From Metabacillus halosaccharovorans (GTDB taxonomy: Bacteria > Bacillota > Bacilli > Bacillales > Bacillaceae): a stretch of 64,000 nucleotides of DNA. Where the stretch lies: assembly GCF_002019635.1 (NCBI RefSeq), contig NZ_KV917371.1, forward strand, positions 1,842,001-1,906,000. The letters are read 5' to 3'. Each line of letters starts with the position of its first letter. Position 1 is the stretch's first letter. The position numbers and the translations under genes are program-made. A model generated the notes under the pieces. That model did not search any database. It was given only the letters and a program-made list of their open reading frames with translations, and was not told where the DNA came from. This document shows, piece after piece, positions 1-64,000 of this stretch.

Positions 1-541
1 CAAGCATACTTAATGCGTCTGCACGGTTTGGAGTTAATCCAAGCTCAAGTACAGCATCATCTAGATTCAGCTGTTCCAGTGCATCCGCCCCTACTTCTAC
101 ATCATTTGGGAATACGAAAATTCCTTCTGAATATTCTTTCGCAACTAGCTTCGACTCAATACCGAGCTCCTGAAGGGAACAAATCATTCCATTTGAAACC
201 TCTCCACGAAGCTTTGCCTTTTTAATTTTAAAGTTACCAGGTAAAACTGCACCTACTGTGGCAACAGCAACCTTCTGACCTTTATCTACATTTTTGGCAC
301 CGCAAATAATTTGTGTAAGCTCACCGTTCCCCAAATCAACTTGACATTTATTTAATTTATCTGCATCCGGATGTTGCTCTTTTTCAACAACGTGACCAAT
401 GACAACGCCCTTTATGCCATCGTTTAAAACGTCAACACCTTCTACTTCAATTCCGCTACGTGTAATTTTTTCAGCTAACTCATCAGGTGTGATTCCTGAC
501 AGGTCAACATATTCTGCTAACCATTTATATGAAACAAACAT
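1..541 (-). CDS. pheT: Phenylalanine--tRNA ligase beta subunit, N-terminal part
   Basis: Only the first 180 codons are in the window; the gene runs off the left edge. The beta subunit pairs with PheS as an alpha2-beta2 enzyme that charges tRNA-Phe. The start ([12 protein letters not shown]) is preceded by an AGGAGG site. The visible part shows the N-terminal B1 region followed by the EMAP/OB-type tRNA-binding fold ([15 protein letters not shown], then IICGAKNV), which is typical of bacterial PheT. It lies 17 bp downstream of pheS and is co-transcribed under the upstream Phe T-box. No oddity is visible in the part present. Confidence 0.97.
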
Positions 542-558
542 ATTGTTATATCCTCCTT

Positions 559-1593
559 TTACGCTCGTTTAAATTGTTTTAAGAATCGTACATCATCTGT
601 ATAGAAATGTCGGATATCATCAATTCCGTACTTTAGCATCGCGATACGCTCAGGCCCCATTCCAAAAGCAAATCCGCTGTATTTCTTTGAATCAAAGCCA
701 GCCATTTCTAGTACGTTTGGGTGCACCATTCCAGCTCCAAGAATTTCAATCCAGCCTGTACCTTTACACACATTACATCCTTTTCCACCACATGAGAAGC
801 AGGATACATCAACCTCTACTGAAGGCTCTGTAAATGGGAAAAAGCTAGGACGAAGGCGAATTTCACGCTCTTCACCGAACATCTTTTTAGCAAATACTTC
901 AAGTGTACCTTTTAAATCACTCATGCTGATATTTTCATCAACAACCAGTCCTTCAATCTGTGTGAACTGATGTGAGTGTGTCGCGTCATCGTTATCACGT
1001 CGATATACCTTGCCAGGACAGATAACCTTAACAGGTCCCTTCCCTTCATGCTTTTGCATTGTTCTAGCCTGAACAGGTGAAGTGTGTGTACGTAAAAGCA
1101 ATTCTTCTGTAATGTAGAAGGAATCCTGCATATCACGTGCCGGATGTCCTTTTGGAAGGTTTAATGCTTCAAAGTTATAATAATCTGTTTCAACTTCAGG
1201 ACCTTCTGCAATTTGATAACCCATTCCAAGGAATAGATCTTCAATTTCTTCAATAACAGCCGTAATCGGATGATGATTCCCAACTTTTACTGGACGACCA
1301 GGTAATGTTACATCAATTGTTTCAGTTGCTAACTTTTGCTCAACAGCAAGTTGTTCTAAATGCTCCTGCTTGCTTGAAATAGATGTTGCAATAGCTTCTC
1401 TTACTTCATTTGCAAGTGCCCCCATAACAGGACGTTCTTCGGCCGATAGCTTTCCCATTCCTCTTAACACTTCTGTAATCGGTCCTTTTTTACCCAAGTA
1501 AGCGACACGTATGTCATTTAATGCCTTTAAATCATGCGCTTGTTCTACTTTTTCAAGCGCTTCTTGTTGAAGCTGTTTTAACTGCTCCTGCAT
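559..1593 (-). CDS. pheS: Phenylalanine--tRNA ligase alpha subunit
   Basis: This is the catalytic alpha subunit of PheRS, 344 residues, the usual length. An N-terminal coiled coil (about residues 1-90) binds tRNA and is followed by the class II aminoacyl-tRNA synthetase core. Motif 2 region ([15 protein letters not shown]) and motif 3 ([15 protein letters not shown] near the C-terminus) are visible, as is a [14 protein letters not shown] cysteine cluster seen in Bacillus PheS. An AGGAAGAACAA ribosome site precedes the ATG. It is the first gene of pheST and sits behind a T-box attenuator that reads uncharged tRNA-Phe. Confidence 0.98.
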
Positions 1594-1639
1594 TTGTTCT
1601 TCCTCCTTTATTTAAAAACCTCATTAGCGGTTTTTTTGC

Positions 1640-1916
1640 AAAATAAAAAACCCGCCCCATAAAAGGGACGAGTTGAAATCGCGTTACCACCCTTGTTAGC
1701 TATACTTTGATTTTGTCCTAAGTATAACTCACTTCATTTCCATAACGGTAAAAACCGGAACACCTTTACGTCTATTGACGGTCTAAGTGTCAACTCGAGA
1801 GGTGAATTCATTTACTTCTATCCAAAAAATGCTTTCAGTCCCGGCATTTTCTCCCTGAATGGACGAACTGTAAATTACTAGTCTCTGTCATCGTTTTGTT
1901 TCATATATGTAATGTC
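1640..1916 (-). promoter_or_regulatory. T-box leader (Phe) of pheST
   Basis: Read on the minus strand, the T-box sequence AAGGGTGGTAACGCG lies at 1680-1694. It is followed by a terminator (CTCGTCCC/GGGGCGGG stem, then a T-run, about 1640-1668). In the Stem I region the GAA-TTC-ACC context gives TTC as the specifier codon (1804-1806), matching phenylalanine. When uncharged tRNA-Phe pairs with specifier and T-box, the antiterminator forms and pheST is transcribed. The predicted start is near 1916. Confidence 0.95.
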
Positions 1917-1922
1917 TATCTT

Positions 1923-1951
1923 ATTATAATCAAAACAATATGTTCCCGCAA
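1923..1951 (-). promoter_or_regulatory. SigA promoter of the pheST T-box leader
   Basis: On the minus strand the -35 TTGCGG (1946-1951) and -10 TATAAT (1923-1928) are separated by 17 bp, placing the start about 7 bp further left, at the 5' end of the T-box leader. Confidence 0.75.
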
Positions 1952-1956
1952 CCTGC

Positions 1957-2709
1957 CTATTTTCGCAAATGATAAAGAAGAATGCCTGCAGCAATTGCAA
2001 CATTTAACGATTCTGCTCCACCATAAATAGGAATGTACAGATTTTTAGTTGCTTGATCTAATAAATCTTTATTTACACCACTGCCTTCGTTTCCTAGGAG
2101 GAGACAAAACTGGTCAGCTTCTGGAACTTCTTTGTAACTCACTCCATTTTGCAAAGATGTGCCGTAGACAGGGATATTGTTGTTCTTATAAACATTGAGC
2201 CACTCATCTAGACTGCCTTTTACGATTGGTAAATGAAATAATGAACCTTGGCTGGAGCGAATCACTTTAGAATTAAAGTGATCAACTGTTCCTTCACCTA
2301 AAATCACTCCGTCTATTCCAGCTGCGTCAGCTGTACGAATAATCGTTCCCAAGTTACCAGGATCTTGAACACTATCTAATAATAATACTTTTGTCCATTT
2401 TTCAGGTGTGTAAGTTGTCTGAAACTCACAAATGGCTGCCACCCCTTGTGGAGCCTCTGTATCACTAATTGCTTTCATGACATCTTTCGTAACAAAAGTA
2501 ATACTAATATTATCGACATCCCAAGTATGTGGCAAACTGATTTCTTCTGAAACAATAAGTATTTTAATCATTTCTTTATTTTTCAAAGCCTCTTCAACTA
2601 AGTGAAAGCCTTCAATTATAAATGTACCGGTATTTTCACGCTCTTTTTTTGTATGTAGCTTCTTCCATTGTTTCACTTTTGGATTTTTAACTGATTCAAT
2701 TCGCTCCAC
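1957..2709 (-). CDS. ysgA: TrmH-family (SPOUT) RNA 2'-O-methyltransferase, YsgA-like
   Basis: This is a SPOUT-class RNA methyltransferase of the TrmH/RlmB group, which transfers a methyl group from SAM to a ribose 2'-OH in rRNA or tRNA; the exact target is not known from sequence. The N-terminal substrate-binding domain (VERIESVKNPKVKQW...) is followed by the catalytic knot with QDPGNLGTIIRTADAAG, LGNEGSGV and IPIYGGAESLNVAIAAGI. Three starts compete: TTG 2751, ATG 2715 and GTG 2709. I chose GTG because AAGGGAG lies 7 nt upstream of it and the protein then begins as Bacillus YsgA does. It lies upstream of pheST, as in B. subtilis. Confidence 0.9.
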   Translation of the reverse strand: MERIESVKNPKVKQWKKLHTKKERENTGTFIIEGFHLVEEALKNKEMIKILIVSEEISLPHTWDVDNISITFVTKDVMKAISDTEAPQGVAAICEFQTTYTPEKWTKVLLLDSVQDPGNLGTIIRTADAAGIDGVILGEGTVDHFNSKVIRSSQGSLFHLPIVKGSLDEWLNVYKNNNIPVYGTSLQNGVSYKEVPEADQFCLLLGNEGSGVNKDLLDQATKNLYIPIYGGAESLNVAIAAGILLYHLRK

Positions 2710-2865
2710 TTTCATACTCCCTTTTTGAACTATTCCAATTTCTCTTTCCAATCATACATAATTCTTACGTAATTAACAAATTCTATCATTAAAAGCTGTT
2801 ATCTAGTCATCATTTAATCAAACTAGATTTTTAGCTGTGACTACTTTTAAAAGGAGTGTTATACA

Positions 2866-3084
2866 GTGAATTTAAACCTTCGTCATGCGGTTATCTCAAA
2901 TGTTTCAGGAAATACTCAAGATCAACTACAAGACACCATTGTGGATGCCATTCAAAGTGGTGAGGAAAAAATGCTGCCAGGTTTAGGAGTTCTCTTTGAG
3001 GTCATTTGGCAGAATGCAAATGAAGGTGATAAAAAAGAAATGTTAACAACACTGGAGCAAGGTCTTAATAAAAATGTACAGTAA
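2866..3084 (+). CDS. sspI: Small acid-soluble spore protein SspI
   Basis: This 72-residue protein begins [15 protein letters not shown] and matches the SspI family throughout, including [23 protein letters not shown]. SspI is a minor acid-soluble protein of the spore core, made in the forespore; it is not one of the alpha/beta DNA-coating types. An AAGGAG ribosome site lies upstream. It is monocistronic and ends in a bidirectional terminator shared with the convergent ysdC gene. A forespore (SigG-type) promoter is expected from family knowledge, but I did not find a convincing one by eye. Confidence 0.96.
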
Positions 3085-3116
3085 AAAAATGCTGGGGAAT
3101 TCCCCCAGCATTTTTT
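3084..3116. terminator. Bidirectional terminator sspI/ysdC
   Basis: An A-run, the stem ATGCTGGGG/CCCCCAGCAT with a short loop, and a T-run form an intrinsic terminator that works in both directions between the convergent genes. Confidence 0.9.
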
Positions 3117-4200
3117 AATCGAAAGTAATTTTATTTACTGTTTCACGATCTAATCTTTTAATTACTTCTGCTATAAGCTTAACAGCATTTTCATAATCAT
3201 CACGGTGTAACATTGCTGCATGTGAATGGATATATCGAGTTGCGATTGTAATCGATAATGCCGGAACACCATTTGCAGATATATGAATAGCTCCTGAATC
3301 CGTACCGCCTCCAGCAATTGCATCAAATTGATACGGTATGTTCAGTTCATCAGCTGTATCTGTTACTAAATCCCTTAAGCCTTTATGCGATACCATGGAA
3401 GCATCATATAGAATAATTTGCGGACCTTCTCCCATTTTACTAGAAGCTTCCTTGTCAGAGATACCAGGCGTATCACCAGCAATACCAACATCTACGCCAA
3501 AAGCGATATCAGGCTGAATCATATTGGCAGAAGTACGGGCACCTCGTAAACCAACTTCTTCTTGTACAGTACCTACACCATAAACCACATTCGGATGATC
3601 TGTATCTTTTAATGCTTTTAAAACATCAATCGCGATAGCACAGCCAATTCGGTTGTCCCAAGCTTTCGCGAGAAGCATTTTCTCATTTTTCATCACTGTG
3701 AATTCAAAATAAGGAACAATCTGATCACCAGGCATAACACCAAATTCCATCGCCTCTTCACGGCTTGATGCACCGATATCAATAAACATATCTTTAATCT
3801 CCACCGGCTTTTTACGAGCTTCAGGAGGTAAAATATGTGGAGGCTTAGAACCGATTACTCCAGTAACCTCACCTTTTCTAGTCACAATTGTTACACGCTG
3901 TGCCAACATAACTTGTGACCACCAGCCCCCAACGGTTTGGAATCGAAGAAAACCTTTATCATCGATTTGTGTCACCATAAATCCAACTTCATCTAAGTGA
4001 CCGGCTATCATTACTTTAGGACCGTTTTCTTGTCCTACCTTTTTAGCAATTAAGCTTCCTAAGTTATCTGTTACAACTTCATCAGAAAATGGAGATATGT
4101 ATTTTTTCATAACATCGCGTACTTCGCGTTCATTACCTGGAATTCCTTTTGCATCTGTTAAGTCTTTTAGCATTGTTAATGTTTCATCTAGCTTCGTCAT
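3115..4200 (-). CDS. ysdC: M42 family glutamyl aminopeptidase-like metallopeptidase, YsdC
   Basis: A 361-residue cytoplasmic co-catalytic metallopeptidase of family M42 (FrvX/TET-like aminopeptidases), which trim peptides from the N-terminus and usually assemble as dodecamers. The metal-binding and catalytic elements are visible: [10 protein letters not shown] (His and the general region), [13 protein letters not shown] (bridging Asp), [10 protein letters not shown] (EE pair: general base and ligand), FGVDVG (Asp ligand) and the late [12 protein letters not shown] His ligand. The position next to ysdB matches B. subtilis. The true substrate is not known. Confidence 0.93.
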
Positions 4201-4276
4201 TTGTGTAGGCCTCCTTCAATTAACAATCATGTTTATTATACAATAAAGGATCTATAGAAAGAAAATAACTCCCTTC

Positions 4277-4765
4277 TTAGTATCCTTGTTGTTGTCGTTT
4301 GTGATTCACTTCATTTTTTAATATGTATGCTTTTTCTATTTGTAGTGAAGTAAAACCTAATAATTTACCGAGTAATAAATATTCCTCAAACATGTTTTTG
4401 TAGGTAGACAAAGATGAATCATGTTTAAATGCTGATACTTTTTCATAGACAATTAAAAATTGCTCAGTTAATGTTGCACTTGATTCTCGGTCTTCAAAGT
4501 GCATCGAAATATCTATGTTCAATTCTAATCCTAAGGACAAGATAAAGTGAATACCATCTACATATTCTTCTAATATGATATCAGTATGTGCAGGCGGCTT
4601 TAGACTCCAAAATTTAAAGCACCTGGTTTCATTTGCCAACTCACCAATTTCAACTAATAAAGCAAGTACTTTTCGATCAACCAAATTCTCATTCTCAAGA
4701 TTATGTTGCGCTTGTATTTTTGCATCTAATTCCTGCTGCATGTTAAATAGTACGGTAAAATTCAT
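4277..4765 (-). CDS. dUTP diphosphatase, all-alpha (dUTPase-2/MazG-like)
   Basis: The 162-residue helical protein resembles the dimeric dUTPase family (PF08761), which hydrolyses dUTP to dUMP and PPi and so keeps uracil out of DNA. The metal-binding helices appear as LLVEIGELANETRCFKFW (E-x-x-E type) and ILEEYVDGIHFILSL (E-x-x-D type). I chose the ATG at 4765 because GGAGG lies 8 nt upstream; the open frame continues to a TTG at 4783. It lies between ysdC and ysdB, where B. subtilis has no such gene, so it is a local addition. It is divergent from ysdB. Confidence 0.85.
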   Translation of the reverse strand: MNFTVLFNMQQELDAKIQAQHNLENENLVDRKVLALLVEIGELANETRCFKFWSLKPPAHTDIILEEYVDGIHFILSLGLELNIDISMHFEDRESSATLTEQFLIVYEKVSAFKHDSSLSTYKNMFEEYLLLGKLLGFTSLQIEKAYILKNEVNHKRQQQGY

Positions 4766-4822
4766 AAAGTATTCCTCCAACAATTTTCACTAAAAAAATT
4801 ATAACAAATTTTTTAAAAAACT

Positions 4823-4851
4823 TGGAACCTTTTCGGTCTCTCAATCGTATA
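4823..4851 (+). promoter_or_regulatory. SigW-type promoter of ysdB
   Basis: TGGAAC (4823-4828) and CGTATA (4846-4851) are separated by 17 bp. The SigW consensus is TGAAAC-N16/17-CGTA. B. subtilis ysdB is a known SigW regulon member, so the match has functional support. Confidence 0.8.
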
Positions 4852-4883
4852 TAAGAAAAATTGCCCTCAGGAGGGGTTTTACG

Positions 4884-5279
4884 ATGATTGTCATTTTATT
4901 ACGTTTGTTGTTAATCGTCTTGATTGTCTTTCTTCTTTATACAGGAATTAAGTTTTTATTTAATCCAAAACGAAAGCTCGAATTAGCACATGAACAAAAG
5001 CAGTTTTATTTTCTTGATGAAAAAGATAACGTAAGGAAAAACTTTTTACTTACGTACAAAGGTGCATTATTTGAAGGAGAGAAATATTTAGGAACAACAA
5101 CAAACTCTTTTGAAGTTGTCTCGATCTTTATTTGGTCAAAATCAACCAATGAGTTACAGGGACTGACGTTGGAGGATTTCGAACACATCCAAGAACAAGT
5201 GAAATTACGCTATCCTCATAGTAAGGTAGATTGGAAAAGTCCGATCAAGGAATTGATTTTGAAAAAAAGTCAAAGTTAA
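4884..5279 (+). CDS. ysdB: SigW-regulated membrane-anchored protein YsdB
   Basis: A 131-residue protein with one N-terminal membrane segment (about residues 2-25, VILLRLLLIVLIVFLLYTGIK) and a soluble domain with FLLTYKGALFEGEKYLG. It is the orthologue of B. subtilis YsdB, a protein of unknown biochemical role in the SigW envelope-stress regulon. An AGGAGGGG ribosome site and a SigW-type promoter lie directly upstream. It is transcribed opposite to its neighbours and ends in a hairpin at 5284-5312. Confidence 0.9.
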   Translation: MIVILLRLLLIVLIVFLLYTGIKFLFNPKRKLELAHEQKQFYFLDEKDNVRKNFLLTYKGALFEGEKYLGTTTNSFEVVSIFIWSKSTNELQGLTLEDFEHIQEQVKLRYPHSKVDWKSPIKELILKKSQS

Positions 5280-5283
5280 TAGA

Positions 5284-5312
5284 AGAGCTTGAGATACTCC
5301 ATCTCAAGCTCT
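5284..5312. terminator. Hairpin between ysdB and nucleoside hydrolase gene
   Basis: A 12-bp perfect stem (AGAGCTTGAGAT/ATCTCAAGCTCT, 5-nt loop) lies between two convergent genes. No strong T-run follows on either strand, so termination may be weak or may need a factor. Confidence 0.6.
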
Positions 5313-5315
5313 ACC

Positions 5316-6212
5316 TCACATAGAATTATGAACAACATGATAATAGTGATCGAAGAATTTTTCTCGATCAACACGTATGGCAATATTTCTTTTCCCGTCA
5401 ACTCTTTGTTGAAACTCCATCATCCCGAGTTGTTCCTCTTTTTTAACCTCAACTTCGATAGATCCTTGTTGATAGTCACAAATCTGAGGATCAAATAGAC
5501 AAGCTGCGGCAAGAGGATCATGAAAAGTCATATCATTTGATTGCAGCCAGGGTGAGCCAAAGTCTTCCACAGCTTCCATGAGCGGGGTAGAAAATAAATC
5601 TTCCTTTTCATTCCTTTTAAGAACTAATTGGGTGGTAACATTAAGACCAAAGGTAGTATGAACAGGAACATCAGTATGATAAACAACCGCTGCTGCTTGT
5701 GGATCTACCCAAGAGTTCCAATTTGATATTGGCATATCCATGGTTTTCTCTAATTCTTTTGAAAACACACCACTCATGATATGGAGTTCTTTTAGGAGCT
5801 TCGGTATCTCTGGATCCGCCAAAAATAATAAAGCAATGTTTGTTAAATGACCTACAGCTAAAAGTGAAATTTCATGGGGATTTTCACGAATGGTTTGCCT
5901 CATAAAATCAACAGCTTTGTTTTTCACAAATGATTTTTCATGATGCCAATTTGCCAGGTGTTTTGCTCCATCAGGTGTTGGATATAGTGAGCTTTGCATT
6001 AGCGTATAGTCTGCACCTGCTGCAATAGGAATGCTCATTCCAGCTGCTTTACATATGGCATCTGCTATCATTGCCCTTTTTTCGACTTCCCCGCCTATTG
6101 TCGTAATCCCCACTAGTTCACATAGTGGCTGACTTAATAAATACGCCAAGCAAAGGGCATCATCAATATCACCACCAATATCTGTATCAAGGAGAACTTT
6201 CTTTTTCACCAT
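5316..6212 (-). CDS. Nucleoside hydrolase (IunH/pyrimidine-type)
   Basis: This protein hydrolyses the N-glycosidic bond of ribonucleosides to give free base and ribose. The family's calcium-binding signature is at the N-terminus (LLDTDIGGDIDDALCLAYLL), and the second part of the site appears in FHDPLAAACLFDP near the C-terminus. Length (298 residues) is normal. The ATG at 6212 is used; a TTG one codon earlier is possible and the ribosome site is weak. It lies 27 bp after a TVP38-type gene in the same direction. B. subtilis has neither gene here. Base preference cannot be read from sequence. Confidence 0.92.
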   Translation of the reverse strand: MVKKKVLLDTDIGGDIDDALCLAYLLSQPLCELVGITTIGGEVEKRAMIADAICKAAGMSIPIAAGADYTLMQSSLYPTPDGAKHLANWHHEKSFVKNKAVDFMRQTIRENPHEISLLAVGHLTNIALLFLADPEIPKLLKELHIMSGVFSKELEKTMDMPISNWNSWVDPQAAAVVYHTDVPVHTTFGLNVTTQLVLKRNEKEDLFSTPLMEAVEDFGSPWLQSNDMTFHDPLAAACLFDPQICDYQQGSIEVEVKKEEQLGMMEFQQRVDGKRNIAIRVDREKFFDHYYHVVHNSM

Positions 6213-6238
6213 CAAATCATCAACTTTCTACGGTTTTA

Positions 6239-6820
6239 TCATGCTTTTTCCCTTATAAAAAAGTCATTCCACTTAATCAATACTTGTTTTTCTCTAAAAT
6301 AATAGATAAGAATAAACAAGCCGATCACAATCCCGATTAATACGACAGGAGGTAAAGTCTGAATAGATGCTCCTAAAAACGTAAACAAAAGTGTTGAAGG
6401 GATATGTGTAAGAAAAGAGAGTTTTGTATAACGTCCAAATGTTTTGGCTTTGTCTAAAATGCATAACGAAATAAGCGAAAAGTTGATAAAAGGGATCATT
6501 CTTAATATCATAATTTGAATAAAAGAAAAATTTGTATAAGTTCCCAACCATTTTCCCTTCATTTTCATTAAGCGATCCAACAGTTTAGGAAAGAGTTTTG
6601 TAACGAAATAAAAGGTAATACTCGAGCCTGTTAAACCAATGATTGAATACACTGACCCTAGTTGTGCACCAAATAAAATTCCTCCAGCTATACAAACAAC
6701 CGCAACAGGAAGAAACAAAAACTGCCTGATCATATGAAACAAAATAAAAGCAATTGGCGCAAAAAAGCCAGTTGTTTGAATGACGGTCAACACGGTAGAA
6801 GTGGCCAGTTGAATAGTCAT
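6239..6820 (-). CDS. TVP38/TMEM64 (VTT/DedA-superfamily) membrane protein
   Basis: About 193 residues with several membrane segments (for example FFAPIAFILFHMIRQFLFLP, AVVCIAGGILFGAQLGSVYS and the C-terminal VLIGIVIGLFILIYYF). The G-x-x-FG-x-x-x-G core (AGGILFGAQLGSVYSIIGLT) and the following FYFVTKLF are typical of VTT-domain proteins, several of which move lipids across membranes. The role of this copy is unknown. It is the upstream partner of the nucleoside hydrolase gene; GTG 6823 is an alternative start. Confidence 0.85.
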   Translation of the reverse strand: MTIQLATSTVLTVIQTTGFFAPIAFILFHMIRQFLFLPVAVVCIAGGILFGAQLGSVYSIIGLTGSSITFYFVTKLFPKLLDRLMKMKGKWLGTYTNFSFIQIMILRMIPFINFSLISLCILDKAKTFGRYTKLSFLTHIPSTLLFTFLGASIQTLPPVVLIGIVIGLFILIYYFREKQVLIKWNDFFIREKA

Positions 6821-6887
6821 CACCGCTTTCTAGTTGTAATCCATAGATGAAGTCGTATTGATTCCATTGTACGGGAAGATTTTGCGT

Positions 6888-7166
6888 TTATGCCAAAGAA
6901 ATTGTTAAATAAACCAAAAGTATAATGTGTCCGATTGCAATAAGCGGAAAGAAAACAGTAAAAGATGTATGTTTTGTTTTATGACGATATACTTTCATCG
7001 CAATATAACCGCCGATGGCTCCCCCCACGAGAGCAAATAACCATAGTGTTGATTCTTTTATGCGCCACTCTCCCCTAATAGCACGCTTTTTATCTGAGCC
7101 CATTAAGAAGAAGCAGATGATGTTTACTAATAGATAATAGACTAACACATAAAGCATTCTATTCAC
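6888..7166 (-). CDS. ysdA: DUF1294 small membrane protein YsdA
   Basis: A 92-residue protein with three predicted membrane segments (YVLVYYLLVNIICFFLMG, LWLFALVGGAIGGYIAM and FFPLIAIGHIILLVYLTI). The motif MGSDKKRAIRGEWRIKESTL followed by GGAIGG identifies DUF1294. The biochemical role is unknown. Position just downstream of rplT matches B. subtilis, but a strong terminator separates the two here. Confidence 0.9.
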   Translation of the reverse strand: MNRMLYVLVYYLLVNIICFFLMGSDKKRAIRGEWRIKESTLWLFALVGGAIGGYIAMKVYRHKTKHTSFTVFFPLIAIGHIILLVYLTISLA

Positions 7167-7208
7167 TTCCCTTCTGTATGTATAATACCTTAAAACTCCT
7201 TTGATATG

Positions 7209-7245
7209 AAAAAGAGCTGACTCTATCTACTTAGAGTCAGCTCTT
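7209..7245 (-). terminator. Terminator of the infC-rpmI-rplT operon
   Basis: On the minus strand the stem AAGAGCTGACTCT/AGAGTCAGCTCTT is followed by a run of T, 12 bp beyond the rplT stop. Confidence 0.92.
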
Positions 7246-7256
7246 ATACCGTTCAA

Positions 7257-7616
7257 TTATTTGTTAAGCTGTGCTTTAGCAGCATCTGCTAATTGAGAAA
7301 ATGCTTTTTCATCAGCAATAGCTAAGTCAGCAAGCATTTTACGGTTCACTTCGATACCAGCAAGCTTTAATCCGTGCATTAAACGGCTGTAAGAAAGACC
7401 ATTAACACGAGCAGCTGCATTGATACGAGTGATCCATAATTTACGGAAATCACGTTTCTTTTGACGACGATCACGGTATGCATACATCCATGATTTCATC
7501 ACTTGTTGATTTGCAACTTTGTATAATCTATGTTTAGAACCGAAATAACCTTTAGCTAATTTTAAAACTTTTTTACGACGTTTACGTGAAACGATACCGC
7601 CTTTTACTCTTGGCAT
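7257..7616 (-). CDS. rplT: 50S ribosomal protein L20
   Basis: This 119-residue protein is a full-length L20 ([23 protein letters not shown] start, [15 protein letters not shown] centre). L20 is needed early in 50S assembly, where its basic N-terminal tail binds 23S rRNA. In Bacillus, L20 also binds the infC leader and represses its own operon. It is the last gene of infC-rpmI-rplT, 32 bp after rpmI. Confidence 0.99.
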
Positions 7617-7648
7617 GTAAATTCCCTCCTATATTACGATGGTCCGAA

Positions 7649-7849
7649 TTATTTAATATTGTCTAATAAATGACGAATACGTTTGAAATCGCCTTTGCTT
7701 ACTACAGTTGATTTACGTAATTTACGTTTTGCTTTAGTAGATTTGTTAGCGAATAAGTGGCTTGTGTAAGCATGTGAACGTTTAAGTTTACCAGAGCCTG
7801 TTCTTTTGAAACGCTTAGCAGCTCCACGGTGAGTTTTCATTTTTGGCAT
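7649..7849 (-). CDS. rpmI: 50S ribosomal protein L35
   Basis: A 66-residue, very basic protein ([31 protein letters not shown]) with the complete L35 family pattern. It is the middle gene of the infC-rpmI-rplT operon, 21 bp after infC, and is co-regulated through the L20-responsive leader. Confidence 0.99.
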
Positions 7850-7870
7850 AAGGTATTCCTCCTTAAGGGA

Positions 7871-8389
7871 TTATTGCTTTTCATTTTTCGGTGCTAGAAC
7901 TAAGAACATGCTGCGTCCATCCATTTTTGGATGTGATTCAATTGTGCTTAAATCTGCACATTCTGCTGAGAAGCGATCAAGCACCTTTTGACCGATTCCT
8001 TTATGAGTAATTGCACGTCCTTTGAAGCGGATAGAAGCTTTTACTTTATCGCCCTTCTCAAGGAATTTGCGTGCATTTCGAAGCTTAGTGTTAAAGTCAT
8101 GCTCATCAATTGTAGGACTTAAGCGGACCTCTTTAAGATTGATGATTTTTTGATTCTTACGAGCTTCTTTGTCTTTCTTTTGCTGTTCAAAACGAAATTT
8201 ACCGTAATCCATGATGCGGCAGACAGGAGGCTTTGCATTAGGAGCTACTAAAACTAAATCTAGATTAGCTCTTGTCGCAATTTCTAAAGCCTCTTGGCGA
8301 GATTTAATTCCAAGCTGATCTCCGTTGGCACCGATTAGACGAACCTCACGTGCGCGGATTCCGTCATTTACCATCATATCTTTGCTAAT
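7871..8389 (-). CDS. infC: Translation initiation factor IF-3 with an ATT start codon
   Basis: IF-3 keeps the 30S subunit free and checks start-codon pairing in the P site. Both domains are present: IF3-N ([18 protein letters not shown] ... [20 protein letters not shown]), linker [13 protein letters not shown] and IF3-C ([11 protein letters not shown] ... [10 protein letters not shown]). I place the start at ATT (8389): this gives [16 protein letters not shown], collinear with MSKDFIIN... of B. subtilis and Geobacillus IF-3, with GGAGG 9 nt upstream. ATG alternatives lie 4-5 codons further in, too far from the ribosome site. A rare start codon is typical of infC and supports IF-3 autocontrol. 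Confidence 0.95.
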
Positions 8390-8399
8390 AATTAGCCAC

Positions 8400-8619
8400 C
8401 TCCAAGGTTTTATCAAAACTGAATAGTAATTCTTAACACCGTCATTGTAGATCTTGGTCTTTTTATTTGAGACAAATAAAAAAGTGTGGATGCAAAACAC
8501 CCACACTACGATTGTATACATAAACTATATCATCGTTACCTGCCAACTACAAACGGATGTGTCAATCAGGTGAGAAGCGGGTGCTTCTGCTTGTTAAAAT
8601 ATAAGACTATTCAATTACC
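8400..8619 (-). promoter_or_regulatory. L20-type leader/attenuator of infC-rpmI-rplT
   Basis: The roughly 230-nt leader contains a GAAGC-ACC-CGCTTC element (8570-8592 area) and then an intrinsic terminator (AGTGTGG/CCACACT stem with T-run, 8478-8507) ahead of infC. In B. subtilis L20 binding to this leader favours the terminator. I infer the same here from gene content, terminator position and layout; I did not verify the L20 binding fold base by base. Confidence 0.8.
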
Positions 8620-8625
8620 TAGAGA

Positions 8626-8654
8626 ATTATACCATCTATACAAAGATCTTGCAA
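8626..8654 (-). promoter_or_regulatory. SigA promoter of the infC operon
   Basis: On the minus strand the -35 TTGCAA (8649-8654) and -10 TATAAT (8626-8631) are separated by 17 bp. Confidence 0.85.
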
Positions 8655-8776
8655 GCAAATAATATACTTTTAAAACAACAAATGTAATTCTATCAGAAGA
8701 ATTCTCTTCTTGCAATAACTTTTTTGATTTCACATTCAAAACCGGTGGAACAACCCCTGTTGAATAAAGTCTTACT

Positions 8777-10717
8777 TTATGATCTTTTTACTTCATGTTG
8801 AATGTTTTGAATAAACTGCTCGAATGCGATTGTTTCTGATTTTTGTTCACCATACTTACGAACATTAACTGCATTTTCAGCAATTTCATTATCTCCAACT
8901 ACGAGCATATAAGGTATTTTTTGAATTTGCGATTCACGAATTTTGTAACCAATCTTTTCATCTCTGGAATCTAACTCTACTCGAAGTCCTGCCTCTTGAA
9001 GTTGTTCTTGGACCTTCTTCGCATAATCAAGATGAATAGCAGGTGAAACCGGAATAACCTGAACTTGTACCGGAGCTAACCATGTCGAGAATGCCCCTTT
9101 GTACTCTTCAATTAAGAATGCAACAAAACGCTCCATTGTTGATACAACACCGCGGTGGATAACAACCGGTCGATGTTGCTTTCCATCTTCTCCCACATAA
9201 TTCAAGTCAAAGCGTTCCGGAAGTAAGAAGTCTAATTGAACAGTTGATAACGTTTCATCTTTGCCAAGAGCTGTTCTTACTTGAACATCCAGCTTTGGTC
9301 CGTAGAATGCCGCTTCACCTTCTGCTTCAAAATAGTCATGACCTAATTCATCCATTGCACCCTTTAACATGCTTTGCGCTTTTTCCCACATGCTATCATC
9401 GTCAAAGTATTTTTCTTTATCTTCCGGGTCACGGTATGACAATCTGAATGAATAGTTTTCAATTCCGAAATCTTTGTAAACTGCTTCAATTAATCGAACA
9501 ACGCGAATGAATTCATCCTTGATTTGATCTGGACGCACAAAGATATGGGCATCATTTAATGTCATTCCACGTACACGTTGTAAGCCAGTTAGCGCACCTG
9601 ACATTTCATAGCGGTGCATTGTTCCAAGTTCAGCGATACGAATTGGCAGCTCACGATAGCTGTGAATATCATTTTTATAAATCATCATATGATGTGGACA
9701 GTTCATTGGACGAAGTACTAAGTCTTCATTATCCATTTCCATAATTGGAAACATATCTTCTTGGTAATGCTGCCAATGTCCGGATGTTTTATATAATTCA
9801 ACACTTGCCAAAACAGGTGTATAAACATGCTGGTAACCTAATCTTTCTTCCTTATCAACGATGTATCGCTCTACAATACGGCGTATAGTTGCACCTTTTG
9901 GAAGCCATAACGGTAAACCCTGACCTACTTTTTGTGATGTTGTGAAAAGACTAAGCTCTTTCCCTAATTTACGATGATCACGTTCTTTTGCTTCCTCCAA
10001 AATACGAAGATGCTCATCTAAATCAGCTTTTTTGAAGAAAGCTGTTCCGTAAATACGTTGAAGCATTTTGTTTTTGCTATCTCCGCGCCAATATGCACCT
10101 GCAACACTTAGTAATTTAAATTCTTTAATTTTACCTGTTGAAGGAAGATGCACTCCACGACATAAGTCAAAAAATTCTCCTTGTTCATATATTGAGACAG
10201 CTTCACCTTCTGGAATTGCTTCTAAAAGCTCTAATTTCAGAGGGTCCTGGATTTCTTCGTAACGACGCTGAGCTTCCTCACGACTTACTTCATTACGAAC
10301 AATTTCAAGATTTTCATTCACAATTTTTTTCATTTCTTTTTCAATGATTGGTAAATCCTCAGGTGTGATCGCCTGTTCCATATCAATATCATAATAAAAT
10401 CCATTTTCAATAACCGGTCCAATTCCCAGTTTAACGGGTTGGTCTTTGAACACACGTTTAATCGCTTGTGCCATTAAATGTGCAGTTGAATGGCGCATAA
10501 TCTCCAATGCTTCATCACTATCTTGTGTAACAATTTCAATGGCACCATCTTGTTCGATCGGTGTACGCAAGTCAATTAATTGACCATCTATTTTCCCTGC
10601 AAGTGATTTCTTTTTTAAACCAGGGCTAATGGATGCCGCAATATCTTCAGTTGTGGTACCTTTTGCAAACTCCTTCACAGCTCCGTCTGGAAACGCAATT
10701 TTTATAACGTCTGACAT
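8777..10717 (-). CDS. thrS: Threonine--tRNA ligase
   Basis: A 646-residue class II synthetase that charges tRNA-Thr. Domains in order are TGS (about 1-60), the second N-terminal editing domain ([15 protein letters not shown] with its HxxxH-type site), the catalytic core ([14 protein letters not shown], with zinc ligands in the core; [15 protein letters not shown]) and the anticodon-binding domain ([15 protein letters not shown] onwards). Length is standard. A GAAGGAGTGAACAAGG ribosome site precedes ATG. Expression is controlled by the Thr T-box upstream; a large palindromic repeat lies between that T-box and the gene. Confidence 0.98.
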
Positions 10718-10746
10718 CCTTGTTCACTCCTTCTTTGAAATGTGGA

Positions 10747-10847
10747 AGCGCCTCGATCAGCCCCGACCAGCATAAGACGCTCATGAATAGAAGGTGTTTT
10801 TTACCTTCCATTCATGAGCGGCTTATGACCTCGAGGGGCTAGGCGCT
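10747..10847. repeat. Palindromic intergenic repeat (REP/BIME-like) in the thrS leader
   Basis: Nested complementary arms run symmetrically around 10796-10802: AGCGCCT/AGGCGCT (10747/10841), AGCCCC/GGGGCT (10759/10835), CATAAG/CTTATG (10771/10822), GCTCATGAAT/ATTCATGAGC (10779/10810) and GAAGGT/ACCTTC (10790/10803). This forms a hairpin of about 100 nt. I recall very similar GCGCCTAGCCCC...TCATAAG elements scattered between genes in other Bacillus genomes. Here it sits in the transcribed thrS leader, between the T-box terminator and the ribosome site. Confidence 0.85.
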
Positions 10848-10904
10848 GGAACTAGACACCGACACTAATTACTAACTTAGCATCAGGGCTTGCTCTGAAA
10901 ATAA

Positions 10905-11216
10905 ATAAAACTCGCCCCCTAAAAAGGGACGAGTTTAATAAACTTAGTCAATGGATCGTGGTTCCACCCTTGTTCCCAAAGTCTGTAAAAATCATCATTC
11001 ATGCATTTCATAAGTAAGCTGAATAAGACTTTGGCTCAACATCGATAACGGGAAGACCGTCAGCTATTAATAAGTTAGAATGTAACTGTTCACAACTGAA
11101 GTTTAAAGGTGGTAAGTTTGCTCATCGTGTTAGGAAGGTTTCAGCATTTCCTTCCCTCTCTGGGAACCGTACAAACAAGCTCATGTCCTTATCATGACAG
11201 ATCATTTGTTCAATTA
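10905..11216 (-). promoter_or_regulatory. T-box leader (Thr) of thrS
   Basis: On the minus strand the T-box AAGGGTGGAACCACG is at 10957-10971, followed by a terminator (AAACTCGTCCC/GGGGGCGAGTTT, about 10908-10936). In Stem I, aligned with the pheS leader, the specifier triplet is ACC (11111-11113), which codes for threonine; a second ACC follows directly. Uncharged tRNA-Thr would allow read-through into thrS. Confidence 0.93.
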
Positions 11217-11223
11217 TTACGTT

Positions 11224-11252
11224 ATTATAAATTGTTTTTCCGATAAAATCAA
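11224..11252 (-). promoter_or_regulatory. SigA promoter of the thrS T-box leader
   Basis: On the minus strand TTGATT (11247-11252) and TATAAT (11224-11229) are separated by 17 bp. Confidence 0.75.
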
Positions 11253-11303
11253 GACGATATTTAAGCTATACTATGTACGATGTACTTTTAATCACATCTA
11301 TGT

Positions 11304-12128
11304 TTATTTGTAAAAATCCTCCAACCGATGGATTGTGACTCTCTCTTCAAATATATTTAAGATTGTTTGAATCATGCCATCTAGAGAATCATTTGCATAG
11401 AGAGAAATCTTTACAGGAACCATTGATACCAATGGCGCTAATAACTTTGTATCTATATACATGGGATGTTTGTATACAAATTCCTTATCAATTAACGTCT
11501 TTAAATCCTTATCAGATATCAAACACTTGTTTTCGTTATAAATCACATATTCTTTATCATACACAAGGTGAACCCTCGGGATTTTGCTTTCATTTTCACA
11601 TAAATATTCTCGTAAACTTTGTATGAAATTTTGATATTCCTGTTCCATCTTATATTCCTCAATCGCAATTTCCACATAGTCTCTTAAACTACTAAGATAT
11701 TTTTGCAATCGGAACTTTTGAAAGGACGAATAGGTGAAATATAAATCTGGACGCAAAAATTCCTCTAATGCCTCTTTTACAAAGTGTTCTCTTGGTGCTA
11801 ATTTTTGCACATTCGGGATTTCTTCCCTTTCTCCCTCAATTATAGATTGTGTAATATGTAAAATCTGTTGTTGTTCCTCTTCATCTGAAAAATAATAAAG
11901 TTCTTTCAGCATGTTCATAATCAAATGCTGCTCTTTATGACAAATAATAAATTGAGTAAGACCCGGTATAACAAATTGCTCTAGTGTGATATCCCAAGAT
12001 TTCGGGGTGATTTTTATACACTGATTGTTTACTAATTGTAGCTCAGATAAAGCTGTTTCAGATATTGAACGAAAAATTGAATACATCGTCCTTGCCTCTT
12101 TCGGAGACCCAAATAATATCTCAAGCAT
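11304..12128 (-). CDS. ytxC: Putative sporulation protein YtxC
   Basis: A 274-residue protein of the YtxC family, known only from spore-formers and of undefined function. It begins MLEILFGSPKEARTMYSIF and has a charged, helical centre (EEEQQQILHITQSIIEGEREE) and a C-terminal LLAPLVSMVPVKISLYAND. I moved the start to ATG 12128, which has a GGGGGG site 5 nt upstream, instead of the longer open frame to 12158. As in B. subtilis it lies between dnaI and thrS. The 147-bp gap to dnaI shows no clear terminator. Confidence 0.9.
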   Translation of the reverse strand: MLEILFGSPKEARTMYSIFRSISETALSELQLVNNQCIKITPKSWDITLEQFVIPGLTQFIICHKEQHLIMNMLKELYYFSDEEEQQQILHITQSIIEGEREEIPNVQKLAPREHFVKEALEEFLRPDLYFTYSSFQKFRLQKYLSSLRDYVEIAIEEYKMEQEYQNFIQSLREYLCENESKIPRVHLVYDKEYVIYNENKCLISDKDLKTLIDKEFVYKHPMYIDTKLLAPLVSMVPVKISLYANDSLDGMIQTILNIFEERVTIHRLEDFYK

Positions 12129-12275
12129 GTTTGTCCCCCCTATTTGCCAGCACTTCAATCTATGTATATGGGGGAGATTTCTTATTTAGAAGTAAATAAA
12201 TGGGTTTACATTAGAAAAAAAACTACCTCATGTTTTGAGATAGTCGATTCGAGAATCTATAAAGCAACTTCCTTA

Positions 12276-13214
12276 TTACCCTCTTCTGTTTCTACCGATC
12301 AGTTCAATGGGAACGGTCATATGTTTTATCCGTTCCATAATCCTTGCTGCTTTAACCGGTTCTTCTTCTCCACGTTGGGAAATGGAAAGATGATGTTGAA
12401 GTTGTTTTAGGTTAAAATTTGATGAAATAAAAATAGGCAGATTTTCAAGCATTCGATACTGTAGAATTGTTCCCAGAACTTCATCCCGTGCCCAGCTTGA
12501 TACAGATTCTGCACCTAAATCATCCAGCATCAATACCGGTATTTTTTTCACCGCATCCAGCTTTTCATCGAGTGATGAATTTTGAAACGACCCCTTTAAT
12601 TCCCTCATAAATTCCGGTACATAAACAAGCATTGAAGGTACTTTATGTGAGGCAAGTTCATTTGCGATAGCACCTAAAATATACGTTTTGCCTACTCCGA
12701 AGGATCCGTACAAGTAGATACCTTTTGGATGGCTTCCACTGTTATAAGCCTCTACAAAATCCTGAGCGATACTAATAACCTGAAGGCGGCTTGTTTCCTC
12801 GACATCAACATCGATCTTGTCAAACTGTGCTTCAAGAATGTCCTTTGGAATGTACATACTTTTAATAAGTGCCTCATTTTTTTTCCTTTCATCTTGAAGC
12901 TCTTTTGTTGGGCATTTATCATATTGAATATCAATGATTCGACCTTGTATGATTAAACGGGGATGATAGCCTTGCAATAAATTTTTGCATTTAGCCAAAG
13001 ATGGACACATTTCACAGTTTTTGCTTTGATTAATAAATTCATAAAGCTTCATTAAACTCCTGTTAATCATTCCGTCTTCAATTTCTGTTGAGTGCTTAGT
13101 AATAAATGCTTGTATATCAGGATTATTTAACACCTGTTTCTTTAAATCGTTGTATCGTTCATTAAAATCAGGTCTGCTCGTTAATTTTTTTAATGATTTG
13201 CTCATATGTTCCAT
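12276..13214 (-). CDS. dnaI: Primosomal protein DnaI, helicase loader
   Basis: DnaI is an AAA+ ATPase that, with DnaD and DnaB, loads the replicative helicase DnaC at oriC and at stalled forks. The 312-residue protein has an N-terminal helicase-binding domain with a zinc-binding cluster (CEMCPSLAKC), then the AAA+ domain: Walker A GSFGVGKTYILGA, Walker B VLMLDDLGAES and sensor SSNFNLKQL. The start is 4 bp after the dnaB stop, so the two genes are translationally linked. ATG 13214 matches the length of B. subtilis DnaI; GGAGG lies 12 nt upstream. Confidence 0.97.
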   Translation of the reverse strand: MEHMSKSLKKLTSRPDFNERYNDLKKQVLNNPDIQAFITKHSTEIEDGMINRSLMKLYEFINQSKNCEMCPSLAKCKNLLQGYHPRLIIQGRIIDIQYDKCPTKELQDERKKNEALIKSMYIPKDILEAQFDKIDVDVEETSRLQVISIAQDFVEAYNSGSHPKGIYLYGSFGVGKTYILGAIANELASHKVPSMLVYVPEFMRELKGSFQNSSLDEKLDAVKKIPVLMLDDLGAESVSSWARDEVLGTILQYRMLENLPIFISSNFNLKQLQHHLSISQRGEEEPVKAARIMERIKHMTVPIELIGRNRRG

Positions 13215-13217
13215 ATT

Positions 13218-14687
13218 CTACTCATTCCTCCTTTCATTCATTTCACCGTTTTTATTATCCTTATATTTTTTTATTCGATCAAATAATTTCTTCTTTTCTA
13301 ATTCGAATTGCGCCAAATTCTTTTTCTCTACTCCCTCTTTGTCTTGTTGCTGTTCTTCTTTGTCTGTATTACCTTCGCCATCTTTTAACCATTCTGGAAG
13401 GATTTCCTTTCGAATTGGCGTTTTCTTACTTTGAGTTTTTTTCTTGGATGTTGTTTTTTCCTCTGCCCATTGTTGATATTGACGATGTTCCTGTTTCGCT
13501 AAGTCCATTGCTTCCTTCACGGTTTTAACTTGTTTTCTTGTCCAATGACTTGCAATTTTTTGAACATAAGCTCTTGTAAGCTTCATATCTGTTTTCAGCA
13601 TAACGTAATAAATCAGTACATTCACAACACCCGGCTCAAGCTTTTGTTGAACCATGACCTCTTCAATAATTTGCAAATCACCCACAGCAGGCGGGACTCC
13701 TCCTGCAACATCCGTTAAAAATTGTCTTGGTGAAATGGTTTCTAATTGAACCATTAGTTCTTCTTCTTTTGATAACTGTTTTTTGTTAAGCTTTGACCGT
13801 AATGTAATAGGTTGTTTCTTATCCACAAGGTTCGGTAATTCATCTCCCACTTGGAATTGATACCAGTCTCTCGCTGATTTTCTGAGCAATTCTACATCAA
13901 TCATATCATCCTGATCAAGACTTGACATGGCCACATTTTTCATATCAACTGCACCAATTCCATATAGATAAGACAGCTTTTTTATCACCTCTTTTATAGG
14001 AGGTGTAAAAGCTTTTGGAGAAATAAGCGCATCTGATAAACCGGAGAAAAATAAATCGAAGTCAAATGAAGCATCTGATATTTCCAATGTAGACCGACTA
14101 TCTGACTGAAGGTATTCTCTCTCATTTTCAAGTGTTAGATCATCCATTGTTTCCTTATTTACTCTACCCATCATTTCTGCAGAGCGAACGGAATCAAACA
14201 CATCGTCAAACGATTTCGTAATCTCCTTCATTCCCTCTTCCATTTGATCATCTGAAAAAAATCTTTTTAGTTGTAAAAACTTATTTCGACCAACACGATT
14301 ATACAGATAAATATTTAATACACCATCTTGAAAAAACTCATTAGGTCGAATAGGTGTCTGTAACTCGTATACATATCTTTTCACACCATCAACTTCATCT
14401 AGATATGTTTTCAGCAATCCTAGTCCTTCTAATTTTATTCGTTCATGATAAATTTCCCGCAAATTACTTTGCATTAGAGTCATTAAACTGTGATGAGTCG
14501 TTTCAACACTCCAAATGCGATTTTGCTCTAATTCTCCCCATAAAGTCATATAAAGACTAAAAGATTTTGAACCTATTAACGGCTGATAAAGTAATGTCAT
14601 GATTTTTCGATCTAAGTCTTGTAGAACTGATTTACTTTTAACTGTATATCGATCAATAGCAAGCAGTTCTTTCCAATGCTGTTCCAT
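13218..14687 (-). CDS. dnaB: Replication initiation and membrane attachment protein DnaB
   Basis: This is the Firmicute DnaB (helicase co-loader, not the E. coli helicase), which bridges DnaD and the membrane during origin melting. The 489-residue protein begins MEQHWKELLAIDRYTVKSKS and contains PLIGSKSFSLYMTLWGELEQ, then DnaB/DnaD-type (DDBH) helical domains and a basic, low-complexity C-terminus with KKKTQSKKTP. I chose ATG 14687 by alignment with B. subtilis DnaB; the frame is open to 14720. It is the first gene of dnaB-dnaI. Confidence 0.96.
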   Translation of the reverse strand: MEQHWKELLAIDRYTVKSKSVLQDLDRKIMTLLYQPLIGSKSFSLYMTLWGELEQNRIWSVETTHHSLMTLMQSNLREIYHERIKLEGLGLLKTYLDEVDGVKRYVYELQTPIRPNEFFQDGVLNIYLYNRVGRNKFLQLKRFFSDDQMEEGMKEITKSFDDVFDSVRSAEMMGRVNKETMDDLTLENEREYLQSDSRSTLEISDASFDFDLFFSGLSDALISPKAFTPPIKEVIKKLSYLYGIGAVDMKNVAMSSLDQDDMIDVELLRKSARDWYQFQVGDELPNLVDKKQPITLRSKLNKKQLSKEEELMVQLETISPRQFLTDVAGGVPPAVGDLQIIEEVMVQQKLEPGVVNVLIYYVMLKTDMKLTRAYVQKIASHWTRKQVKTVKEAMDLAKQEHRQYQQWAEEKTTSKKKTQSKKTPIRKEILPEWLKDGEGNTDKEEQQQDKEGVEKKNLAQFELEKKKLFDRIKKYKDNKNGEMNERRNE

Positions 14688-14726
14688 ACCCCTCAACCTT
14701 TCATCCCTATTATAAAACACACCACT

Positions 14727-14764
14727 GAAAAAAGAGCTGAAGGATTTCTCTCCATTAGCTCTTT
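14727..14764 (-). terminator. Terminator after nrdR
   Basis: On the minus strand AAGAGCTAATGGAG pairs with the following CTTCAGCTCTT, and a T-run follows; this separates nrdR from dnaB. Confidence 0.8.
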
Positions 14765-14770
14765 CATCAC

Positions 14771-15229
14771 TTATCTTACTTTCTTTATTAGATCTGTTAA
14801 TTCCTCAATAAAGACATTTATATCTTTAAACTGTCTATAGACTGATGCAAACCGCACATATGCAACTTCATCTATTCTAGCCAGCCTATCCATTACCATT
14901 TCGCCTACTAATTCACTGTTAACCTCAGAAACACCTTGATTTCTGAGCTCTTTCTCAATTTCATGAACAATGTCTTCAAGCTTTTGCAAAGGAACAGGTC
15001 TCTTTTCACAAGCTTTGATGAGACCTCTTAAGATTTTCTCTCGACTAAATTCTTCTCTTGTTCCTTCTTTCTTCACAACAATTAAAGGAAATTCTTCGAC
15101 TTTTTCAAATGTTGTAAAACGATATTGACACTCTTCACATTCACGGCGTCTGCGTATTGATCTACCTTCATCTACAGGTCTAGAATCCAATACCCTTGTC
15201 CCATTATGCTGACACGAAGGACATTTCAT
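14771..15229 (-). CDS. nrdR: Transcriptional repressor NrdR
   Basis: NrdR senses ATP/dATP through an ATP-cone and represses ribonucleotide reductase genes at NrdR boxes. The 152-residue protein has the zinc ribbon (C3, C6, C31, C34) followed by the ATP-cone ([23 protein letters not shown] ... [15 protein letters not shown]). Length is standard. It lies upstream of dnaB, as in B. subtilis (ytcG). No NrdR box was found in the window, which contains no nrd genes. Confidence 0.97.
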
Positions 15230-15277
15230 ATGACCAACTCCTTCTTTACGTCATATCCAGGTTTATGACCCAGGTCT

Positions 15278-15676
15278 TTATCTTCCACTTTTTCCTGCAC
15301 CAACAAATGTTTCTTTTTGATCAAGCTTCTTATATAAATCAAGAATGATTTTTTTACTGTAACCAAAGTCTGTTGGTAACACAGTATTTGTGGTGGCAGT
15401 CAGATCAACAGCTGTTTCAAAAGGACGCACAGAAATAACCGTTACAATTAAAAATGCCTTTCTAGGGCGGTCAATGTTCACGCTCATTTCTCCACGTTCT
15501 TCTGATACCGAAGTCACTGTCATCCCCGGGTTTTGCTCAATTAATTCCTTTACTGACTGCAATGCTTTTTTATTTGTTGTTTTATAATAACGGCTTTGCA
15601 AGTCTGGATTATAATGTTTATCCCTTGTTTCTTGATGCGTGCTAAAAAAATCCTTAATTTTATTCACAAAACTCAT
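15278..15676 (-). CDS. Uncharacterised small cytosolic protein
   Basis: I do not recognise a named family with confidence. The 132-residue soluble protein starts MSFVNKIKDFFSTHQETRDKH. It has a central beta-rich part (MTVTSVSEERGEMSVNIDRPRKAFLIVTVISV) and a C-terminus TNTVLPTDFGYSKKIILDLYKKLD. The layout loosely recalls DUF1499-type proteins, where a strand-rich domain ends in a GYS-containing helix, but I would not assign it. It lies between nrdR and speD in the same direction, where B. subtilis has no gene that I recall. Codon use looks like its neighbours, and the ATG has an AAGGGGAA ribosome site, so it is likely a real gene. Confidence 0.8.
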   Translation of the reverse strand: MSFVNKIKDFFSTHQETRDKHYNPDLQSRYYKTTNKKALQSVKELIEQNPGMTVTSVSEERGEMSVNIDRPRKAFLIVTVISVRPFETAVDLTATTNTVLPTDFGYSKKIILDLYKKLDQKETFVGAGKSGR

Positions 15677-15760
15677 TTTAGAATTCCCCTTTATTATTTA
15701 TTTTTCCCTTTATGTATGAAAAGTTATTCTATTACTATCATACTGAAATTTTCCGATAAT

Positions 15761-15794
15761 AAAAAGAGGTGCAGATTAAATAATCTACACCTCT
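15761..15794 (-). terminator. Terminator after speD
   Basis: On the minus strand AGAGGTGTAGATTA pairs with TAATCTGCACCTCT (one mismatch) and is followed by T5. Confidence 0.9.
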
Positions 15795-15811
15795 GAATGT
15801 TTTGTTTCAAA

Positions 15812-16198
15812 TTAAAGAGCTTTCGCTTCCGCTTGCTTTACTTGTACAGGTCCCATACCTCTTGGTATTTCGATATTTTCACGTGTTTGTGCACCTAAAG
15901 ACTCCGCAATATGGTCTGCAGCAATATTTGGATCTAAATCACCACAAGTGTAAACATCAATACTTGCATAACCATGCTCCGGAAAACTATGAATGGTTAA
16001 ATGAGACTCAGAGATGATAACAACTCCACTTACTCCTTGTGGAGCAAATTTGTGGAAAGCAACCTCTCTAATTTCTGCACCTGACTTTAACGCCGCATTT
16101 ACAAATGTTTTTTCAATGTAATCCATGTCATTTAACTTATCAAAATCGCATCCCCATAATTCTGAGATTACGTGTCTACCCATTGTTTCCATATTCAT
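15812..16198 (-). CDS. speD: S-adenosylmethionine decarboxylase proenzyme
   Basis: SpeD decarboxylates SAM to give the aminopropyl donor for spermidine synthesis. It is a class 1B (prokaryotic) AdoMetDC of 128 residues that cleaves itself to form a pyruvoyl cofactor. The processing site is the Glu-Ser bond in [12 protein letters not shown] (Ser65 becomes pyruvoyl), followed by His70 and the later Cys in YTCGDLDP. In B. subtilis speD is co-transcribed with gapB; here it also has its own promoter and a structured leader containing an anti-Shine-Dalgarno element. The ribosome site is AAAGGGGGA, close to the ATG. Confidence 0.98.
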
Positions 16199-16331
16199 GG
16201 ATCCCCCTTTAACTAGTTTTTACATGAATTCTTCGCGTATGGTATGTGTACTACCACGGGGGAAAGTTAGTCCAGAGAGGTCCTAACCCTTTAAGTAGCC
16301 TTAACACCTTGGCTTTGATAAGAAGTTCACG
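16199..16331 (-). promoter_or_regulatory. Structured 5' leader of speD (candidate riboswitch)
   Basis: The 133-nt leader can form a closing stem P1 (16320-16331 with 16223-16233, 11 bp with one bulge and one G-U) that starts at the predicted transcription start. It encloses three hairpins: P2 AGCC/GGCT (16311-16314 with 16297-16300), P3 GTTAG/CTAAC (16283-16287 with 16266-16270) and P4 TGGTA/TACCA (16252-16256 with 16240-16244). Between P3 and P4 lies TCCCCC (16258-16263), the exact complement of GGGGGA in the ribosome site (16202-16207). It is not a SAM-I box: the conserved core of that class is missing. Confidence 0.6.
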
Positions 16332-16337
16332 AAAAAT

Positions 16338-16366
16338 AGTATACTTTGTTTGTATATGTTTTGCAA
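16338..16366 (-). promoter_or_regulatory. SigA promoter of speD
   Basis: On the minus strand TTGCAA (16361-16366) and TATACT (16338-16343) are separated by 17 bp; the predicted start is about 16331. Confidence 0.8.
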
Positions 16367-16472
16367 CAAACTTTTGAAAAATTATTTGTCATATCTTAGT
16401 TAAAGGGTTTCATCCAACATGATCATGCATTTATTACTTTTTCCGTAGGAATCTTAATTATCCGTTAAATTC

Positions 16473-17492
16473 TCATACACCTAATAATTGTGACATACTT
16501 TTTTCTACCATTTTTGTTAAATCAACTACTCTGCATGAGTATCCCCATTCATTATCATACCACGCCAGTACCTTCACTTTATGATGATCAATGACCATAG
16601 TTGATAAACTATCGACGATTGCTGAGAAGGGGTTTGTATTATAATCAACGGATACTAGAGGCTCTGTAGAATAATCAAGAATGCCTTTTAATGATGTTTG
16701 TGATGCTGATAAAAAGGCATGATTAATTTCATCTGCCGTAACAGATTTATCCACATCAACAACCAAGTCAACAAGTGATACATTCGGTGTTGGTACTCTT
16801 AGTGCCATTCCATGAAGTTTGCCTTTCATTTTAGGCAAGACCAGCTCCAGAGCTTTTGCAGCACCAGTTGTCGTAGGAATGATCGACTGTCCGCAGGCCC
16901 TTGCTCTCCTTAAATCTTTATGCGGATTGTCAATATTTCTTTGGTCATTCGTGTACGCATGAACGGTTGTCATAAGACCATTTCTTATTGTAAACTCCTC
17001 ATCAAGTATCTTTATGACAGGGGCTAAACAGTTCGTGGTACACGAAGCATTTGATATAATTATATGCTCATTCGCATTATAATTTTGTTCATTTACTCCC
17101 ATAACAATTGTGATATCTTCATCCTTTCCCGGTGCTGTTAGTATCACTTTTTTTGCTCCAGCATTCACATGTAGTATCGCCTTTTCTTTATGATTAAATT
17201 TGCCTGTTGCTTCTATAACAATATCGATATTTAACCGCTTCCAAGGAAGCTCTTCAGGATTCCGCTCATCCAACAATAACACCTTTCGACCATTCACGAC
17301 TAAATGATTGTCCATAGCGATCACACTACCCTCGAAAGCTCCATGATTTGTATCATAATTAATTAAATGTGCCAGCGTTTCTGCAGGGTAGCTTGCATTG
17401 ATCGCTTTTATGTTTAACCCTTCTGAAATAGCTCGTCGAAAAACCATTCTCCCTATTCGACCAAATCCATTTATTGCTATATTAGTCACCAT
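16473..17492 (-). CDS. gapB: Glyceraldehyde-3-phosphate dehydrogenase, gluconeogenic GapB type
   Basis: A 339-residue GAPDH with the N-terminal Rossmann motif INGFGRIGRMVFRRA and the catalytic cysteine in SNASCTTNCLAP. The sequence INASYPAETLAHLINYDT right after the first fold is characteristic of Bacillus GapB, the NADP-preferring enzyme that works in the gluconeogenic direction, rather than GapA. Its position next to speD is the same as in B. subtilis. In that species CcpN represses gapB on glycolytic carbon; I did not identify a CcpN site. The ATG has an AGGGAGGATTTTT ribosome site. Confidence 0.95.
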   Translation of the reverse strand: MVTNIAINGFGRIGRMVFRRAISEGLNIKAINASYPAETLAHLINYDTNHGAFEGSVIAMDNHLVVNGRKVLLLDERNPEELPWKRLNIDIVIEATGKFNHKEKAILHVNAGAKKVILTAPGKDEDITIVMGVNEQNYNANEHIIISNASCTTNCLAPVIKILDEEFTIRNGLMTTVHAYTNDQRNIDNPHKDLRRARACGQSIIPTTTGAAKALELVLPKMKGKLHGMALRVPTPNVSLVDLVVDVDKSVTADEINHAFLSASQTSLKGILDYSTEPLVSVDYNTNPFSAIVDSLSTMVIDHHKVKVLAWYDNEWGYSCRVVDLTKMVEKSMSQLLGV

Positions 17493-17650
17493 AATAAAAA
17501 TCCTCCCTCTCCATATATGTCATACTAATAATCAATAAACCCTAATTAGTATAACACATTATATGTAAATATAGATCGTTTTTTTCATCCTTGTAAAGCA
17601 TATTTTTAAAATGGGCATTATTAATACTTATTGGTAAAAGGTTAAAAAGT

Positions 17651-17682
17651 AAAAAAAAGAGACATATAATAGTCTCTTTTTT
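17651..17682 (-). terminator. Terminator after coaE
   Basis: On the minus strand AAAAGAGAC/GTCTCTTTT with a 7-nt loop is followed by a T-run, just beyond the coaE stop. Confidence 0.9.
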
Positions 17683-17685
17683 CGT

Positions 17686-18279
17686 CTAAATCCATTTTTT
17701 TAACACAGCTTCCAGCTGGGTTTGTGTATTTTCTAAGGAACCGTTATTATCAATTATTTCATCAGCAAGTTTTCGTTTATCTTTTAAAGGAAGTTGTGAT
17801 TGGATACGTAGTTTTGCCTCCGCCTCGGTATAACCATTTCGTTGCATTAACCGCTCTAATTGAGTTTGTTCATCTACATATACAAGAAGTGTTTTATCCA
17901 CCATATAGGTCAACTTGCTTTCAAATAATAATGGAATATCCAGGACAGCTGCACGCGATCCTTGTTTTCTTTCTTTTTCTACTTGTAGAAGCATTTCTTT
18001 ACGTACTTCAGGGTGAACAATCTTATTTAGTTGTTCTCTCCTCTTATGATCACTAAAAATCAAAGCACCTAACTTCCCACGATCCAGAGTATGGTCCTGT
18101 TGTAAAATGTCCACACCAAAAACATCAACAATTTGATTATACGCGGGTTTTCCTATTTCAACGACATCCCTTGAGATTTCATCAGCATCTACAACTGTTA
18201 TTCCTAACTTTTTTATCATGTTTGAAACCGTACTTTTTCCGCTTGCTATTCCACCTGTTAATCCAATGACAACTGTCAC
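17686..18279 (-). CDS. coaE: Dephospho-CoA kinase
   Basis: CoaE catalyses the last step of coenzyme A synthesis: ATP-dependent phosphorylation of the 3'-OH of dephospho-CoA. The P-loop GLTGGIASGKSTVSN is at residues 6-20, followed by DADEISRDVV and the lid/CoA region VLDIPLLFESKL. At 197 residues it is full length. The start is GTG (18279), with GGAGG 9 nt upstream. It lies 19 bp after ytaF in the same direction, in the order mutM-ytaF-coaE seen in B. subtilis. Confidence 0.97.
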   Translation of the reverse strand: MTVVIGLTGGIASGKSTVSNMIKKLGITVVDADEISRDVVEIGKPAYNQIVDVFGVDILQQDHTLDRGKLGALIFSDHKRREQLNKIVHPEVRKEMLLQVEKERKQGSRAAVLDIPLLFESKLTYMVDKTLLVYVDEQTQLERLMQRNGYTEAEAKLRIQSQLPLKDKRKLADEIIDNNGSLENTQTQLEAVLKKWI

Positions 18280-18298
18280 AGCATTTTGCCTCCATCAT

Positions 18299-18937
18299 TT
18301 ATAGTTTCCATATACCTATCATAATGAGAATGATCCCCGGAAGGCAAGAGAATTTATCTACCCATGAAAATCTTGAAAAAATATGCCCGGATTTAATTCC
18401 TATCGAAACAAAAAGAGAGCTCATACACGCTACCAATACACTCATAATAATTGGCGAATACCCCAATAAAGCAGCTCCAATTCCAGCACCAAAGGCATCT
18501 AAAGATAATGCCAACCCAAGTAAAAATGCTTCAATTCCTGTAATTGTTCCTGATTTATCAATATCTGCTGTCATCGGCTTTCTAAGTATATTAATGACAA
18601 TACCAAGGGTTTTAATTTCAAAGTTTATGATCGTTTTCTCAACTTCTTCTTCCTCTCCGCTTTCCTTTGAGGGTCGAAAAAATTGATATAAAACCCATGC
18701 CCCAATCAGCATTAAAATAAATCCGCCAAGCTTTTCGGTAATATAAATAGGGAAAATCCTTGTTAACACCTCACCAAGAAACATAGCCCCTAGCATAGTT
18801 CCTGCAGAACAACACGCAATAATCAATATCGACTTTAAGGGGATTCTCATTTTCCTCATTCCATACGTAAATCCAACTGAAAAACTATCTAAACTAACTG
18901 CGAATGCTAATAACAAAAGTGAAGTATATTGAAACAT
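18299..18937 (-). CDS. ytaF: Sporulation-associated membrane protein YtaF (MntP-like)
   Basis: A 212-residue membrane protein with about six segments in two repeated halves: LLLLAFAVSLDSFSVGFTYG near the N-terminus and FLLGLALSLDAFGAGIGAALLG in the second half. These paired SLDSFSVG/SLDAFGAG motifs place it with the MntP-type putative manganese efflux superfamily. Family members named YtaF are linked to sporulation in B. subtilis, but no transport substrate has been shown. The linker contains an acidic run (ESGEEEEVEK). Confidence 0.92.
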   Translation of the reverse strand: MFQYTSLLLLAFAVSLDSFSVGFTYGMRKMRIPLKSILIIACCSAGTMLGAMFLGEVLTRIFPIYITEKLGGFILMLIGAWVLYQFFRPSKESGEEEEVEKTIINFEIKTLGIVINILRKPMTADIDKSGTITGIEAFLLGLALSLDAFGAGIGAALLGYSPIIMSVLVACMSSLFVSIGIKSGHIFSRFSWVDKFSCLPGIILIMIGIWKL

Positions 18938-19065
18938 ACAGGTCTAGCCCCTTCCTTCTGATTGCTAACATAGTGTATGATAAACGCCTAGAGAATGTTA
19001 AAGAAGAAAGTATTTTTTTCGATATGGGCTACCTTATGTTTTCTGCTCACTAATTAGAATCGCAG

Positions 19066-19108
19066 AAAAAAGGGTAAAGACATCTTTTTGATATCTTTAC
19101 CCTTTTTT
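19066..19108 (-). terminator. Terminator after mutM
   Basis: On the minus strand GGGTAAAGATATC... pairs with GATGTCTTTACCC and a T-run follows; it overlaps the mutM stop codon. Confidence 0.9.
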
Positions 19109-19931
19109 ATTTTTGGCATGTTGAACAATAATGTGTCCCACGTCCACCAACAACAGTTTTCGTTAAAATCCGCCCACATTTTTTACATGGTTCATTTGTC
19201 CGCCCATAAACATATAGCTGAAGCTGAAACATCCCAATCTCACCTTGTGTGTTTACGTAAGATCGAATCGTGCTGCCCCCTTGTGCAACGGCCTCATTAA
19301 GAGTGTTGACAATTTCATTGTGTAAATGTTCAATTTCTTGATTCGATAATTGCCCAGCTGTTCGCTCTGGGTTTATTCCCGCTCTGAATAAAGCTTCATC
19401 TACATAAATATTGCCAAGTCCTACAACGACTGATTGATCAAGTAAAGCGGTTTTGATTTTACGAGATGTTTTCGCTAATCGTTCTTTAAGATATTCTTTG
19501 GTAAATTGTGTTGAAAAAGGTTCAGGGCCTAACTGAGAAAGAGGAGGATATTGCTCCTCTTCTCCTTTTTTAAATAAATGCATAGTACCAAATTTTCTTA
19601 CGTCCCGATACCTAAGCTCTGTGTTGTCTGTAAATGTAAACAACACATGTGTATGTTTTTCTACTTCATCATTAGCCGAGAATAAACCATACCTTCCTTC
19701 CATCCTTAAGTGAGATACAAGGACATAGTCATCCAAAATAAATTTTAAAAATTTTCCTCTCCGATTCACATCATGAATGGTTTGACCTGCTAATGCATCT
19801 TTAAACTGTTCAATTTCATCAGGTTTTTTGATCATTTTTGGCCAATGGATAGAAACCTTTTTTATTGTTTTACCTTTTACAAGTTCAATCAGTGTTCTTC
19901 GCACTGTTTCAACCTCTGGTAATTCAGGCAT
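19107..19931 (-). CDS. mutM: Formamidopyrimidine-DNA glycosylase
   Basis: MutM (Fpg) removes 8-oxoguanine and ring-opened purines and cuts the resulting abasic site. The catalytic N-terminus MPELPEVETVRRTL (Pro2 nucleophile, Glu3) is intact. The H2TH region contains GLGNIYVDEALFRAGI with the damage-contact Lys upstream (IKTALLDQSVV). The C-terminal zinc finger is CKKCGRILTKTVVGGRGTHYCSTC. Length (274) is normal. It is 26 bp after polA, forming a base-excision repair unit as in B. subtilis. Confidence 0.98.
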   Translation of the reverse strand: MPELPEVETVRRTLIELVKGKTIKKVSIHWPKMIKKPDEIEQFKDALAGQTIHDVNRRGKFLKFILDDYVLVSHLRMEGRYGLFSANDEVEKHTHVLFTFTDNTELRYRDVRKFGTMHLFKKGEEEQYPPLSQLGPEPFSTQFTKEYLKERLAKTSRKIKTALLDQSVVVGLGNIYVDEALFRAGINPERTAGQLSNQEIEHLHNEIVNTLNEAVAQGGSTIRSYVNTQGEIGMFQLQLYVYGRTNEPCKKCGRILTKTVVGGRGTHYCSTCQK

Positions 19932-19957
19932 GTACTCACATCCTTTTAGAATAAAGT

Positions 19958-22585
19958 TTATTTCGCATCATACCATGAGTTTCCATAAGAATAATCTACT
20001 TTTAGAGGTACTTTTAATTCAACAGCATTTTCCATTACCTCTGGAACAACTTTTTCAAGAATAGCTACTTCCTCTTTTGGAGCTTCAAATATCAATTCAT
20101 CATGTACCTGTAACAATAATTTCGTTTGCAGGTTTTCTTTTTTTAATCTTTCGGCCATATCAATCATAGCTTTCTTAATTATATCAGCTGCACTCCCTTG
20201 TATAGGTGTGTTCATTGCCGTTCTTTCTGCAAAGCTGCGAAGATTAAAATTGCGGCTAGTAATTTCCGGTATATATCTTCTTCTTTGGAGCAGTGTTTTA
20301 ACATAGCCTTTATCTCTTGCATCAGCAACAATATCTTCCATGTATTCCTGAACTCCAACGAATGATTCCAGATAGCGCTTAATGAATTCTCCTGCTTCTT
20401 TACGAGTAATTCCTAAGTTTTGTGAAAGTCCAAAATCACTTATTCCATACACAATACCAAAGTTAACTGCTTTCGCTTGTCTCCTCATATTTGAGGTAAC
20501 TTGATCTTCTGATACATGGAAAACATCCATTGCAGTTTTTGTATGAATATCTAAGTCATTTTGGAATGCATCTACTAAATTTTTATCGTTCGCAATATGT
20601 GCTAATACTCTCAGCTCAATTTGTGAGTAATCTGCTGCAAAAATGACCCAATCCTTCTCAGATGGAACAAATGCCTGCCGAATCTTTTTCCCTTCCTCTA
20701 AGCGGATTGGAATGTTTTGGAGATTAGGATCTATTGAGCTAAGTCTGCCTGTCGTCGTTAATACTTGATTAAATCTTGTGTGAATTTTTTGCGTATCTTT
20801 GTGAACAACCTTTAGTAAGCCCTCAATATATGTAGATTGTAACTTCCCAAGTTGCCGGTAATGGAGAATATCCTTTACAATCTCATGTTTATCTTCAAGC
20901 TTTTCTAATACATCCGCAGAAGTTGAATATCCAGTCTTTGTTTTTTTCACAACAGGCAGATTTAATTTTTCGAATAAAATGACACCAAGCTGTTTTGGCG
21001 AATTAATATTAAAGGCTTCTCCTGCATGGGCATAAATACTCTCTTCTAATGTCTTTAACTGATCAGTAAGGTTTTTTCCCATTGTTTTCAATCGATCCAC
21101 ATCCACTTTAACACCAGTTGCTTCCATTTCGGCAAGTATTAATGATAAAGGCATCTCTAAATCATATAAAAGAGCAGATTGATCATTTTCTTCTAATTGA
21201 TTAATAAGCTTTTCCTTTAAATCAGACATAGCTAGTCCTTTTCGAACAAGATGCTCTCCTACCTGATCATCACCTGGTATAGAACGCTTTGCTCCTTTAC
21301 CGTACACAACCTCGTCATGTTGGACAACGAATACTCCATGTGCTTTTGAGACACTTGCTACATCCTCGAAGGTAGCAGAAGGATTTAATAAATACGCCGC
21401 AATTAATATATCAAAGTTAATTCCTTTTAATGAAATCCCTTTCCATCTAAGAGCTACAGTTGTTTTCTTCCCATCATAGACTGTTTTCTTCTTTGTTTCA
21501 TCTTCTGCCCATTCTTTGAATTGAGCAGAATTTAAAGCTAACTCCGCAGGTATGAAGTAATGTCCTTGTTGATTTATGATCGAGAAGCCTATAATATCAG
21601 CTTGATGATAGCTATCCTCTAAAACCTCTGCATAAAGAGTAGCTTCATCCGATAAAATTTCTTGTGAGAACTCACTGACAACTTCAAAACTGATCTCTTC
21701 TATTTCCTCCTCTTCAGCAGCATCCGTTCCTATTTTTTCTAATAAAGAATTAAAACCTAATTCTTTGAACAGCTCTGTAACCTTTTTAGAATCAAACCCC
21801 TCATAGTGAGCTTCATCCAGTCCAATAGCAATCGGTGCTTCACAGTCTATGGTAGCGAGTTTTTTACTCATTAATGCTTGGTCGCGATTTTCCTCAAGTT
21901 TTTCTTTAAGCTTTTTCCCACTGACCTTGTCAATTGACCCTAGAACATTTTCCAATGATGTAAACTCTGTTAACAGCTTAATTGCTGTTTTTTCTCCTAC
22001 GCCAGGAACTCCCGGTATATTATCAGACGTATCACCCATTAAGCCCTTCATATCAATGATTTGCTCTGGTGTTAGGCCATACTTTTCCTGTACAAACTCC
22101 GGCGTATATGAATCCACATCTGTAATACCCTTTTTCGTAATATCCACAGTTATTTTGTCAGTTACTAATTGTGTTAAATCTTTATCTCCAGAAATAACCT
22201 TAACTTCATAGCCGTCCTTCTCAGCTTGTCTTGATAATGTCCCGATAATATCATCTGCTTCATAATTTTCCAATTCATATCTTGATACTTGGTAAGCATC
22301 CAACAGCTCCCGGATAAACGGAAATTGCTCTGATAATTCAGGAGGAGTTTTTTGTCTTCCTCCCTTATACTCTTGGAAGGTCTCGTGTCTAAATGTTGTT
22401 TTTCCTGCATCAAATGCAACAAGCATATGTGATGGCCTTTCATCCTCAAGAATCTTCATCAATATCATCGTAAACCCGTAAATCGCATTCGTATGTACAC
22501 CTTTATCATTGTTTAGTAAAGGTAATGCAAAAAAAGCACGATAAGCGATACTATTCCCATCAATTAATACTAGCTTTTTTGTCAA
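19958..22585 (-). CDS. polA: DNA polymerase I
   Basis: PolA fills repair gaps and removes Okazaki RNA primers. The 875-residue protein has the 5' nuclease domain (LVLIDGNSIAYRAFFALPLL to about 290), a central 3'-5' exonuclease-like domain and the polymerase domain (motif A ADYSQIELRVLAH, motif B RRQAKAVNFGIVYG, motif C VHDELIFEAP). The central domain lacks the catalytic acidic motif of E. coli Pol I, as is usual in Bacillus. I use TTG 22585, with AGAGGAGG 7 nt upstream; the frame is open to 22627, but those extra residues do not match the family. Confidence 0.97.
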   Translation of the reverse strand: MTKKLVLIDGNSIAYRAFFALPLLNNDKGVHTNAIYGFTMILMKILEDERPSHMLVAFDAGKTTFRHETFQEYKGGRQKTPPELSEQFPFIRELLDAYQVSRYELENYEADDIIGTLSRQAEKDGYEVKVISGDKDLTQLVTDKITVDITKKGITDVDSYTPEFVQEKYGLTPEQIIDMKGLMGDTSDNIPGVPGVGEKTAIKLLTEFTSLENVLGSIDKVSGKKLKEKLEENRDQALMSKKLATIDCEAPIAIGLDEAHYEGFDSKKVTELFKELGFNSLLEKIGTDAAEEEEIEEISFEVVSEFSQEILSDEATLYAEVLEDSYHQADIIGFSIINQQGHYFIPAELALNSAQFKEWAEDETKKKTVYDGKKTTVALRWKGISLKGINFDILIAAYLLNPSATFEDVASVSKAHGVFVVQHDEVVYGKGAKRSIPGDDQVGEHLVRKGLAMSDLKEKLINQLEENDQSALLYDLEMPLSLILAEMEATGVKVDVDRLKTMGKNLTDQLKTLEESIYAHAGEAFNINSPKQLGVILFEKLNLPVVKKTKTGYSTSADVLEKLEDKHEIVKDILHYRQLGKLQSTYIEGLLKVVHKDTQKIHTRFNQVLTTTGRLSSIDPNLQNIPIRLEEGKKIRQAFVPSEKDWVIFAADYSQIELRVLAHIANDKNLVDAFQNDLDIHTKTAMDVFHVSEDQVTSNMRRQAKAVNFGIVYGISDFGLSQNLGITRKEAGEFIKRYLESFVGVQEYMEDIVADARDKGYVKTLLQRRRYIPEITSRNFNLRSFAERTAMNTPIQGSAADIIKKAMIDMAERLKKENLQTKLLLQVHDELIFEAPKEEVAILEKVVPEVMENAVELKVPLKVDYSYGNSWYDAK

Positions 22586-22649
22586 TCCTTTTCCTCCTCT
22601 ATTCATGCGAAAAATAATAATTCGCAAGCTTTCATTTTTTTACGTATGT

Positions 22650-22712
22650 AAAAACCCTGATTCTCCACTTCTATTTTATCATGACTACAAATAGAAAGGA
22701 AAACCAGGGCTC
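22650..22712 (-). terminator. Long hairpin after hflC
   Basis: On the minus strand CCCTGGTT...TTTCTATTT pairs with AAATAGAA...AATCAGGG around a 13-nt loop, with internal mismatches, and is followed by TTTTT. It is a probable intrinsic terminator between hflC and polA. Confidence 0.75.
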
Positions 22713-22755
22713 TATTCACATGTTTATTGCATTTTAACGGTTAGTAAGTCTCACT

Positions 22756-23685
22756 TTATTGTACTCCCTTTAGCAAACTTGCATAAGGTGAATCGAATGG
22801 AATGATGATGACTGTTTCTTCATCGATGGTTTGTTTATAAGATTGTAATGTCCTGTACATTTCATAGAATGCAGGATCCTTTGAATAAGCAGTATTATAA
22901 ATTTTTGCTGCTTCTTTTTCTCCTTCACTTCGAATAACCTCAGCATCAGCCTCTGCCTTAGCAAGCATTTCTTTTACTTCTCGATCTGTTTCAGCTATGA
23001 TACTATTTTTTTCGGCATCCCCTTTAGATAAATAACCCTGTGCAGTTGATTCACGTTCCGAGATCATTCTCGTAAATACAGATTCTTCATTTTCTGAAGG
23101 AAGGTCAGTTCTCTTCATTCGAACATCTTTAACAACAATCCCATAGTTACCTTGTTCAAGCAGATTGTTAACGATATCTGTTACTTTGTCATTTAAGCTG
23201 CCTCTTGAAGACTTTTCATCATTGATAATTTCATCGTAATTTAATTGTCCTAATTCAGAACGAACAGTAGAGAATACATATTCAGCCATTTTTGTTTCAG
23301 CATTAACAATTGATCTTGCATTTGAAATCATTTTCTTAGGATCCTCTATTCTCCAAACAGTGTAATTATCTATAATAAGTCGCTTTTTGTCCTTTGTATT
23401 TATTTCTGCTTCTTCTACATCATAGGTCATTTGATATTTAGGTAGAGTAGTGACCGATTGAATAAAAGGAATCTTAAAATTCAGGCCCGGTTCCTCAATA
23501 ATACGGACAACTTCACCAAATTGACGCACAACTTTATATTCATTTTCTTTCACAATAAATAAGTTTGTTAGAATAACGACAAGAAGTGCAATAAAGATTA
23601 GAAAAATCACTCCTGCCCGAAGATATCCCTTAAATGTGAAGGACGTTTTTTTCTCTTCCATATTTACAACATTATCATTGGCCAT
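22756..23685 (-). CDS. hflC: SPFH/band-7 protein HflC
   Basis: A 309-residue membrane protein with one N-terminal segment (AGVIFLIFIALLVVILTNLF) followed by the band-7 domain (ENEYKVVRQFGEVVRIIEEPGLNFKIPF) and a coiled coil rich in A, E and K (ADAEVIRSEGEKEAAKIY). HflC and HflK form a cage that restricts access to the FtsH protease. The gene overlaps the hflK end by 11 bp. I prefer ATG 23685 (AAGGAAG 8 nt upstream) over GTG 23694. B. subtilis 168 has no hflKC between phoR and polA, so this pair is an addition. Confidence 0.92.
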   Translation of the reverse strand: MANDNVVNMEEKKTSFTFKGYLRAGVIFLIFIALLVVILTNLFIVKENEYKVVRQFGEVVRIIEEPGLNFKIPFIQSVTTLPKYQMTYDVEEAEINTKDKKRLIIDNYTVWRIEDPKKMISNARSIVNAETKMAEYVFSTVRSELGQLNYDEIINDEKSSRGSLNDKVTDIVNNLLEQGNYGIVVKDVRMKRTDLPSENEESVFTRMISERESTAQGYLSKGDAEKNSIIAETDREVKEMLAKAEADAEVIRSEGEKEAAKIYNTAYSKDPAFYEMYRTLQSYKQTIDEETVIIIPFDSPYASLLKGVQ

Positions 23686-24652
23686 TCGTTTCACTTCCTT
23701 CCTGCTCAGTTGGTGCTACAGGTTTTGTTGCCGTTCCATCTTTGATCGGTAAATACTTCATTGTGTTTCCGTTGTCCTCCATAATGTAGATTTCTGCATT
23801 AGGAAGCACTTGATCGATTGTTTCTAATACTAAACGTTTTTTTGTAATATCCTTTGCGTTTACATATTCATTATAAATAGCATTAAACTGCGCTACATCA
23901 CCGCGGGCTTCTTCCATACGGGCAGCTTTATCACCTTCAGCTGAAGACATAATGGCAGCCTTTTCCCCCTGTGCCTCTTCTGTTCGTTTGTTACGGTATT
24001 TATTTGCTTCATTCTTCCTTGTATTCATTGTTTCACGTGCATCAGTAACATTTGTAAATGCTTTTCTTACTTCTTCATTAGGTAAATCAACATCTTGTAA
24101 TTTAACTGCTAAAATTGTAATCCCAATATCATATTCTTCGACTAAAGTAGTTAATAATTCTTGAACTTGCTTTTCAATTTCTACTTTTCCCGATGTTAAG
24201 GCATTATCTATTGTTGAGCTGCCGATAATGCTCCTCAAACTCGCAGAAGTAGCATCCTCAAGCATTTCCGTTGGATTTTCTGCATTAAATAAGTATTTGC
24301 CCGGTTCAGTAATTTTCCATTGAACAACCATATCTGCTAAAACAATATTTTCGTCACCTGTAATCATTTTGGTTTCTTTTGGAAAGTCCTCTACCTCTCC
24401 GTCTTCTGTTTCTTTATAGCCAAACTGAAGACTAAAGGTTTCTTTTGATAGAACTTCTACTGACTGAATCGGCCACGGATATTTAAAATGTAAGCCCGGC
24501 TCGCTTACACCTTCTTCAACTTCACCAAGTGTAATCATAACTGCTTGTTCTGATTCATCAACGGTATACCATGAAGTAAATGCAACAATTGCTAAAACAA
24601 TAATTAATAAGGCAAAGCTGATGATGGAAAAAATCCTTTTCAAACTTAACAT
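23675..24652 (-). CDS. hflK: SPFH/band-7 protein HflK
   Basis: A 325-residue protein with one N-terminal membrane segment (IISFALLIIVLAIVAFTSWY), the HflK-type band-7 domain (SEQAVMITLGEVEEGVSEPGLHFKYPWP) and a helical C-terminal region ending in a polar tail. It pairs with HflC as an FtsH modulator. It lacks the long Gly/Pro-rich N-terminus of E. coli HflK. ATG 24652 follows AGGGGGAGAC; a GTG at 24673 is less likely. A SigW-type promoter lies 49-76 bp upstream, suggesting induction by envelope stress. Confidence 0.92.
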   Translation of the reverse strand: MLSLKRIFSIISFALLIIVLAIVAFTSWYTVDESEQAVMITLGEVEEGVSEPGLHFKYPWPIQSVEVLSKETFSLQFGYKETEDGEVEDFPKETKMITGDENIVLADMVVQWKITEPGKYLFNAENPTEMLEDATSASLRSIIGSSTIDNALTSGKVEIEKQVQELLTTLVEEYDIGITILAVKLQDVDLPNEEVRKAFTNVTDARETMNTRKNEANKYRNKRTEEAQGEKAAIMSSAEGDKAARMEEARGDVAQFNAIYNEYVNAKDITKKRLVLETIDQVLPNAEIYIMEDNGNTMKYLPIKDGTATKPVAPTEQEGSETNGQ

Positions 24653-24700
24653 GTCTCCCCCTACCTTTCTCACGTACTTCTATTCTATTGTGATACTATA

Positions 24701-24728
24701 CATACGATTACATTTCAAAAAGGTTTCA
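24701..24728 (-). promoter_or_regulatory. SigW-type promoter of hflK-hflC
   Basis: On the minus strand TGAAAC (24723-24728) and CGTATG (24701-24706) are separated by 16 bp, a near-exact match to the SigW consensus TGAAAC-N16-CGTA. Confidence 0.75.
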
Positions 24729-24853
24729 AATATTTCATACTTATGGATCGTCTGTCATAATCCAAGAATTAATTCATTGAGAAAGACTACTATATAGGGG
24801 GGAGTCCACTAAGCATTGCCATTATACTGATAATGAAATTAAGCCGTTTAAAC

Positions 24854-24886
24854 AAAAAAAGGGACGTAAGTACATGACTTACGTCC
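24854..24886 (-). terminator. Terminator after phoR
   Basis: On the minus strand GGACGTAAGT/ACTTACGTCC with a 5-nt loop is followed by T7. It ends the phoPR transcript ahead of hflK. Confidence 0.9.
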
Positions 24887-25010
24887 AAAAGATTGGCTCC
24901 TTGGATGAAGGGGTTTTCACTTAGTATAATACCAACCTTTTATTAAGCAATCTTAAATTTGATGTAAATTAATTGTAAAGTATGTCGAAAATATAAATTA
25001 TTTAGTTGAA

Positions 25011-26780
25011 TTAAGGTAGGAGGTCTATTTTTTTATTTAATTTCACCGTAAAGGTTGTTCCTTTTCCAACTTCACTTTGAACACTAATCTGTCCCTTGTG
25101 TGCCTCAACTAAATGTTTAACAATCGCAAGTCCTAAACCGGTTCCCCCTGAATTTCTGCTTCTTGCGCGGTCAACACGGTAGAACCGTTCAAAAATTCTT
25201 GGTATTTCTTCGCTCTTAATCCCAATACCTGTATCAGACACGGTTACAAGTGCAAAATTATCTTGTTTTTCAACCCTTACACTAACAGATCCACCCTGTG
25301 GTGTATAGGTCAGAGCATTGTTAATTAAATTAATGAAAATTTGTTTTAAGCGATAGATATCGCCTTCAATATAAGTTAAATTATCGGGAAGAATCATGTT
25401 TAATTCAACATTTTTTTCTTTCGCTTTACTTTCAAGTATGACTGAAATGTCCTCCAATATTTCTCTTAGATCACAAGGTTGGATAGAGAGAAGAAAGCCT
25501 TGCTGCTCAATTTTCGAAAGATCTAATAAATCTTGAATTAACGTTTGAAGGCGATCACTTTCTTTCAAAATAATTGAAAGAAAGTATTCAGCTGTTTGTT
25601 TGTCACTAAGAGCCCCGTCTAATAATGTTTCACTAAACCCTTTTATAGAAGTAATAGGCGTTTTTAATTCATGTGAGACATTTGCAACAAAGTCTTTTCT
25701 CATTTGCTCCAATTTTTTCAATTCAGTAATATCATGGAAAACAAGAACAATTCCTTTCCACTCATCATTTGTACCGATAATTGGTGCGCCATACACTTCA
25801 AAATGTCTTCGCTCTATCTTAATTGGAAGGTGTAATTGTTTTCGGACTTTTACTTCTGTCATAAATATTTCTTCCACAATTTCAATGATTTCCTGATGCT
25901 CAAATGCGTCATGATACAATTGATAAAGAAAGCTAGCCGAATCAACCTCAAAAAGTTCCTTATATGCTCTATTAACTAAATTTATGTACCCTCTTCCATC
26001 AATTAAAATGAGGCCGCTCCCCATATTTTCAATGAGTGTTTGTAGTCGATCCTGTTGCATTTCTTGTGCCCTTGTCATGTCTTGAAGATTTCTGGCCAGT
26101 ATATTAATTGACTGGCTTAACATACCTGTTTCATCAAGATGGTCTTCGTATGTACGCGCCTTATAATTTCCTTTTGCCAGCTCCATTGCCACCTTTGTTG
26201 CTGATTCAATTGGACGTGTAAATTGCGCAGTAATACGCACACCTATTAAAAGGATAATAATAAACGCGATACCTAAGCAGGCTACAAGTATCATCCACAA
26301 CTGGTTATTCACTTTTGTTAATGAATCTACAGATGAACTAACGATGACGACTCCTTCACTATTCGATCCTTCTTTTATTGGAAACCCATAATACGCAACA
26401 TCTTCTACCTGGTCTGTATAATAATATCCTTTTGTTCGTTCTTTCATGATCGGATATATATTCTCCATTAAACGTTGGTGATCATGACCTTCTTTTAATA
26501 TTCCTGCTTCAAAAATGATTTGTTGTTGATTTGATATAACCGTTATATGTGATGTATATTTTTCTCCCAACTCATCTAGAAGTCCTTCTATCTCTTGATT
26601 TGTTAGATCCTCATTTTTCACAATTGATCGTGTAAGCTCCGCTTCTTTCATCATTTCCTCTTTAAATGAATTTAGATAATAGCTATTAAAGATTTGGCCT
26701 AATAATAACCCTAAACCTACTAACACTGAAACAATTAACGTGATGAGCGCAAATAAGAAACGTGAACGGAACCTATTCAT
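25011..26780 (-). CDS. phoR: Phosphate sensor histidine kinase PhoR
   Basis: PhoR phosphorylates PhoP under phosphate limitation. The 589-residue protein has TM1 (FLFALITLIVSVLVGLGLLLG), an extracytoplasmic domain (about 35-165), TM2 (ILVACLGIAFIIILLIGV), HAMP, PAS (LQTLIENMGSGLILIDGRGY), the HisKA box (FVANVSHELKTPITSIKGF) and HATPase_c (NLINNALTYTPQ, DTGIGI, GGTGLGLAI). It overlaps phoP by 8 bp, so translation is coupled. Likely targets in this window are the pst operon and the Na/Pi cotransporter gene, both of which have Pho-box arrays. Confidence 0.96.
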   Translation of the reverse strand: MNRFRSRFLFALITLIVSVLVGLGLLLGQIFNSYYLNSFKEEMMKEAELTRSIVKNEDLTNQEIEGLLDELGEKYTSHITVISNQQQIIFEAGILKEGHDHQRLMENIYPIMKERTKGYYYTDQVEDVAYYGFPIKEGSNSEGVVIVSSSVDSLTKVNNQLWMILVACLGIAFIIILLIGVRITAQFTRPIESATKVAMELAKGNYKARTYEDHLDETGMLSQSINILARNLQDMTRAQEMQQDRLQTLIENMGSGLILIDGRGYINLVNRAYKELFEVDSASFLYQLYHDAFEHQEIIEIVEEIFMTEVKVRKQLHLPIKIERRHFEVYGAPIIGTNDEWKGIVLVFHDITELKKLEQMRKDFVANVSHELKTPITSIKGFSETLLDGALSDKQTAEYFLSIILKESDRLQTLIQDLLDLSKIEQQGFLLSIQPCDLREILEDISVILESKAKEKNVELNMILPDNLTYIEGDIYRLKQIFINLINNALTYTPQGGSVSVRVEKQDNFALVTVSDTGIGIKSEEIPRIFERFYRVDRARSRNSGGTGLGLAIVKHLVEAHKGQISVQSEVGKGTTFTVKLNKKIDLLP

Positions 26781-27492
26781 TCATCTTAGGCTCCTCAAGC
26801 TTATACCCCAATCCTCTTATTGTTTTTATATATAATGGCTTCTTTGTATTTCTTTCAATTTTTTCTCGCAAATGACTAATGTGTACATCAACAATTCTCG
26901 TGTCTCCTGCAAAATCGTAATTCCAAACAGCACTAAGCAGTTGATCCCTTGTCAGAACACGACCTTTATGCTTAGCCAGGTAAACAAGCAACTCAAATTC
27001 TTTTGGAGTTAAATCCAAACGTTCCTTCCCATAATACGCTTCATAATGATCCGGTAAAACACGTAAATCACCAATTATTATTTGATTTGCGTCCTCAATT
27101 TCTATCGTTTCCGTATCAGCATGTGATTGACTTCTTCTTAGTATAGCTTTTATCCTTGCAACAACCTCTCTTGGACTGAAAGGCTTTGTCATATAATCAT
27201 CTGCACCTAATTCTAAACCTAGTACTTTATCAAATTCATCATCTTTCGCAGTAAGCATAAGAATAGGAACCATAAGTTTCCGCTGACGAAGCTGTTTACA
27301 AACCTCAATTCCATCCATTTTTGGCAGCATTAAATCTAGTACCAGTAAATCAGGTTGTTCTTTTATACATATGTGTAACCCTTCTTCACCATCCATAGCT
27401 GTTAACACATGATAACCTGCTTGTTCTAGGTTATATTTTAATAGGGTTGAAATTGATTGTTCATCATCTACTACTAATATTCTCTTACTCAT
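26773..27492 (-). CDS. phoP: Response regulator PhoP
   Basis: A 239-residue OmpR/PhoB-type regulator. The receiver has the acidic pocket (VVDDEQS), phosphoacceptor Asp in LLVLDLMLPKMDG, and Lys in DDYMTKPFSPREVVARIKA. The winged-helix DNA-binding domain begins near residue 135 (LDLTPKEFELLVYLAKHKGRVLTRDQLLSAVW, RTVDVHISHLREKI-type wing). PhoP binds tandem TT-A-CA repeats at 11-bp spacing, the pattern seen upstream of pstS and nptA here. GGAGG precedes ATG. Confidence 0.97.
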   Translation of the reverse strand: MSKRILVVDDEQSISTLLKYNLEQAGYHVLTAMDGEEGLHICIKEQPDLLVLDLMLPKMDGIEVCKQLRQRKLMVPILMLTAKDDEFDKVLGLELGADDYMTKPFSPREVVARIKAILRRSQSHADTETIEIEDANQIIIGDLRVLPDHYEAYYGKERLDLTPKEFELLVYLAKHKGRVLTRDQLLSAVWNYDFAGDTRIVDVHISHLREKIERNTKKPLYIKTIRGLGYKLEEPKMNE

Positions 27493-27659
27493 TTATAGGG
27501 CCTCCAAGGATTTAATTTCCCTTCACCTGAACCAATTATTCTTTTTATTATTCTATTGTGTATTTCTATTCTAGCGAATAGTGAGGAAGAAGAGCAACCA
27601 TTCGTTTCAATATTAGTAAAAATAACTAAAGAATAAATTAATTTAGCATTTTTACTCGG

Positions 27660-27686
27660 AAAAAGCTGACCCATTATGAGTCAGCC
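27660..27686 (-). terminator. Terminator after the MaoC-like gene
   Basis: On the minus strand GCTGAC/GTCAGC around a short loop is followed by T5. Confidence 0.85.
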
Positions 27687-27703
27687 CTCAATAATTACAT
27701 ATG

Positions 27704-28180
27704 CTAAAAATTCTCTAATGCTTTTCCCTCAATAGGAGTTATTTTATAAGGAGGACAAACTGTTACTTTCCCTTCCAAGACGATATCATTTTCCTTATTT
27801 TCTGCATGTACACGAATAATGATTTTGTTTTCAGAAGCAAACACTTCACTCACTTCGAACAAAAATTGAATAACACTATAATGATGAAGTGGCTGAAGAA
27901 ATGAAATTTCTTGTTTGATGATATGACTTCCTGGTCCCGGCAGATACTTAGATATTGCCGAGGTAATAATCCCCGTAAGCATGATACTAGGAACAACAGG
28001 CTTTTCGTATGGTGTTTGGGAAGCATAATCATGTTGAATATACAGTGGATTAGCATCATTTGTTAATCCTAAATAAAGAAGAAGATCTTTGTCTTCGATC
28101 TTTTCGGTTAATGTTAGTTTTTCACCAACCGTAATTTCTTCAATATGCCTGCCAAGTTTCTGTTTCTTCCCTAGAAGCAT
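27704..28180 (-). CDS. MaoC-like hot-dog fold hydratase/dehydratase domain protein
   Basis: The 158-residue protein has the MaoC/R-hydratase pattern: LTLTEKIEDKDLLLYLGLTNDANPLYIQHDYA with the Asp-x-Asn-Pro and His of the hydratase motif, then a GPGSHIIKQEISFLQPL strand-loop. Members add water to enoyl-CoA or act in fatty acid metabolism. The substrate here is unknown, so no gene symbol is given. It lies between mdh and phoP in the same direction, and has its own terminator. A promoter was not obvious in the 125-bp gap to mdh. Confidence 0.88.
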   Translation of the reverse strand: MLLGKKQKLGRHIEEITVGEKLTLTEKIEDKDLLLYLGLTNDANPLYIQHDYASQTPYEKPVVPSIMLTGIITSAISKYLPGPGSHIIKQEISFLQPLHHYSVIQFLFEVSEVFASENKIIIRVHAENKENDIVLEGKVTVCPPYKITPIEGKALENF

Positions 28181-28255
28181 ATTTGCACCACCTTCATCAT
28201 TTTTTATTAGAAAAGGCTAAGAAATAGTATCTTTCTTTTTTAGACTAACATGTAT

Positions 28256-28290
28256 AAAAAAGAAAATTGAGGCTAATTCCTCAACTTTCT
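28256..28290 (-). terminator. Terminator after mdh
   Basis: On the minus strand AGAAAGTTGAGG pairs with CCTCAATTTTCT (two mismatches) and a T-run follows; this ends the citZ-icd-mdh unit. Confidence 0.85.
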
Positions 28291-28305
28291 TCATCAGGCT
28301 GTCTA

Positions 28306-29241
28306 TTAAAGGATCTTCATCACATTTTGTACGGAAGCAGCAGATTTCTTAAGTGCAGCTTTCTCCTCTTCTGTTAATTCAAGCTCAATAATTTGCTCCA
28401 GTCCATTTCCGCCTAAGACGGTTGGAACACCTAGATAAATTCCATTAAACCCATACTCACCTTCAAGATAAACAATTGAAGGAAGAACACGACGTTGATC
28501 TTTTAAAATGGCTTCTACCATTTCTACTAAGGAAGCAGCAGGGGCATAGTAAGCACTGCCATTTCCTAATAGATTAACAATTTCTCCGCCACCTTTTCGA
28601 GTTCTCTCCACGATTGCGTCTAAACGATCTTTAGGTATTAGTGTTTCCAAAGGAATTCCACCCGCATATGAGTAACGTACTAATGGAACCATATCATCAC
28701 CATGGCCACCTAAAACGAATCCAGTTATATCTTTCACAGAAAGGTTCAGCTCTTGGGCAACAAACGTACGGAAACGAGCAGTATCAAGAACCCCGGATTG
28801 TCCAATTACTCGATGCTTTGGGAATCCGGATTCTTTATAAACTGCATATGTCATAGCATCAACCGGGTTTGTTAATACAATGATCGTACAGTCAGGAGAG
28901 TATTTTACAATTTCCTTTGTCACAGATTTCATGATATTAGCATTTGTTGAGACAAGATCATCACGACTCATTCCAGGTTTCCTGGCAATACCTGCAGTGA
29001 TCACAACAATATCTGAATTAGCGGTATCTTCGTAGTTTGCTGTACCGGTAATATTTGCATCAAAGCCTTGGACAGGACTAGCCTCAAGCATATCTAGAGC
29101 TTTCCCTTTTGTCGGGTTTTCCATCTGAGGAATATCAACTAACACTACGTCTGAAAGTTCTTTTTGACCTAATAAAAATGCAGTTGTAGCCCCAGTAAAG
29201 CCACCGCCGATCACAGATACTTTTTTACGTTTAATGGCCAT
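28306..29241 (-). CDS. mdh: Malate dehydrogenase
   Basis: NAD-dependent oxidation of malate to oxaloacetate in the TCA cycle. The 311-residue protein is of the LDH-like bacterial type: Rossmann motif [14 protein letters not shown] (the B. subtilis enzyme has GAG at the first glycines), substrate loop [16 protein letters not shown], and catalytic His in LGGHGDDMV. The start at ATG 29241 (AAGGGG 6-8 nt upstream) fits better than the ATG three codons earlier, which would sit on the ribosome site. It is the last gene of citZ-icd-mdh. Confidence 0.98.
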
Positions 29242-29281
29242 ATCTAACATCCCCTTATATGTATAGGTTTTGAAAAAGGGC

Positions 29282-29338
29282 TGCTTATGTGATTGATATA
29301 TTGAATGTACACATTCTCATCTTTTTTCACATAAGCAA
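29282..29338. repeat. Inverted repeat between icd and mdh
   Basis: TGCTTATGTGA (29282-29292) and TCACATAAGCA (29328-29338) are perfect 11-bp complementary arms. A smaller palindrome (GAATGT-AC-ACATTC, 29303-29316) sits in the loop. No T-run follows on the coding strand, so it could be an mRNA processing or stabilising hairpin rather than a terminator. Confidence 0.75.
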
Positions 29339-29375
29339 ACCCCGTCATTTTTAGATAAGCATCAACAGTTAAGCA

Positions 29376-30647
29376 TTAGCCCATATTCTTAATTAATTCA
29401 TCACCAAATTCAGAACATTTAACTTCAGTTGCACCGTCCATTAAACGTGCAAAGTCATAAGTTACAACTTTTGAAGCAATTGTCTTCTCAACAGAATTAA
29501 TAACTAATTCAGCTGCTTCAGTCCATCCCAAATGCTCAAGCATAAGTACCCCGGAAAGAAGAACAGAAGATGGGTTAACTTTATCAAGACCAGCATATTT
29601 TGGTGCAGTACCATGAGTCGCTTCAAAGATCGCGTGACCTGTTTCATAGTTAATATTTGCACCTGGAGCAATTCCGATACCACCTACTTGTGCAGCAAGA
29701 GCATCAGAAATGTAGTCACCGTTTAGATTCATTGTTGCAACAACATCGAATTCACGAGGGCGAGTTAAGATTTGTTGTAAGAAAATATCTGCAATTGAAT
29801 CTTTAATAATGATTTTTCCAGCAGCTTCTGCATCTGCTTGAGCTTTATTTGCAGCATCTTTACCTTCGTTTTCCGCAATGCGGTCATATTCTGCCCAAGT
29901 GAATACTTTATCACCGAATTCTTTTTCAGCAAGCTCATAACCCCAGTTTTTGAACGCACCTTCTGTAAACTTCATGATGTTTCCTTTGTGAACAAGTGTT
30001 ACAGATTTGCGGCCGTGCTCGATTGCATAGTTAATTGCAGCTCTTACTAAACGGCTAGTACCTTCTTGTGATACAGGCTTGATACCGATTCCAGAAGTTT
30101 CAGGGAAACGAATTTTGTTAACTCCCATTTCATTTTTCAGGAAATTAATTAATTTTTCTACTTCTTCAGAACCTTTTGCATATTCAATACCAGCATAGAT
30201 ATCTTCAGTGTTTTCACGGAAAATGACCATGTCTGTATCTTCAGGACGTTTAACAGGTGAAGGTACACCTTGGAAATAACGCACTGGACGTAAGCATGTG
30301 AATAAATCCAGTTCTTGACGAAGAGCAACGTTTAATGAACGAATTCCTCCACCAATTGGAGTTGTTAGTGGTCCTTTAATTGCAATTAAATATTCACGAA
30401 TAACATCTAATGTTTCAGTTGGTAGCCATTCACCAGTTTGGTTGAATGCCTTTTCTCCAGCTAATACTTCTTTCCACACAATTCCTTTTTCCCCATTGTA
30501 TGCTTTCTCAACAGCTGCTTCTAATACACGTGATGCAGCAGCCCAGATATCCGGTCCAATTCCATCACCTTCAATATACGGAATAACCGGATTATTTGGT
30601 ACGTCTAATACTCCATTTGTTACTGAAATTTTTTCACCTTGTGTCAA
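29376..30647 (-). CDS. icd: Isocitrate dehydrogenase [NADP]
   Basis: This 423-residue enzyme decarboxylates isocitrate to 2-oxoglutarate with NADP+. The active-site serine loop ([18 protein letters not shown]), the metal/substrate region ([15 protein letters not shown]) and the NADP-binding end ([21 protein letters not shown]) are intact. The sequence follows B. subtilis Icd along its whole length. The start is TTG (30647) with GGGAGG upstream, also as in B. subtilis. It is the middle gene of citZ-icd-mdh and is flanked on both sides by intergenic inverted repeats. Confidence 0.98.
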
Positions 30648-30767
30648 GAAAATTACCTCCCGAATTATGTAGTTGCTTCATATCTATTCTACCAATAGAT
30701 ATGAACATCTTAAAGTATAGTACTCTCATTTTTGGAATTAAAAGATTCCATATGTTTATATGATTAA

Positions 30768-30833
30768 GTAGTACTGATTCCTTTTTTGCATCCCCTCCTT
30801 ACTTGAGGAAATGCATTCGGAATCAACTACTAC
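30768..30833. repeat. Large inverted repeat between citZ and icd
   Basis: Arms GTAGTACTGATTCC (30768-30781) and GGAATCAACTACTAC (30819-30833) enclose a second stem, GCATCCCCTC/GAGGAAATGC (about 30787-30814). The pair forms a hairpin of about 66 nt. No T-run follows on the citZ-icd coding strand, so read-through with processing is more likely than full termination. Confidence 0.75.
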
Positions 30834-30850
30834 TGACATCCAATAAAGGC

Positions 30851-31966
30851 TTAACGTTGCTCCAATGGAACATAATCCTGCTTATCAGGGCCAACGTATT
30901 CTGCTCTTGGTCTAATCAGACGGTTGTTTTCATATTGTTCTAAAATATGTGCTAACCAACCTGATACACGGCTTACTGCAAAAATAGGTGTGAATAAATC
31001 ATGGTCAATACCTAAACTATGATAAACAGAAGCTGAGTAAAAATCTACGTTAGGCGGCAATGGCTTTTTAGAAGTAACCATTTCCTCAACTTTTGTTGAC
31101 ATCTCATACCATTTCGGTTCACCTGTTAAATTAGTTAACTTCTCTGACATTTTCTTCAGGTGCTTAGCTCTAGGATCTCCTTTACGATATACACGGTGAC
31201 CAAAGCCCATAATTTTTTCTTTATTTGCAAATTTCTCATTGATATAGCTCTCAACATTTTCAACTTCCCCTATTTCAGAGAGCATTTTCATTACTGCCTC
31301 ATTTGCACCACCATGAAGAGGGCCTTTTAAAGCTCCTATTGCTGCTGTTACACCGGAGTATACATCTGATAATGTCGCAACACAAACACGTGCTGTAAAT
31401 GTAGATGCATTTAGCTCATGATCTGCGTGTAATACGAGAGCCTTGTTAAATGCCTCGATTGCAATTTGATCTGGCTCTTTTCCTGAAAGTGTATATAAAA
31501 AGTTTGCAGCCATAGATAAGTCTGTTCTAGGTTCGATTGGCTCTAATCCTTTGCGGATTCGTGCAAAAGTTGTGACAACTATAGGCAGTTGTGCCTGCAG
31601 ACGAATAGCTTTTCTGTAGTTTGCACTAGGTTCCATCACATCTGCTTCATCATCAAATAAACCAAGTAATGATACAGCAGTACGAAGTGCAGCCATTGGG
31701 TGGACTTTATCGATAGGATATGATTTGAAGTGTTCAATAACCTGCTGTGGAATTTTTGCATTTTCAGCAAGCTGTTTTTTAATTTCTGCAAGTTGTTCTG
31801 AATTTGGAAGTTTTCTGTGCCATAATAAATAAACCACTTCTTCAAAGCTAGCATTTTCAGCTAAATCATCAATATTGTAGCCCACATATGTTAGAGTATC
31901 ATCAATGATTGAGCTAACAGATGAAGTAGTTGCAACGATTCCTTCAAGACCTTTTGTTGCTGTCAT
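30851..31966 (-). CDS. citZ: Citrate synthase II
   Basis: This 371-residue protein condenses acetyl-CoA and oxaloacetate to citrate, the entry step of the TCA cycle. Catalytic regions are visible: LHADHELNASTFTARV (first His), GPLHGGANEAVMKML (His), GFGHRVYRKGDPRA (oxaloacetate-binding His) and the late VDFYSASVYHSLGI (Asp). It heads citZ-icd-mdh. In B. subtilis CcpC and CcpA repress citZ; a possible cre-like sequence lies 250 bp upstream here. AGGAGAGGTTTTAT precedes ATG. Confidence 0.98.
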   Translation of the reverse strand: MTATKGLEGIVATTSSVSSIIDDTLTYVGYNIDDLAENASFEEVVYLLWHRKLPNSEQLAEIKKQLAENAKIPQQVIEHFKSYPIDKVHPMAALRTAVSLLGLFDDEADVMEPSANYRKAIRLQAQLPIVVTTFARIRKGLEPIEPRTDLSMAANFLYTLSGKEPDQIAIEAFNKALVLHADHELNASTFTARVCVATLSDVYSGVTAAIGALKGPLHGGANEAVMKMLSEIGEVENVESYINEKFANKEKIMGFGHRVYRKGDPRAKHLKKMSEKLTNLTGEPKWYEMSTKVEEMVTSKKPLPPNVDFYSASVYHSLGIDHDLFTPIFAVSRVSGWLAHILEQYENNRLIRPRAEYVGPDKQDYVPLEQR

Positions 31967-32558
31967 ATAAAACCTCTCCTTTGCCTTTTATTCCCCATTT
32001 GAGTCATCTTAAAGTTTAAAAGATTTAAGTACAAGAAATATTGACTTCACTATTAAATGGTGTTCCTTTATGTAAGGAAGCTTTGTCAAATATTTTTCTA
32101 ATCATATATGAAAAAATCATTATGATGGCTCTTTAGAACAAGAATGTTAATACTTAAATGTTTACTTTTAAACTTTTAGACGATCGAGCGCTTGCTCACA
32201 TGCAAGCAGCAGAAAGAAAATGCTTACATTTTTTATTATTTTGAAAAAATATCACATATTAATTACATGTGACGTATTTTATACTATCTGGTAAGCAAGA
32301 ATTGAATTGATAGTATAACCAGTTTGCTACAGGCAAACTACCTTCTAGCATGTAGGCATTTTTTTTGAAGCTAATCCTATTATAAACAATTATCTGATTT
32401 TTGTGAATGAAAACCACTTTAATAGTTAAAAATTTGTTAGAAAAATGTTTTTTTAAGGATTTCTTCTATATAAACTACAACGCTATTAATACCATAACAT
32501 AAATTTGTTATATTAGTGTACAGGTTTTTTCTACATAAATGATGACATTTTTTCTATC
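31967..32558. other. 592-bp intergenic region between ytwI and citZ
   Basis: No coding ORF is supported. It is very AT-rich and must hold the citZ control region. I see a cre-like 14-mer (32215-32228), small hairpins CTTGC/GCAAG (near 32190-32206) and AGTTTGC/GCAAACT (near 32322-32342), and GCTACA...TGTAGGC followed by a T-run on the plus strand (32328-32367), which resembles a terminator without a gene. I could not place a convincing promoter. Confidence 0.6.
32215..32228 (-). promoter_or_regulatory. Possible cre (CcpA) site upstream of citZ
   Basis: On the minus strand TGTAAGCATTTTCT matches the cre consensus TGWNANCGNTNWCA at all fixed positions except two (the central G and the final A). 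CcpA control of citZ is known in B. subtilis, but this match is weak and far from the gene. Confidence 0.3.
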
Positions 32559-33020
32559 TTAACTAAAAATCTTAACAATTTGCATAGCTAAATAAGCGAT
32601 GCCCGCACCAATTAACGGTCCTACTGCAACACCGTTAAAAAGTGTAACCGCAAGAATTGTACCGAGGACTAAAGCTGTTGTAATATGTGGATCTTCTGCA
32701 AGTAGTGTAAGACCATTTTTGGCAATCAAGGCAACTGCAATTCCTGCTCCTAAAGCAATCCAGGCATATGATGATTTTAGAGCATCAATTAATTGCTTAA
32801 AGCCAATTTCACCTGTTGCAATCGGGACTAATACAGCGATTGTAATGATCGTCACTCCCCAATTAATCCCTTTCGAACCTATCGCAGGTAATAATTTTGC
32901 TTCTAAACCTAGCAATTTAATTAGAAGCAAGGCTCCCACTGCAATCAATAATGATTGGTTTTTAGCTATAAATCCAATAGCTAAAAGAATAAATAAAAAT
33001 AAAGACGATTGACTAAACAT
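32559..33020 (-). CDS. ytwI: DUF441 membrane protein YtwI
   Basis: A 153-residue integral membrane protein with four to five segments (LFLFILLAIGFIAKNQSLLI, INWGVTIITIAVLVPIATG, TTALVLGTILAVTLFNGVAVG). It matches DUF441 (YtwI) from end to end. The function is unknown. Its position next to citZ agrees with B. subtilis, but the next gene there (ytvI) is missing; the synteny breaks directly upstream of this gene. GGAGG precedes ATG. Confidence 0.92.
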   Translation of the reverse strand: MFSQSSLFLFILLAIGFIAKNQSLLIAVGALLLIKLLGLEAKLLPAIGSKGINWGVTIITIAVLVPIATGEIGFKQLIDALKSSYAWIALGAGIAVALIAKNGLTLLAEDPHITTALVLGTILAVTLFNGVAVGPLIGAGIAYLAMQIVKIFS

Positions 33021-33122
33021 GATGTAAAACCTCCATAAATTACTTCGATTTATTCTATTCCTATATATGTCATCATTTCATTTTTAAATTTAAAGTATAA
33101 ACAAGCTCCATTTGTAATAAAC

Positions 33123-33186
33123 ATGCTATATACCAATTAAATATCTATGAGCTCAACTATTTTGATAGTAGATATTCATATAGCAT
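33123..33186. repeat. Imperfect palindrome at the trmK junction
   Basis: Outer arms ATGCTATAT (33123-33131) and ATATAGCAT (33178-33186), and inner arms AATATCTA (33140-33147) and TAGATATT (33169-33176), give a 64-bp fold-back. Its right end touches the first trmK-homologous codon at 33185. It could be a trace of the recombination event or a hairpin in the new upstream region. Confidence 0.65.
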
Positions 33187-33457
33187 GGAAGAGGACCATA
33201 AAATATATGAGGTTCTTGTAGCCGAAAAAGGGGATCCAAAGAGACCTTATCAAACATACTCTTATGAAGCGAATTTACTTCTGGGTCCTTTTTTAGCCCA
33301 AAAACAATCGGACATATTTTTGAAAAAATGGACTGGTGAATTAAAGCACCTAAAATCCATAATCCAACAATTAGAACAAGCAGGTTATACATATGAAAAT
33401 AATGAAAAATACCAAGAATTGAGTAAGCAAGTAAAGCTGATTGAGGAGGTATTGTAA
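33185..33457 (+). pseudogene. trmK: trmK C-terminal fragment, 5' part missing
   Basis: The 90-residue frame matches the C-terminal third of TrmK (YqfN), the tRNA adenine-22 N1-methyltransferase. EEDHKIYEVLVAEKGD followed by LLGPFLAQKQSDIFLKKWTGELKHLKSI aligns with the B. subtilis protein from about residue 147 to the end. The Rossmann methyltransferase domain, about 150 residues, is absent. In-frame sequence continues upstream to a stop near 33100, but it does not resemble TrmK and has no ribosome site. The remainder keeps TrmK's usual position 2 bp before nif3. It is very probably not active as a methyltransferase. Confidence 0.9.
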
Positions 33458-33459
33458 GA

Positions 33460-34581
33460 TTGACAAAAATTCCAAACGGCTATGAAGTCATTCAATTATT
33501 TGAACAATATTCACCAAAGTCTCTTGCTGTTGAAGGAGATAAAATAGGGCTCCAAATTGGAACGCTTAATAAAAAAATTGAACATGTTATGGTTACCCTA
33601 GATGTGGTGGAGTCAGTTGTCGATGAAGCGATAGCTAAAAAAGTAGACTTAATTATTGCACACCATCCTCCTATTTTTAGACCGATTAAAAATATGACAA
33701 CAGATACTGCATACGGCAAGATGATTGAGAAATGTATTAAACATGATATTGCGGTATATGCTGCACACACTAATCTGGATGTTGCAAATGGAGGTGTCAA
33801 TGATTTACTAGCAGAAGCCTTGCAATTGAAGGAAGTGGAAGTGTTTATTCCTACATATGAAGACCAGCTAAAGAAACTGGTTGTTTTTATTCCATCATCA
33901 TATGAAAAAGAGCTGCGAAATGCACTGGGAAAAGCAGGTGCGGGCCATATTGGAGAATATAGCCATTGTTCATTCGCAACTGAAGGAGAAGGGAGCTTTT
34001 TACCTCTTGATAAAGCCAATCCTTTCATTGGTGAAAGAGGAAAAGTTGAATATGTTGATGAATCAAGAGTTGAAACGATTTTCCCTGCTTCTATACAAAA
34101 GAAGGTTATTCAAGCTATGTTAAAAGCTCATCCTTATGAAGAAGTGGCTTATGATATATACCCTTTAGAACAAAAAGGATCAATAATGGGGTTAGGGCGT
34201 ATTGGTGTTGTGGAAAATGAATTAAGCCTTGAAGAATTTGCTGTGCATGTGAAAAATAGCCTTGGAGTTGAACGTGTAAGAATGGTAGGTGACCCTTCCA
34301 GTAAGGTGAAAAAAGTGGCTTTATTAGGCGGCGATGGAAACAAATATATCCAACAGGCAAAAATCAAGGGTGCAGATGTATATGTAACAGGTGACCTGTA
34401 TTTTCATGTTGCACAAGATGCGTTGATGTTAAATCTTAATGTGATTGATCCTGGACATCATGTCGAAAAGGTCATGATCGAAGGAGTAGCTAAAAAGTTA
34501 GGGGAATTGTGTGAAGAACATCATTTTGATGTAAATGTGTTTGGCTCACGGGTAGATACGAATCCTTTTAAATTTGTATAA
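33460..34581 (+). CDS. yqfO: Nif3-like dinuclear metal centre protein YqfO
   Basis: A 373-residue hexameric family protein (DUF34/NIF3) with a di-metal site: AHHPPIFRPIKNM (His-His), AHTNLDVANGGVND (His, Asp) and the late PGHHVEKVMIEG. It carries the PII-like insert domain found in Bacillus YqfO (about 130-235). GTP cyclohydrolase-like and metal-chaperone roles have been proposed, but none is established. The start is TTG (33460), 2 bp after the trmK remnant stop, with GAGGAGG upstream. Its normal sigA-trmK-side promoter has been lost with the rearrangement. Confidence 0.95.
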   Translation: MTKIPNGYEVIQLFEQYSPKSLAVEGDKIGLQIGTLNKKIEHVMVTLDVVESVVDEAIAKKVDLIIAHHPPIFRPIKNMTTDTAYGKMIEKCIKHDIAVYAAHTNLDVANGGVNDLLAEALQLKEVEVFIPTYEDQLKKLVVFIPSSYEKELRNALGKAGAGHIGEYSHCSFATEGEGSFLPLDKANPFIGERGKVEYVDESRVETIFPASIQKKVIQAMLKAHPYEEVAYDIYPLEQKGSIMGLGRIGVVENELSLEEFAVHVKNSLGVERVRMVGDPSSKVKKVALLGGDGNKYIQQAKIKGADVYVTGDLYFHVAQDALMLNLNVIDPGHHVEKVMIEGVAKKLGELCEEHHFDVNVFGSRVDTNPFKFV

Positions 34582-34590
34582 ATGTGCATT

Positions 34591-34623
34591 AAAAAAGCGT
34601 CTGACTGAATTCAGACGCTTTTT
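34591..34623. terminator. Bidirectional terminator yqfO/ispH
   Basis: AAAAAAGCGTCTGA...TCAGACGCTTTTT is a clear intrinsic terminator for both convergent genes. Confidence 0.93.
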
Positions 34624-34625
34624 GG

Positions 34626-35570
34626 TTAATTTTTTATTTTTACTTTTGGTAATATTTTTGACAGTGGTACTTTATCATTTACATTCCAAGTAGAGTCATC
34701 TAGCGGATTGTATTGCTCAAGGAATTGGATGACTTTTTTTGTAATTGGTGTCGGTGTAGATGCTCCTGCTGTAACAGCAACAGTTTGAACATCCTTAAGC
34801 CATTCAAGCTTAAGCTCGCTTAAATCTGAGATACGATATGCTTTTGTCCCGGCAATTTCTTCAGATACCTGTGCTAATCGATTTGAGTTATTACTTTTAG
34901 GATCTCCGACTACTATTGTTAAGTCAGCATCTTTTGCTTGTTCAGCCACAGCTTCTTGGCGGACTTGCGTTGCCAGACAGATTTCACGGTGAACTTCTAC
35001 ATGAGGGAATTTTTCCTTCACTGTTTCCATAATATCAGCAACATCCCATTGACTCATTGTTGTTTGATTAGTAACAATGACTTTCTCATTTTGAATGTTT
35101 AACTTTACGACATCCTCTGATGATTGCACAAGATGTACGATCTGTGGAGCAACACCTACTGCGCCTTCAGGTTCTGGATGCCCTTTTTTACCGATATAAA
35201 TAACATCGTATCCTTGAGCTTCCTTTTCGCGGATAAGGTCATGTGTTTTTGTTACATCTGGACATGTTGCATCTAGTGTAACAAGCCCTTTTTCTTTTGC
35301 GATTCGTCTAACTTCAGGAGAAACACCATGAGCTGTAAACACTACTGTTCCTTGATCTACTTTCTCCAGTATGTCTAATCTGTTTTTTCCATCAAGGGTA
35401 ATAATTCCATCTTCCTCAAATGCATCTGTTACATGTTTATTATGAACAATCATTCCTAAAATGTAGATGGGTCTTGGTAATGATTTATCTAAAGCAGCGT
35501 TCTTTGCAATAACCATGGCATCAACGACACCATAGCAATATCCACGTGGTGCGATTTTAATTATATTCAT
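34626..35570 (-). CDS. ispH: 4-hydroxy-3-methylbut-2-enyl diphosphate reductase
   Basis: IspH (LytB) makes IPP and DMAPP in the last step of the MEP isoprenoid pathway. The three iron-sulfur cysteines are in [26 protein letters not shown] and [12 protein letters not shown]; the catalytic Glu lies in [10 protein letters not shown] and nearby. Length is 314 residues, as in B. subtilis YqfP. ispG, the preceding enzyme of the pathway, is in the same window at 43 kb. It is convergent with yqfO. Confidence 0.98.
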
Positions 35571-35637
35571 TAAACTGCCTCCTTAAGAGATCAAATAGGA
35601 GCAGGAGCAAAGTAATAGTCATGTCCTGTTTCCACTC

Positions 35638-35663
35638 AAAAAAGCCGTGTATACGGCCTTTTT
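35638..35663 (-). terminator. Terminator after yqfQ
   Basis: GGCCGT-ATAC-ACGGC with a T-run on the minus strand. Confidence 0.85.
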
Positions 35664-35719
35664 CACTAACAATCTCTTAATATTATAACGAAGAATAGGG
35701 AATATTACAAAGAAGAATA

Positions 35720-36367
35720 TTATATATACATTTTAGGTTGTGAGCTTCTGGTTGAAGGCTTTCGTTTTTTACTACTTGTTGTCGGTGCTTCTTTTTCCTG
35801 TTTATCTTCAGTTACGATTGGCCGAGTAGCCTTTCGCTTATTAGATGGTTGTGTATTGGTTTGCTGGTTTAACTCTTCATCTTTTTCGGAAGAAGAAGAT
35901 TCCGGTTCCGCTGAGGTTGTGTCAGAATCATCACTACTATTTAGTTCACGATAAATTTTTATCATGGCAGGCAAATTTTTGACAAGTGGTCCATATTGCT
36001 GGACCATAGGTGTTACTTGTTGTGCCATCCCAAGAACACGTTGAACGTTTCCTAGCATTCCTGAAATATTTGATGGATTCATCAGGCCTTGAAGTCCTCC
36101 GGAAGCCCTAGTTGCATTAGTGACTGCATTAGCCCCCCCCATAAAGCCTTGAGGGTTACCTGCAGCAGCACCCTGTGATCCTGGCAGAAAGCGGGATATT
36201 AACCCTTTTAATCCACCGCCACCTGTTCCTCTTGGCGTCATCGAACCAAACTGAGGACCTCTTCCCATACCGGGTCCGGGCATTCCTTGTCGTCCCATTG
36301 GAATTTGACCTTGCTGAGGGAAGAATCCTCTAGTGTTCATGGGAGGCATTGGTCTTTGTTGAAACAT
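35720..36367 (-). CDS. yqfQ: VrrA/YqfQ family low-complexity protein
   Basis: A 215-residue protein with a Gln/Pro/Met/Gly-rich N-terminal half (MFQQRPMPPMNTRGFFPQQ, then repeated GRQGMPGPGMGRGP), a central hydrophobic region (LQGLMNPSNISGMLGNVQRVLGMAQQ) and a charged Ser/Glu/Lys-rich tail. It belongs to the VrrA family, whose variable-repeat gene is used for typing Bacillus anthracis. Its function is unknown. ATG 36367 has AAGGAGG 6 nt upstream. It is divergent from cshB, as in B. subtilis. Confidence 0.88.
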   Translation of the reverse strand: MFQQRPMPPMNTRGFFPQQGQIPMGRQGMPGPGMGRGPQFGSMTPRGTGGGGLKGLISRFLPGSQGAAAGNPQGFMGGANAVTNATRASGGLQGLMNPSNISGMLGNVQRVLGMAQQVTPMVQQYGPLVKNLPAMIKIYRELNSSDDSDTTSAEPESSSSEKDEELNQQTNTQPSNKRKATRPIVTEDKQEKEAPTTSSKKRKPSTRSSQPKMYI

Positions 36368-36461
36368 ATTTTTCCTCCTTTCCAATAATTGTTCCTCTAT
36401 CCTAGACTATGCATAAAAGAGGTATTTGGTTTCTGGGGTATTTCTGCAAAACAAATTGAAT

Positions 36462-36489
36462 TTGAGTTTTTCTTTTATTAAGGTATAAT
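36462..36489 (+). promoter_or_regulatory. Putative SigA promoter of cshB
   Basis: TTGAGT (36462-36467) and TATAAT (36484-36489) are separated by 16 bp, 85 bp before the start codon. Confidence 0.6.
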
Positions 36490-36573
36490 CTAATGATGGA
36501 CTGATAAAGTGATTCGATAATAATTTTCTATGATCGATTGATATGAAAGCTTTATCGAAAAGGAGAGATACGG

Positions 36574-37890
36574 ATGGAACAAACAAAATTTGAGCGTTTT
36601 TCATTAAAACCTTTTATTATAGAAGCATTGACAAAGGAATTAAACTTTTACGAGCCAACTGAAATTCAAGAAAGGTTAATGCCTTCCATTCTAAAAGGGG
36701 AGAGTGCAATTGGACAATCTCAAACTGGTACAGGAAAAACTCATGCCTATTTATTGCCTTTATTAAATCAAATAGCAGCGGAGAAAAAAGAAGTACAAGT
36801 TGTCATCACTGCTCCTACCCGGGAATTAGCAACTCAAATCTATCAGGAGGTAGGAAAAATTATTACTTATTCTCCCGATGAAATTTCGGCTAAGCTATAT
36901 ATCGGAGGAACAGATAAGCAACGAACCATCGAAAAGTTAAAAACACAACCACATATTGTTGTAGGAACTCCCGGAAGAATTAATGATCTTGTAAAAGAGA
37001 ATGCATTGATCATAAACAAAGTTCGTTCGTTTGTTGTAGATGAAGCGGATCTCATGCTTGATATGGGCTTCATCAAGGATGTGGATATGGTAGCCGGTCA
37101 AATGCCGGAAAACCTGCAAATCTTAGTTTTCTCTGCAACTATTCCTGAGAAATTAAAGCCTTTTTTAAAAAAATATTTGGCAAATCCGCGATTTACACAT
37201 GTTGCTCCTAAACAAGCAACTGCCGCAAAAATAGAACATGTTCTTGTACCTGCAAGACATCGTGATAAATTAAAGCTCGTTTATGATATGTTAGTTGATT
37301 TTAATCCTTTTTTAGCAATCGTTTTTACAAATACGAAAAAAAATGCTGATATTGTTGCGGATGCCCTAATAGAGAAGGGGCTAAAAGTTGGTAGAATACA
37401 TGGTGATTTATCCCCTCGTGATCGTAAAAAGATGATGAAACAAATAAATGAGTTAGAATATCAATACGTGGTAGCAACTGATTTGGCTGCCCGTGGTATT
37501 GATATTAAGGGAGTAAGTCATGTTATAAATTACGAGATTCCAACAACAGAGTTGGATTTTTATATTCACCGCGTGGGTCGTACAGCCAGAGCAGGTAGTT
37601 CGGGGATTGCAGTAACATTGTTTGAAACTTCTGACGATGATGCATTAAACAAACTGGAAAAACTAGGAATTGAGTTTGTTAATAAAGATTTTGTTGCTGG
37701 AGAGTGGAAGGATATAGATGACCGTAAACGTCGTCAAAATCGAAAAAGGGTAACAGATGAAGTTGATGCATTGGCAAAGAGTATCGTTCAAAAACCAAAG
37801 AAAGTAAAACCTGGTTATAAGAAAAAAATGAATCGTGAAATGGATCAAATTAAAAAGAGAAAAAGAAGATTAACAAAGAAACAAAAATAG
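36574..37890 (+). CDS. cshB: DEAD-box ATP-dependent RNA helicase CshB
   Basis: A 438-residue DEAD-box helicase that unwinds structured RNA and works with cold-shock proteins. Motifs are complete: Q motif ([15 protein letters not shown]), I (SQTGTGKT), Ia (APTRELATQ), II ([10 protein letters not shown]), III (FSATIPEKL), V ([10 protein letters not shown]) and VI ([10 protein letters not shown]). The C-terminal tail is strongly basic (RKRRQNRKR ... [11 protein letters not shown]), as in YqfR/CshB. It is 11 bp upstream of nfo, in an operon as in B. subtilis. Confidence 0.95.
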
Positions 37891-37901
37891 GGGGAGTAAA
37901 A

Positions 37902-38795
37902 ATGCTGAAAATTGGATCACATGTTTCAATGAGTGGGAAGAAAATGTTATTAACTTCAAGTGAAGAAGCCGTTTCATATGGAGCCAACACATTTATGATC
38001 TACACAGGTGCTCCACAAAACACAAGAAGAAAAAAGATAGAAGACCTTAACATTGAAGCGGGACAAGCTCATATGAAAGAGAATGGTATAGAGGAAATTA
38101 TCGTCCATGCTCCGTATATTATTAATATAGGAAACACGACAAATCCGGCAACATTTGAACTAGGTGTAAACTTTTTACGTTCAGAAATTGAACGAACAAA
38201 AGCGCTTGGAGCTAAACAAATTGTTCTGCATCCGGGTGCACATGTAGGTGCAGGTGTGGATGAAGGAATACGAAAGATTATCGAAGGTTTAAATGAGGTT
38301 TTAGAACAAGATCAGGAAGTACAGATTGCTTTAGAAACAATGGCTGGTAAAGGTTCTGAATGCGGAAGATCCTTTGTTGAATTAGCGAAAATAATTGATG
38401 GTGTGACTCATAATCAGCACTTATCAGTTTGCTTTGATACATGCCACACACATGACGCAGGGTATGATATTGTGAATGATTTTGATGGAGTACTAAAACA
38501 GTTTGATTCTATTATTGGATTGGACAGAATAAAAGTGCTGCATATTAATGATAGCAAAAATCCAATGGGTTCTAGTAAAGACCGCCATGAAAATATCGGT
38601 TTCGGTCATATTGGCTTTGAAGCACTGAATCGAATCGTTCATCACGAAGCTCTAATGAATGTTCCTAAGATTTTGGAAACTCCTTTTGTTGGTGAAGATA
38701 AAAAATATAAAAAGCCTCCTTATAAATTTGAAATTAATATGTTCAGAGAAAAAATGTTTGATGAGGGACTTTTAGAAAAGATATTAAATCAATAG
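37902..38795 (+). CDS. nfo: Endonuclease IV
   Basis: A zinc-dependent AP endonuclease of 297 residues (B. subtilis YqfS/Nfo) that cuts 5' of abasic sites. In B. subtilis it is made in the forespore and repairs spore DNA on germination. Zinc ligands are visible in [55 protein letters not shown] and the late ILETP. AGGGGGAGTAAAA precedes ATG, and the gene ends in a strong terminator. Confidence 0.98.
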
Positions 38796-38803
38796 GGAAA
38801 GAG

Positions 38804-38837
38804 GAGAGAACTACATACAAAAAGTAGTTCTCTTTTT
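38804..38837 (+). terminator. Terminator after nfo
   Basis: AGAGAACTAC/GTAGTTCTCT with a 9-nt loop, then T5. Confidence 0.92.
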
Positions 38838-38881
38838 AATTAACCATAGCAATATTTATTTAAAAGCGTAAAGTCAATTTG

Positions 38882-38913
38882 AAAAAGAGGATATTCAGAG
38901 TTTGAATATCCTC
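38882..38913 (-). terminator. Terminator after yqfT
   Basis: On the minus strand GAGGATATTC/GAATATCCTC is followed by T5. Confidence 0.92.
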
Positions 38914-38923
38914 ATAAGTATGG

Positions 38924-39178
38924 TTAGTTCGTAAATTTCTGGAATATTTGATTTACTTGTTGAGCTGTTTGTGGAGAGGTAATATTTGCAATCTGAGTAA
39001 GTAGTTTTTTTCTTTCATTCACATTAAAAATATTGATGTTTTTTCCATGCATAGCTTTTACAACTTTAGTCGCTTGGGGACGTTCTATTGTTATATTAAA
39101 TTGCTTCGCATATTGCATGAGTTCCTCAACAGAAATGTTGTTTAACTTTTGGTTGATAATTTTTTGAAATAAGATCAT
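38924..39178 (-). CDS. yqfT: DUF2624 family protein YqfT
   Basis: An 84-residue, mainly helical protein (MILFQKIINQKLNNISVEEL ... FNVNERKKLLTQIANITS). It matches the YqfT/DUF2624 family and has the same neighbours as in B. subtilis (nfo on one side). The function is unknown; there is no signal peptide or membrane segment. TTTAGAGGAGGTTTAAAT precedes ATG. It is monocistronic with its own terminator and divergent from the zinc uptake operon. Confidence 0.88.
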   Translation of the reverse strand: MILFQKIINQKLNNISVEELMQYAKQFNITIERPQATKVVKAMHGKNINIFNVNERKKLLTQIANITSPQTAQQVNQIFQKFTN

Positions 39179-39250
39179 ATTTAAACCTCCTCTAAAACAA
39201 TGTATGGAAGGTTTGATTAAAATGTGCCGCTTTTTAAGAACGCAAATTGC

Positions 39251-39279
39251 TTTACATTTTATAAAGATTCCTGTACAAT
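39251..39279 (+). promoter_or_regulatory. SigA promoter of znuC-znuB-zur
   Basis: TTTACA (39251-39256) and TACAAT (39274-39279) are separated by 17 bp; a Zur-box-like sequence lies 40 bp downstream. Confidence 0.7.
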
Positions 39280-39318
39280 TCTTATGTTGTAAAAGTCTAA
39301 CATATAGAAATCGATTAT

Positions 39319-39339
39319 AAATCGTAACGATTCTTAAAT
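39319..39339 (+). promoter_or_regulatory. Zur-box-like operator of znuC-znuB-zur
   Basis: AAATCGTAACGATTCTTAAAT agrees with 15 of the 20 fixed positions of the B. subtilis Zur box (AAATCGTAAT-N-ATTACGATTT); the first half is perfect, the second half degenerate. It lies between the -10 and the znuC ribosome site, where bound Zur would block transcription. Confidence 0.6.
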
Positions 39340-39356
39340 CATAAAGGAAGATGCAA

Positions 39357-40118
39357 ATGAATCAACCGGTTGTAGAAATAAAAGATCTAAATTTTACTTA
39401 TGAGCGGCAAAGAGTACTTGAAAATATAGATTTAACGATAGAACAAGGCAGTTTTCTGGGGCTTGTCGGGCCAAACGGATCCGGAAAAACAACATTATTA
39501 AAATGTTTATTAGGGTTATTAAAACCTCAGCAAGGTGAAATAAAGTTGTTTGGCCATCAAATTCAAAAGTTTAAAAATTGGCATGAAATTGGGTTTGTTT
39601 CACAAAAGGCAAATAGCTTTAATACCGGATTTCCAGCATCTGTGTTTGAAGTGGTGTCAAGTGGTTTAACGTCTAGGCTTGGATTGTTCAAATTTATGAC
39701 TAAACAAGATCGTACAAAAGTGTATGAAGCGATTGAAGCTGTTGGATTAAGTGCTTTTGCAAAGCGCAATATTGGAGAAATGTCTGGTGGACAACAGCAA
39801 AGAGCGTTTATTGCAAGAGCCATTGTAAGTAACCCCAAATTGTTAATTTTAGATGAACCAACTGTTGGAGTAGATGCTCAAACGGTTCAAAGCTTTTATG
39901 ATATGTTGTTATCCTTAAATAAGGATCTTGGTATCACACTAATCTTGGTAACTCATGATGTAGGCACGATTACAGACAAAGTGTCACATGTTGCATGCAT
40001 TAATAAGCATTTACATTTTCATGGGAACTCCAAAGAATTTGAATCACTAAAGGATGATGAGATGTCCGACTTTTACGGACACTCCTTACATGTGTTATCA
40101 CATGATCACTCCCACTAA
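39357..40118 (+). CDS. znuC: Zinc ABC transporter, ATP-binding protein
   Basis: A metal-type ABC ATPase of about 253 residues: Walker A GPNGSGKTTLLK, signature MSGGQQQRAFIARA, Walker B LLILDEPTVGVD and H-loop LVTHDVGTI. A His-rich tail (GHSLHVLSHDHSH) suggests metal handling. The downstream genes encode an ABC-3 permease and Zur, so zinc is the likely substrate. ATG 39357 is preferred (AAGGAAG 6-7 nt upstream) over the ATG two codons earlier. No substrate-binding protein gene (ZnuA) is in the operon, so it must be elsewhere. Confidence 0.92.
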   Translation: MNQPVVEIKDLNFTYERQRVLENIDLTIEQGSFLGLVGPNGSGKTTLLKCLLGLLKPQQGEIKLFGHQIQKFKNWHEIGFVSQKANSFNTGFPASVFEVVSSGLTSRLGLFKFMTKQDRTKVYEAIEAVGLSAFAKRNIGEMSGGQQQRAFIARAIVSNPKLLILDEPTVGVDAQTVQSFYDMLLSLNKDLGITLILVTHDVGTITDKVSHVACINKHLHFHGNSKEFESLKDDEMSDFYGHSLHVLSHDHSH

Positions 40119-40133
40119 TGGAGGAAATATGAA

Positions 40134-40976
40134 ATGTTAAGTAGTCTTTTTCAATATGAATTTTTACAAAATGCCTTTATTTCAGGAATGCTTATAGGGT
40201 TAATTGCCCCTTTACTTGGTGTATTTGTAGTTGTAAGAAGAATGTCTTTAATCGCAGATGCACTTAGTCATGTTACATTGGCTGGAATTGCCGCTAGTTT
40301 ATTATTAGAAAAAAAGGTAACTGCTTTTGTAGGAATCAATCCACTATATTTAGGCATGGCATTTTCAGTTGGTGGTTCCCTTTTCATAGAAAAACTTAGA
40401 ACAGTTTATAAGCATTATCAAGAATTGGCTATCCCGATTATTTTATCAGCAGGTGTGGGGATCAGTGTTATATTTATTTCGCTTGCTGACGGCTTTAATA
40501 CCGATTTATTCAGTTATTTATTTGGTAGTATAAGTGCTGTAAGTCGTGCGGATATGTATGTGATCTCAGCAATTACAGTTGCAGTTATTTTCGTCATATT
40601 TTTCCTATATAAAGAACTCTTTTTGTTATCATTTGATGAAGAACATGCGGTAGCATCTGGTATTAGTGCTAAAGTTATTCACTTTATTTTTATTTTTATG
40701 CTGGCACTTGTCATTGCAGGCTCAATGAGAATTGTTGGGATTTTGTTGGTTTCATCTCTTATGACATTACCTGTTGCTGCCAGTATTAGAATTGCTAAAG
40801 GATTTAAGCAAACGATTTTCTTTTCTGTACTATTTGGTGAAATATCTGTTATTATTGGATTATTCCTAGCCTATTATTTAGATTTAGCACCTGGCGGAAC
40901 AATTGTCATCCTATCAGTTCTTATTTTGATTATGACAATAATATGGACTAAATATACAAAGGGGAAAGTTTCATGA
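40134..40976 (+). CDS. znuB: Zinc ABC transporter, permease
   Basis: A 280-residue ABC-3 family permease with about eight membrane segments. Typical parts are [16 protein letters not shown] in the first half and [29 protein letters not shown] in the second, where the coupling helix contacts ZnuC. It starts 16 bp after znuC with GGAGG upstream and overlaps zur by 4 bp (ATGA), so the three proteins are made from one coupled mRNA. Confidence 0.94.
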
Positions 40977-41386
40977 ACGTTCAAGAAGCTCTCGACTTAT
41001 TAAAAGAAAAAGGATACAAATACACAAGTAAAAGGGAAGAGATGCTCCAACTCTTTGCTGACCATGATAAGTATCTTACAGCTAAAGATGTGTTGGAATT
41101 TTTGAAAGATGATTATCCAGGTTTAAGTTTCGATACAATTTACCGAAACCTTTCCCTATTTGCTGATCTTGGGATTTTTGAAATGACAGAGTTATCTGGT
41201 GAAAAGCACTTTCGATTTACATGTAGCACAAAACACCACCATCATCATTTTATTTGCATGAAATGTGGGAAAACGAAAGAACTTCCTGGTTGTCCAATGG
41301 GAAATCTAACGGATAGTCTAAATAATTATGATATAAGCGGTCATAAGTTTGAAGTATATGGAAGATGCCCTCAATGTCAATTATAA
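40973..41386 (+). CDS. zur: Zinc uptake regulator Zur (Fur family)
   Basis: A 137-residue Fur-family repressor with an N-terminal winged helix ([56 protein letters not shown]) and a metal-binding C-terminal domain. A histidine cluster (KHHHHHF) and the structural zinc site C-x-x-C (FICMKCGK) plus CPQC at the end are present. It corresponds to B. subtilis YqfV/Zur. It lies in the operon it is expected to regulate. The gene ends in a bidirectional terminator. Confidence 0.95.
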
Positions 41387-41387
41387 A

Positions 41388-41424
41388 GAAAAAGGAAGGC
41401 TTCAGTTTTTAGCCTTCCTTTTTC
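41388..41424. terminator. Bidirectional terminator zur/yqfW
   Basis: AAAAAGGAAGGCT/AGCCTTCCTTTTT around a 9-nt loop between two convergent genes. Confidence 0.93.
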
Positions 41425-41994
41425 TTATATCTTTATTTCGGTCCATTGCTGGACCCATTTCTTTGCCTCACGCCAATTATTCACTCTAATAACCCCTTTT
41501 GGAATTGGATCTTGATTATAGGGTGTATTAAATAAGATAACTGGAATACCGTGTTCTTCATTTATCATGCAGGCATTATCATGCTTGTCCTCAAAGAAAA
41601 TGGAAATATTATTTTCCTTAACAGCCGCAAGTTTATCATGGTTCCCAATTAATTCAATATGGTGATAAAAAAGGTCTTTATCTTTGAACCATTGATTTGT
41701 AATTTCCATTAAATGCTTTCTTCTGGCGCTAATAAACATTAATTGGTGCATATCTTTCCATTCATCTAATACTTCTTTTGCATGTAAAGCCAGTGGTGCT
41801 TCTTTATAGATAATAGGCTCGAATTCGTCCATCCAGCTCCAAAAGTCAGCATCTGTAATGTTATAAACTTTTGTTAAATCATATTGAGTTAAATCTTGAT
41901 ATGTTAAGGATTTTTTAAATGACTGATTTAAATAAGGTAAAAAGGTTTGCGGATCTGTAACAGTACCATCTATGTCGATTCCTAGTCGTAACAT
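41425..41994 (-). CDS. yqfW: HAD-superfamily 5'-nucleotidase-like protein YqfW
   Basis: A 189-residue HAD hydrolase of the NT5C (deoxyribonucleotidase, cytosolic type C) group. The nucleophile motif is LGIDIDGTVTDP at the start, followed by motif II FISARRKHL and motif III/IV KLAAVKENNISIFFEDKHDNA. It likely dephosphorylates a nucleotide; the substrate is not known. ATG 41994 has GGAGAG 7 nt upstream; the frame is open to 42012. It matches the order zur-yqfW-yqfX of B. subtilis. Confidence 0.9.
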   Translation of the reverse strand: MLRLGIDIDGTVTDPQTFLPYLNQSFKKSLTYQDLTQYDLTKVYNITDADFWSWMDEFEPIIYKEAPLALHAKEVLDEWKDMHQLMFISARRKHLMEITNQWFKDKDLFYHHIELIGNHDKLAAVKENNISIFFEDKHDNACMINEEHGIPVILFNTPYNQDPIPKGVIRVNNWREAKKWVQQWTEIKI

Positions 41995-42134
41995 TTCTTT
42001 TCTCTCCTTCATGAAGTCCTAATACATAGTGTACCATACAGAATTTAATCGAACAGAAAAGTTTTACAGTTATACTTTTTGACACTAAGTTTATAATAAG
42101 AATGCTCCTTTATTTAAGAAAGGATGGGATCTAC

Positions 42135-42524
42135 ATGGCAGACGAAAATAAGTTCAATGAACGAGATCGTTTTGACAATCCTGATTATAGGGGAATCACG
42201 CCGCTAGATCGAGAAATAGAAACAGATTATGAAACAGAAGCAGCTGCTGAAATTGCAGCTCCGGTTAATATGGGAGGTACCTATAAGGCAGCTGATACTG
42301 AGACTGATCGAGGTGAAAGAGTTGGTGAAGGCAAAGGTATTGGATATCTGGCCTTAGCTTTATCCATCATTTCACTATTTATTTTACCTGTCATTTTAGG
42401 AGCAGCAGGTATAATTGTTGGATTTATTGCCAGAAGAAGAGGGGCTCTTACAACAGGGGCTTGGGCAATTGGAATAGGTGTCGTTTCAATTATCTTAGGT
42501 ATCTTTATCATGCCGTTCTTTTAG
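42135..42524 (+). CDS. yqfX: DUF4190-type membrane protein YqfX
   Basis: A 129-residue protein with an acidic soluble N-terminus (MADENKFNERDRFDNPDYRG, TDYETEAAAEIAAP) and two C-terminal membrane segments (IGYLALALSIISLFILPVILGAAGIIVGFIA, then WAIGIGVVSIILGIFIMPF). The paired Gly-rich segments fit DUF4190. Its role is unknown. ATG 42135 follows AAAGGATGGGAT; the frame is open to 42102 but lacks a ribosome site there. A terminator follows within 20 bp. Confidence 0.88.
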   Translation: MADENKFNERDRFDNPDYRGITPLDREIETDYETEAAAEIAAPVNMGGTYKAADTETDRGERVGEGKGIGYLALALSIISLFILPVILGAAGIIVGFIARRRGALTTGAWAIGIGVVSIILGIFIMPFF

Positions 42525-42543
42525 AATAGCTGATAAGACATTG

Positions 42544-42583
42544 AAATTGGGGGTTGATCTTTATGGTCAATCCCCAATTTATT
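42544..42583 (+). terminator. Terminator after yqfX
   Basis: AAATTGGGG...TTGA/TCAA...CCCCAATTT followed by a T-rich stretch. Confidence 0.85.
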
Positions 42584-42624
42584 ATTTCAATCATGAGCTT
42601 TTTAGCGGTAGGGGGATAGGGCAT

Positions 42625-42813
42625 ATGGAAATGAAAAAGAAACAATCTATTCACAATCCAGTGAAATCCAGTCAAATAAATAATGATGCGTATGAGGCTA
42701 ATATGAAGCTCCAGGAACGGTTTTATGAAGAGGATAGCAGGAAAGAGGATTCAGCTCTCTCATTGGCTAACAGCAGCAATTTTGGAACGTTTATCTTACC
42801 TGAAGATGTATAA
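42625..42813 (+). CDS. Small hypothetical protein
   Basis: I do not recognise this 62-residue protein. It begins MEMKKKQSIHNPVKSSQINN and ends ANSSNFGTFILPEDV; it is hydrophilic, with an acidic, Lys-rich centre and no membrane segment or cysteine. The start at ATG 42625 follows a purine-rich AGGGGGATAGGG site. The frame extends to 42541, but that part lies inside the yqfX terminator and is not credible as coding. It is probably a lineage-specific gene, possibly sporulation-related, but nothing in the sequence proves this. Confidence 0.6.
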   Translation: MEMKKKQSIHNPVKSSQINNDAYEANMKLQERFYEEDSRKEDSALSLANSSNFGTFILPEDV

Positions 42814-42823
42814 AAAAACAAAG

Positions 42824-42858
42824 AAAAAAGGATATCCACAAATTGTGGTATATCCTTT
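42824..42858 (-). terminator. Terminator after ispG
   Basis: On the minus strand AAAGGATATACCACAA pairs with TTGTGGATATCCTTT and T6 follows. Confidence 0.92.
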
Positions 42859-42875
42859 GTCATTCATGATCTTTT

Positions 42876-43988
42876 TTATGCGTTTGCTTCAGCTTTCTCT
42901 GCGGCCTGCTTGGCATAATGTTCTTCCGCAATTTTATCAATTTCTTTTTTCAGTTCCTCAACCATTGTCGCTTCAGGAACTTTACGAACGATTTCTCCTT
43001 TACGGAAAAGTAGACCTTCCCCACGAGCACCAGCTATACCAATATCAGCTTCACGAGCCTCTCCTGGACCATTTACGGCACAACCTAAAACGGCAACCTT
43101 AATTGGTGCTTTAATCTGTGCAATATATTCTTCTACTTCGTTTGCAATACTTATTAAATCAATTTCGATTCTTCCGCAAGTTGGGCAGGAAATTAATGTT
43201 GCAGCATTTGCTGCTAAGCCGAAAGATTTTAAAAGTTCACGGGCAACTTTAACTTCCTCAACTGGATCGGCACTTAAAGAAACACGTACCGTATTTCCAA
43301 TCCCCTTGCTAAGAATTGCTCCTAAACCAGCTGCACTTTTTACGGTTCCGGCAAAAAGTGTTCCTGATTCTGTAATACCTAAGTGTAAAGGATAGTCAAA
43401 AGCTCTAGCTGCTTTATCGTATGCTTCAATGGCTAAGTTTACATCAGAAGCTTTCATTGAAACGATAATATCATAGAAGTCCAAATCTTCCAGGATTTTT
43501 ATATGATGCAGGGCACTTTCAACCATACCATCTGCAGTTGGATAACCGTATTTTTCTAAAATCCGTTTTTCTAACGAGCCTGCATTTACTCCGATTCGGA
43601 TTGGAATTTTACGTTCTTTTGCTGCTTTTACGACAGCTTCTACTTTTTCTCTTCTCCCTATATTCCCCGGGTTGATTCTAATTTTATCTGCTCCACCCTC
43701 AATTGCTTTTAACGCGAGTTTATAGTCAAAATGAATATCAACAACAAGTGGAATATTAATTCTTTTTTTAATTTCGGCAATTGCATTAGCTGCACGTTCA
43801 TCAGGACATGCAACACGTACAATTTGACAACCTGCTTCTTCAAGACGGTTAATTTCAGCTACAGTTGCCTCAACATCATGGGTTTTAGTTGTTGTCATAC
43901 TTTGAATAACAACTTCATTATTTCCACCAATCGTTAAATTACCGACTTTTACAGGTCTTGTTTTCGTACGATGTATGATTTCACTCAC
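42876..43988 (-). CDS. ispG: 4-hydroxy-3-methylbut-2-en-1-yl diphosphate synthase
   Basis: IspG (GcpE) converts MEcPP to HMBPP in the MEP isoprenoid pathway, one step before IspH. The 370-residue protein has the TIM-barrel part ([20 protein letters not shown] ... [16 protein letters not shown]) and the C-terminal 4Fe-4S domain with [10 protein letters not shown] and [12 protein letters not shown]. It follows B. subtilis IspG (YqfY) closely except for the tail. Both late MEP enzymes are in this window but in different transcripts. Confidence 0.98.
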
Positions 43989-44128
43989 GTGTAAATCGCT
44001 CCTTAAAATAGTTTAAGCATTTCATGAACATATAACTTTATGATACTTGAGATTCTGCTTTTTTTCTAGTAATTCTACTTTCCAACCTCATTTTACAGGG
44101 AGGGGTATGAATTGACAAGGATGATCTA

Positions 44129-44452
44129 TTATTTATAATCTGGAAAAAAGTACGATGTACCAACCTGAATTTCCTCCACTTTTATACCATTATTAAGTTT
44201 TTCAAAATCCTTAACAAGCTGATCAATTGAAATTGGAAGTGTACCATGGTATTTCTCTGTTATCGTTAAAACAGTATCACCTTGTTTGACAGAATGTTCA
44301 TAATAAGCTGCTTGTTTATCTTCAATATTATTATTGTGTACTGAAGATACAATGGCAGTTTTATTCATAACTGGGAGTGTGCCAACTTTTAAATCATAAT
44401 AAATAATATAACAAATAAAAAAACATAGGAGTAAAATTGAGAATCGCTTCAT
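44129..44452 (-). CDS. yqfZ: LysM-domain protein YqfZ, sporulation-associated
   Basis: A 107-residue protein with an N-terminal membrane segment (FSILLLCFFICYIIYYDLK) and an extracytoplasmic LysM-like domain (YYEHSVKQGDTVLTITEKYH ... EEIQVGTSYFFP). B. subtilis YqfZ has the same layout and is produced in the forespore lineage during sporulation. LysM domains bind peptidoglycan, so a spore-wall role is plausible but unproven. GGAGG (AAAGGAGGATC-like) lies before ATG. It is 140 bp from ispG in the same direction. Confidence 0.85.
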   Translation of the reverse strand: MKRFSILLLCFFICYIIYYDLKVGTLPVMNKTAIVSSVHNNNIEDKQAAYYEHSVKQGDTVLTITEKYHGTLPISIDQLVKDFEKLNNGIKVEEIQVGTSYFFPDYK

Positions 44453-44567
44453 TTTTTAGATCCTCCAATGAAAGGATTTTATATAATGATCCTATGCTTG
44501 TCCTATTTAAATATGTCTGCTTTTTCTTATCTTCATAATAAAATTTTAAAAATTATACATGGCACTT

Positions 44568-44598
44568 AAAAAACGCGGATTTCTCCGCGTTTTTTTAA
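44568..44598 (-). terminator. Terminator after yqgA
   Basis: AAAAAACGCGGA-TTTC-TCCGCGTTTTTT is symmetric; it terminates yqgA and overlaps its stop codon. Confidence 0.93.
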
Positions 44599-45374
44599 GT
44601 GGTTTCAATCTTCTTCTTATTTGGTGGGATTTCTTTTAATACGAGGTATAGGACGATTAAATGAACAAACCAATTCAATAAGAATCCGCTTGGAACAACC
44701 ACCTGCAAACTATCCATGATGATAAAGAAGATGGTCGCTAATGTTGTCGAGTATGCTGCAATAACCCATAATTGTTTAAAGTTAACTTTTCGCTGCAGAC
44801 TGTTTTTAAATGCCAAGCCAAACAAAGCTAAAATGGTAATTTCAATAAATTTTACGAATGCACCAAATAAGTACATAACAAGAATCATAATTGTAAGTAC
44901 GATTGGAAGCAGCTGGTTGAACTGTGATGTGATCTCCATGATATCTTCCTTTGAGATGGCCATGTTCAAAAGGGAATATTCATAGGTTTGTGCTTGTCCA
45001 TTTGCCGCAAAAACAAATTTATCTGATAATATCCCAATTGCATTTTCTTTTGCTTCCATCTCCTCCACACCATAAGCTCCAGAACCGTCTAAAATGATGA
45101 AAAATCCATCCTTCTTTATCTCTACTGGTTTTTCTGAGTCTGTTGAGAGTAACCCATTCTCAATTGAGAAAGAAGGCAAATCGTTTCTTAGTGTTTCATC
45201 AAAACTTTTCAAGCCTTCACTTAAGCTGCTTGAAAAATAAAGAGCAGTTGGTAAGGTGCTTAACAAGGATAAAATAAAGACGAACAGGATCGTTTTGCCT
45301 ATTCCTTGGAACCGAAATTTCGAAATCGTTTTTGGAGAATAAATACTTACATAAAGTTGCTTAAATATATTCAT
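44595..45374 (-). CDS. yqgA: DUF1189 membrane protein YqgA
   Basis: A 259-residue membrane protein of the DUF1189 family: an N-terminal amphipathic part (MNIFKQLYVSIYSPKTISKF), TM1 (TILFVFILSLLSTLPTALYF), an extracytoplasmic domain of about 110 residues, then three to four C-terminal segments (LPIVLTIMILVMYLFGAFV onwards). B. subtilis YqgA is a cell-wall-region protein of unknown function. ATG 45374 is chosen over the ATG at 45389, which would sit on the ribosome site. Divergent from nptA. Confidence 0.88.
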   Translation of the reverse strand: MNIFKQLYVSIYSPKTISKFRFQGIGKTILFVFILSLLSTLPTALYFSSSLSEGLKSFDETLRNDLPSFSIENGLLSTDSEKPVEIKKDGFFIILDGSGAYGVEEMEAKENAIGILSDKFVFAANGQAQTYEYSLLNMAISKEDIMEITSQFNQLLPIVLTIMILVMYLFGAFVKFIEITILALFGLAFKNSLQRKVNFKQLWVIAAYSTTLATIFFIIMDSLQVVVPSGFLLNWFVHLIVLYLVLKEIPPNKKKIETT

Positions 45375-45483
45375 GCTAAGAAGACACATCCTTCAAAAGT
45401 TTACGCTCTCTATTTTATATCCCTTGAAAGATAATGACAAGGAATCAAGGCTAGATAAAAGGAATAATCAAATAAAATTCACT

Positions 45484-45522
45484 TTGTAAAGATATTATAA
45501 ATTTTTTGTAAATATTTTTAAT
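45484..45522 (+). promoter_or_regulatory. Candidate Pho-box array upstream of the Na/Pi cotransporter gene
   Basis: TTGTAA (45484), TTATAA (45495), TTGTAA (45506) and TTTAAT (45517) start at exact 11-bp intervals. PhoP binds direct repeats of TT(A/C/T)A(C/T)A with 11-bp period. The hexamers are degenerate, but the spacing and the phosphate-transport gene downstream support the call. Confidence 0.5.
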
Positions 45523-45573
45523 AAATCTCTTTACAAAAAAACAGTATTTCGTTAATAATTGTAAGGGTTGTAG

Positions 45574-47244
45574 ATGTTTGTCGACAAAAGACGAAATGAG
45601 GAGTTGGAAATTTTGGAATTAGATATCCAGAAGATGATATTTGAATTCATTGGTGGATTAGGGATTTTCCTTTTCGGAATCAAGTATATGGGAGATGGTC
45701 TTCAACGATCAGCCGGTGATAAGTTGAGAGACATTTTGGATAAGTTTACGACAAATCCGTTAATGGGTGTTTTAGCGGGTGTTATTGTGACGGTATTAAT
45801 TCAATCCAGTAGTGGAACAACTGTTATTACGGTTGGTTTAGTAAGTGCTGGATTTATGAGTCTTAGACAAGCTATCGGTGTAATTATGGGGGCTAATATT
45901 GGGACAACCGTTACGGCATTTATTATCGGTATTAAAGTTTCGGATTACGCGCTGCCTATAATCGCTGTCGGAGCAATATTACTATTTTTCTTTAAAAACA
46001 AGAGAATACATAATATCGGTCAAATTGTTTTTGGATTTGGTGCACTATTCTTTGGATTGGAATTGATGGGTGATGGAATGAAACCACTCCGCACCTTAGA
46101 GGCATTTCATGATTTAACGGTTAGTATGAGTAGCAATCCGTTATTAGGTGTAGTAGTTGGAACCCTTTTTACTGTTATTGTTCAAAGCTCCAGTGCAACG
46201 ATTGGAATATTACAGGAGTTATTTGGCCAGGGATTAATAGATATTAATGCAGCACTACCTGTTCTTTTTGGAGATAATATTGGAACGACAATTACAGCAG
46301 TGTTAGCATCTATTGGTGCTTCTATAGCAGCAAGAAGAGCAGCATTGACACATGTTATTTTTAATTTAATTGGAACAACCATTTTTCTTATTTTCTTACC
46401 TCTATTTACAAATTTTATGCTGTATTTACAAGGAGCATTACATTTAAATCCTGAAATGACGATCGCTTTTGCACACGGTACTTTTAATTTTACAAATACG
46501 TTGATTCAATTACCGTTTATTGGTTTCTTAGCGTTTATTGTGACGAAGTTAATTCCTGGTGAAGATTCAGTAATAGAGTATAAAACAAAACACTTAGATC
46601 CGATATTTATAGAACAATCTTCTTCTATTGCACTAGGGCAAGCAAAGGAAGAAGTCCTTCGGATGGGACACTTTGCAACAATTGGTTTGGAAGCAGCAAG
46701 AGACTATCAAGCAACATACTCTCAGAAAAATGCAGACACTGCCATGCAACTAGAAGACGCGATTAATAATTTAGATCGAAAAATTACAGACTATTTAGTA
46801 CTTATATCAAGAAGTGAAATGTCTCCAACTGAGTCTGAAGAACATAGCATGCTAATGGACACAGTTAGAGATATCGAACGAATTGGTGATCATATTGAGA
46901 ATGTAGTAGAATTAGTTGGTTACCAATTAACAAACAAAGTTAAATTAACTGATTCAGCTAAAAAAGATTTAGAAGATATGTTTGAATTAACGATACAAAC
47001 ATTAAAGGATGCTGTTACAGCTCTTGATGACAAAGATACAGCTTTAGCATCAAAAGTATTAAAATCTGAAGAGCAGATAGATAAGATGGAAAGAACCCTT
47101 CGTAAAAAGCATATCATGCGTATTAATGAAGGTAGCTGTACAGGTTCAGCCGGTATTGTTTTTGTTGACATCATAAGCAATTTAGAACGAATCGGCGATC
47201 ATTCCGTTAACATTGCAGAAGCTGTTTTAGGATATAGAGATTAA
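45574..47244 (+). CDS. Na+/phosphate cotransporter (NptA/PNaS family) with PhoU-like domain
   Basis: A 556-residue PNaS transporter. Two inverted transport halves carry the hallmark QSSS motifs (VLIQSSSGTTVITVG and VIVQSSSATIGILQE), with eight or so membrane segments up to residue ~330. The C-terminal cytoplasmic part (about 350-556) is a PhoU-like helical domain with two paired repeats (DTVRDIERIGDHIENVVEL and DIISNLERIGDHSVNIAEA). It likely imports phosphate with sodium. The start may be ATG 45574 (AAGGG 6 nt upstream) or TTG 45613 (GAGGAG 9 nt upstream). B. subtilis has no such gene here; it is an added gene beside yqgA. Confidence 0.93.
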   Translation: MFVDKRRNEELEILELDIQKMIFEFIGGLGIFLFGIKYMGDGLQRSAGDKLRDILDKFTTNPLMGVLAGVIVTVLIQSSSGTTVITVGLVSAGFMSLRQAIGVIMGANIGTTVTAFIIGIKVSDYALPIIAVGAILLFFFKNKRIHNIGQIVFGFGALFFGLELMGDGMKPLRTLEAFHDLTVSMSSNPLLGVVVGTLFTVIVQSSSATIGILQELFGQGLIDINAALPVLFGDNIGTTITAVLASIGASIAARRAALTHVIFNLIGTTIFLIFLPLFTNFMLYLQGALHLNPEMTIAFAHGTFNFTNTLIQLPFIGFLAFIVTKLIPGEDSVIEYKTKHLDPIFIEQSSSIALGQAKEEVLRMGHFATIGLEAARDYQATYSQKNADTAMQLEDAINNLDRKITDYLVLISRSEMSPTESEEHSMLMDTVRDIERIGDHIENVVELVGYQLTNKVKLTDSAKKDLEDMFELTIQTLKDAVTALDDKDTALASKVLKSEEQIDKMERTLRKKHIMRINEGSCTGSAGIVFVDIISNLERIGDHSVNIAEAVLGYRD

Positions 47245-47284
47245 TCTTAAATTGAATATATAAGGGAAACAAGGTTTCTTATTT

Positions 47285-47323
47285 TAAGGCTGTATTAAAG
47301 TAAATTTAATATAGCCTTTTTTA
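47285..47323 (+). terminator. Terminator after the Na/Pi cotransporter gene
   Basis: AAGGCTGTATTAAA pairs with TTTAATATAGCCTT (one mismatch), followed by a T-run. Confidence 0.9.
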
Positions 47324-47482
47324 TTTATTTTTTGCACTATAAAAAGAAAGGACAATAGCAGGCCGTAATCCCCTGATTTAAAATAAGGAATATGTCTTAT
47401 TGACGTATTTTCAATCTTAACACTAGCTTAATATTTCGATGTTATAATTAGTCGAAATTACACGAGAGATGGAGGATTCGGT

Positions 47483-49276
47483 TTGGGAAAGAAATGGGTT
47501 GACCACATCAATAATATTTTTATACATAAGAAGTTTGACCAGAAAAAACTTAGTCAGAACAAGAAAAATATTAATAATAATCTATCTGCATCCAACCGTT
47601 TATTTGATAAAGCATTTAAAAAGTTTAGTTTGCAAAATCGTTTATTGTTCTTATTTATTTTCTTATTAATTGTTTCTGTTACTATTGTAGGTATTAGTTC
47701 CTATATTAAGGCGAAGGATACAACTATTGAAACAATTGAAAATCGTATAAGTCGTGAATCTGAAGTTATGACATATGTCGCTAAAAACTTAAAGTTTTTA
47801 TATGTAAGTGATGATTCATATTTTATGCAGCAGTTAGAGATTAGTATCCGTGACCAGCAGCGGCAGTTAGAAACAGACGGGATTGAATCTCATTTATATT
47901 ATTATTCCAATGGAGAAATCAACACATTTAAAGTAAGTAATCATTCAAAAATCTCTTTCACAGATGCTTTTAAAGAAAAGATTGCAAAAGAAGATAAAGG
48001 GGTTTTTCACCAAACAATTAAGGGGGAAGACTATACAATTTCTGTTATTAACATGCCTGAGATTAATGGGAAATACCTTTTAATCGTTCCAACAGCATCT
48101 TATTTGGGGCCAGTAAATGAAATGGCACAATTTATGATTGCTGTAATTGTTGTGAGTTTAGTTATTTCAATCATTTTGCTAATTTTATTTGTTCGCAGTG
48201 TAACAAAACCTTTAACTGAGCTTCGGAATGTTATGTCAGAGGTGCGCGAAGGGAATTTAAAGAAAAAAGCTTTAATTAATACAACCATTCCGGAGCTACA
48301 ATCTCTAAAAGTAAGCTTTAATATGATGATAGAACAGATGAGTAACGTTATAAATGAAATAAATGAAACAACAACAGAACTAGAAACAACCGGAGAAAAA
48401 TTGAGTCATTCTTCTGAGGATGCCCTTTCTTATAGCCGACAGTTAATAACTGCCATTAATGTTGTAAAACAAGGGGCTGAACAAACAGCAAGCAGCTCGG
48501 ATAGCAGTGTAAATGGATTTCAATCAATGAAACAAAAAATACAAATATTAATCTCTGGTATGGATATGGTATTCCAAAGCTCTGAGGATATGAATATATC
48601 AGCTAAGCGTGGAGAAAAGAATAATACATACTTAATTAATACCATTAACAGTTTTGAGAGAGATTTTGAACATATGACATCAACCATACAAGAAGTAAAA
48701 GAACATTCATCTTCAATAACAAATCTTGTAGGTTTAATAAAAGGTGTTGCTGACCAGACGAAGTTATTATCTCTTAATGCTACAATCGAAGCAGCAAGAG
48801 CAGGAGAAGCAGGGAAGGGATTTGCCGTTGTTGCAAACGAGGTACGTAAACTAGCTGAACAATCTTCTTCTGCTACTGTAGACATCTCCAAATCAATTTC
48901 TGAAATGGAAGATGTAACTATACGTGCTACAAAAGAATTTGATGAAATGCTTTTAAAGATAAGACGCTATCTAGAAACGGCAAACGATTCAAAAGCATCA
49001 TTTGATGAATTAATGAAAGAGATAGATACAGTTAGTAAGAAGCTCCAAGGAATGCAGGGAGAGCTTCAAAAATTAAAGTTGGTACTTCCAGACCTTGAAG
49101 AACAAACATTAAGCTTTGCATCCATTTCACAAGAAACCCTTGCCAGTACTGAAGAAATGCTTTCAACAAGTAATGACCAAATACAACAGATGGAAAGCAC
49201 TCATGAAATTGGCTTACAATTAAAAGGATTATCCAATTCATTATCTGGCATTTCCAAACAATTTAACGTAAACTAA
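47483..49276 (+). CDS. Methyl-accepting chemotaxis protein
   Basis: A 597-residue chemoreceptor. TM1 (about 58-80, [19 protein letters not shown]) and TM2 (about 212-235, [21 protein letters not shown]) flank an extracytoplasmic sensor domain of roughly 130 residues with no family I recognise. HAMP follows, then the signalling domain with the conserved tip ([43 protein letters not shown]). The start is TTG 47483 with GGAGG 7 nt upstream. The ligand is unknown. It is a single gene with its own terminator, between nptA and yqgC where B. subtilis has no receptor. Confidence 0.95.
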
Positions 49277-49278
49277 AA

Positions 49279-49322
49279 ATGACAGGTTGTATAAATTCTC
49301 ATATTTATACAACCTGTCATTT
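49279..49322 (+). terminator. Terminator after the chemoreceptor gene
   Basis: AAATGACAGGTTGTATAAAT pairs with ATTTATACAACCTGTCATTT around a short loop; a long perfect stem. Confidence 0.92.
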
Positions 49323-49390
49323 ATAATTTGTGTCCAATATAAATAAGCTAGAAGAAAAAGGTGTATGCACCTAATATCAAAATAGCTTTA

Positions 49391-49460
49391 AGATAGTGAG
49401 GGGGATTCTAAGTAAGAACAGAAACTTGGAAGCTAGGCAGTCCCCTGTTTTACTTAGCAA
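49391..49460 (+). promoter_or_regulatory. Structured leader upstream of yqgC
   Basis: CTAAGTAAGAACAG (49408-49421) and CTGTTTTACTTAG (49445-49457) form a 13-bp stem with one bulged G around a 23-nt loop. GGGGGA (49400-49405), just 5' of the stem, can also pair with TCCCC (49441-49445) in the loop, giving a possible pseudoknot. It ends 30 bp before the yqgC start. I know of no Rfam class that fits. Confidence 0.45.
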
Positions 49461-49489
49461 AGTGAAAAATTTTCAAGGAGGTTTTTGCC

Positions 49490-49975
49490 ATGCATATAAT
49501 CTATTGGTCAATGATCATCCTAATGTTTGTTGTTGCTTTTATAGGACTTATTTACCCAATCATCCCAAGTGTGATATTTATTGGCATAGGATTTTTATTA
49601 TATGGTCTTTTCTTTACTTTTGCTGAATTAACATGGATTTTTTGGATTATACAGGGGCTCTTTATTGCTTTATTGTTCGGAGCGGATTATCTTGCAAATC
49701 TATTAGGAGTTAAAAAATTTGGAGGTAGTAAAGCGGCTATTTGGGGAAGTACAATCGGTCTTTTAGTCGGTCCTTTTATTATCCCTTTCTTTGGAATTAT
49801 AATCGGCCCTTTTATTGGGGCGGTTATAGCAGAGCTATTAATTCATAAAAAGAACTTCAAAGATGCTCTTCATGCAGGATTTGGATCTTTAATAGGATTT
49901 ATATCAGGTGTTTTTGCAAAAGGACTTATTCAGTTAATAATGATTGCTTATTTCCTCATTCAGGTTCTAAGGTAG
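49490..49975 (+). CDS. yqgC: DUF456 membrane protein YqgC
   Basis: A 161-residue, very hydrophobic protein with five to six membrane segments ([33 protein letters not shown], then [35 protein letters not shown]). The Gly/Pro-rich repeat [21 protein letters not shown] is typical of DUF456. Function unknown. AAGGAGG precedes ATG. It lies upstream of sodA in the same direction, as in B. subtilis, and has a structured leader. Confidence 0.88.
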
Positions 49976-50127
49976 TTTTTTCACTTGTATATAATTTATT
50001 TTTTTGAGAAAACTGTTATTTGTGTTTAAGGCTTTTCAATTGAAAGTATAGGACAATTTTGGTAACCTAGGAATTGAGAAGCCTGTATTGGCTTTTAACT
50101 TGTACATATATTGAGGAGGAATTAATA

Positions 50128-50736
50128 ATGGCTTATGAATTACCACAATTACCTTATGCGTATGATGCACTAGAACCACATATTGACAAAGAAACAATGA
50201 ATATTCATCACACAAAACATCACAACACTTATATCACAAATGTTAATGCTGCATTAGAAGGAAATGCTGATTTAGCAGGTAAAAGTGTAGAAGAGTTAGT
50301 TTCTAACTTAGACGCTGTTCCAGAAGCTATTCGTACAGCAGTGCGTAATAATGGTGGTGGACATGCTAACCACAGCTTATTCTGGACGATCTTGTCACCA
50401 AACGGCGGCGGTGAGCCGACAGGTGAGCTTGCTGATGCAATCAATGCTAAATTTGGAAGCTATGATAGCTTTAAAGAAGAGTTTGCTAAAGCAGCAACTA
50501 CTCGTTTCGGTTCAGGTTGGGCTTGGTTAGTAGTAAATAATGGTGAGCTAGAGGTTACTAGCACTCCAAACCAAGATTCTCCTCTAATGGAAGGCAAAAC
50601 ACCAGTTCTTGGTTTAGATGTTTGGGAGCATGCATATTACTTAAACTATCAAAACCGTCGTCCAGACTACATTGCATCTTTCTGGAATGTAGTAAACTGG
50701 GATGAAGTTTCTAAGCGTTTTAACGCAGCGAAATAA
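50128..50736 (+). CDS. sodA: Superoxide dismutase [Mn]
   Basis: A 202-residue cytoplasmic MnSOD that converts superoxide to hydrogen peroxide and oxygen. Metal ligands are His27 ([14 protein letters not shown]), a His in [13 protein letters not shown], and the Asp/His pair in [12 protein letters not shown]. The GGGHANHS-x-F-W and DVWEHAYY signatures favour Mn. The start is ATG 50128, behind GAGGAGG; the longer open frame to 50074 has no family match. Strong terminator downstream. Confidence 0.98.
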
Positions 50737-50758
50737 TTAAAATAATTTTTCTATTAAG

Positions 50759-50788
50759 AGAGGGCTAACATTTTTGTTAGCCCTTTTT
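50759..50788 (+). terminator. Terminator after sodA
   Basis: AGGGCTAAC-ATTTTT-GTTAGCCCT then T4-5. Confidence 0.93.
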
Positions 50789-50894
50789 GATTTGAAATCT
50801 TCTCTTAACCGAATATGACTATTTACAATCTAAATACATAACTACAATCCGATAAGACAAACTATGTATTAGAAGTTGAAGGGGAGTAGTTGTT

Positions 50895-52184
50895 ATGTCA
50901 AAAATGAAGAAGCTTATTGGTGATGTAGAGGTTAGTAAGGATTTAGTTTTATTATTAGTGATAGGTGGATTGTACTCCTTAAGTATTGCTCTTTCTAACA
51001 CATTTGTGAACGTGTACTTATGGAAACAATCGGGAAAGTTTATCGACTTGGCCATTTATAATTTATCAATAGTGGTCATGCAACCTCTAACATTTATCTT
51101 TGCAGGTAGATTAGCTAAAAAAATCGACCGTGTAATCGTATTAAGACTGGGAGTTATTTTCTTAGCTTCATTCTTCTTGATTGTCCTCATGATAGGAGGC
51201 TCTGCTGCAAAATTTCTCTATGTTTTAGGTGGGACATTAGGTATAGGCTATGGTTTTTATTGGCTTGCATTTAATGTTTTAACATTTGAAATCACAGAAC
51301 CTGAAACGAGGGACTTTTTTAATGGATTTTTAGGTGTCATGAATTCCACAGCGGGAATGGTTGGTCCAATCGTTGCGGGCTTTGTTATTTCCAGGTTAAA
51401 AAATTTTACTGGTTATACAACAATCTTTACCATTTCTCTCATATTGTTTTCAGGAGCAGTAGTGCTTAGCTTTTTTTTAAAGAGAAGAAAAGCAGAAGGA
51501 GATTATTTATTAACACGAATTTTTCATGAAAGAAAAAACAACAAAAATTGGGGACTTATTACCAGAGCGCATTTCTTTCAAGGTTTACGTGAAGGAACTT
51601 TTGCTTTTGTAATTGGTGTATTTGTTTTTATTTCTACTGGAAGTGAATTGGCATTAGGAACTTTTGGATTAGTTAACTCCGCAGTTGCTTTTCTGGGCTA
51701 TTATCTTGCAACAAGAGTGATAAAGAAAACGAAACGTAAACGTTTCATACTAATTGGTGGGACGTTACTGTATGTTTCGATTTTCTTAATACTTTTTGAT
51801 CTGACCTATCAAAGATTGCTTATTTATGGAGTACTTATTGCAATTGGCTACCCTATGTTACTCGTTCCATACATGTCGTTAACATATGACGTTATAGGAA
51901 AAGCATGGAGTGCTGCCAAGGCTAGAATTGAATATATTGTTGTAAAAGAGATTTTTCTTAATGCAGGTAGAATTGTTTCAATAGTTGGGTTTATTATCGC
52001 TATTTCTTTCTTTGATGAAAAACAAAGTATTCCGATTTTACTTGCAATTATTGGTGCGGGACACTTCGTTATCTACTTTTTTGTGAAACATGTTCAGCTG
52101 AAAGAAAGTGATAAAAGCATTGAGCATAAAGGTCATAAACCAGTTTTGAAAAACAATCTTGTTGATGGTGATAGTAGTGGGTGA
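50895..52184 (+). CDS. yqgE: MFS transporter YqgE
   Basis: A 429-residue major facilitator with twelve predicted membrane segments. Typical parts are the loop 2-3 motif AGRLAKKIDRVIVLRLG, the central KRRKAEGDYLLTRIFHERKN loop, and EGTFAFVIGVFVFISTGSELALG at the start of the second half. B. subtilis YqgE is the orthologue; the substrate is not known. It follows sodA and its terminator. In B. subtilis pbpA lies immediately downstream; here it is missing. Confidence 0.9.
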   Translation: MSKMKKLIGDVEVSKDLVLLLVIGGLYSLSIALSNTFVNVYLWKQSGKFIDLAIYNLSIVVMQPLTFIFAGRLAKKIDRVIVLRLGVIFLASFFLIVLMIGGSAAKFLYVLGGTLGIGYGFYWLAFNVLTFEITEPETRDFFNGFLGVMNSTAGMVGPIVAGFVISRLKNFTGYTTIFTISLILFSGAVVLSFFLKRRKAEGDYLLTRIFHERKNNKNWGLITRAHFFQGLREGTFAFVIGVFVFISTGSELALGTFGLVNSAVAFLGYYLATRVIKKTKRKRFILIGGTLLYVSIFLILFDLTYQRLLIYGVLIAIGYPMLLVPYMSLTYDVIGKAWSAAKARIEYIVVKEIFLNAGRIVSIVGFIIAISFFDEKQSIPILLAIIGAGHFVIYFFVKHVQLKESDKSIEHKGHKPVLKNNLVDGDSSG

Positions 52185-52300
52185 AATTTATAAAAGGGCT
52201 ACTTTCGATATTCCCCTGTGTTAGCCTCATCCGGATATTTGCTTTTGTTTTTAGTTTTTTATTTCTTCTTCACCTTTTCGATTATAGATGAGAGTCTTTT

Positions 52301-52501
52301 TTACTTAAGAACAAGTATATTTGCCCCTATTGTTCCATCATCTGTCGGTTGTTTAGGTGAAGAAGACACTTCATAACCTTGTATTATTTTTTACATTTTC
52401 AAATTTCTTCTTTTTAAAGCTCCGATTAATTATTCTCCCTCATTTTGTCCGTCTTTTCTCAAGTTGAAGTGCTTCTTTTTTACATTCCTACATTTATTCC
52501 C
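52301..52501 (-). pseudogene. Possible decayed ORF between yqgE and pstS
   Basis: On the minus strand one frame reads KKKHFNLRKDGQNEGE-stop-LIGALKRRNLKM-stop-KIIQGYEVSSSPKQPTDDG... and ends at TAA 52301. The two internal TAA codons are at 52430-52432 and 52391-52393. The amino-acid composition looks protein-like, and an AAAGGAGG sequence (complement of 52508-52515) lies upstream, but there is no good start codon. I do not recognise the product. It might be a remnant of a small gene; chance is not excluded. Confidence 0.3.
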
Positions 52502-52578
52502 TTATGAACCTCCTTTATTTATCTTTAATACATCTGAAAGCCCCTAATTAAACAAAATGTGACAATCTCCACCACGAA

Positions 52579-52617
52579 TTTACAAAACCTTTACATTTGC
52601 TTAAAACGTCATTAATA
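52579..52617 (+). promoter_or_regulatory. Pho-box array of the pst operon
   Basis: TTTACA (52579), TTTACA (52590), TTAAAA (52601) and TTAATA (52612) start at exact 11-bp steps, the arrangement bound by two PhoP dimers in B. subtilis. It lies about 65-100 bp upstream of the pstS start. Confidence 0.85.
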
Positions 52618-52680
52618 CTTAAGCGTTATTCTATTACTCGTAGGACAAAACAAAAAACATTCTTTAGGGGGAATATGGCA

Positions 52681-53673
52681 ATGAAAAGCTTTAAGAGCTT
52701 AGTATTACTTTTAGTAATGGGAATTTTAGTAGTATTCGCTGCAGCATGTGGTAATGGAGCATCTACAGAAGAAGAATCAAATACTGGATCTGGAGATTCA
52801 AATGAAGAAGAAACTGCATTAGAAGGTAGCGTTGTAATAGATGGATCAGGAACAGTTTATCCTTTTATGGCAAAAATGGCGGAAAATTATATGACTGAAA
52901 ATGAAGAAGTTTCCGTTGAAGTAAGCCGTGCAGGTACTTCTGCTGGTTTCGAAAAGTTTCTAGTAGCTGAAAACGGAACAGATTTCAACGATGCATCGCG
53001 TGAAATCAAAGATGAAGAAGCGGCTAAAGCAGATGAATTAGGTATTGAATACAAAGAATTCCAAGTTGCTCTTGATGGTTTAACGTTCGTTATCAACAAA
53101 GAAAACGATTGGGCAACAGAAATGACTCAAGAAGAAGTAGTTAAGATCTTCCTTGCTGAAGGTGGAGTAACTAAATGGTCTGATATCAACCCTGAATGGC
53201 CAGCTGAAGAAATCAAGCCAATGGGTCCTAACGAAAACCATGGTACAAACGAATTCATGTTTGAAACTATCATGGAAGAAAAAGACTTTGTTGATTCTGT
53301 AAATTTACAACAAGAATATTCTACTCTTGTAGATCTTGTTTCTAAAGATAAAAATGCTATTGCATTCTTTGGATATGGTTACTACGACAGCAATAAAGAC
53401 AAGCTAAATGCAGTAAATGTTGACTTTGGTAATGGTCCTGTTGCTCCAAGTTTAGATACTATCGGTTTGGATGATGCAGCAGCTTATAAACCATTTACTC
53501 GCCCAGTCTTCACATATTTAAATGTTGGAATGGCTAAAGAGAAGCCTCAAGTGCTTGATTATGCAATCTATGCTATGGAAAATGCTCAAACTGTAGCTTC
53601 AGAAACTGGATTTGCTCCATTAAAAGATGAAGTAATTCAAGAGTCTATCAGCTTCCTAGAAGGATTAAAATAA
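52681..53673 (+). CDS. pstS: Phosphate ABC transporter, substrate-binding lipoprotein
   Basis: A 330-residue lipoprotein with a signal peptide and lipobox (VLLLVMGILVVFAAAC, Cys lipidated), an acidic linker (TEEESNTGSGDSNEEET) and the PstS fold (VIDGSGTVYPFMAKMAENYM, VEVSRAGTSAGFEKFLV, then PNENHGTNEFMF). It captures phosphate outside the membrane. ATG 52681 places GGGGG 9 nt upstream; ATG 52675 is also possible. It is the first gene of pstSCAB, preceded by Pho boxes. A stable hairpin separates it from pstC. Confidence 0.96.
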   Translation: MKSFKSLVLLLVMGILVVFAAACGNGASTEEESNTGSGDSNEEETALEGSVVIDGSGTVYPFMAKMAENYMTENEEVSVEVSRAGTSAGFEKFLVAENGTDFNDASREIKDEEAAKADELGIEYKEFQVALDGLTFVINKENDWATEMTQEEVVKIFLAEGGVTKWSDINPEWPAEEIKPMGPNENHGTNEFMFETIMEEKDFVDSVNLQQEYSTLVDLVSKDKNAIAFFGYGYYDSNKDKLNAVNVDFGNGPVAPSLDTIGLDDAAAYKPFTRPVFTYLNVGMAKEKPQVLDYAIYAMENAQTVASETGFAPLKDEVIQESISFLEGLK

Positions 53674-53700
53674 TCATAATTATTGCTTTTCCTATTCACA

Positions 53701-53740
53701 GAAGATGAGAAGTTGATGAGAAGATTGGCTTCTCATCTTC
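53701..53740 (+). repeat. Stem-loop between pstS and pstC
   Basis: GAAGATGAGAAG (53701-53712) and CTTCTCATCTTC (53729-53740) are perfect 12-bp arms with a 16-nt loop. There is no T-run directly after it, so it may protect the pstS mRNA 3' end and allow partial read-through. Confidence 0.8.
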
Positions 53741-53828
53741 TTATGTGTTTCCTCTATTAATATAATCTACTAAAAAAATTTCACCTCCCACAAATAAAAT
53801 AAATGGAGGATGAAAGGGGTTTTCGATC

Positions 53829-54761
53829 TTGGATAACAAAGAAAGCATCCGTGACATGATTGAAAAAAAGAGAAGCTCTACAAATCTAACTTCTGTCACA
53901 GAAAAGGTTATGCCTAAGTTTTTATTAGCTATTGCGACAATATCAATCCTTACAACTCTTGGCATAGTTATTACTTTATTAACTGAAACAATAAACTTTT
54001 TCAAAGATGTTCCTTTTTTAGACTTCTATACTGGAACTATATTAAATCCGCTAGGTGATGATGCACAATTTGGTGTACTTCCATTACTGACAGGGACGAT
54101 TTACTCTACTGTAATAGCGATGTTTGTGGCTATTCCTGTAGGTTTAATGGCAGCTATTTTCTTAAGTGAGTATGCTTCCGATAAAGTACGAAGAATATTA
54201 AAACCAATACTTGAAATTCTTGCTGGTATTCCTACAATTGTATATGGTTTCTTTGCATATACTTTTGTAACACCTTTATTGAGATCCTTTATTCCAGCTT
54301 TAGATCCAACAAATATCCTAAGTCCTGGTATTGTAATGGGTATTATGATTATTCCTATGGTAGCCTCACTTTCTGAGGATGCAATGAGTTCTGTCCCTAA
54401 CTCAATGCGAGAAGGAGCTCTTGCTCTTGGTTCAACAAAACTTGAGGTGACTTGGAAAGTTGTTATTCCAGCAGCTATATCCGGAGTGATTGCTTCATTT
54501 GTATTAGGGATTTCCCGTGCTATCGGAGAAACGATGATTGTAGCTATAGCAAGCGGAAGCAACAAAGACTTTACGTTTGATCTTACACAATCAATGCAGA
54601 CGATGACTGCTTATATCGTTGAAGTAACTGGAGGCGAAGCTCCTGCTGGTTCAACTATTTACTATAGTTTGTACGCTGTCGCAATGACCTTGTTTGTATT
54701 TACACTCATTATGAACCTCGTTGCCCAGTATATTTCTCGTAAATATAGGGAGGAGTATTGA
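53829..54761 (+). CDS. pstC: Phosphate ABC transporter, permease PstC
   Basis: A 310-residue permease with six membrane segments and the binding-protein-dependent transport motif in the second half (EGALALGSTKLEVTWKVVIPAAISG). LLTGTIYSTVIAMFVAIPVGLMAAIFLSEYA and LEILAGIPTIVYGFFAY are PstC/PstA hallmarks. The start is TTG (53829) with AAAGGGG upstream. Its stop overlaps the region of the pstA ribosome site, so translation is coupled. Confidence 0.96.
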   Translation: MDNKESIRDMIEKKRSSTNLTSVTEKVMPKFLLAIATISILTTLGIVITLLTETINFFKDVPFLDFYTGTILNPLGDDAQFGVLPLLTGTIYSTVIAMFVAIPVGLMAAIFLSEYASDKVRRILKPILEILAGIPTIVYGFFAYTFVTPLLRSFIPALDPTNILSPGIVMGIMIIPMVASLSEDAMSSVPNSMREGALALGSTKLEVTWKVVIPAAISGVIASFVLGISRAIGETMIVAIASGSNKDFTFDLTQSMQTMTAYIVEVTGGEAPAGSTIYYSLYAVAMTLFVFTLIMNLVAQYISRKYREEY

Positions 54762-54763
54762 TT

Positions 54764-55648
54764 ATGAAATATGTAAATGTCGAACAAGTACAAAAGAAAA
54801 TGGGGTCACGTCTATTTGCAAATAATCTTGCAAAAGGGCTTTTCTTATTAGCAACACTTTTCGGATTAGTCATATTATTAACATTAATCTATAGAGTATA
54901 CTCAGATAGTATTGGATGGATTGATTTTCAGTTTATTACAAGTAAGCTGTCAACAACGGCAGAACGTGCAGGAATCATGGGTGCAATTGCAGGGACTTTA
55001 TGGTTAATGGTTGTCGTTGCTCCAGTTACGATGTTTTTAGGAGTTGGAACAGCCATTTATTTAGAGGAATATGCAAAGAATGGAAAATTAAAATCTATTA
55101 TTCAAACGAATATATCTAACTTGGCAGGTGTTCCTTCTGTTGTATTCGGTATCTTAGGCTTAACTGTGTTTGTACGTAGTTTTGAATTAGGGAACATAGT
55201 GCTTGCCGGTGGCCTAACGATGTCTTTATTGGTACTTCCAATCGTTGTCGTTGCAAGCCAGGAGGCTATTCGAGCTGTTCCACAGTATTTAAGAGAAGCA
55301 TCATACGGAATGGGAGCTACTAAGTGGCAAACAATAAAAAACATTGTCTTGCCGGCAGCAATTCCTGGTATTTTAACTGGATTAATTCTCTCTCTTTCAA
55401 GAGCTATAGGTGAAACAGCTCCACTTGTTGTTATTGGTATTCCGGCTTTGTTAATTCCACTTCCAGATGGAATTTTTGATAAATTCACAGTGTTACCAAT
55501 GCAGATTTATTACTGGACTGTTGATTCAGCACTTGTTGCTGAGTATGCAAATCTTGCTGCTGCGACAATTGTTGTTCTTTTAATCGTATTATTCTTAATG
55601 AATTCAATTGCAATTATTATTAGAAATAAGTTTCAAAATAGATTTTAA
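54764..55648 (+). CDS. pstA: Phosphate ABC transporter, permease PstA
   Basis: A 294-residue permease, partner of PstC. It has six membrane segments, [43 protein letters not shown] and the EAA-type loop [29 protein letters not shown] 54764 has GGAGG 8 nt upstream, located inside the end of pstC. The spacing suggests translational coupling. Confidence 0.96.
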
Positions 55649-55668
55649 TTTTCGGGGGGTTTTTAACA

Positions 55669-56496
55669 ATGGCAGTATTATCCGATCGTGAAAACAAAAA
55701 AGTAACGAATATAGATAGAGACGGAAATCAAGTAGATAATAAGAAAATTGTTTATGATACAAAAGATTTAAATTTATGGTACGGTGGTGACCAGGCATTA
55801 AAAAACATTAATCTTTCCATATATGAAAATGAAGTTACAGCAATTATTGGACCTTCTGGTTGTGGGAAATCAACATTTATAAAAACGTTAAACAGAATGG
55901 TTGAATTAATACCGGTTGTTCGTATTTCAGGAGACATTAGGTATAGAGAAAAAAGTATATTAGATAAAAGCTATACAGTTGAAGATTTAAGAACAAAGGT
56001 AGGTATGGTTTTCCAGAAACCTAATCCATTCCCTAAATCGATATATGATAATATAACATATGGCCCTCGAATTCACGGTATAAAAAATAAAGCTATTTTA
56101 GATGAGATTGTTGAGAGAAGTTTACGTGGTGCAGCAATCTGGGATGAAGTAAAAGATCGATTAAAAGAAAATGCTTATGGGCTTTCGGGAGGTCAGCAAC
56201 AACGTTTATGTATTGCTCGCTGTTTAGCGATTGAACCAGATGTAATATTAATGGATGAACCAACTTCAGCTCTTGATCCAATATCTACTCTTAAGGTAGA
56301 GGAATTAATTCAAGATTTGAAAAAAGATTATAGTATAATCATCGTTACACACAACATGCAACAAGCTGCTCGTATTTCAGATAAAACAGCGTTTTTTCTA
56401 AACGGAGAAGTTGTTGAATTTGATGTAACCGATAAAATCTTTTCAAATCCGAAAGATAATAGAACAGAGGATTATATAACAGGTCGATTTGGTTAA
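55669..56496 (+). CDS. pstB: Phosphate ABC transporter, ATP-binding protein
   Basis: A 275-residue ATPase with Walker A ([17 protein letters not shown]), signature [14 protein letters not shown], Walker B ([13 protein letters not shown]) and H-loop [13 protein letters not shown]. The N-terminus has a 25-residue polar extension ([19 protein letters not shown]). B. subtilis carries two pstB copies; only one is present here. GGGGGG precedes ATG. A hairpin directly at the stop codon separates it from phoU. Confidence 0.97.
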
Positions 56497-56539
56497 ACAA
56501 AATGTCGTGCATTTTCGAAGGTGCACGACTATTTTGTTT
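56495..56539 (+). terminator. Hairpin at the pstB/phoU boundary
   Basis: AAACAAAAT-G-TCGTGCA pairs with TGCACGA-CT-ATTTTGTTT around a 10-nt loop, overlapping the pstB stop. It may reduce transcription into phoU. Confidence 0.75.
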
Positions 56540-56614
56540 AAATTGGTTCTTCGTAGTTTTATGAAAGTACTGTTTGGGGAATATATAACAGTACGTATAT
56601 AGGAGGTAAAGAAT

Positions 56615-57271
56615 ATGGGTGTCAGAGAGAAATTTGATTTTGATTTGAAAAATTTAAGAGATAAATTAATTGAATTAGGTAGTTTAACAGAAGTTGCCTT
56701 AACAAAATCAATAAATGCACTTGAAAATCAAGATATTGAAGAAGCGTTACAAATAATTGAAGATGATTATAGAGTTGATGACCTGGACGAAGAAATCAAT
56801 GATTTGGCAATTCTTTTAATCGCCAAACAACAACCTGTTGCAACAGACTTACGTAGAGTGATCGTAGCCATTAAAATTTCCAGTGATATTGAAAGGATGG
56901 CAGACTTTGCTGTAAATATTGCAAAATCTACAATTCGAATTGGTGACGAGCCATTAGTTAAACCTATTCATAACATCAGAAAGATGCATGAAATAGCAAC
57001 AAAAATGTTATCACTTTCTATTAAGGCATTTAATGAAGAAGATCTTGTATTAGCAAAAGAGGTAGCTGATATGGACGACCAGGTTGATGACCTTTATGGA
57101 GAAACGATTAAGGATATCCTTTATTTGATGGAGAAAAAAGATCATCTTCAACAATTAACTCAGCTTTCCTTTATATGTCGTTATATCGAAAGAACGGCCG
57201 ATCATGCAACAAATATTTCTGAAAGTATCATGTATCTCATTAAAGGTCAAAGATATGACCTGAATAGTTAA
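56615..57271 (+). CDS. phoU: Phosphate signalling complex protein PhoU
   Basis: A 218-residue all-helical protein with the two PhoU repeats, each with an E/D-x-x-x-D metal-binding motif (SSDIERMADFAVNIAKS and CRYIERTADHATNISES). PhoU connects PstSCAB activity to phosphate signalling. B. subtilis 168 lacks phoU in its pst operon, so the arrangement here resembles other Firmicutes. GTACTGTT/AACAGTAC arms (56567-56574 and 56587-56594) lie just before the ribosome site AGGAGG. Confidence 0.96.
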   Translation: MGVREKFDFDLKNLRDKLIELGSLTEVALTKSINALENQDIEEALQIIEDDYRVDDLDEEINDLAILLIAKQQPVATDLRRVIVAIKISSDIERMADFAVNIAKSTIRIGDEPLVKPIHNIRKMHEIATKMLSLSIKAFNEEDLVLAKEVADMDDQVDDLYGETIKDILYLMEKKDHLQQLTQLSFICRYIERTADHATNISESIMYLIKGQRYDLNS

Positions 57272-57304
57272 TATAAAAAATATATATTGGTTTATGATCC
57301 AAAA

Positions 57305-57337
57305 TAAAAAAGCTAAGAAGAAGTTCTTCTTAGCTTT
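57305..57337. terminator. Bidirectional terminator phoU/yqzC
   Basis: AAAAGCTAAGAAGAA/TTCTTCTTAGCTTTT with a one-base loop region; serves both convergent genes. Confidence 0.9.
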
Positions 57338-57852
57338 TATCTAGTAATTGCTTCAGCAAGCTGCTGGAAAGTCATGCCCTTTTGAACCTCAAAAGTTCCT
57401 AACTGCACTTGTGTATGATAATTATTTTTGATTAAGTACTGATCAAATTCAAAGGAGTCAGTAATAATCGCATTTTGTTCTAGTAGATCAGAAACTTCAC
57501 TTGTCGTCATACCAGCTTTTATTGTTACTTTATATTTTATAACTTCTTCTTTTTTTTCTTCAGTTTCTTTTGTTTCTTCTGTATTTTCTGTTGTTTCTTC
57601 TGTAGGAGTTTCTTCAGTTGCTTTTTCAGTTACTTCAGCATTTTTTGTTGCTAGTAATTCTTCATATTCATCAATTGAAATAGCCGTTTGCTGGTTGCTG
57701 GTTAAGAATTGTTCAACTTCCTTTTCGGAGAGCTCTTTGTGTTCAGCGTTAGCCTCTGTTTGTTGATCACCTGAAAAAAGATAGGTTCCACCAAGTACAG
57801 AGGTTGCTACGATCATACCTGCTGCAAATGCCTGAAATCCTGTCTTACTCAT
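57337..57852 (-). CDS. yqzC: YqzC-like membrane-anchored protein with MltG/LysM-like C-terminal domain
   Basis: A 171-residue protein with an N-terminal anchor (FQAFAAGMIVATSVLGGTYLF), an extracytoplasmic region with a Thr/Glu-repeat linker (TEKATEETPTEETTENTEE and similar) and a C-terminal domain (YKVTIKAGMTTSEVSDLLEQNAIITDSFEFDQYLIKN ... GTFEVQKGMTFQQLAEAI) that resembles the LysM-like subdomain of MltG/YceG. No catalytic transglycosylase part is present. The name is by position and layout relative to B. subtilis; function unknown. It overlaps the upstream gene by 4 bp. Confidence 0.75.
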   Translation of the reverse strand: MSKTGFQAFAAGMIVATSVLGGTYLFSGDQQTEANAEHKELSEKEVEQFLTSNQQTAISIDEYEELLATKNAEVTEKATEETPTEETTENTEETKETEEKKEEVIKYKVTIKAGMTTSEVSDLLEQNAIITDSFEFDQYLIKNNYHTQVQLGTFEVQKGMTFQQLAEAITR

Positions 57853-58217
57853 GTTAATACCCTCTCATTCTGTTCAACAATTAATTTTACTTCTTCTACA
57901 GTAGTTGCTTCTGATAATGCTATAGCTTCAATAGACATTCCTTGTCGATACTTAGCAAGTATACGGGTAGGGTTTCCTTTTTCCTCTTCTTGGATTGAAC
58001 TGTTTTGTTCTTTTAATGGTGCGTCATTTTGTAGTAACTCTTCTTCCACAATTCGCATTTTCTTTTTAAGCTTATAGATCTCTTGCATAGCAGACAATTG
58101 AAGATGGTCCAATTCCTGTTCAAGTTCTTTTACATTGTCGCGTTGGAAGAAAGATACACCGATAAGCGCAATGCTTATAATAAACAAAATGATAATCATT
58201 ATAGTCATATTTTTCAC
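57849..58217 (-). CDS. yqzD: YqzD-like membrane-anchored coiled-coil protein
   Basis: A 122-residue protein with an N-terminal membrane segment (MTIMIIILFIISIALIGVSFF), a coiled coil (VKELEQELDHLQLSAMQEIYKLKKKMRIVEEELL) and a C-terminal helix-turn-helix-like segment (ILAKYRQGMSIEAIALSEATTVEEVKLIV). The last part resembles DNA-binding or DUF6115-like motifs seen in FlhF-region proteins, but I cannot assign it. ATGA overlap with the downstream gene shows an operon. The name is by position next to pst and yqgL. Confidence 0.7.
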   Translation of the reverse strand: MKNMTIMIIILFIISIALIGVSFFQRDNVKELEQELDHLQLSAMQEIYKLKKKMRIVEEELLQNDAPLKEQNSSIQEEEKGNPTRILAKYRQGMSIEAIALSEATTVEEVKLIVEQNERVLT

Positions 58218-58387
58218 CTTCTTAGATTATTTCCCTCTACCTTTATATCATAAATCTTCAATTGAAAGAAGTGATATTTTGAAGAAATTGTAGTTTTTTG
58301 ACGATATTTCTTTTTTGATACATTCAACCGTAATATTTTAATCATGATAAGATAAAGAGAACATGATGACGAAAGAAGAGGTACTAT

Positions 58388-58852
58388 ATGAGCTCCCGAT
58401 CTTATGATAATGTCGAACAATATATTGTACGTAAACAGGCATCTATTTCTGTCGATTATATTGAAATTATTCCATATCCAAACCATATTATCATCTCATG
58501 GAACATTATCTCCTCATCTCAAAATCTTCTTACGGACATTCTAAATGAAGACTTTCGTGATTTATTATGTACAGTTAATTTGGTTAGAGTAAAAAAGAAT
58601 AAAGAAATGTTAACAATGAATGTTACAGGAAGTAATGGAATAATTGAGCTTAGCTCTTTAGGAAAAGGAAAATATTATTGTGAGTTAGTTGTAGTAAATT
58701 CACAAAATGAAACAATTACAATAAAAAAATCCTCATTAGTTAGTATCTCTAATAACCATATACAATCTAAGAATCAAGATTGGAAGCAAGTATTAACGAA
58801 AAATAATAATAGTTGGTATACTGCTTTCTCCGGGTACACGGTATATGAATAA
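58388..58852 (+). CDS. yqgL: YqgL-like protein of unknown function
   Basis: A 154-residue, beta-rich soluble protein (VEQYIVRKQASISVDYIEIIPYPNHIIISWNI ... YYCELVVVNSQNETITIKKSSLVSIS). It may be related to DUF4912-type proteins, which have a similar W-centred beta sandwich, but the match is not firm. It overlaps the glycosyltransferase gene by 8 bp, so both are probably made together and may act in the same process. The position corresponds to B. subtilis yqgL. Confidence 0.65.
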   Translation: MSSRSYDNVEQYIVRKQASISVDYIEIIPYPNHIIISWNIISSSQNLLTDILNEDFRDLLCTVNLVRVKKNKEMLTMNVTGSNGIIELSSLGKGKYYCELVVVNSQNETITIKKSSLVSISNNHIQSKNQDWKQVLTKNNNSWYTAFSGYTVYE

Positions 58853-60050
58853 ATTAGGAACCAAACATGTATCAACTGTCCTTCATCTTACAACTGAATA
58901 TGGTGAACAGTTGATAGGGGGACTTGGAAGACACGTAAATGACCTTGTACAATCTTGCAAAGAGGAAAATTTGACAATTATAGTTATGACAATCTCTCAC
59001 ACAAAAAATGAATCATATTCATTTAATGATGGAATTCATATATTTCGTTTGCTTCCATGGCAAGAGGATTCGGCGAGCTTACCTGATTATTTCCGAAATC
59101 TTAATTTTCGATTTACTCAATTTATTCTACAAGACCTCCACATACAATTTGATCTTGTTCATGTTCATGATTGGTTTTTTGCAACGACTGCTTGTCAGAT
59201 TAAAAAGATGATAGGGATACCCTTCGTCTCGACAATTCATTCGACTGAACGAGAACGAAAACAATTTAATAATGGGAGAGTTATTCCTCAAATAGTAGAG
59301 TATGAAGATCAGTTGCTGCAATGTTCTGACCATATCATAGTATGTAGTGAATATATGAAAGACATTTTGTTAGTACGCCAACCAAATAGACAAAAATCTA
59401 TATCTGTCATACCGAACGGCATTATTCTTAAAGATTTTAAAGAGATGCTAGGTAGAGATGCAGCATTAAAAAGGTTTCCATTTATAACAAATCCATTTTT
59501 ATTAGGAATGGGGAGATTGGTGAAAGAAAAGGGATTCCAGATTTTGATCGAGGCATTTTCACAGATACACCTACAGTATCCAACCTTAAAACTTGTGTTA
59601 GCAGGTAGCGGACCATATGAAAATGAACTAAAAAGAATCGCAAAATTATATAAATTAGATTCAAAAGTTAAATTTGTTGGCTTTCTATATGAAATAGAAC
59701 GAAATACATTACTATCTAAATGTGAAATGGTCGTGATTCCAAGCTTGTATGAACCTTTTGGTATTGTTGCATTAGAGGGTTTGGCGGCTTCAAAACCAGT
59801 TATAGCTTTTAAAACGGGCGGGTTAAAGGATATAGTAAAAGATAACCAAGGGATATTGTTAGAAGGGATTTCCAGTGTTCAATTAGCTGAAAGGTTACAT
59901 ATATGCCTTCAACATCCAAAAGATGTGGAGACTGTGGCTCTGCGGGGCTACAAGGCGATGATCGATGAATATCAATGGTTATCTATTATAAGAATAACAA
60001 TTTCCGTGTATAACAAAGTTGTAAGCAATAGAAATTTCTTTAATAAGTAA
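58845..60050 (+). CDS. yqgM: Glycosyltransferase family 4, YqgM
   Basis: A 401-residue GT-B glycosyltransferase. The N-terminal domain has the glycine-rich loop GEQLIGGLGRHV and HVHDWFFATTACQIKK; the C-terminal donor-binding domain (from VIPNGIILKDF) has LGMGRLVKEKGFQILIEAF and the E-x7-E motif in PSLYEPFGIVALEGLA. It resembles glycogen-synthase/sucrose-synthase-like GT4 enzymes. The acceptor and sugar are unknown. It lies in an operon with yqgL, and no other glycan genes are close. Confidence 0.9.
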   Translation: MNKLGTKHVSTVLHLTTEYGEQLIGGLGRHVNDLVQSCKEENLTIIVMTISHTKNESYSFNDGIHIFRLLPWQEDSASLPDYFRNLNFRFTQFILQDLHIQFDLVHVHDWFFATTACQIKKMIGIPFVSTIHSTERERKQFNNGRVIPQIVEYEDQLLQCSDHIIVCSEYMKDILLVRQPNRQKSISVIPNGIILKDFKEMLGRDAALKRFPFITNPFLLGMGRLVKEKGFQILIEAFSQIHLQYPTLKLVLAGSGPYENELKRIAKLYKLDSKVKFVGFLYEIERNTLLSKCEMVVIPSLYEPFGIVALEGLAASKPVIAFKTGGLKDIVKDNQGILLEGISSVQLAERLHICLQHPKDVETVALRGYKAMIDEYQWLSIIRITISVYNKVVSNRNFFNK

Positions 60051-60147
60051 AAATAATAAAATACATGTGGAATTTGTTTATTAATAATGGTATTATATTA
60101 AAGTCTGATTTGTTTTATAGTTTTTTTAAGTTTGGAGGGAAAGAAAC

Positions 60148-60297
60148 ATGCGTGTAAATATTACATTAGCTTGCACTGATTGTGGCGAACGTAACTATAT
60201 TTCTAAAAAGAATAAACGTAATAATCCAGATCGTCTTGAGCTTAAAAAATATTGCTCAAGAGAGAAAAAAATGACAGTACACCGTGAAACAAAGTAA
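60148..60297 (+). CDS. rpmG: 50S ribosomal protein L33
   Basis: A 49-residue protein ([20 protein letters not shown] ... VHRETK) with the L33 pattern. Cys9, Cys12 and Cys36 of the zinc ribbon are present, but the fourth cysteine is not (SREKK after Cys36), so this is intermediate between the zinc-binding and zinc-free forms. Paralogue switching between such forms under zinc starvation is known in Bacillus, and a zinc-uptake operon with Zur is in the same window. TTTGGAGG precedes ATG. Confidence 0.97.
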
Positions 60298-60327
60298 GCA
60301 GTAGGATATTTATTCCTACTGTTTTTT
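60298..60327 (+). terminator. Terminator after rpmG
   Basis: CAGTAGGA-TATTTAT-TCCTACTG then T6. Confidence 0.93.
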
Positions 60328-60357
60328 ATTTATTTCCCATAAAAGGAGGCTCCTCAA

Positions 60358-60915
60358 TTGGAAAAGAGCCAATTAAGAGAAATGGTTAAAAAACAATTAG
60401 AGGAATTACATTCTGATACTTTCATAAAAGGCTGTGCGGACATACATAGACACTTATTTACATCTAGCAAATGGAACAAGGCAAAAACGGTTGCTTTAAC
60501 AATTTCTCGAGGAAGAGAAGTTGATACAAAAAACATTATTGAAGAAGCCTGGAAAGAAAGGAAAAATGTTGTAATTCCTAAGTGCGATCCAAAATCAAAT
60601 ACAATGACATTTCGCAGAATTGAATCATTTTATCAATTAGAGACAGTGTTTTTTGGATTAAGGGAGCCAATTGTAAGCAAAACGATACCTGTTGAGCCTA
60701 AAGAGATTGATCTCATGATTGTTCCAGGTCTATGCTTTGATCAAGAAGGATATCGTATTGGATTTGGCGGCGGTTATTATGATCGTTACTTAGAGAAATA
60801 TCATGGTGATACTATTTCATTGGCATTTTCCTGTCAACTATTTAAACGTTTACCAAGAGAATTACACGATGTACCTGTCGATGGAATAATTACAGAACTA
60901 GGAGTAGAAAAGTAA
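60358..60915 (+). CDS. yqgN: 5-formyltetrahydrofolate cyclo-ligase
   Basis: A 185-residue enzyme that converts 5-formyl-THF to 5,10-methenyl-THF with ATP, returning folate to the active pool. The P-loop-like region is KEIDLMIVPGLCFDQEGYRIGFGGGYYDRYL, with the family's GFGGGYYDR signature. Length is normal. The start is TTG 60358 with GGAGG 8 nt upstream. The next gene starts with no gap, so the two are co-transcribed. Confidence 0.95.
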   Translation: MEKSQLREMVKKQLEELHSDTFIKGCADIHRHLFTSSKWNKAKTVALTISRGREVDTKNIIEEAWKERKNVVIPKCDPKSNTMTFRRIESFYQLETVFFGLREPIVSKTIPVEPKEIDLMIVPGLCFDQEGYRIGFGGGYYDRYLEKYHGDTISLAFSCQLFKRLPRELHDVPVDGIITELGVEK

Positions 60916-61692
60916 ATGATGGTGCTGGGTATCCTTTTTATTATTTTTCTGTCGGTTGCTGCATGGAAATCAAAAACCTTAACAAAAAGTGGGATGATTG
61001 GAGCGATGATTGTTGGCTCAGCCATTTATGTTGGCTTTTCATGGAAGGGTATCCTTTTGCTAGGGTGTTTCTTTGTCACATCTAATATGTGGGGGAAAAT
61101 AAAATCAAAACAAAAAGACTCTTTACATGATATGGTAAAAAAACATAATGAGCGGGATATTATTCAAGTTTTTGCAAATGGCGGAGTTCCTGCTTTTATA
61201 GCGATGATTTCAATATTTGATCCTAGTAACTTTATTATTTATACAGTGTTATTCAGTATTTCATTAGCTGCGGCTAATTCAGATACTTGGGCATCAGAAA
61301 TAGGAACATTAAGCAAAGGTCAACCTCGAATGTTATTAACATGTAGGAAAGTGGAACGCGGTACGTCAGGTGCTGTTTCATTATTAGGTACATGTGCAGC
61401 GTTAGTTGGCTCGTGTTTAATCGGTGCGATAGCGGTTTTATTGTTTGACTTATCAATCAAGAACCTTTTAGTTATTTGTTTATTTGGTTTCCTAGGAAAT
61501 ATTATTGATACGATATTAGGTCAAACCGTTCAGGTTAAATATATCTGTAGAGTTTGCCATAAAGTAACTGAAAAGAAAATACATTGTCAACAACTTGGAC
61601 GTAAAACAAGTACATTTTCTTTTTTGGATAATGATGCGGTCAATGTCTTATCCATTGTCTTTTCAACATGTTTATCCTTACTTATTCTATAG
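60916..61692 (+). CDS. DUF92 family integral membrane protein
   Basis: A 258-residue protein with about six membrane segments. DUF92 members include the plant phytyl-phosphate kinase VTE6, and the conserved region is visible: LTKSGMIGAMIVGSAIYVG, ANGGVPAFIAMISI, AAANSDTWASEIGTLSKGQPR and GGS-like GTSGAVSLLGTCAALVGS. The role in Bacillus is unknown; a polyprenyl-phosphate or lipid role is only an inference. The ATG follows the yqgN stop directly, so translation is coupled. I do not recall a gene of this family here in B. subtilis. Confidence 0.88.
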   Translation: MMVLGILFIIFLSVAAWKSKTLTKSGMIGAMIVGSAIYVGFSWKGILLLGCFFVTSNMWGKIKSKQKDSLHDMVKKHNERDIIQVFANGGVPAFIAMISIFDPSNFIIYTVLFSISLAAANSDTWASEIGTLSKGQPRMLLTCRKVERGTSGAVSLLGTCAALVGSCLIGAIAVLLFDLSIKNLLVICLFGFLGNIIDTILGQTVQVKYICRVCHKVTEKKIHCQQLGRKTSTFSFLDNDAVNVLSIVFSTCLSLLIL

Positions 61693-61747
61693 ATAAAAAG
61701 GATAAAAATTGCATCTCCTACTAAAGATATAAATAGGAGGGATGAAG

Positions 61748-61915
61748 ATGAGACGATTAATTGTGCTTTTAGCTGGTTCATTTGCGATTTATCGCTATCG
61801 ATACCGCATTGTGAATTTTGTGTTGGGTAACCAGCAGCTGCGAAGATATTTTATTAATTTATCAATGAGAGTACCTTTTATTCGAGATCGCTTTGTTAAT
61901 CGGGCATTTCATTAA
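61748..61915 (+). CDS. yqgO: Small basic protein YqgO-like
   Basis: A 55-residue protein (MRRLIVLLAGSFAIYRYRYR ... RVPFIRDRFVNRAFH), very basic with a short hydrophobic N-terminus; one membrane-associated helix is possible. TAGGAGGGATGAAG gives a strong ribosome site. It occupies the place of B. subtilis yqgO, just before the rhomboid gene. Function unknown. It ends in a terminator at 61927-61957. Confidence 0.75.
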   Translation: MRRLIVLLAGSFAIYRYRYRIVNFVLGNQQLRRYFINLSMRVPFIRDRFVNRAFH

Positions 61916-61926
61916 GTTTTCATTGT

Positions 61927-61957
61927 AAGCTGACGTTTATATAGATGTCAGCTTTTT
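61927..61957 (+). terminator. Terminator after yqgO
   Basis: AAGCTGAC...GTCAGCTTTTT with an 11-12-nt loop. Confidence 0.88.
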
Positions 61958-62039
61958 ACATGTTATTAACATGAAGCAGTTTTCTTTTTAATCAAATTAG
62001 GGAATTGGTATAATGAAGAAAAAATAACGGAGCGATGAT

Positions 62040-63578
62040 ATGGCGTTTGAACAGGATTTTGTCTATTGGTCATTGGTTGAACAATTAGTTGTTGACCAAA
62101 ATTATTCGATTTTAGCAATATCACAGGATGGAAATGAAATGATCCTGCAGCCTTATCGAAAAAAGCAATATTCTATTATTCGATTAAGAAGAGCTGATGT
62201 TGACTGGGGAAATACACTTGCAGTAGATATTGAACAAGCGGGAAAGCGATTTGAACAATTAGTAAAAAATGGAGTAAGAGGACCAATAACAGTTTTAAAT
62301 ATTTACTTTTCACCTTTAGCTCCGGTAGACGATTATCCTGAGGTCTTTGTAAAAGGATATAGCGGAGGACGTAAAGGGAATATTGATATTACTTCCATGA
62401 TGATAAGAAATGATAATCTTGAAGAAAGCATGGAGAAGATTCAACAGGCAATGTCAATTCAATTAGACATCGAAAACATACTCGACGATAAAGAGATAAA
62501 TTCGGAGGATATTCAGTCTATACGAACAAAGGTTATTACTCATCAGAAAGAAATGAGGGATGCTGAAAGAAAGTTATTTCAAAATGGGAAACCATTCTTC
62601 ACTAACGTTTTTTTAGCACTCCAGATTGTTATGTTTCTTGTTTTAGAGCTTAATGGAGGAAGTACAAATACTGAAACATTAATACAGTATGGTGCTAAGT
62701 TTAATCCTCTTATCTATGAAGGTGAATGGTGGCGTTTTGTTTCTCCAATTCTCTTACATATAGGTTTTATACATTTACTTATGAATAGCTTTGCTTTGTT
62801 TTACATAGGACCAGCTGTAGAACGTGCATATGGAAAATGGAAATTCTTGTTCATTTATTTAGTTGCTGGTGTTTCAGGTTCAATTGTCAGCTTTGCATTT
62901 AGTCCGTTTCTATCAGCAGGAGCCTCAGGAGCTATTTTTGGGTGTTTTGGGGCTTTGTTATATCTTGCTGTATACAATCGGAAAGTTTTTTTTAGAACAA
63001 TGGGCTCTAACTTATTAATAGTTGTGGGGATTAATTTAGCCTTAGGCTTTGTCATTCCTAATATTGATAATGCTGGTCATATTGGAGGATTAATTGGCGG
63101 CTTTTTAGCTGCGCTTATTGTACAGCTACCACATCAGAAAAAAGTGTTGATTAGACTAATTGGGATTGTTGGCACAGTTGTGCTCTTATTTGGATTGTTT
63201 CAATACGGAATGAGCCAAGCAAAGGAGCAATATCCTGAATATATTGCATTACAAGGTCAAGAACTTATTCAAAATGAGAAGTTTGAAGAAGCTTATCGAT
63301 ACCTTAGTAAATCTATTTCTAATGATCATAACTCAAATGATGTCATATTTTTAGCTTCGGTAGCAGCCATCCAATTGCAAAAGTATGATGAAGCAATCGA
63401 TTATCTGCAACGTATCATTTCAGTTGATGACAGCTACCATCAAGCACATTATAATCTAGCGCTTTTATACACTAATCAGCAAAATATTGATCAAGCGATT
63501 GAAGAAGTCACAAAAGCATTAAAATATGATCCGGATAATAAAAAATATCAAGCGTTGAAAGATGAATTAACTCGCTAA
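62040..63578 (+). CDS. yqgP: Rhomboid intramembrane serine protease YqgP (GluP)
   Basis: A 512-residue membrane protease. A soluble N-terminal domain (1-180), the rhomboid core of six or seven membrane segments (about 185-385) and two or three C-terminal TPR repeats (from YIALQGQELIQNEKFEEAYRYL) are visible. Catalytic Ser296 is in SAGASGAIFG and His347 in NAGHIGGLIGGF. B. subtilis YqgP cleaves the magnesium transporter MgtE with help from FtsH. Its own promoter must lie within the 80-bp gap after the yqgO terminator. Confidence 0.96.
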   Translation: MAFEQDFVYWSLVEQLVVDQNYSILAISQDGNEMILQPYRKKQYSIIRLRRADVDWGNTLAVDIEQAGKRFEQLVKNGVRGPITVLNIYFSPLAPVDDYPEVFVKGYSGGRKGNIDITSMMIRNDNLEESMEKIQQAMSIQLDIENILDDKEINSEDIQSIRTKVITHQKEMRDAERKLFQNGKPFFTNVFLALQIVMFLVLELNGGSTNTETLIQYGAKFNPLIYEGEWWRFVSPILLHIGFIHLLMNSFALFYIGPAVERAYGKWKFLFIYLVAGVSGSIVSFAFSPFLSAGASGAIFGCFGALLYLAVYNRKVFFRTMGSNLLIVVGINLALGFVIPNIDNAGHIGGLIGGFLAALIVQLPHQKKVLIRLIGIVGTVVLLFGLFQYGMSQAKEQYPEYIALQGQELIQNEKFEEAYRYLSKSISNDHNSNDVIFLASVAAIQLQKYDEAIDYLQRIISVDDSYHQAHYNLALLYTNQQNIDQAIEEVTKALKYDPDNKKYQALKDELTR

Positions 63579-64000
63579 TTGTTGATATTTTGAATGAACT
63601 TAAAAGGTGTTCCATCTTCAGATTGAATGATAACAATTAAATGAGAACGATCCTTTGCAAAAAGAAGGAGAGGCATTGTACTACCAATTGGTTCAATGAT
63701 CTTTCCTTCTTTTGTTTTTAGACCTAAAAAGTAATTTTTATATAGACCTTCCCACAAACTACCAATTATCTCTTGAGTTTTTTCTTCAGAAAATCCCGGT
63801 AATGGACGAGTTTGATAATGAGCAAGCTCAACAAGGGGAATTGGACTGTATTGATTTATATCAATTTTGAAATGTTGAAGTAATTCATTCCAGCTAAATT
63901 CTAAATGTTGTTCTGCTACTTTATCTAGGATATCCTTCCACTCTTGTTCTTCTTCTGTTTGAGGTGTTTTAAATGAAAAGAGTTTGGTAAATTCTGAATC
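63575..64000 (-). CDS. Uncharacterised protein, C-terminal part (runs off the right edge)
   Basis: The frame is open from the window edge to TAG at 63575, giving at least 141 residues; the start lies outside. It is soluble and mainly polar (EEEQEWKDILDKVAEQHLEFSW, AHYQTRPLPGFSEEKTQEI, then GKIIEPIGSTMPLLLFAKDRSHLIVII). I do not recognise the family. It is convergent with yqgP and overlaps its stop codon by 4 bp, with no terminator between them, so the two transcripts must overlap. Confidence 0.7.
   Translation of the reverse strand, partial: DSEFTKLFSFKTPQTEEEQEWKDILDKVAEQHLEFSWNELLQHFKIDINQYSPIPLVELAHYQTRPLPGFSEEKTQEIIGSLWEGLYKNYFLGLKTKEGKIIEPIGSTMPLLLFAKDRSHLIVIIQSEDGTPFKFIQNINN

Follow-up and report, generated by a model that had tools for sequence, protein, structure and literature searches.

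The speD locus of Metabacillus halosaccharovorans raises the question of how expression of this gene is set, and of whether the RNA ahead of it takes part. Polyamine pools are tightly kept, and a literature search found no account of how Bacillus sets spermidine synthesis. The original prediction, made on a 64,000-nucleotide stretch of the genome (the window), described a riboswitch-like leader in front of speD, with a stem P1 closing around three hairpins and an anti-Shine-Dalgarno. The finding is real, and it reaches further than was then thought; the leader's riboswitch-like character and its anti-Shine-Dalgarno are supported by conservation, by covariation and, in the loci examined, by linkage to speD only. 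The leader, P1, P3 and the anti-Shine-Dalgarno stand; P2 and P4, as reconstructed here, are not supported.

The speD product matches the Pfam family AdoMet_dc (1.4e-37) and the NCBIfam family TIGR03330 (SAM_DCase_Bsu; 135 bits vs. a cut-off of 75.65), and it is identical to the SpeD of Metabacillus niabensis and of Bacillus sp. J37. Translation probably starts at 16192 rather than at 16198, two codons upstream, since the METMG beginning is common to relatives, many of which lack the upstream ATG; for this reason the end of the leader was set at 16193. The glyceraldehyde-3-phosphate dehydrogenase gene lying ahead of speD, by its position presumably gapB, is separated from it by about 270 nt. 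A terminator-like hairpin is found directly 3′ of speD (15794-15765, minus strand), suggesting that speD is probably a single-gene unit; it is the sole terminator-like site in 15700-16600, and the leader contains none. Among the ORFs listed for 24 loci, inspected by eye with no search, none downstream of speD resembled a polyamine gene.

For comparison, 80 speD loci from named genomes were combined with 20 of the 21 genomes of the window's genus, the remaining one giving no speD match. In all 100 loci speD is preceded by a nearly invariant core, AAAGGGUUAGGACCUCUYNGGACUAACUUUCCCCC, closed by helices P1 and P2, which change fast. Two apical-loop bases of the 32-nt core vary freely and the remainder little: mean pairwise identity over the 100 sequences is 0.82-0.98 in J2/3, P3 and J3/2 and 0.91 in the Shine-Dalgarno block, falling to 0.35 in the bases after the Shine-Dalgarno, with 0.57-0.62 in P2b, 0.42-0.53 in P1 and 0.28-0.34 in P2a and the other flanks. 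The core pattern was found in 183 of the 191 loci compared, corresponding to 140 unique leaders, and is missing from L165, L176 and L186-L191. Most loci whose SpeD has just 37-46% identity to that of the window carry a nearly identical core; it outlives most of the identity of the protein encoded downstream, which suggests strict recognition of something unchanged.

The promoter named in the original prediction was confirmed, and its spacing would place the start of transcription near 16331. This support derives from a loose pattern, TTGnnn-N16-18-TAnnnT, which 132 of the 140 unique leaders carry no more than 110 nt ahead of the core (a count without shuffled control), and not from the promoter scan itself, which was at chance level (6 promoter-like sites vs. 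3.8 ± 2.2 in shuffles). The features of the locus are collected in the Table.

Table. Features of the speD locus in window coordinates.
Feature	Position	Strand	Remarks
Whole structured speD leader	16193..16331	minus	putative +1 to the base preceding the conserved start codon
P1, 5′ strand GUGAA.UUCUU	16320..16330	minus	pairs with 16224-16233; one unpaired C
P1, 3′ strand AAGAAUUCAU	16224..16233	minus	partner of 16320-16330
P2a, 5′ strand GGUGU	16304..16308	minus	pairs with 16241-16245
P2a, 3′ strand AUACC	16241..16245	minus	partner of 16304-16308
P2b, 5′ strand GCUAC	16295..16299	minus	pairs with 16250-16254; covariation
P2b, 3′ strand GUAGU	16250..16254	minus	partner of 16295-16299; covariation
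Core internal loop, 5′ side UUAAAGG	16288..16294	minus	mean pairwise identity 0.91, 100 sequences
P3 hairpin GUUAG...CUAAC	16266..16287	minus	outer stem conserved; some lineages have another apical loop in place of GACCUCUYNGGA
Core internal loop, 3′ side UUUCCCCCG	16257..16265	minus	contains the anti-Shine-Dalgarno CCCCC (16258-16262)
Shine-Dalgarno GGGGG	16203..16207	minus	complementary to CCCCC; 99-100% per column in A4
speD	15812..16192	minus	conserved start codon (METMG...), common to relatives; start at 16198 in the ORF list
Glyceraldehyde-3-phosphate dehydrogenase gene	16473-17492		precedes speD; NCBIfam NF005830, 622.7 bits
SigA-type promoter	16338..16366	minus	TTGCAA (16366-16361)-N17-TATACT (16343-16338)

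Three successive models were used for the searches. R1 was based on a MAFFT alignment of 40 leaders (A1), and its match in the window, at 16196-16331 (G000:C1:1858196-1858331, minus strand), scored 132.6 bits. It matched 86 of 87 loci, all from Bacillales except L135, which belongs to another order, and 85 of the matches lie ahead of speD; the other, L176 (31.7 bits, without core and without speD), was rejected as a chance hit. These 86 matches, L176 included, formed alignment A2 and the basis of R2, which matched 56 of 63 loci, the seven without a match being L165 and L186-L191. All 56 come from other Bacilli orders, except L230; 55 lie ahead of speD, orthologues as distant as 37-46% identity among them, and the last, L248, runs off its contig. 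R3 was based on A4, consisting of 100 picked loci, all of which matched (100/100), with L176 excluded.

Comparison of genomes ties the RNA closely to speD. R1 matched 321 of 397 Bacillales genomes, from 109 of 136 genera, with one match per genome in the table, and R2 matched 190 of 398 Bacilli genomes; across the phylum, R1 gave matches in 8 of 398 genomes, all 8 in Bacilli, and R3 in 9 of 398, one of them outside Bacilli. In 209 Bacillales genomes, counting speD at E up to 0.001 with remote homologues included, 173 have RNA and speD, 11 speD only, none the RNA only and 25 neither (five of these assigned by elimination), indicating that genomes without the RNA mostly lack speD as well; speD stands without a model match in 11 of the 184 genomes that bear it. 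A repeat search under looser filters of 40 genomes, most of them weakly matched, kept the match in 40/40, and 28 genomes without a match (20 Bacillales, 8 Bacilli), six of which have a speD match, yielded one marginal hit (E = 0.76). The leader RNA was not seen at methionine or SAM genes in the loci examined, and viral contigs gave no match to it.

In the second class, that of the R3 match outside Bacilli, 8 of 41 genomes matched at E up to 0.5, five at E below 0.02 and three weakly (E 0.24-0.32), and all eight matches are directly upstream of speD. Here different bases make up P2 and P3 (UUUCGC/GCGAAA, ACGCC/GGCGU, GUUGGG/CCCGAC) and the apical extensions differ, being sometimes long, while AAGGGUUGG, the outer P3 stem, CCCCC and GGGGG are kept in all eight leaders. 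It is thus the internal loop and the Shine-Dalgarno, and not the apical loop, that are general to the RNA.

As judged from the aligned leaders, the conserved shape is a single long interrupted arm, P1-P2a-P2b, with P3 at its end. The predicted P1 holds, its pairing being kept in relatives, and the P3 hairpin GUUAG/CUAAC is real, with variants GUGGG/CUCAC in L257-L259 and GUUGGG/CCCGAC in L282. P2 and P4 had been proposed without letters; the hairpins that appear when the single sequence is folded to minimum energy, AGCC/GGCU and GUGGUA/UACCAU, were taken for them. Across 40 relatives these helices show a covariation of 0.176 vs. 0.159 ± 0.010 in shuffles (27 of 500 reach it), with two-sided change in 2 pairs, whereas the competing P2a/P2b reach 0.243 vs. 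0.133 ± 0.015 (0/500). So reconstructed, the earlier P2 and P4 were rejected as the conserved fold, their covariation being near the shuffled level. In the 40 relatives a portion of P4 does pair (88% of cells), with one-sided changes only, and thus P2 and P4 may belong to an alternative fold.

The evidence for the leader is comparative; the folding energy of the window leader is unremarkable (z = -0.44, single-sequence fold). The check named beforehand, covariation and conservation across speD leaders, gave strong signals for both: the core is nearly invariant, and covariation on A4 is 0.403 vs. 0.155 ± 0.007 in shuffles, with 0/500 shuffles as high. On the same alignment 85.6% of cells are paired (69.4 ± 0.6 shuffled), 23 of 27 pairs show two-sided change (18.3 ± 1.0 shuffled), and covariation falls to 0.064-0.129 when partners are slid by 1-3 columns; on A2 it is 0.298 vs. 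0.130 ± 0.007. For P1, P2a, P2b, P3 and the anti-Shine-Dalgarno pairs on A1, 90.7% of cells are paired and covariation is 0.129 vs. 0.095 ± 0.005 (0/500 shuffles), while pairs with two-sided change (6 vs. 5.4 shuffled; 234/500 shuffles) and further pair types (26 vs. 24.7; 166/500) are not raised. These two counts, the least prone to relatedness, are raised on A2 and A4, unlike A1. RNAalifold applied to A1 recovered P3 and the CCCC:GGGG pairs, and not P1/P2, with 0 pairs showing two-sided change.

For P2b, 95.0% of cells are paired in A4, two-sided change occurs somewhere in all five pairs, and it holds the top covarying pair among all columns in a home-made R-scape-like test on the model-fitted A4, from which columns with <60% letters were dropped. 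In this test the 12 top-scoring column pairs all fall within the structure; with E computed over the 27 structure pairs, 9 of them pass E < 0.05, and just 2 do so when it is computed over all column pairs. Since A4 was fitted to the structure, and is biased towards it, the case rests also on an arm-swap test and on the second-class loci. In the former, on 62 representatives of the 140 unique leaders (the 3′ arm of L133 being cut at a falsely matched start codon), cognate 5′ and 3′ arms gave -19.3 vs. -14.3 kcal/mol for swapped arms, and 0/20,000 permutations reached the cognate mean; the cognate arm ranked first in 11/62 and within the top 3 in 18/62. Leaders aligned simply by their offset from the core, with no fitting to the structure, were also examined against a phylogenetic null; this set comprised 124 sequences of the 140 unique leaders, dropping those with a core length other than 32 nt, four without a script-found ribosome site and duplicates. 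The correct P2b pair ranked top, yet at E = 2.4.

The stretch UCCCCC (16263-16258) is complementary to GGGGGA (16207-16202), exactly as first described. Conservation per column in A4 is 99-100% for GGGGG and 97-100% for CCCCC; the latter is the better figure for CCCCC, because its count in the unique leaders (139/140) comes from a search pattern that itself demanded CCC[C/T]C. The GGGGG ribosome site was found by script in 138/140 unique leaders, or 139 counting L133 (AAAGGGGG), scored ‘None’ most likely through the same false start-codon match. The exception is L173, the single one in A4, a seemingly degenerate leader in which changes on both sides have left U opposite U in the alignment, and so no pair. 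By comparison, GGGGG is the best ribosome site in 20 and GGAGG in 87 of 245 ORFs of at least 150 aa, taken with script-chosen start codons from the window and from fourteen 20-kb pieces of its genome. A Shine-Dalgarno fixed at GGGGG class-wide, beside bases of 0.35 identity, is best explained by pairing with CCCCC. This pairing is likely on such constancy; it shows no compensatory change, and neither partner varies enough for covariation proof.

For the window sequence, folded without pseudoknots, the nested CCCCC:GGGGG fold has -31.3 kcal/mol vs. -26.4 for the P1+P2+P3 fold. These folds exclude each other, and in the P1-P2-P3 form the Shine-Dalgarno is free. Adding GG:CC beside P3 takes the bare P1-P2-P3 from -12.4 to -14.8 kcal/mol, a stabilisation through which the conserved GGG could release the Shine-Dalgarno.

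As in riboswitches generally, a conserved and covarying structured element lies in the 5′ leader of a metabolic gene. The best explanation of the comparative data, and a fairly probable one in our judgement, is that the speD leader acts as a translational riboswitch, its Shine-Dalgarno locked in a pseudoknot and its ligand-bound state OFF. It would be a cis-regulatory RNA complete in itself, some 135 nt long, with transcription beginning at P1. P1-P2 would form a long irregular arm ending in the internal loop, UUAAAGG opposite UUUCCCCCGUG, with P3 as a cap. The CCCCC of the loop would reach the downstream GGGGG, and the resulting pseudoknot would conceal the ribosome site; a ligand held in the conserved internal loop would stabilise this pseudoknot and lower speD translation, and without ligand CCCCC would be released, perhaps through pairing to the conserved GGG beside P3, and speD translated.

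Known families do not account for the leader. Searches with Rfam 15 gave no family above the gathering threshold at the leader; the families found in the window lie elsewhere, namely a T-box leader (1661-1900, minus strand, 124.5 bits) and a ribosomal protein L20 leader (8472-8598, minus strand, 78.6 bits). SAM-I (RF00162) has no match in 16000-16600 at E up to 10, and none at the gathering threshold, while the same model finds nine matches above the cut-off, and one below, elsewhere in the genome, in agreement with the stated absence of a SAM-I core. The SAM-III/S-MK covariance model likewise gave no match at the leader, and nothing matched at E up to 0.1 in 14 relatives. The SAM-III/S-MK box sits upstream of metK, where the Shine-Dalgarno pairs with an internal anti-Shine-Dalgarno in translational control. 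The speD leader resembles it in having complementary Shine-Dalgarno and anti-Shine-Dalgarno, which would pair here as well, in serving a single SAM-pathway gene, and in its topology, a closed arm enclosing the partner but not the Shine-Dalgarno; it differs in the gene, in the core and in the position of the anti-Shine-Dalgarno, 3′ of a hairpin. SAM-II, SAM-V and preQ1-II are translational switches whose pseudoknot captures the ribosome site, as is proposed for the speD leader, which differs from them in sequence, gene and topology and has no Rfam match.

According to the accessible part of PMC10853860, a SAM-I variant upstream of polyamine genes, including speD, acts as a spermidine OFF switch in Gram-positive bacteria; it has the SAM-I architecture and is rare (13 examples), whereas the speD leader RNA gives no match to SAM-I and is present in genomes by the hundred. 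The odc1 and potE motifs, candidate RNAs in PMC8632094, are likewise polyamine-related and belong to other genes, with speD and spermidine unmentioned in the portion available. A line in the available part of PMC3574147 lists an ‘unknown or speD leader region’ of B. subtilis between speD and gapB, 79 nt long and enriched 14.1-fold with Hfq; given this position it is most likely the same RNA, recorded there as a co-precipitation peak only, with no structure, conservation or function given. Beyond this line, the literature search retrieved no description of the RNA, though a report elsewhere is possible; none is contained in the accessible parts of PMC10853860, PMC4448311, PMC2743287, PMC11109978, PMC8632094, PMC5519356, PMC6429828 and PMC2864571.

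Other readings of the leader have to be weighed against the riboswitch. That the signal reflects a DNA element, a short upstream ORF or an alignment artefact is hardly credible: the core can be read by eye as an open frame in many species, yet the two-sided base-pair changes contradict this reading, as do recovery of the RNA in the second class (8/8 at speD), the large insert in L237 and one-base indels in the P3 apical loop of L249, L279 and L170, which argue against a coding leader. A protein could instead bind the leader, SpeD or another RNA-binding protein recognising the core and blocking initiation as in ribosomal protein leaders. Single-gene linkage would suit such autoregulation and the Hfq enrichment of the B. 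subtilis RNA points the same way, but the core stays near-identical in most loci where SpeD is only 37-46% identical to that of the window, which is awkward for a co-evolving autoregulator, and SpeD matches only AdoMet_dc (Pfam) and adenosylmethionine decarboxylase families (NCBIfam); we regard this as unlikely.

The remaining alternatives concern the switch itself, and we give each of them little weight. Translation could be tuned without a ligand, through fixed occlusion of the Shine-Dalgarno or a temperature or ion sensor, since CCCCC:GGGGG alone would lower initiation and the nested form is the predicted minimum; however, occlusion needs only these two strands, leaving unexplained why J2/3, P3 and J3/2 are near-constant class-wide and why P2 is maintained through two-sided changes. 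It is similarly doubtful that the leader is an ON switch in which the substrate SAM binds, the P1-P2 aptamer fold forms and the Shine-Dalgarno is freed. The mutually exclusive folds allow it, the P1-P2 one leaving the Shine-Dalgarno unpaired, and the lower energy of the nested CCCCC:GGGGG form means that ligand-free RNA may be OFF, so that an ON-switching ligand is allowed; the anti-Shine-Dalgarno, though, lies within the conserved core beside P3, as expected if its pairing belongs to the folded element, the genome has nine SAM-I switches above the cut-off, and this RNA was not seen at methionine or SAM genes in the loci examined.

For the proposed OFF riboswitch, the ligand would most likely be the end product, spermidine, or a direct product, decarboxylated SAM or MTA. 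SAM is less likely, because a second SAM sensor at speD alone would be odd beside nine SAM-I matches; single-gene linkage fits the other three better, and the spermidine OFF switch of related bacteria, as presented in the accessible part of PMC10853860, provides a precedent for RNA control of such genes by spermidine. That the leader represents a new riboswitch class, widespread in Bacilli and in the second class and sensing a metabolite of the SpeD and spermidine synthase reactions, we put at an even chance.

Several lineages depart from the common form. L186 has a diverged hairpin followed by CCCCC, with GGGGG still present; L187-L189 are speD leaders without the core, and L187 shows a long near-perfect hairpin in its place. 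L190 retains a P2-like arm, as in relatives (AGGAACCAGGAUUCACU / AGUGAAUGACGUAGGUCCUAG), around a core that is entirely different and lacks CCCCC, so that its sensing module may have been swapped, and in L191, a remote speD homologue, the RNA is absent. In L263, L265, L267, L245 and relatives a middle strand UCCUA can pair either with a 5′ UAGGA or with UAGGA right before the Shine-Dalgarno, a possible strand-exchange switch. A second conserved P2 internal loop, GGAACC.AG opposite RCGAUGGUCC or RCGYAGGUCC, was noticed by eye in L231, L237, L262, L275 and L282-L289; several of these lineages also have a 3′ hairpin with loop UUGARAR, which Metabacillus lacks. The strict pattern of this hairpin (CAUGC-UUGARAR-GCAUG type) occurs in only 9/108, so no family-wide claim is made. 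The P3 apical loop of L237 has a GC-rich insertion of about 65 nt, the remaining core being intact.

Should decarboxylated SAM be the ligand, the leader would to our knowledge be the first RNA in nature found to sense it; should it be spermidine, the leader would be a second architecture for that ligand, one without relation to SAM-I and much more widespread. In either case the speD leader RNA would add a widespread missing family to Rfam, and, present as a single copy at speD in four of every five Bacillales genomes sampled, it would provide a direct answer to the question of how spermidine synthesis is controlled.
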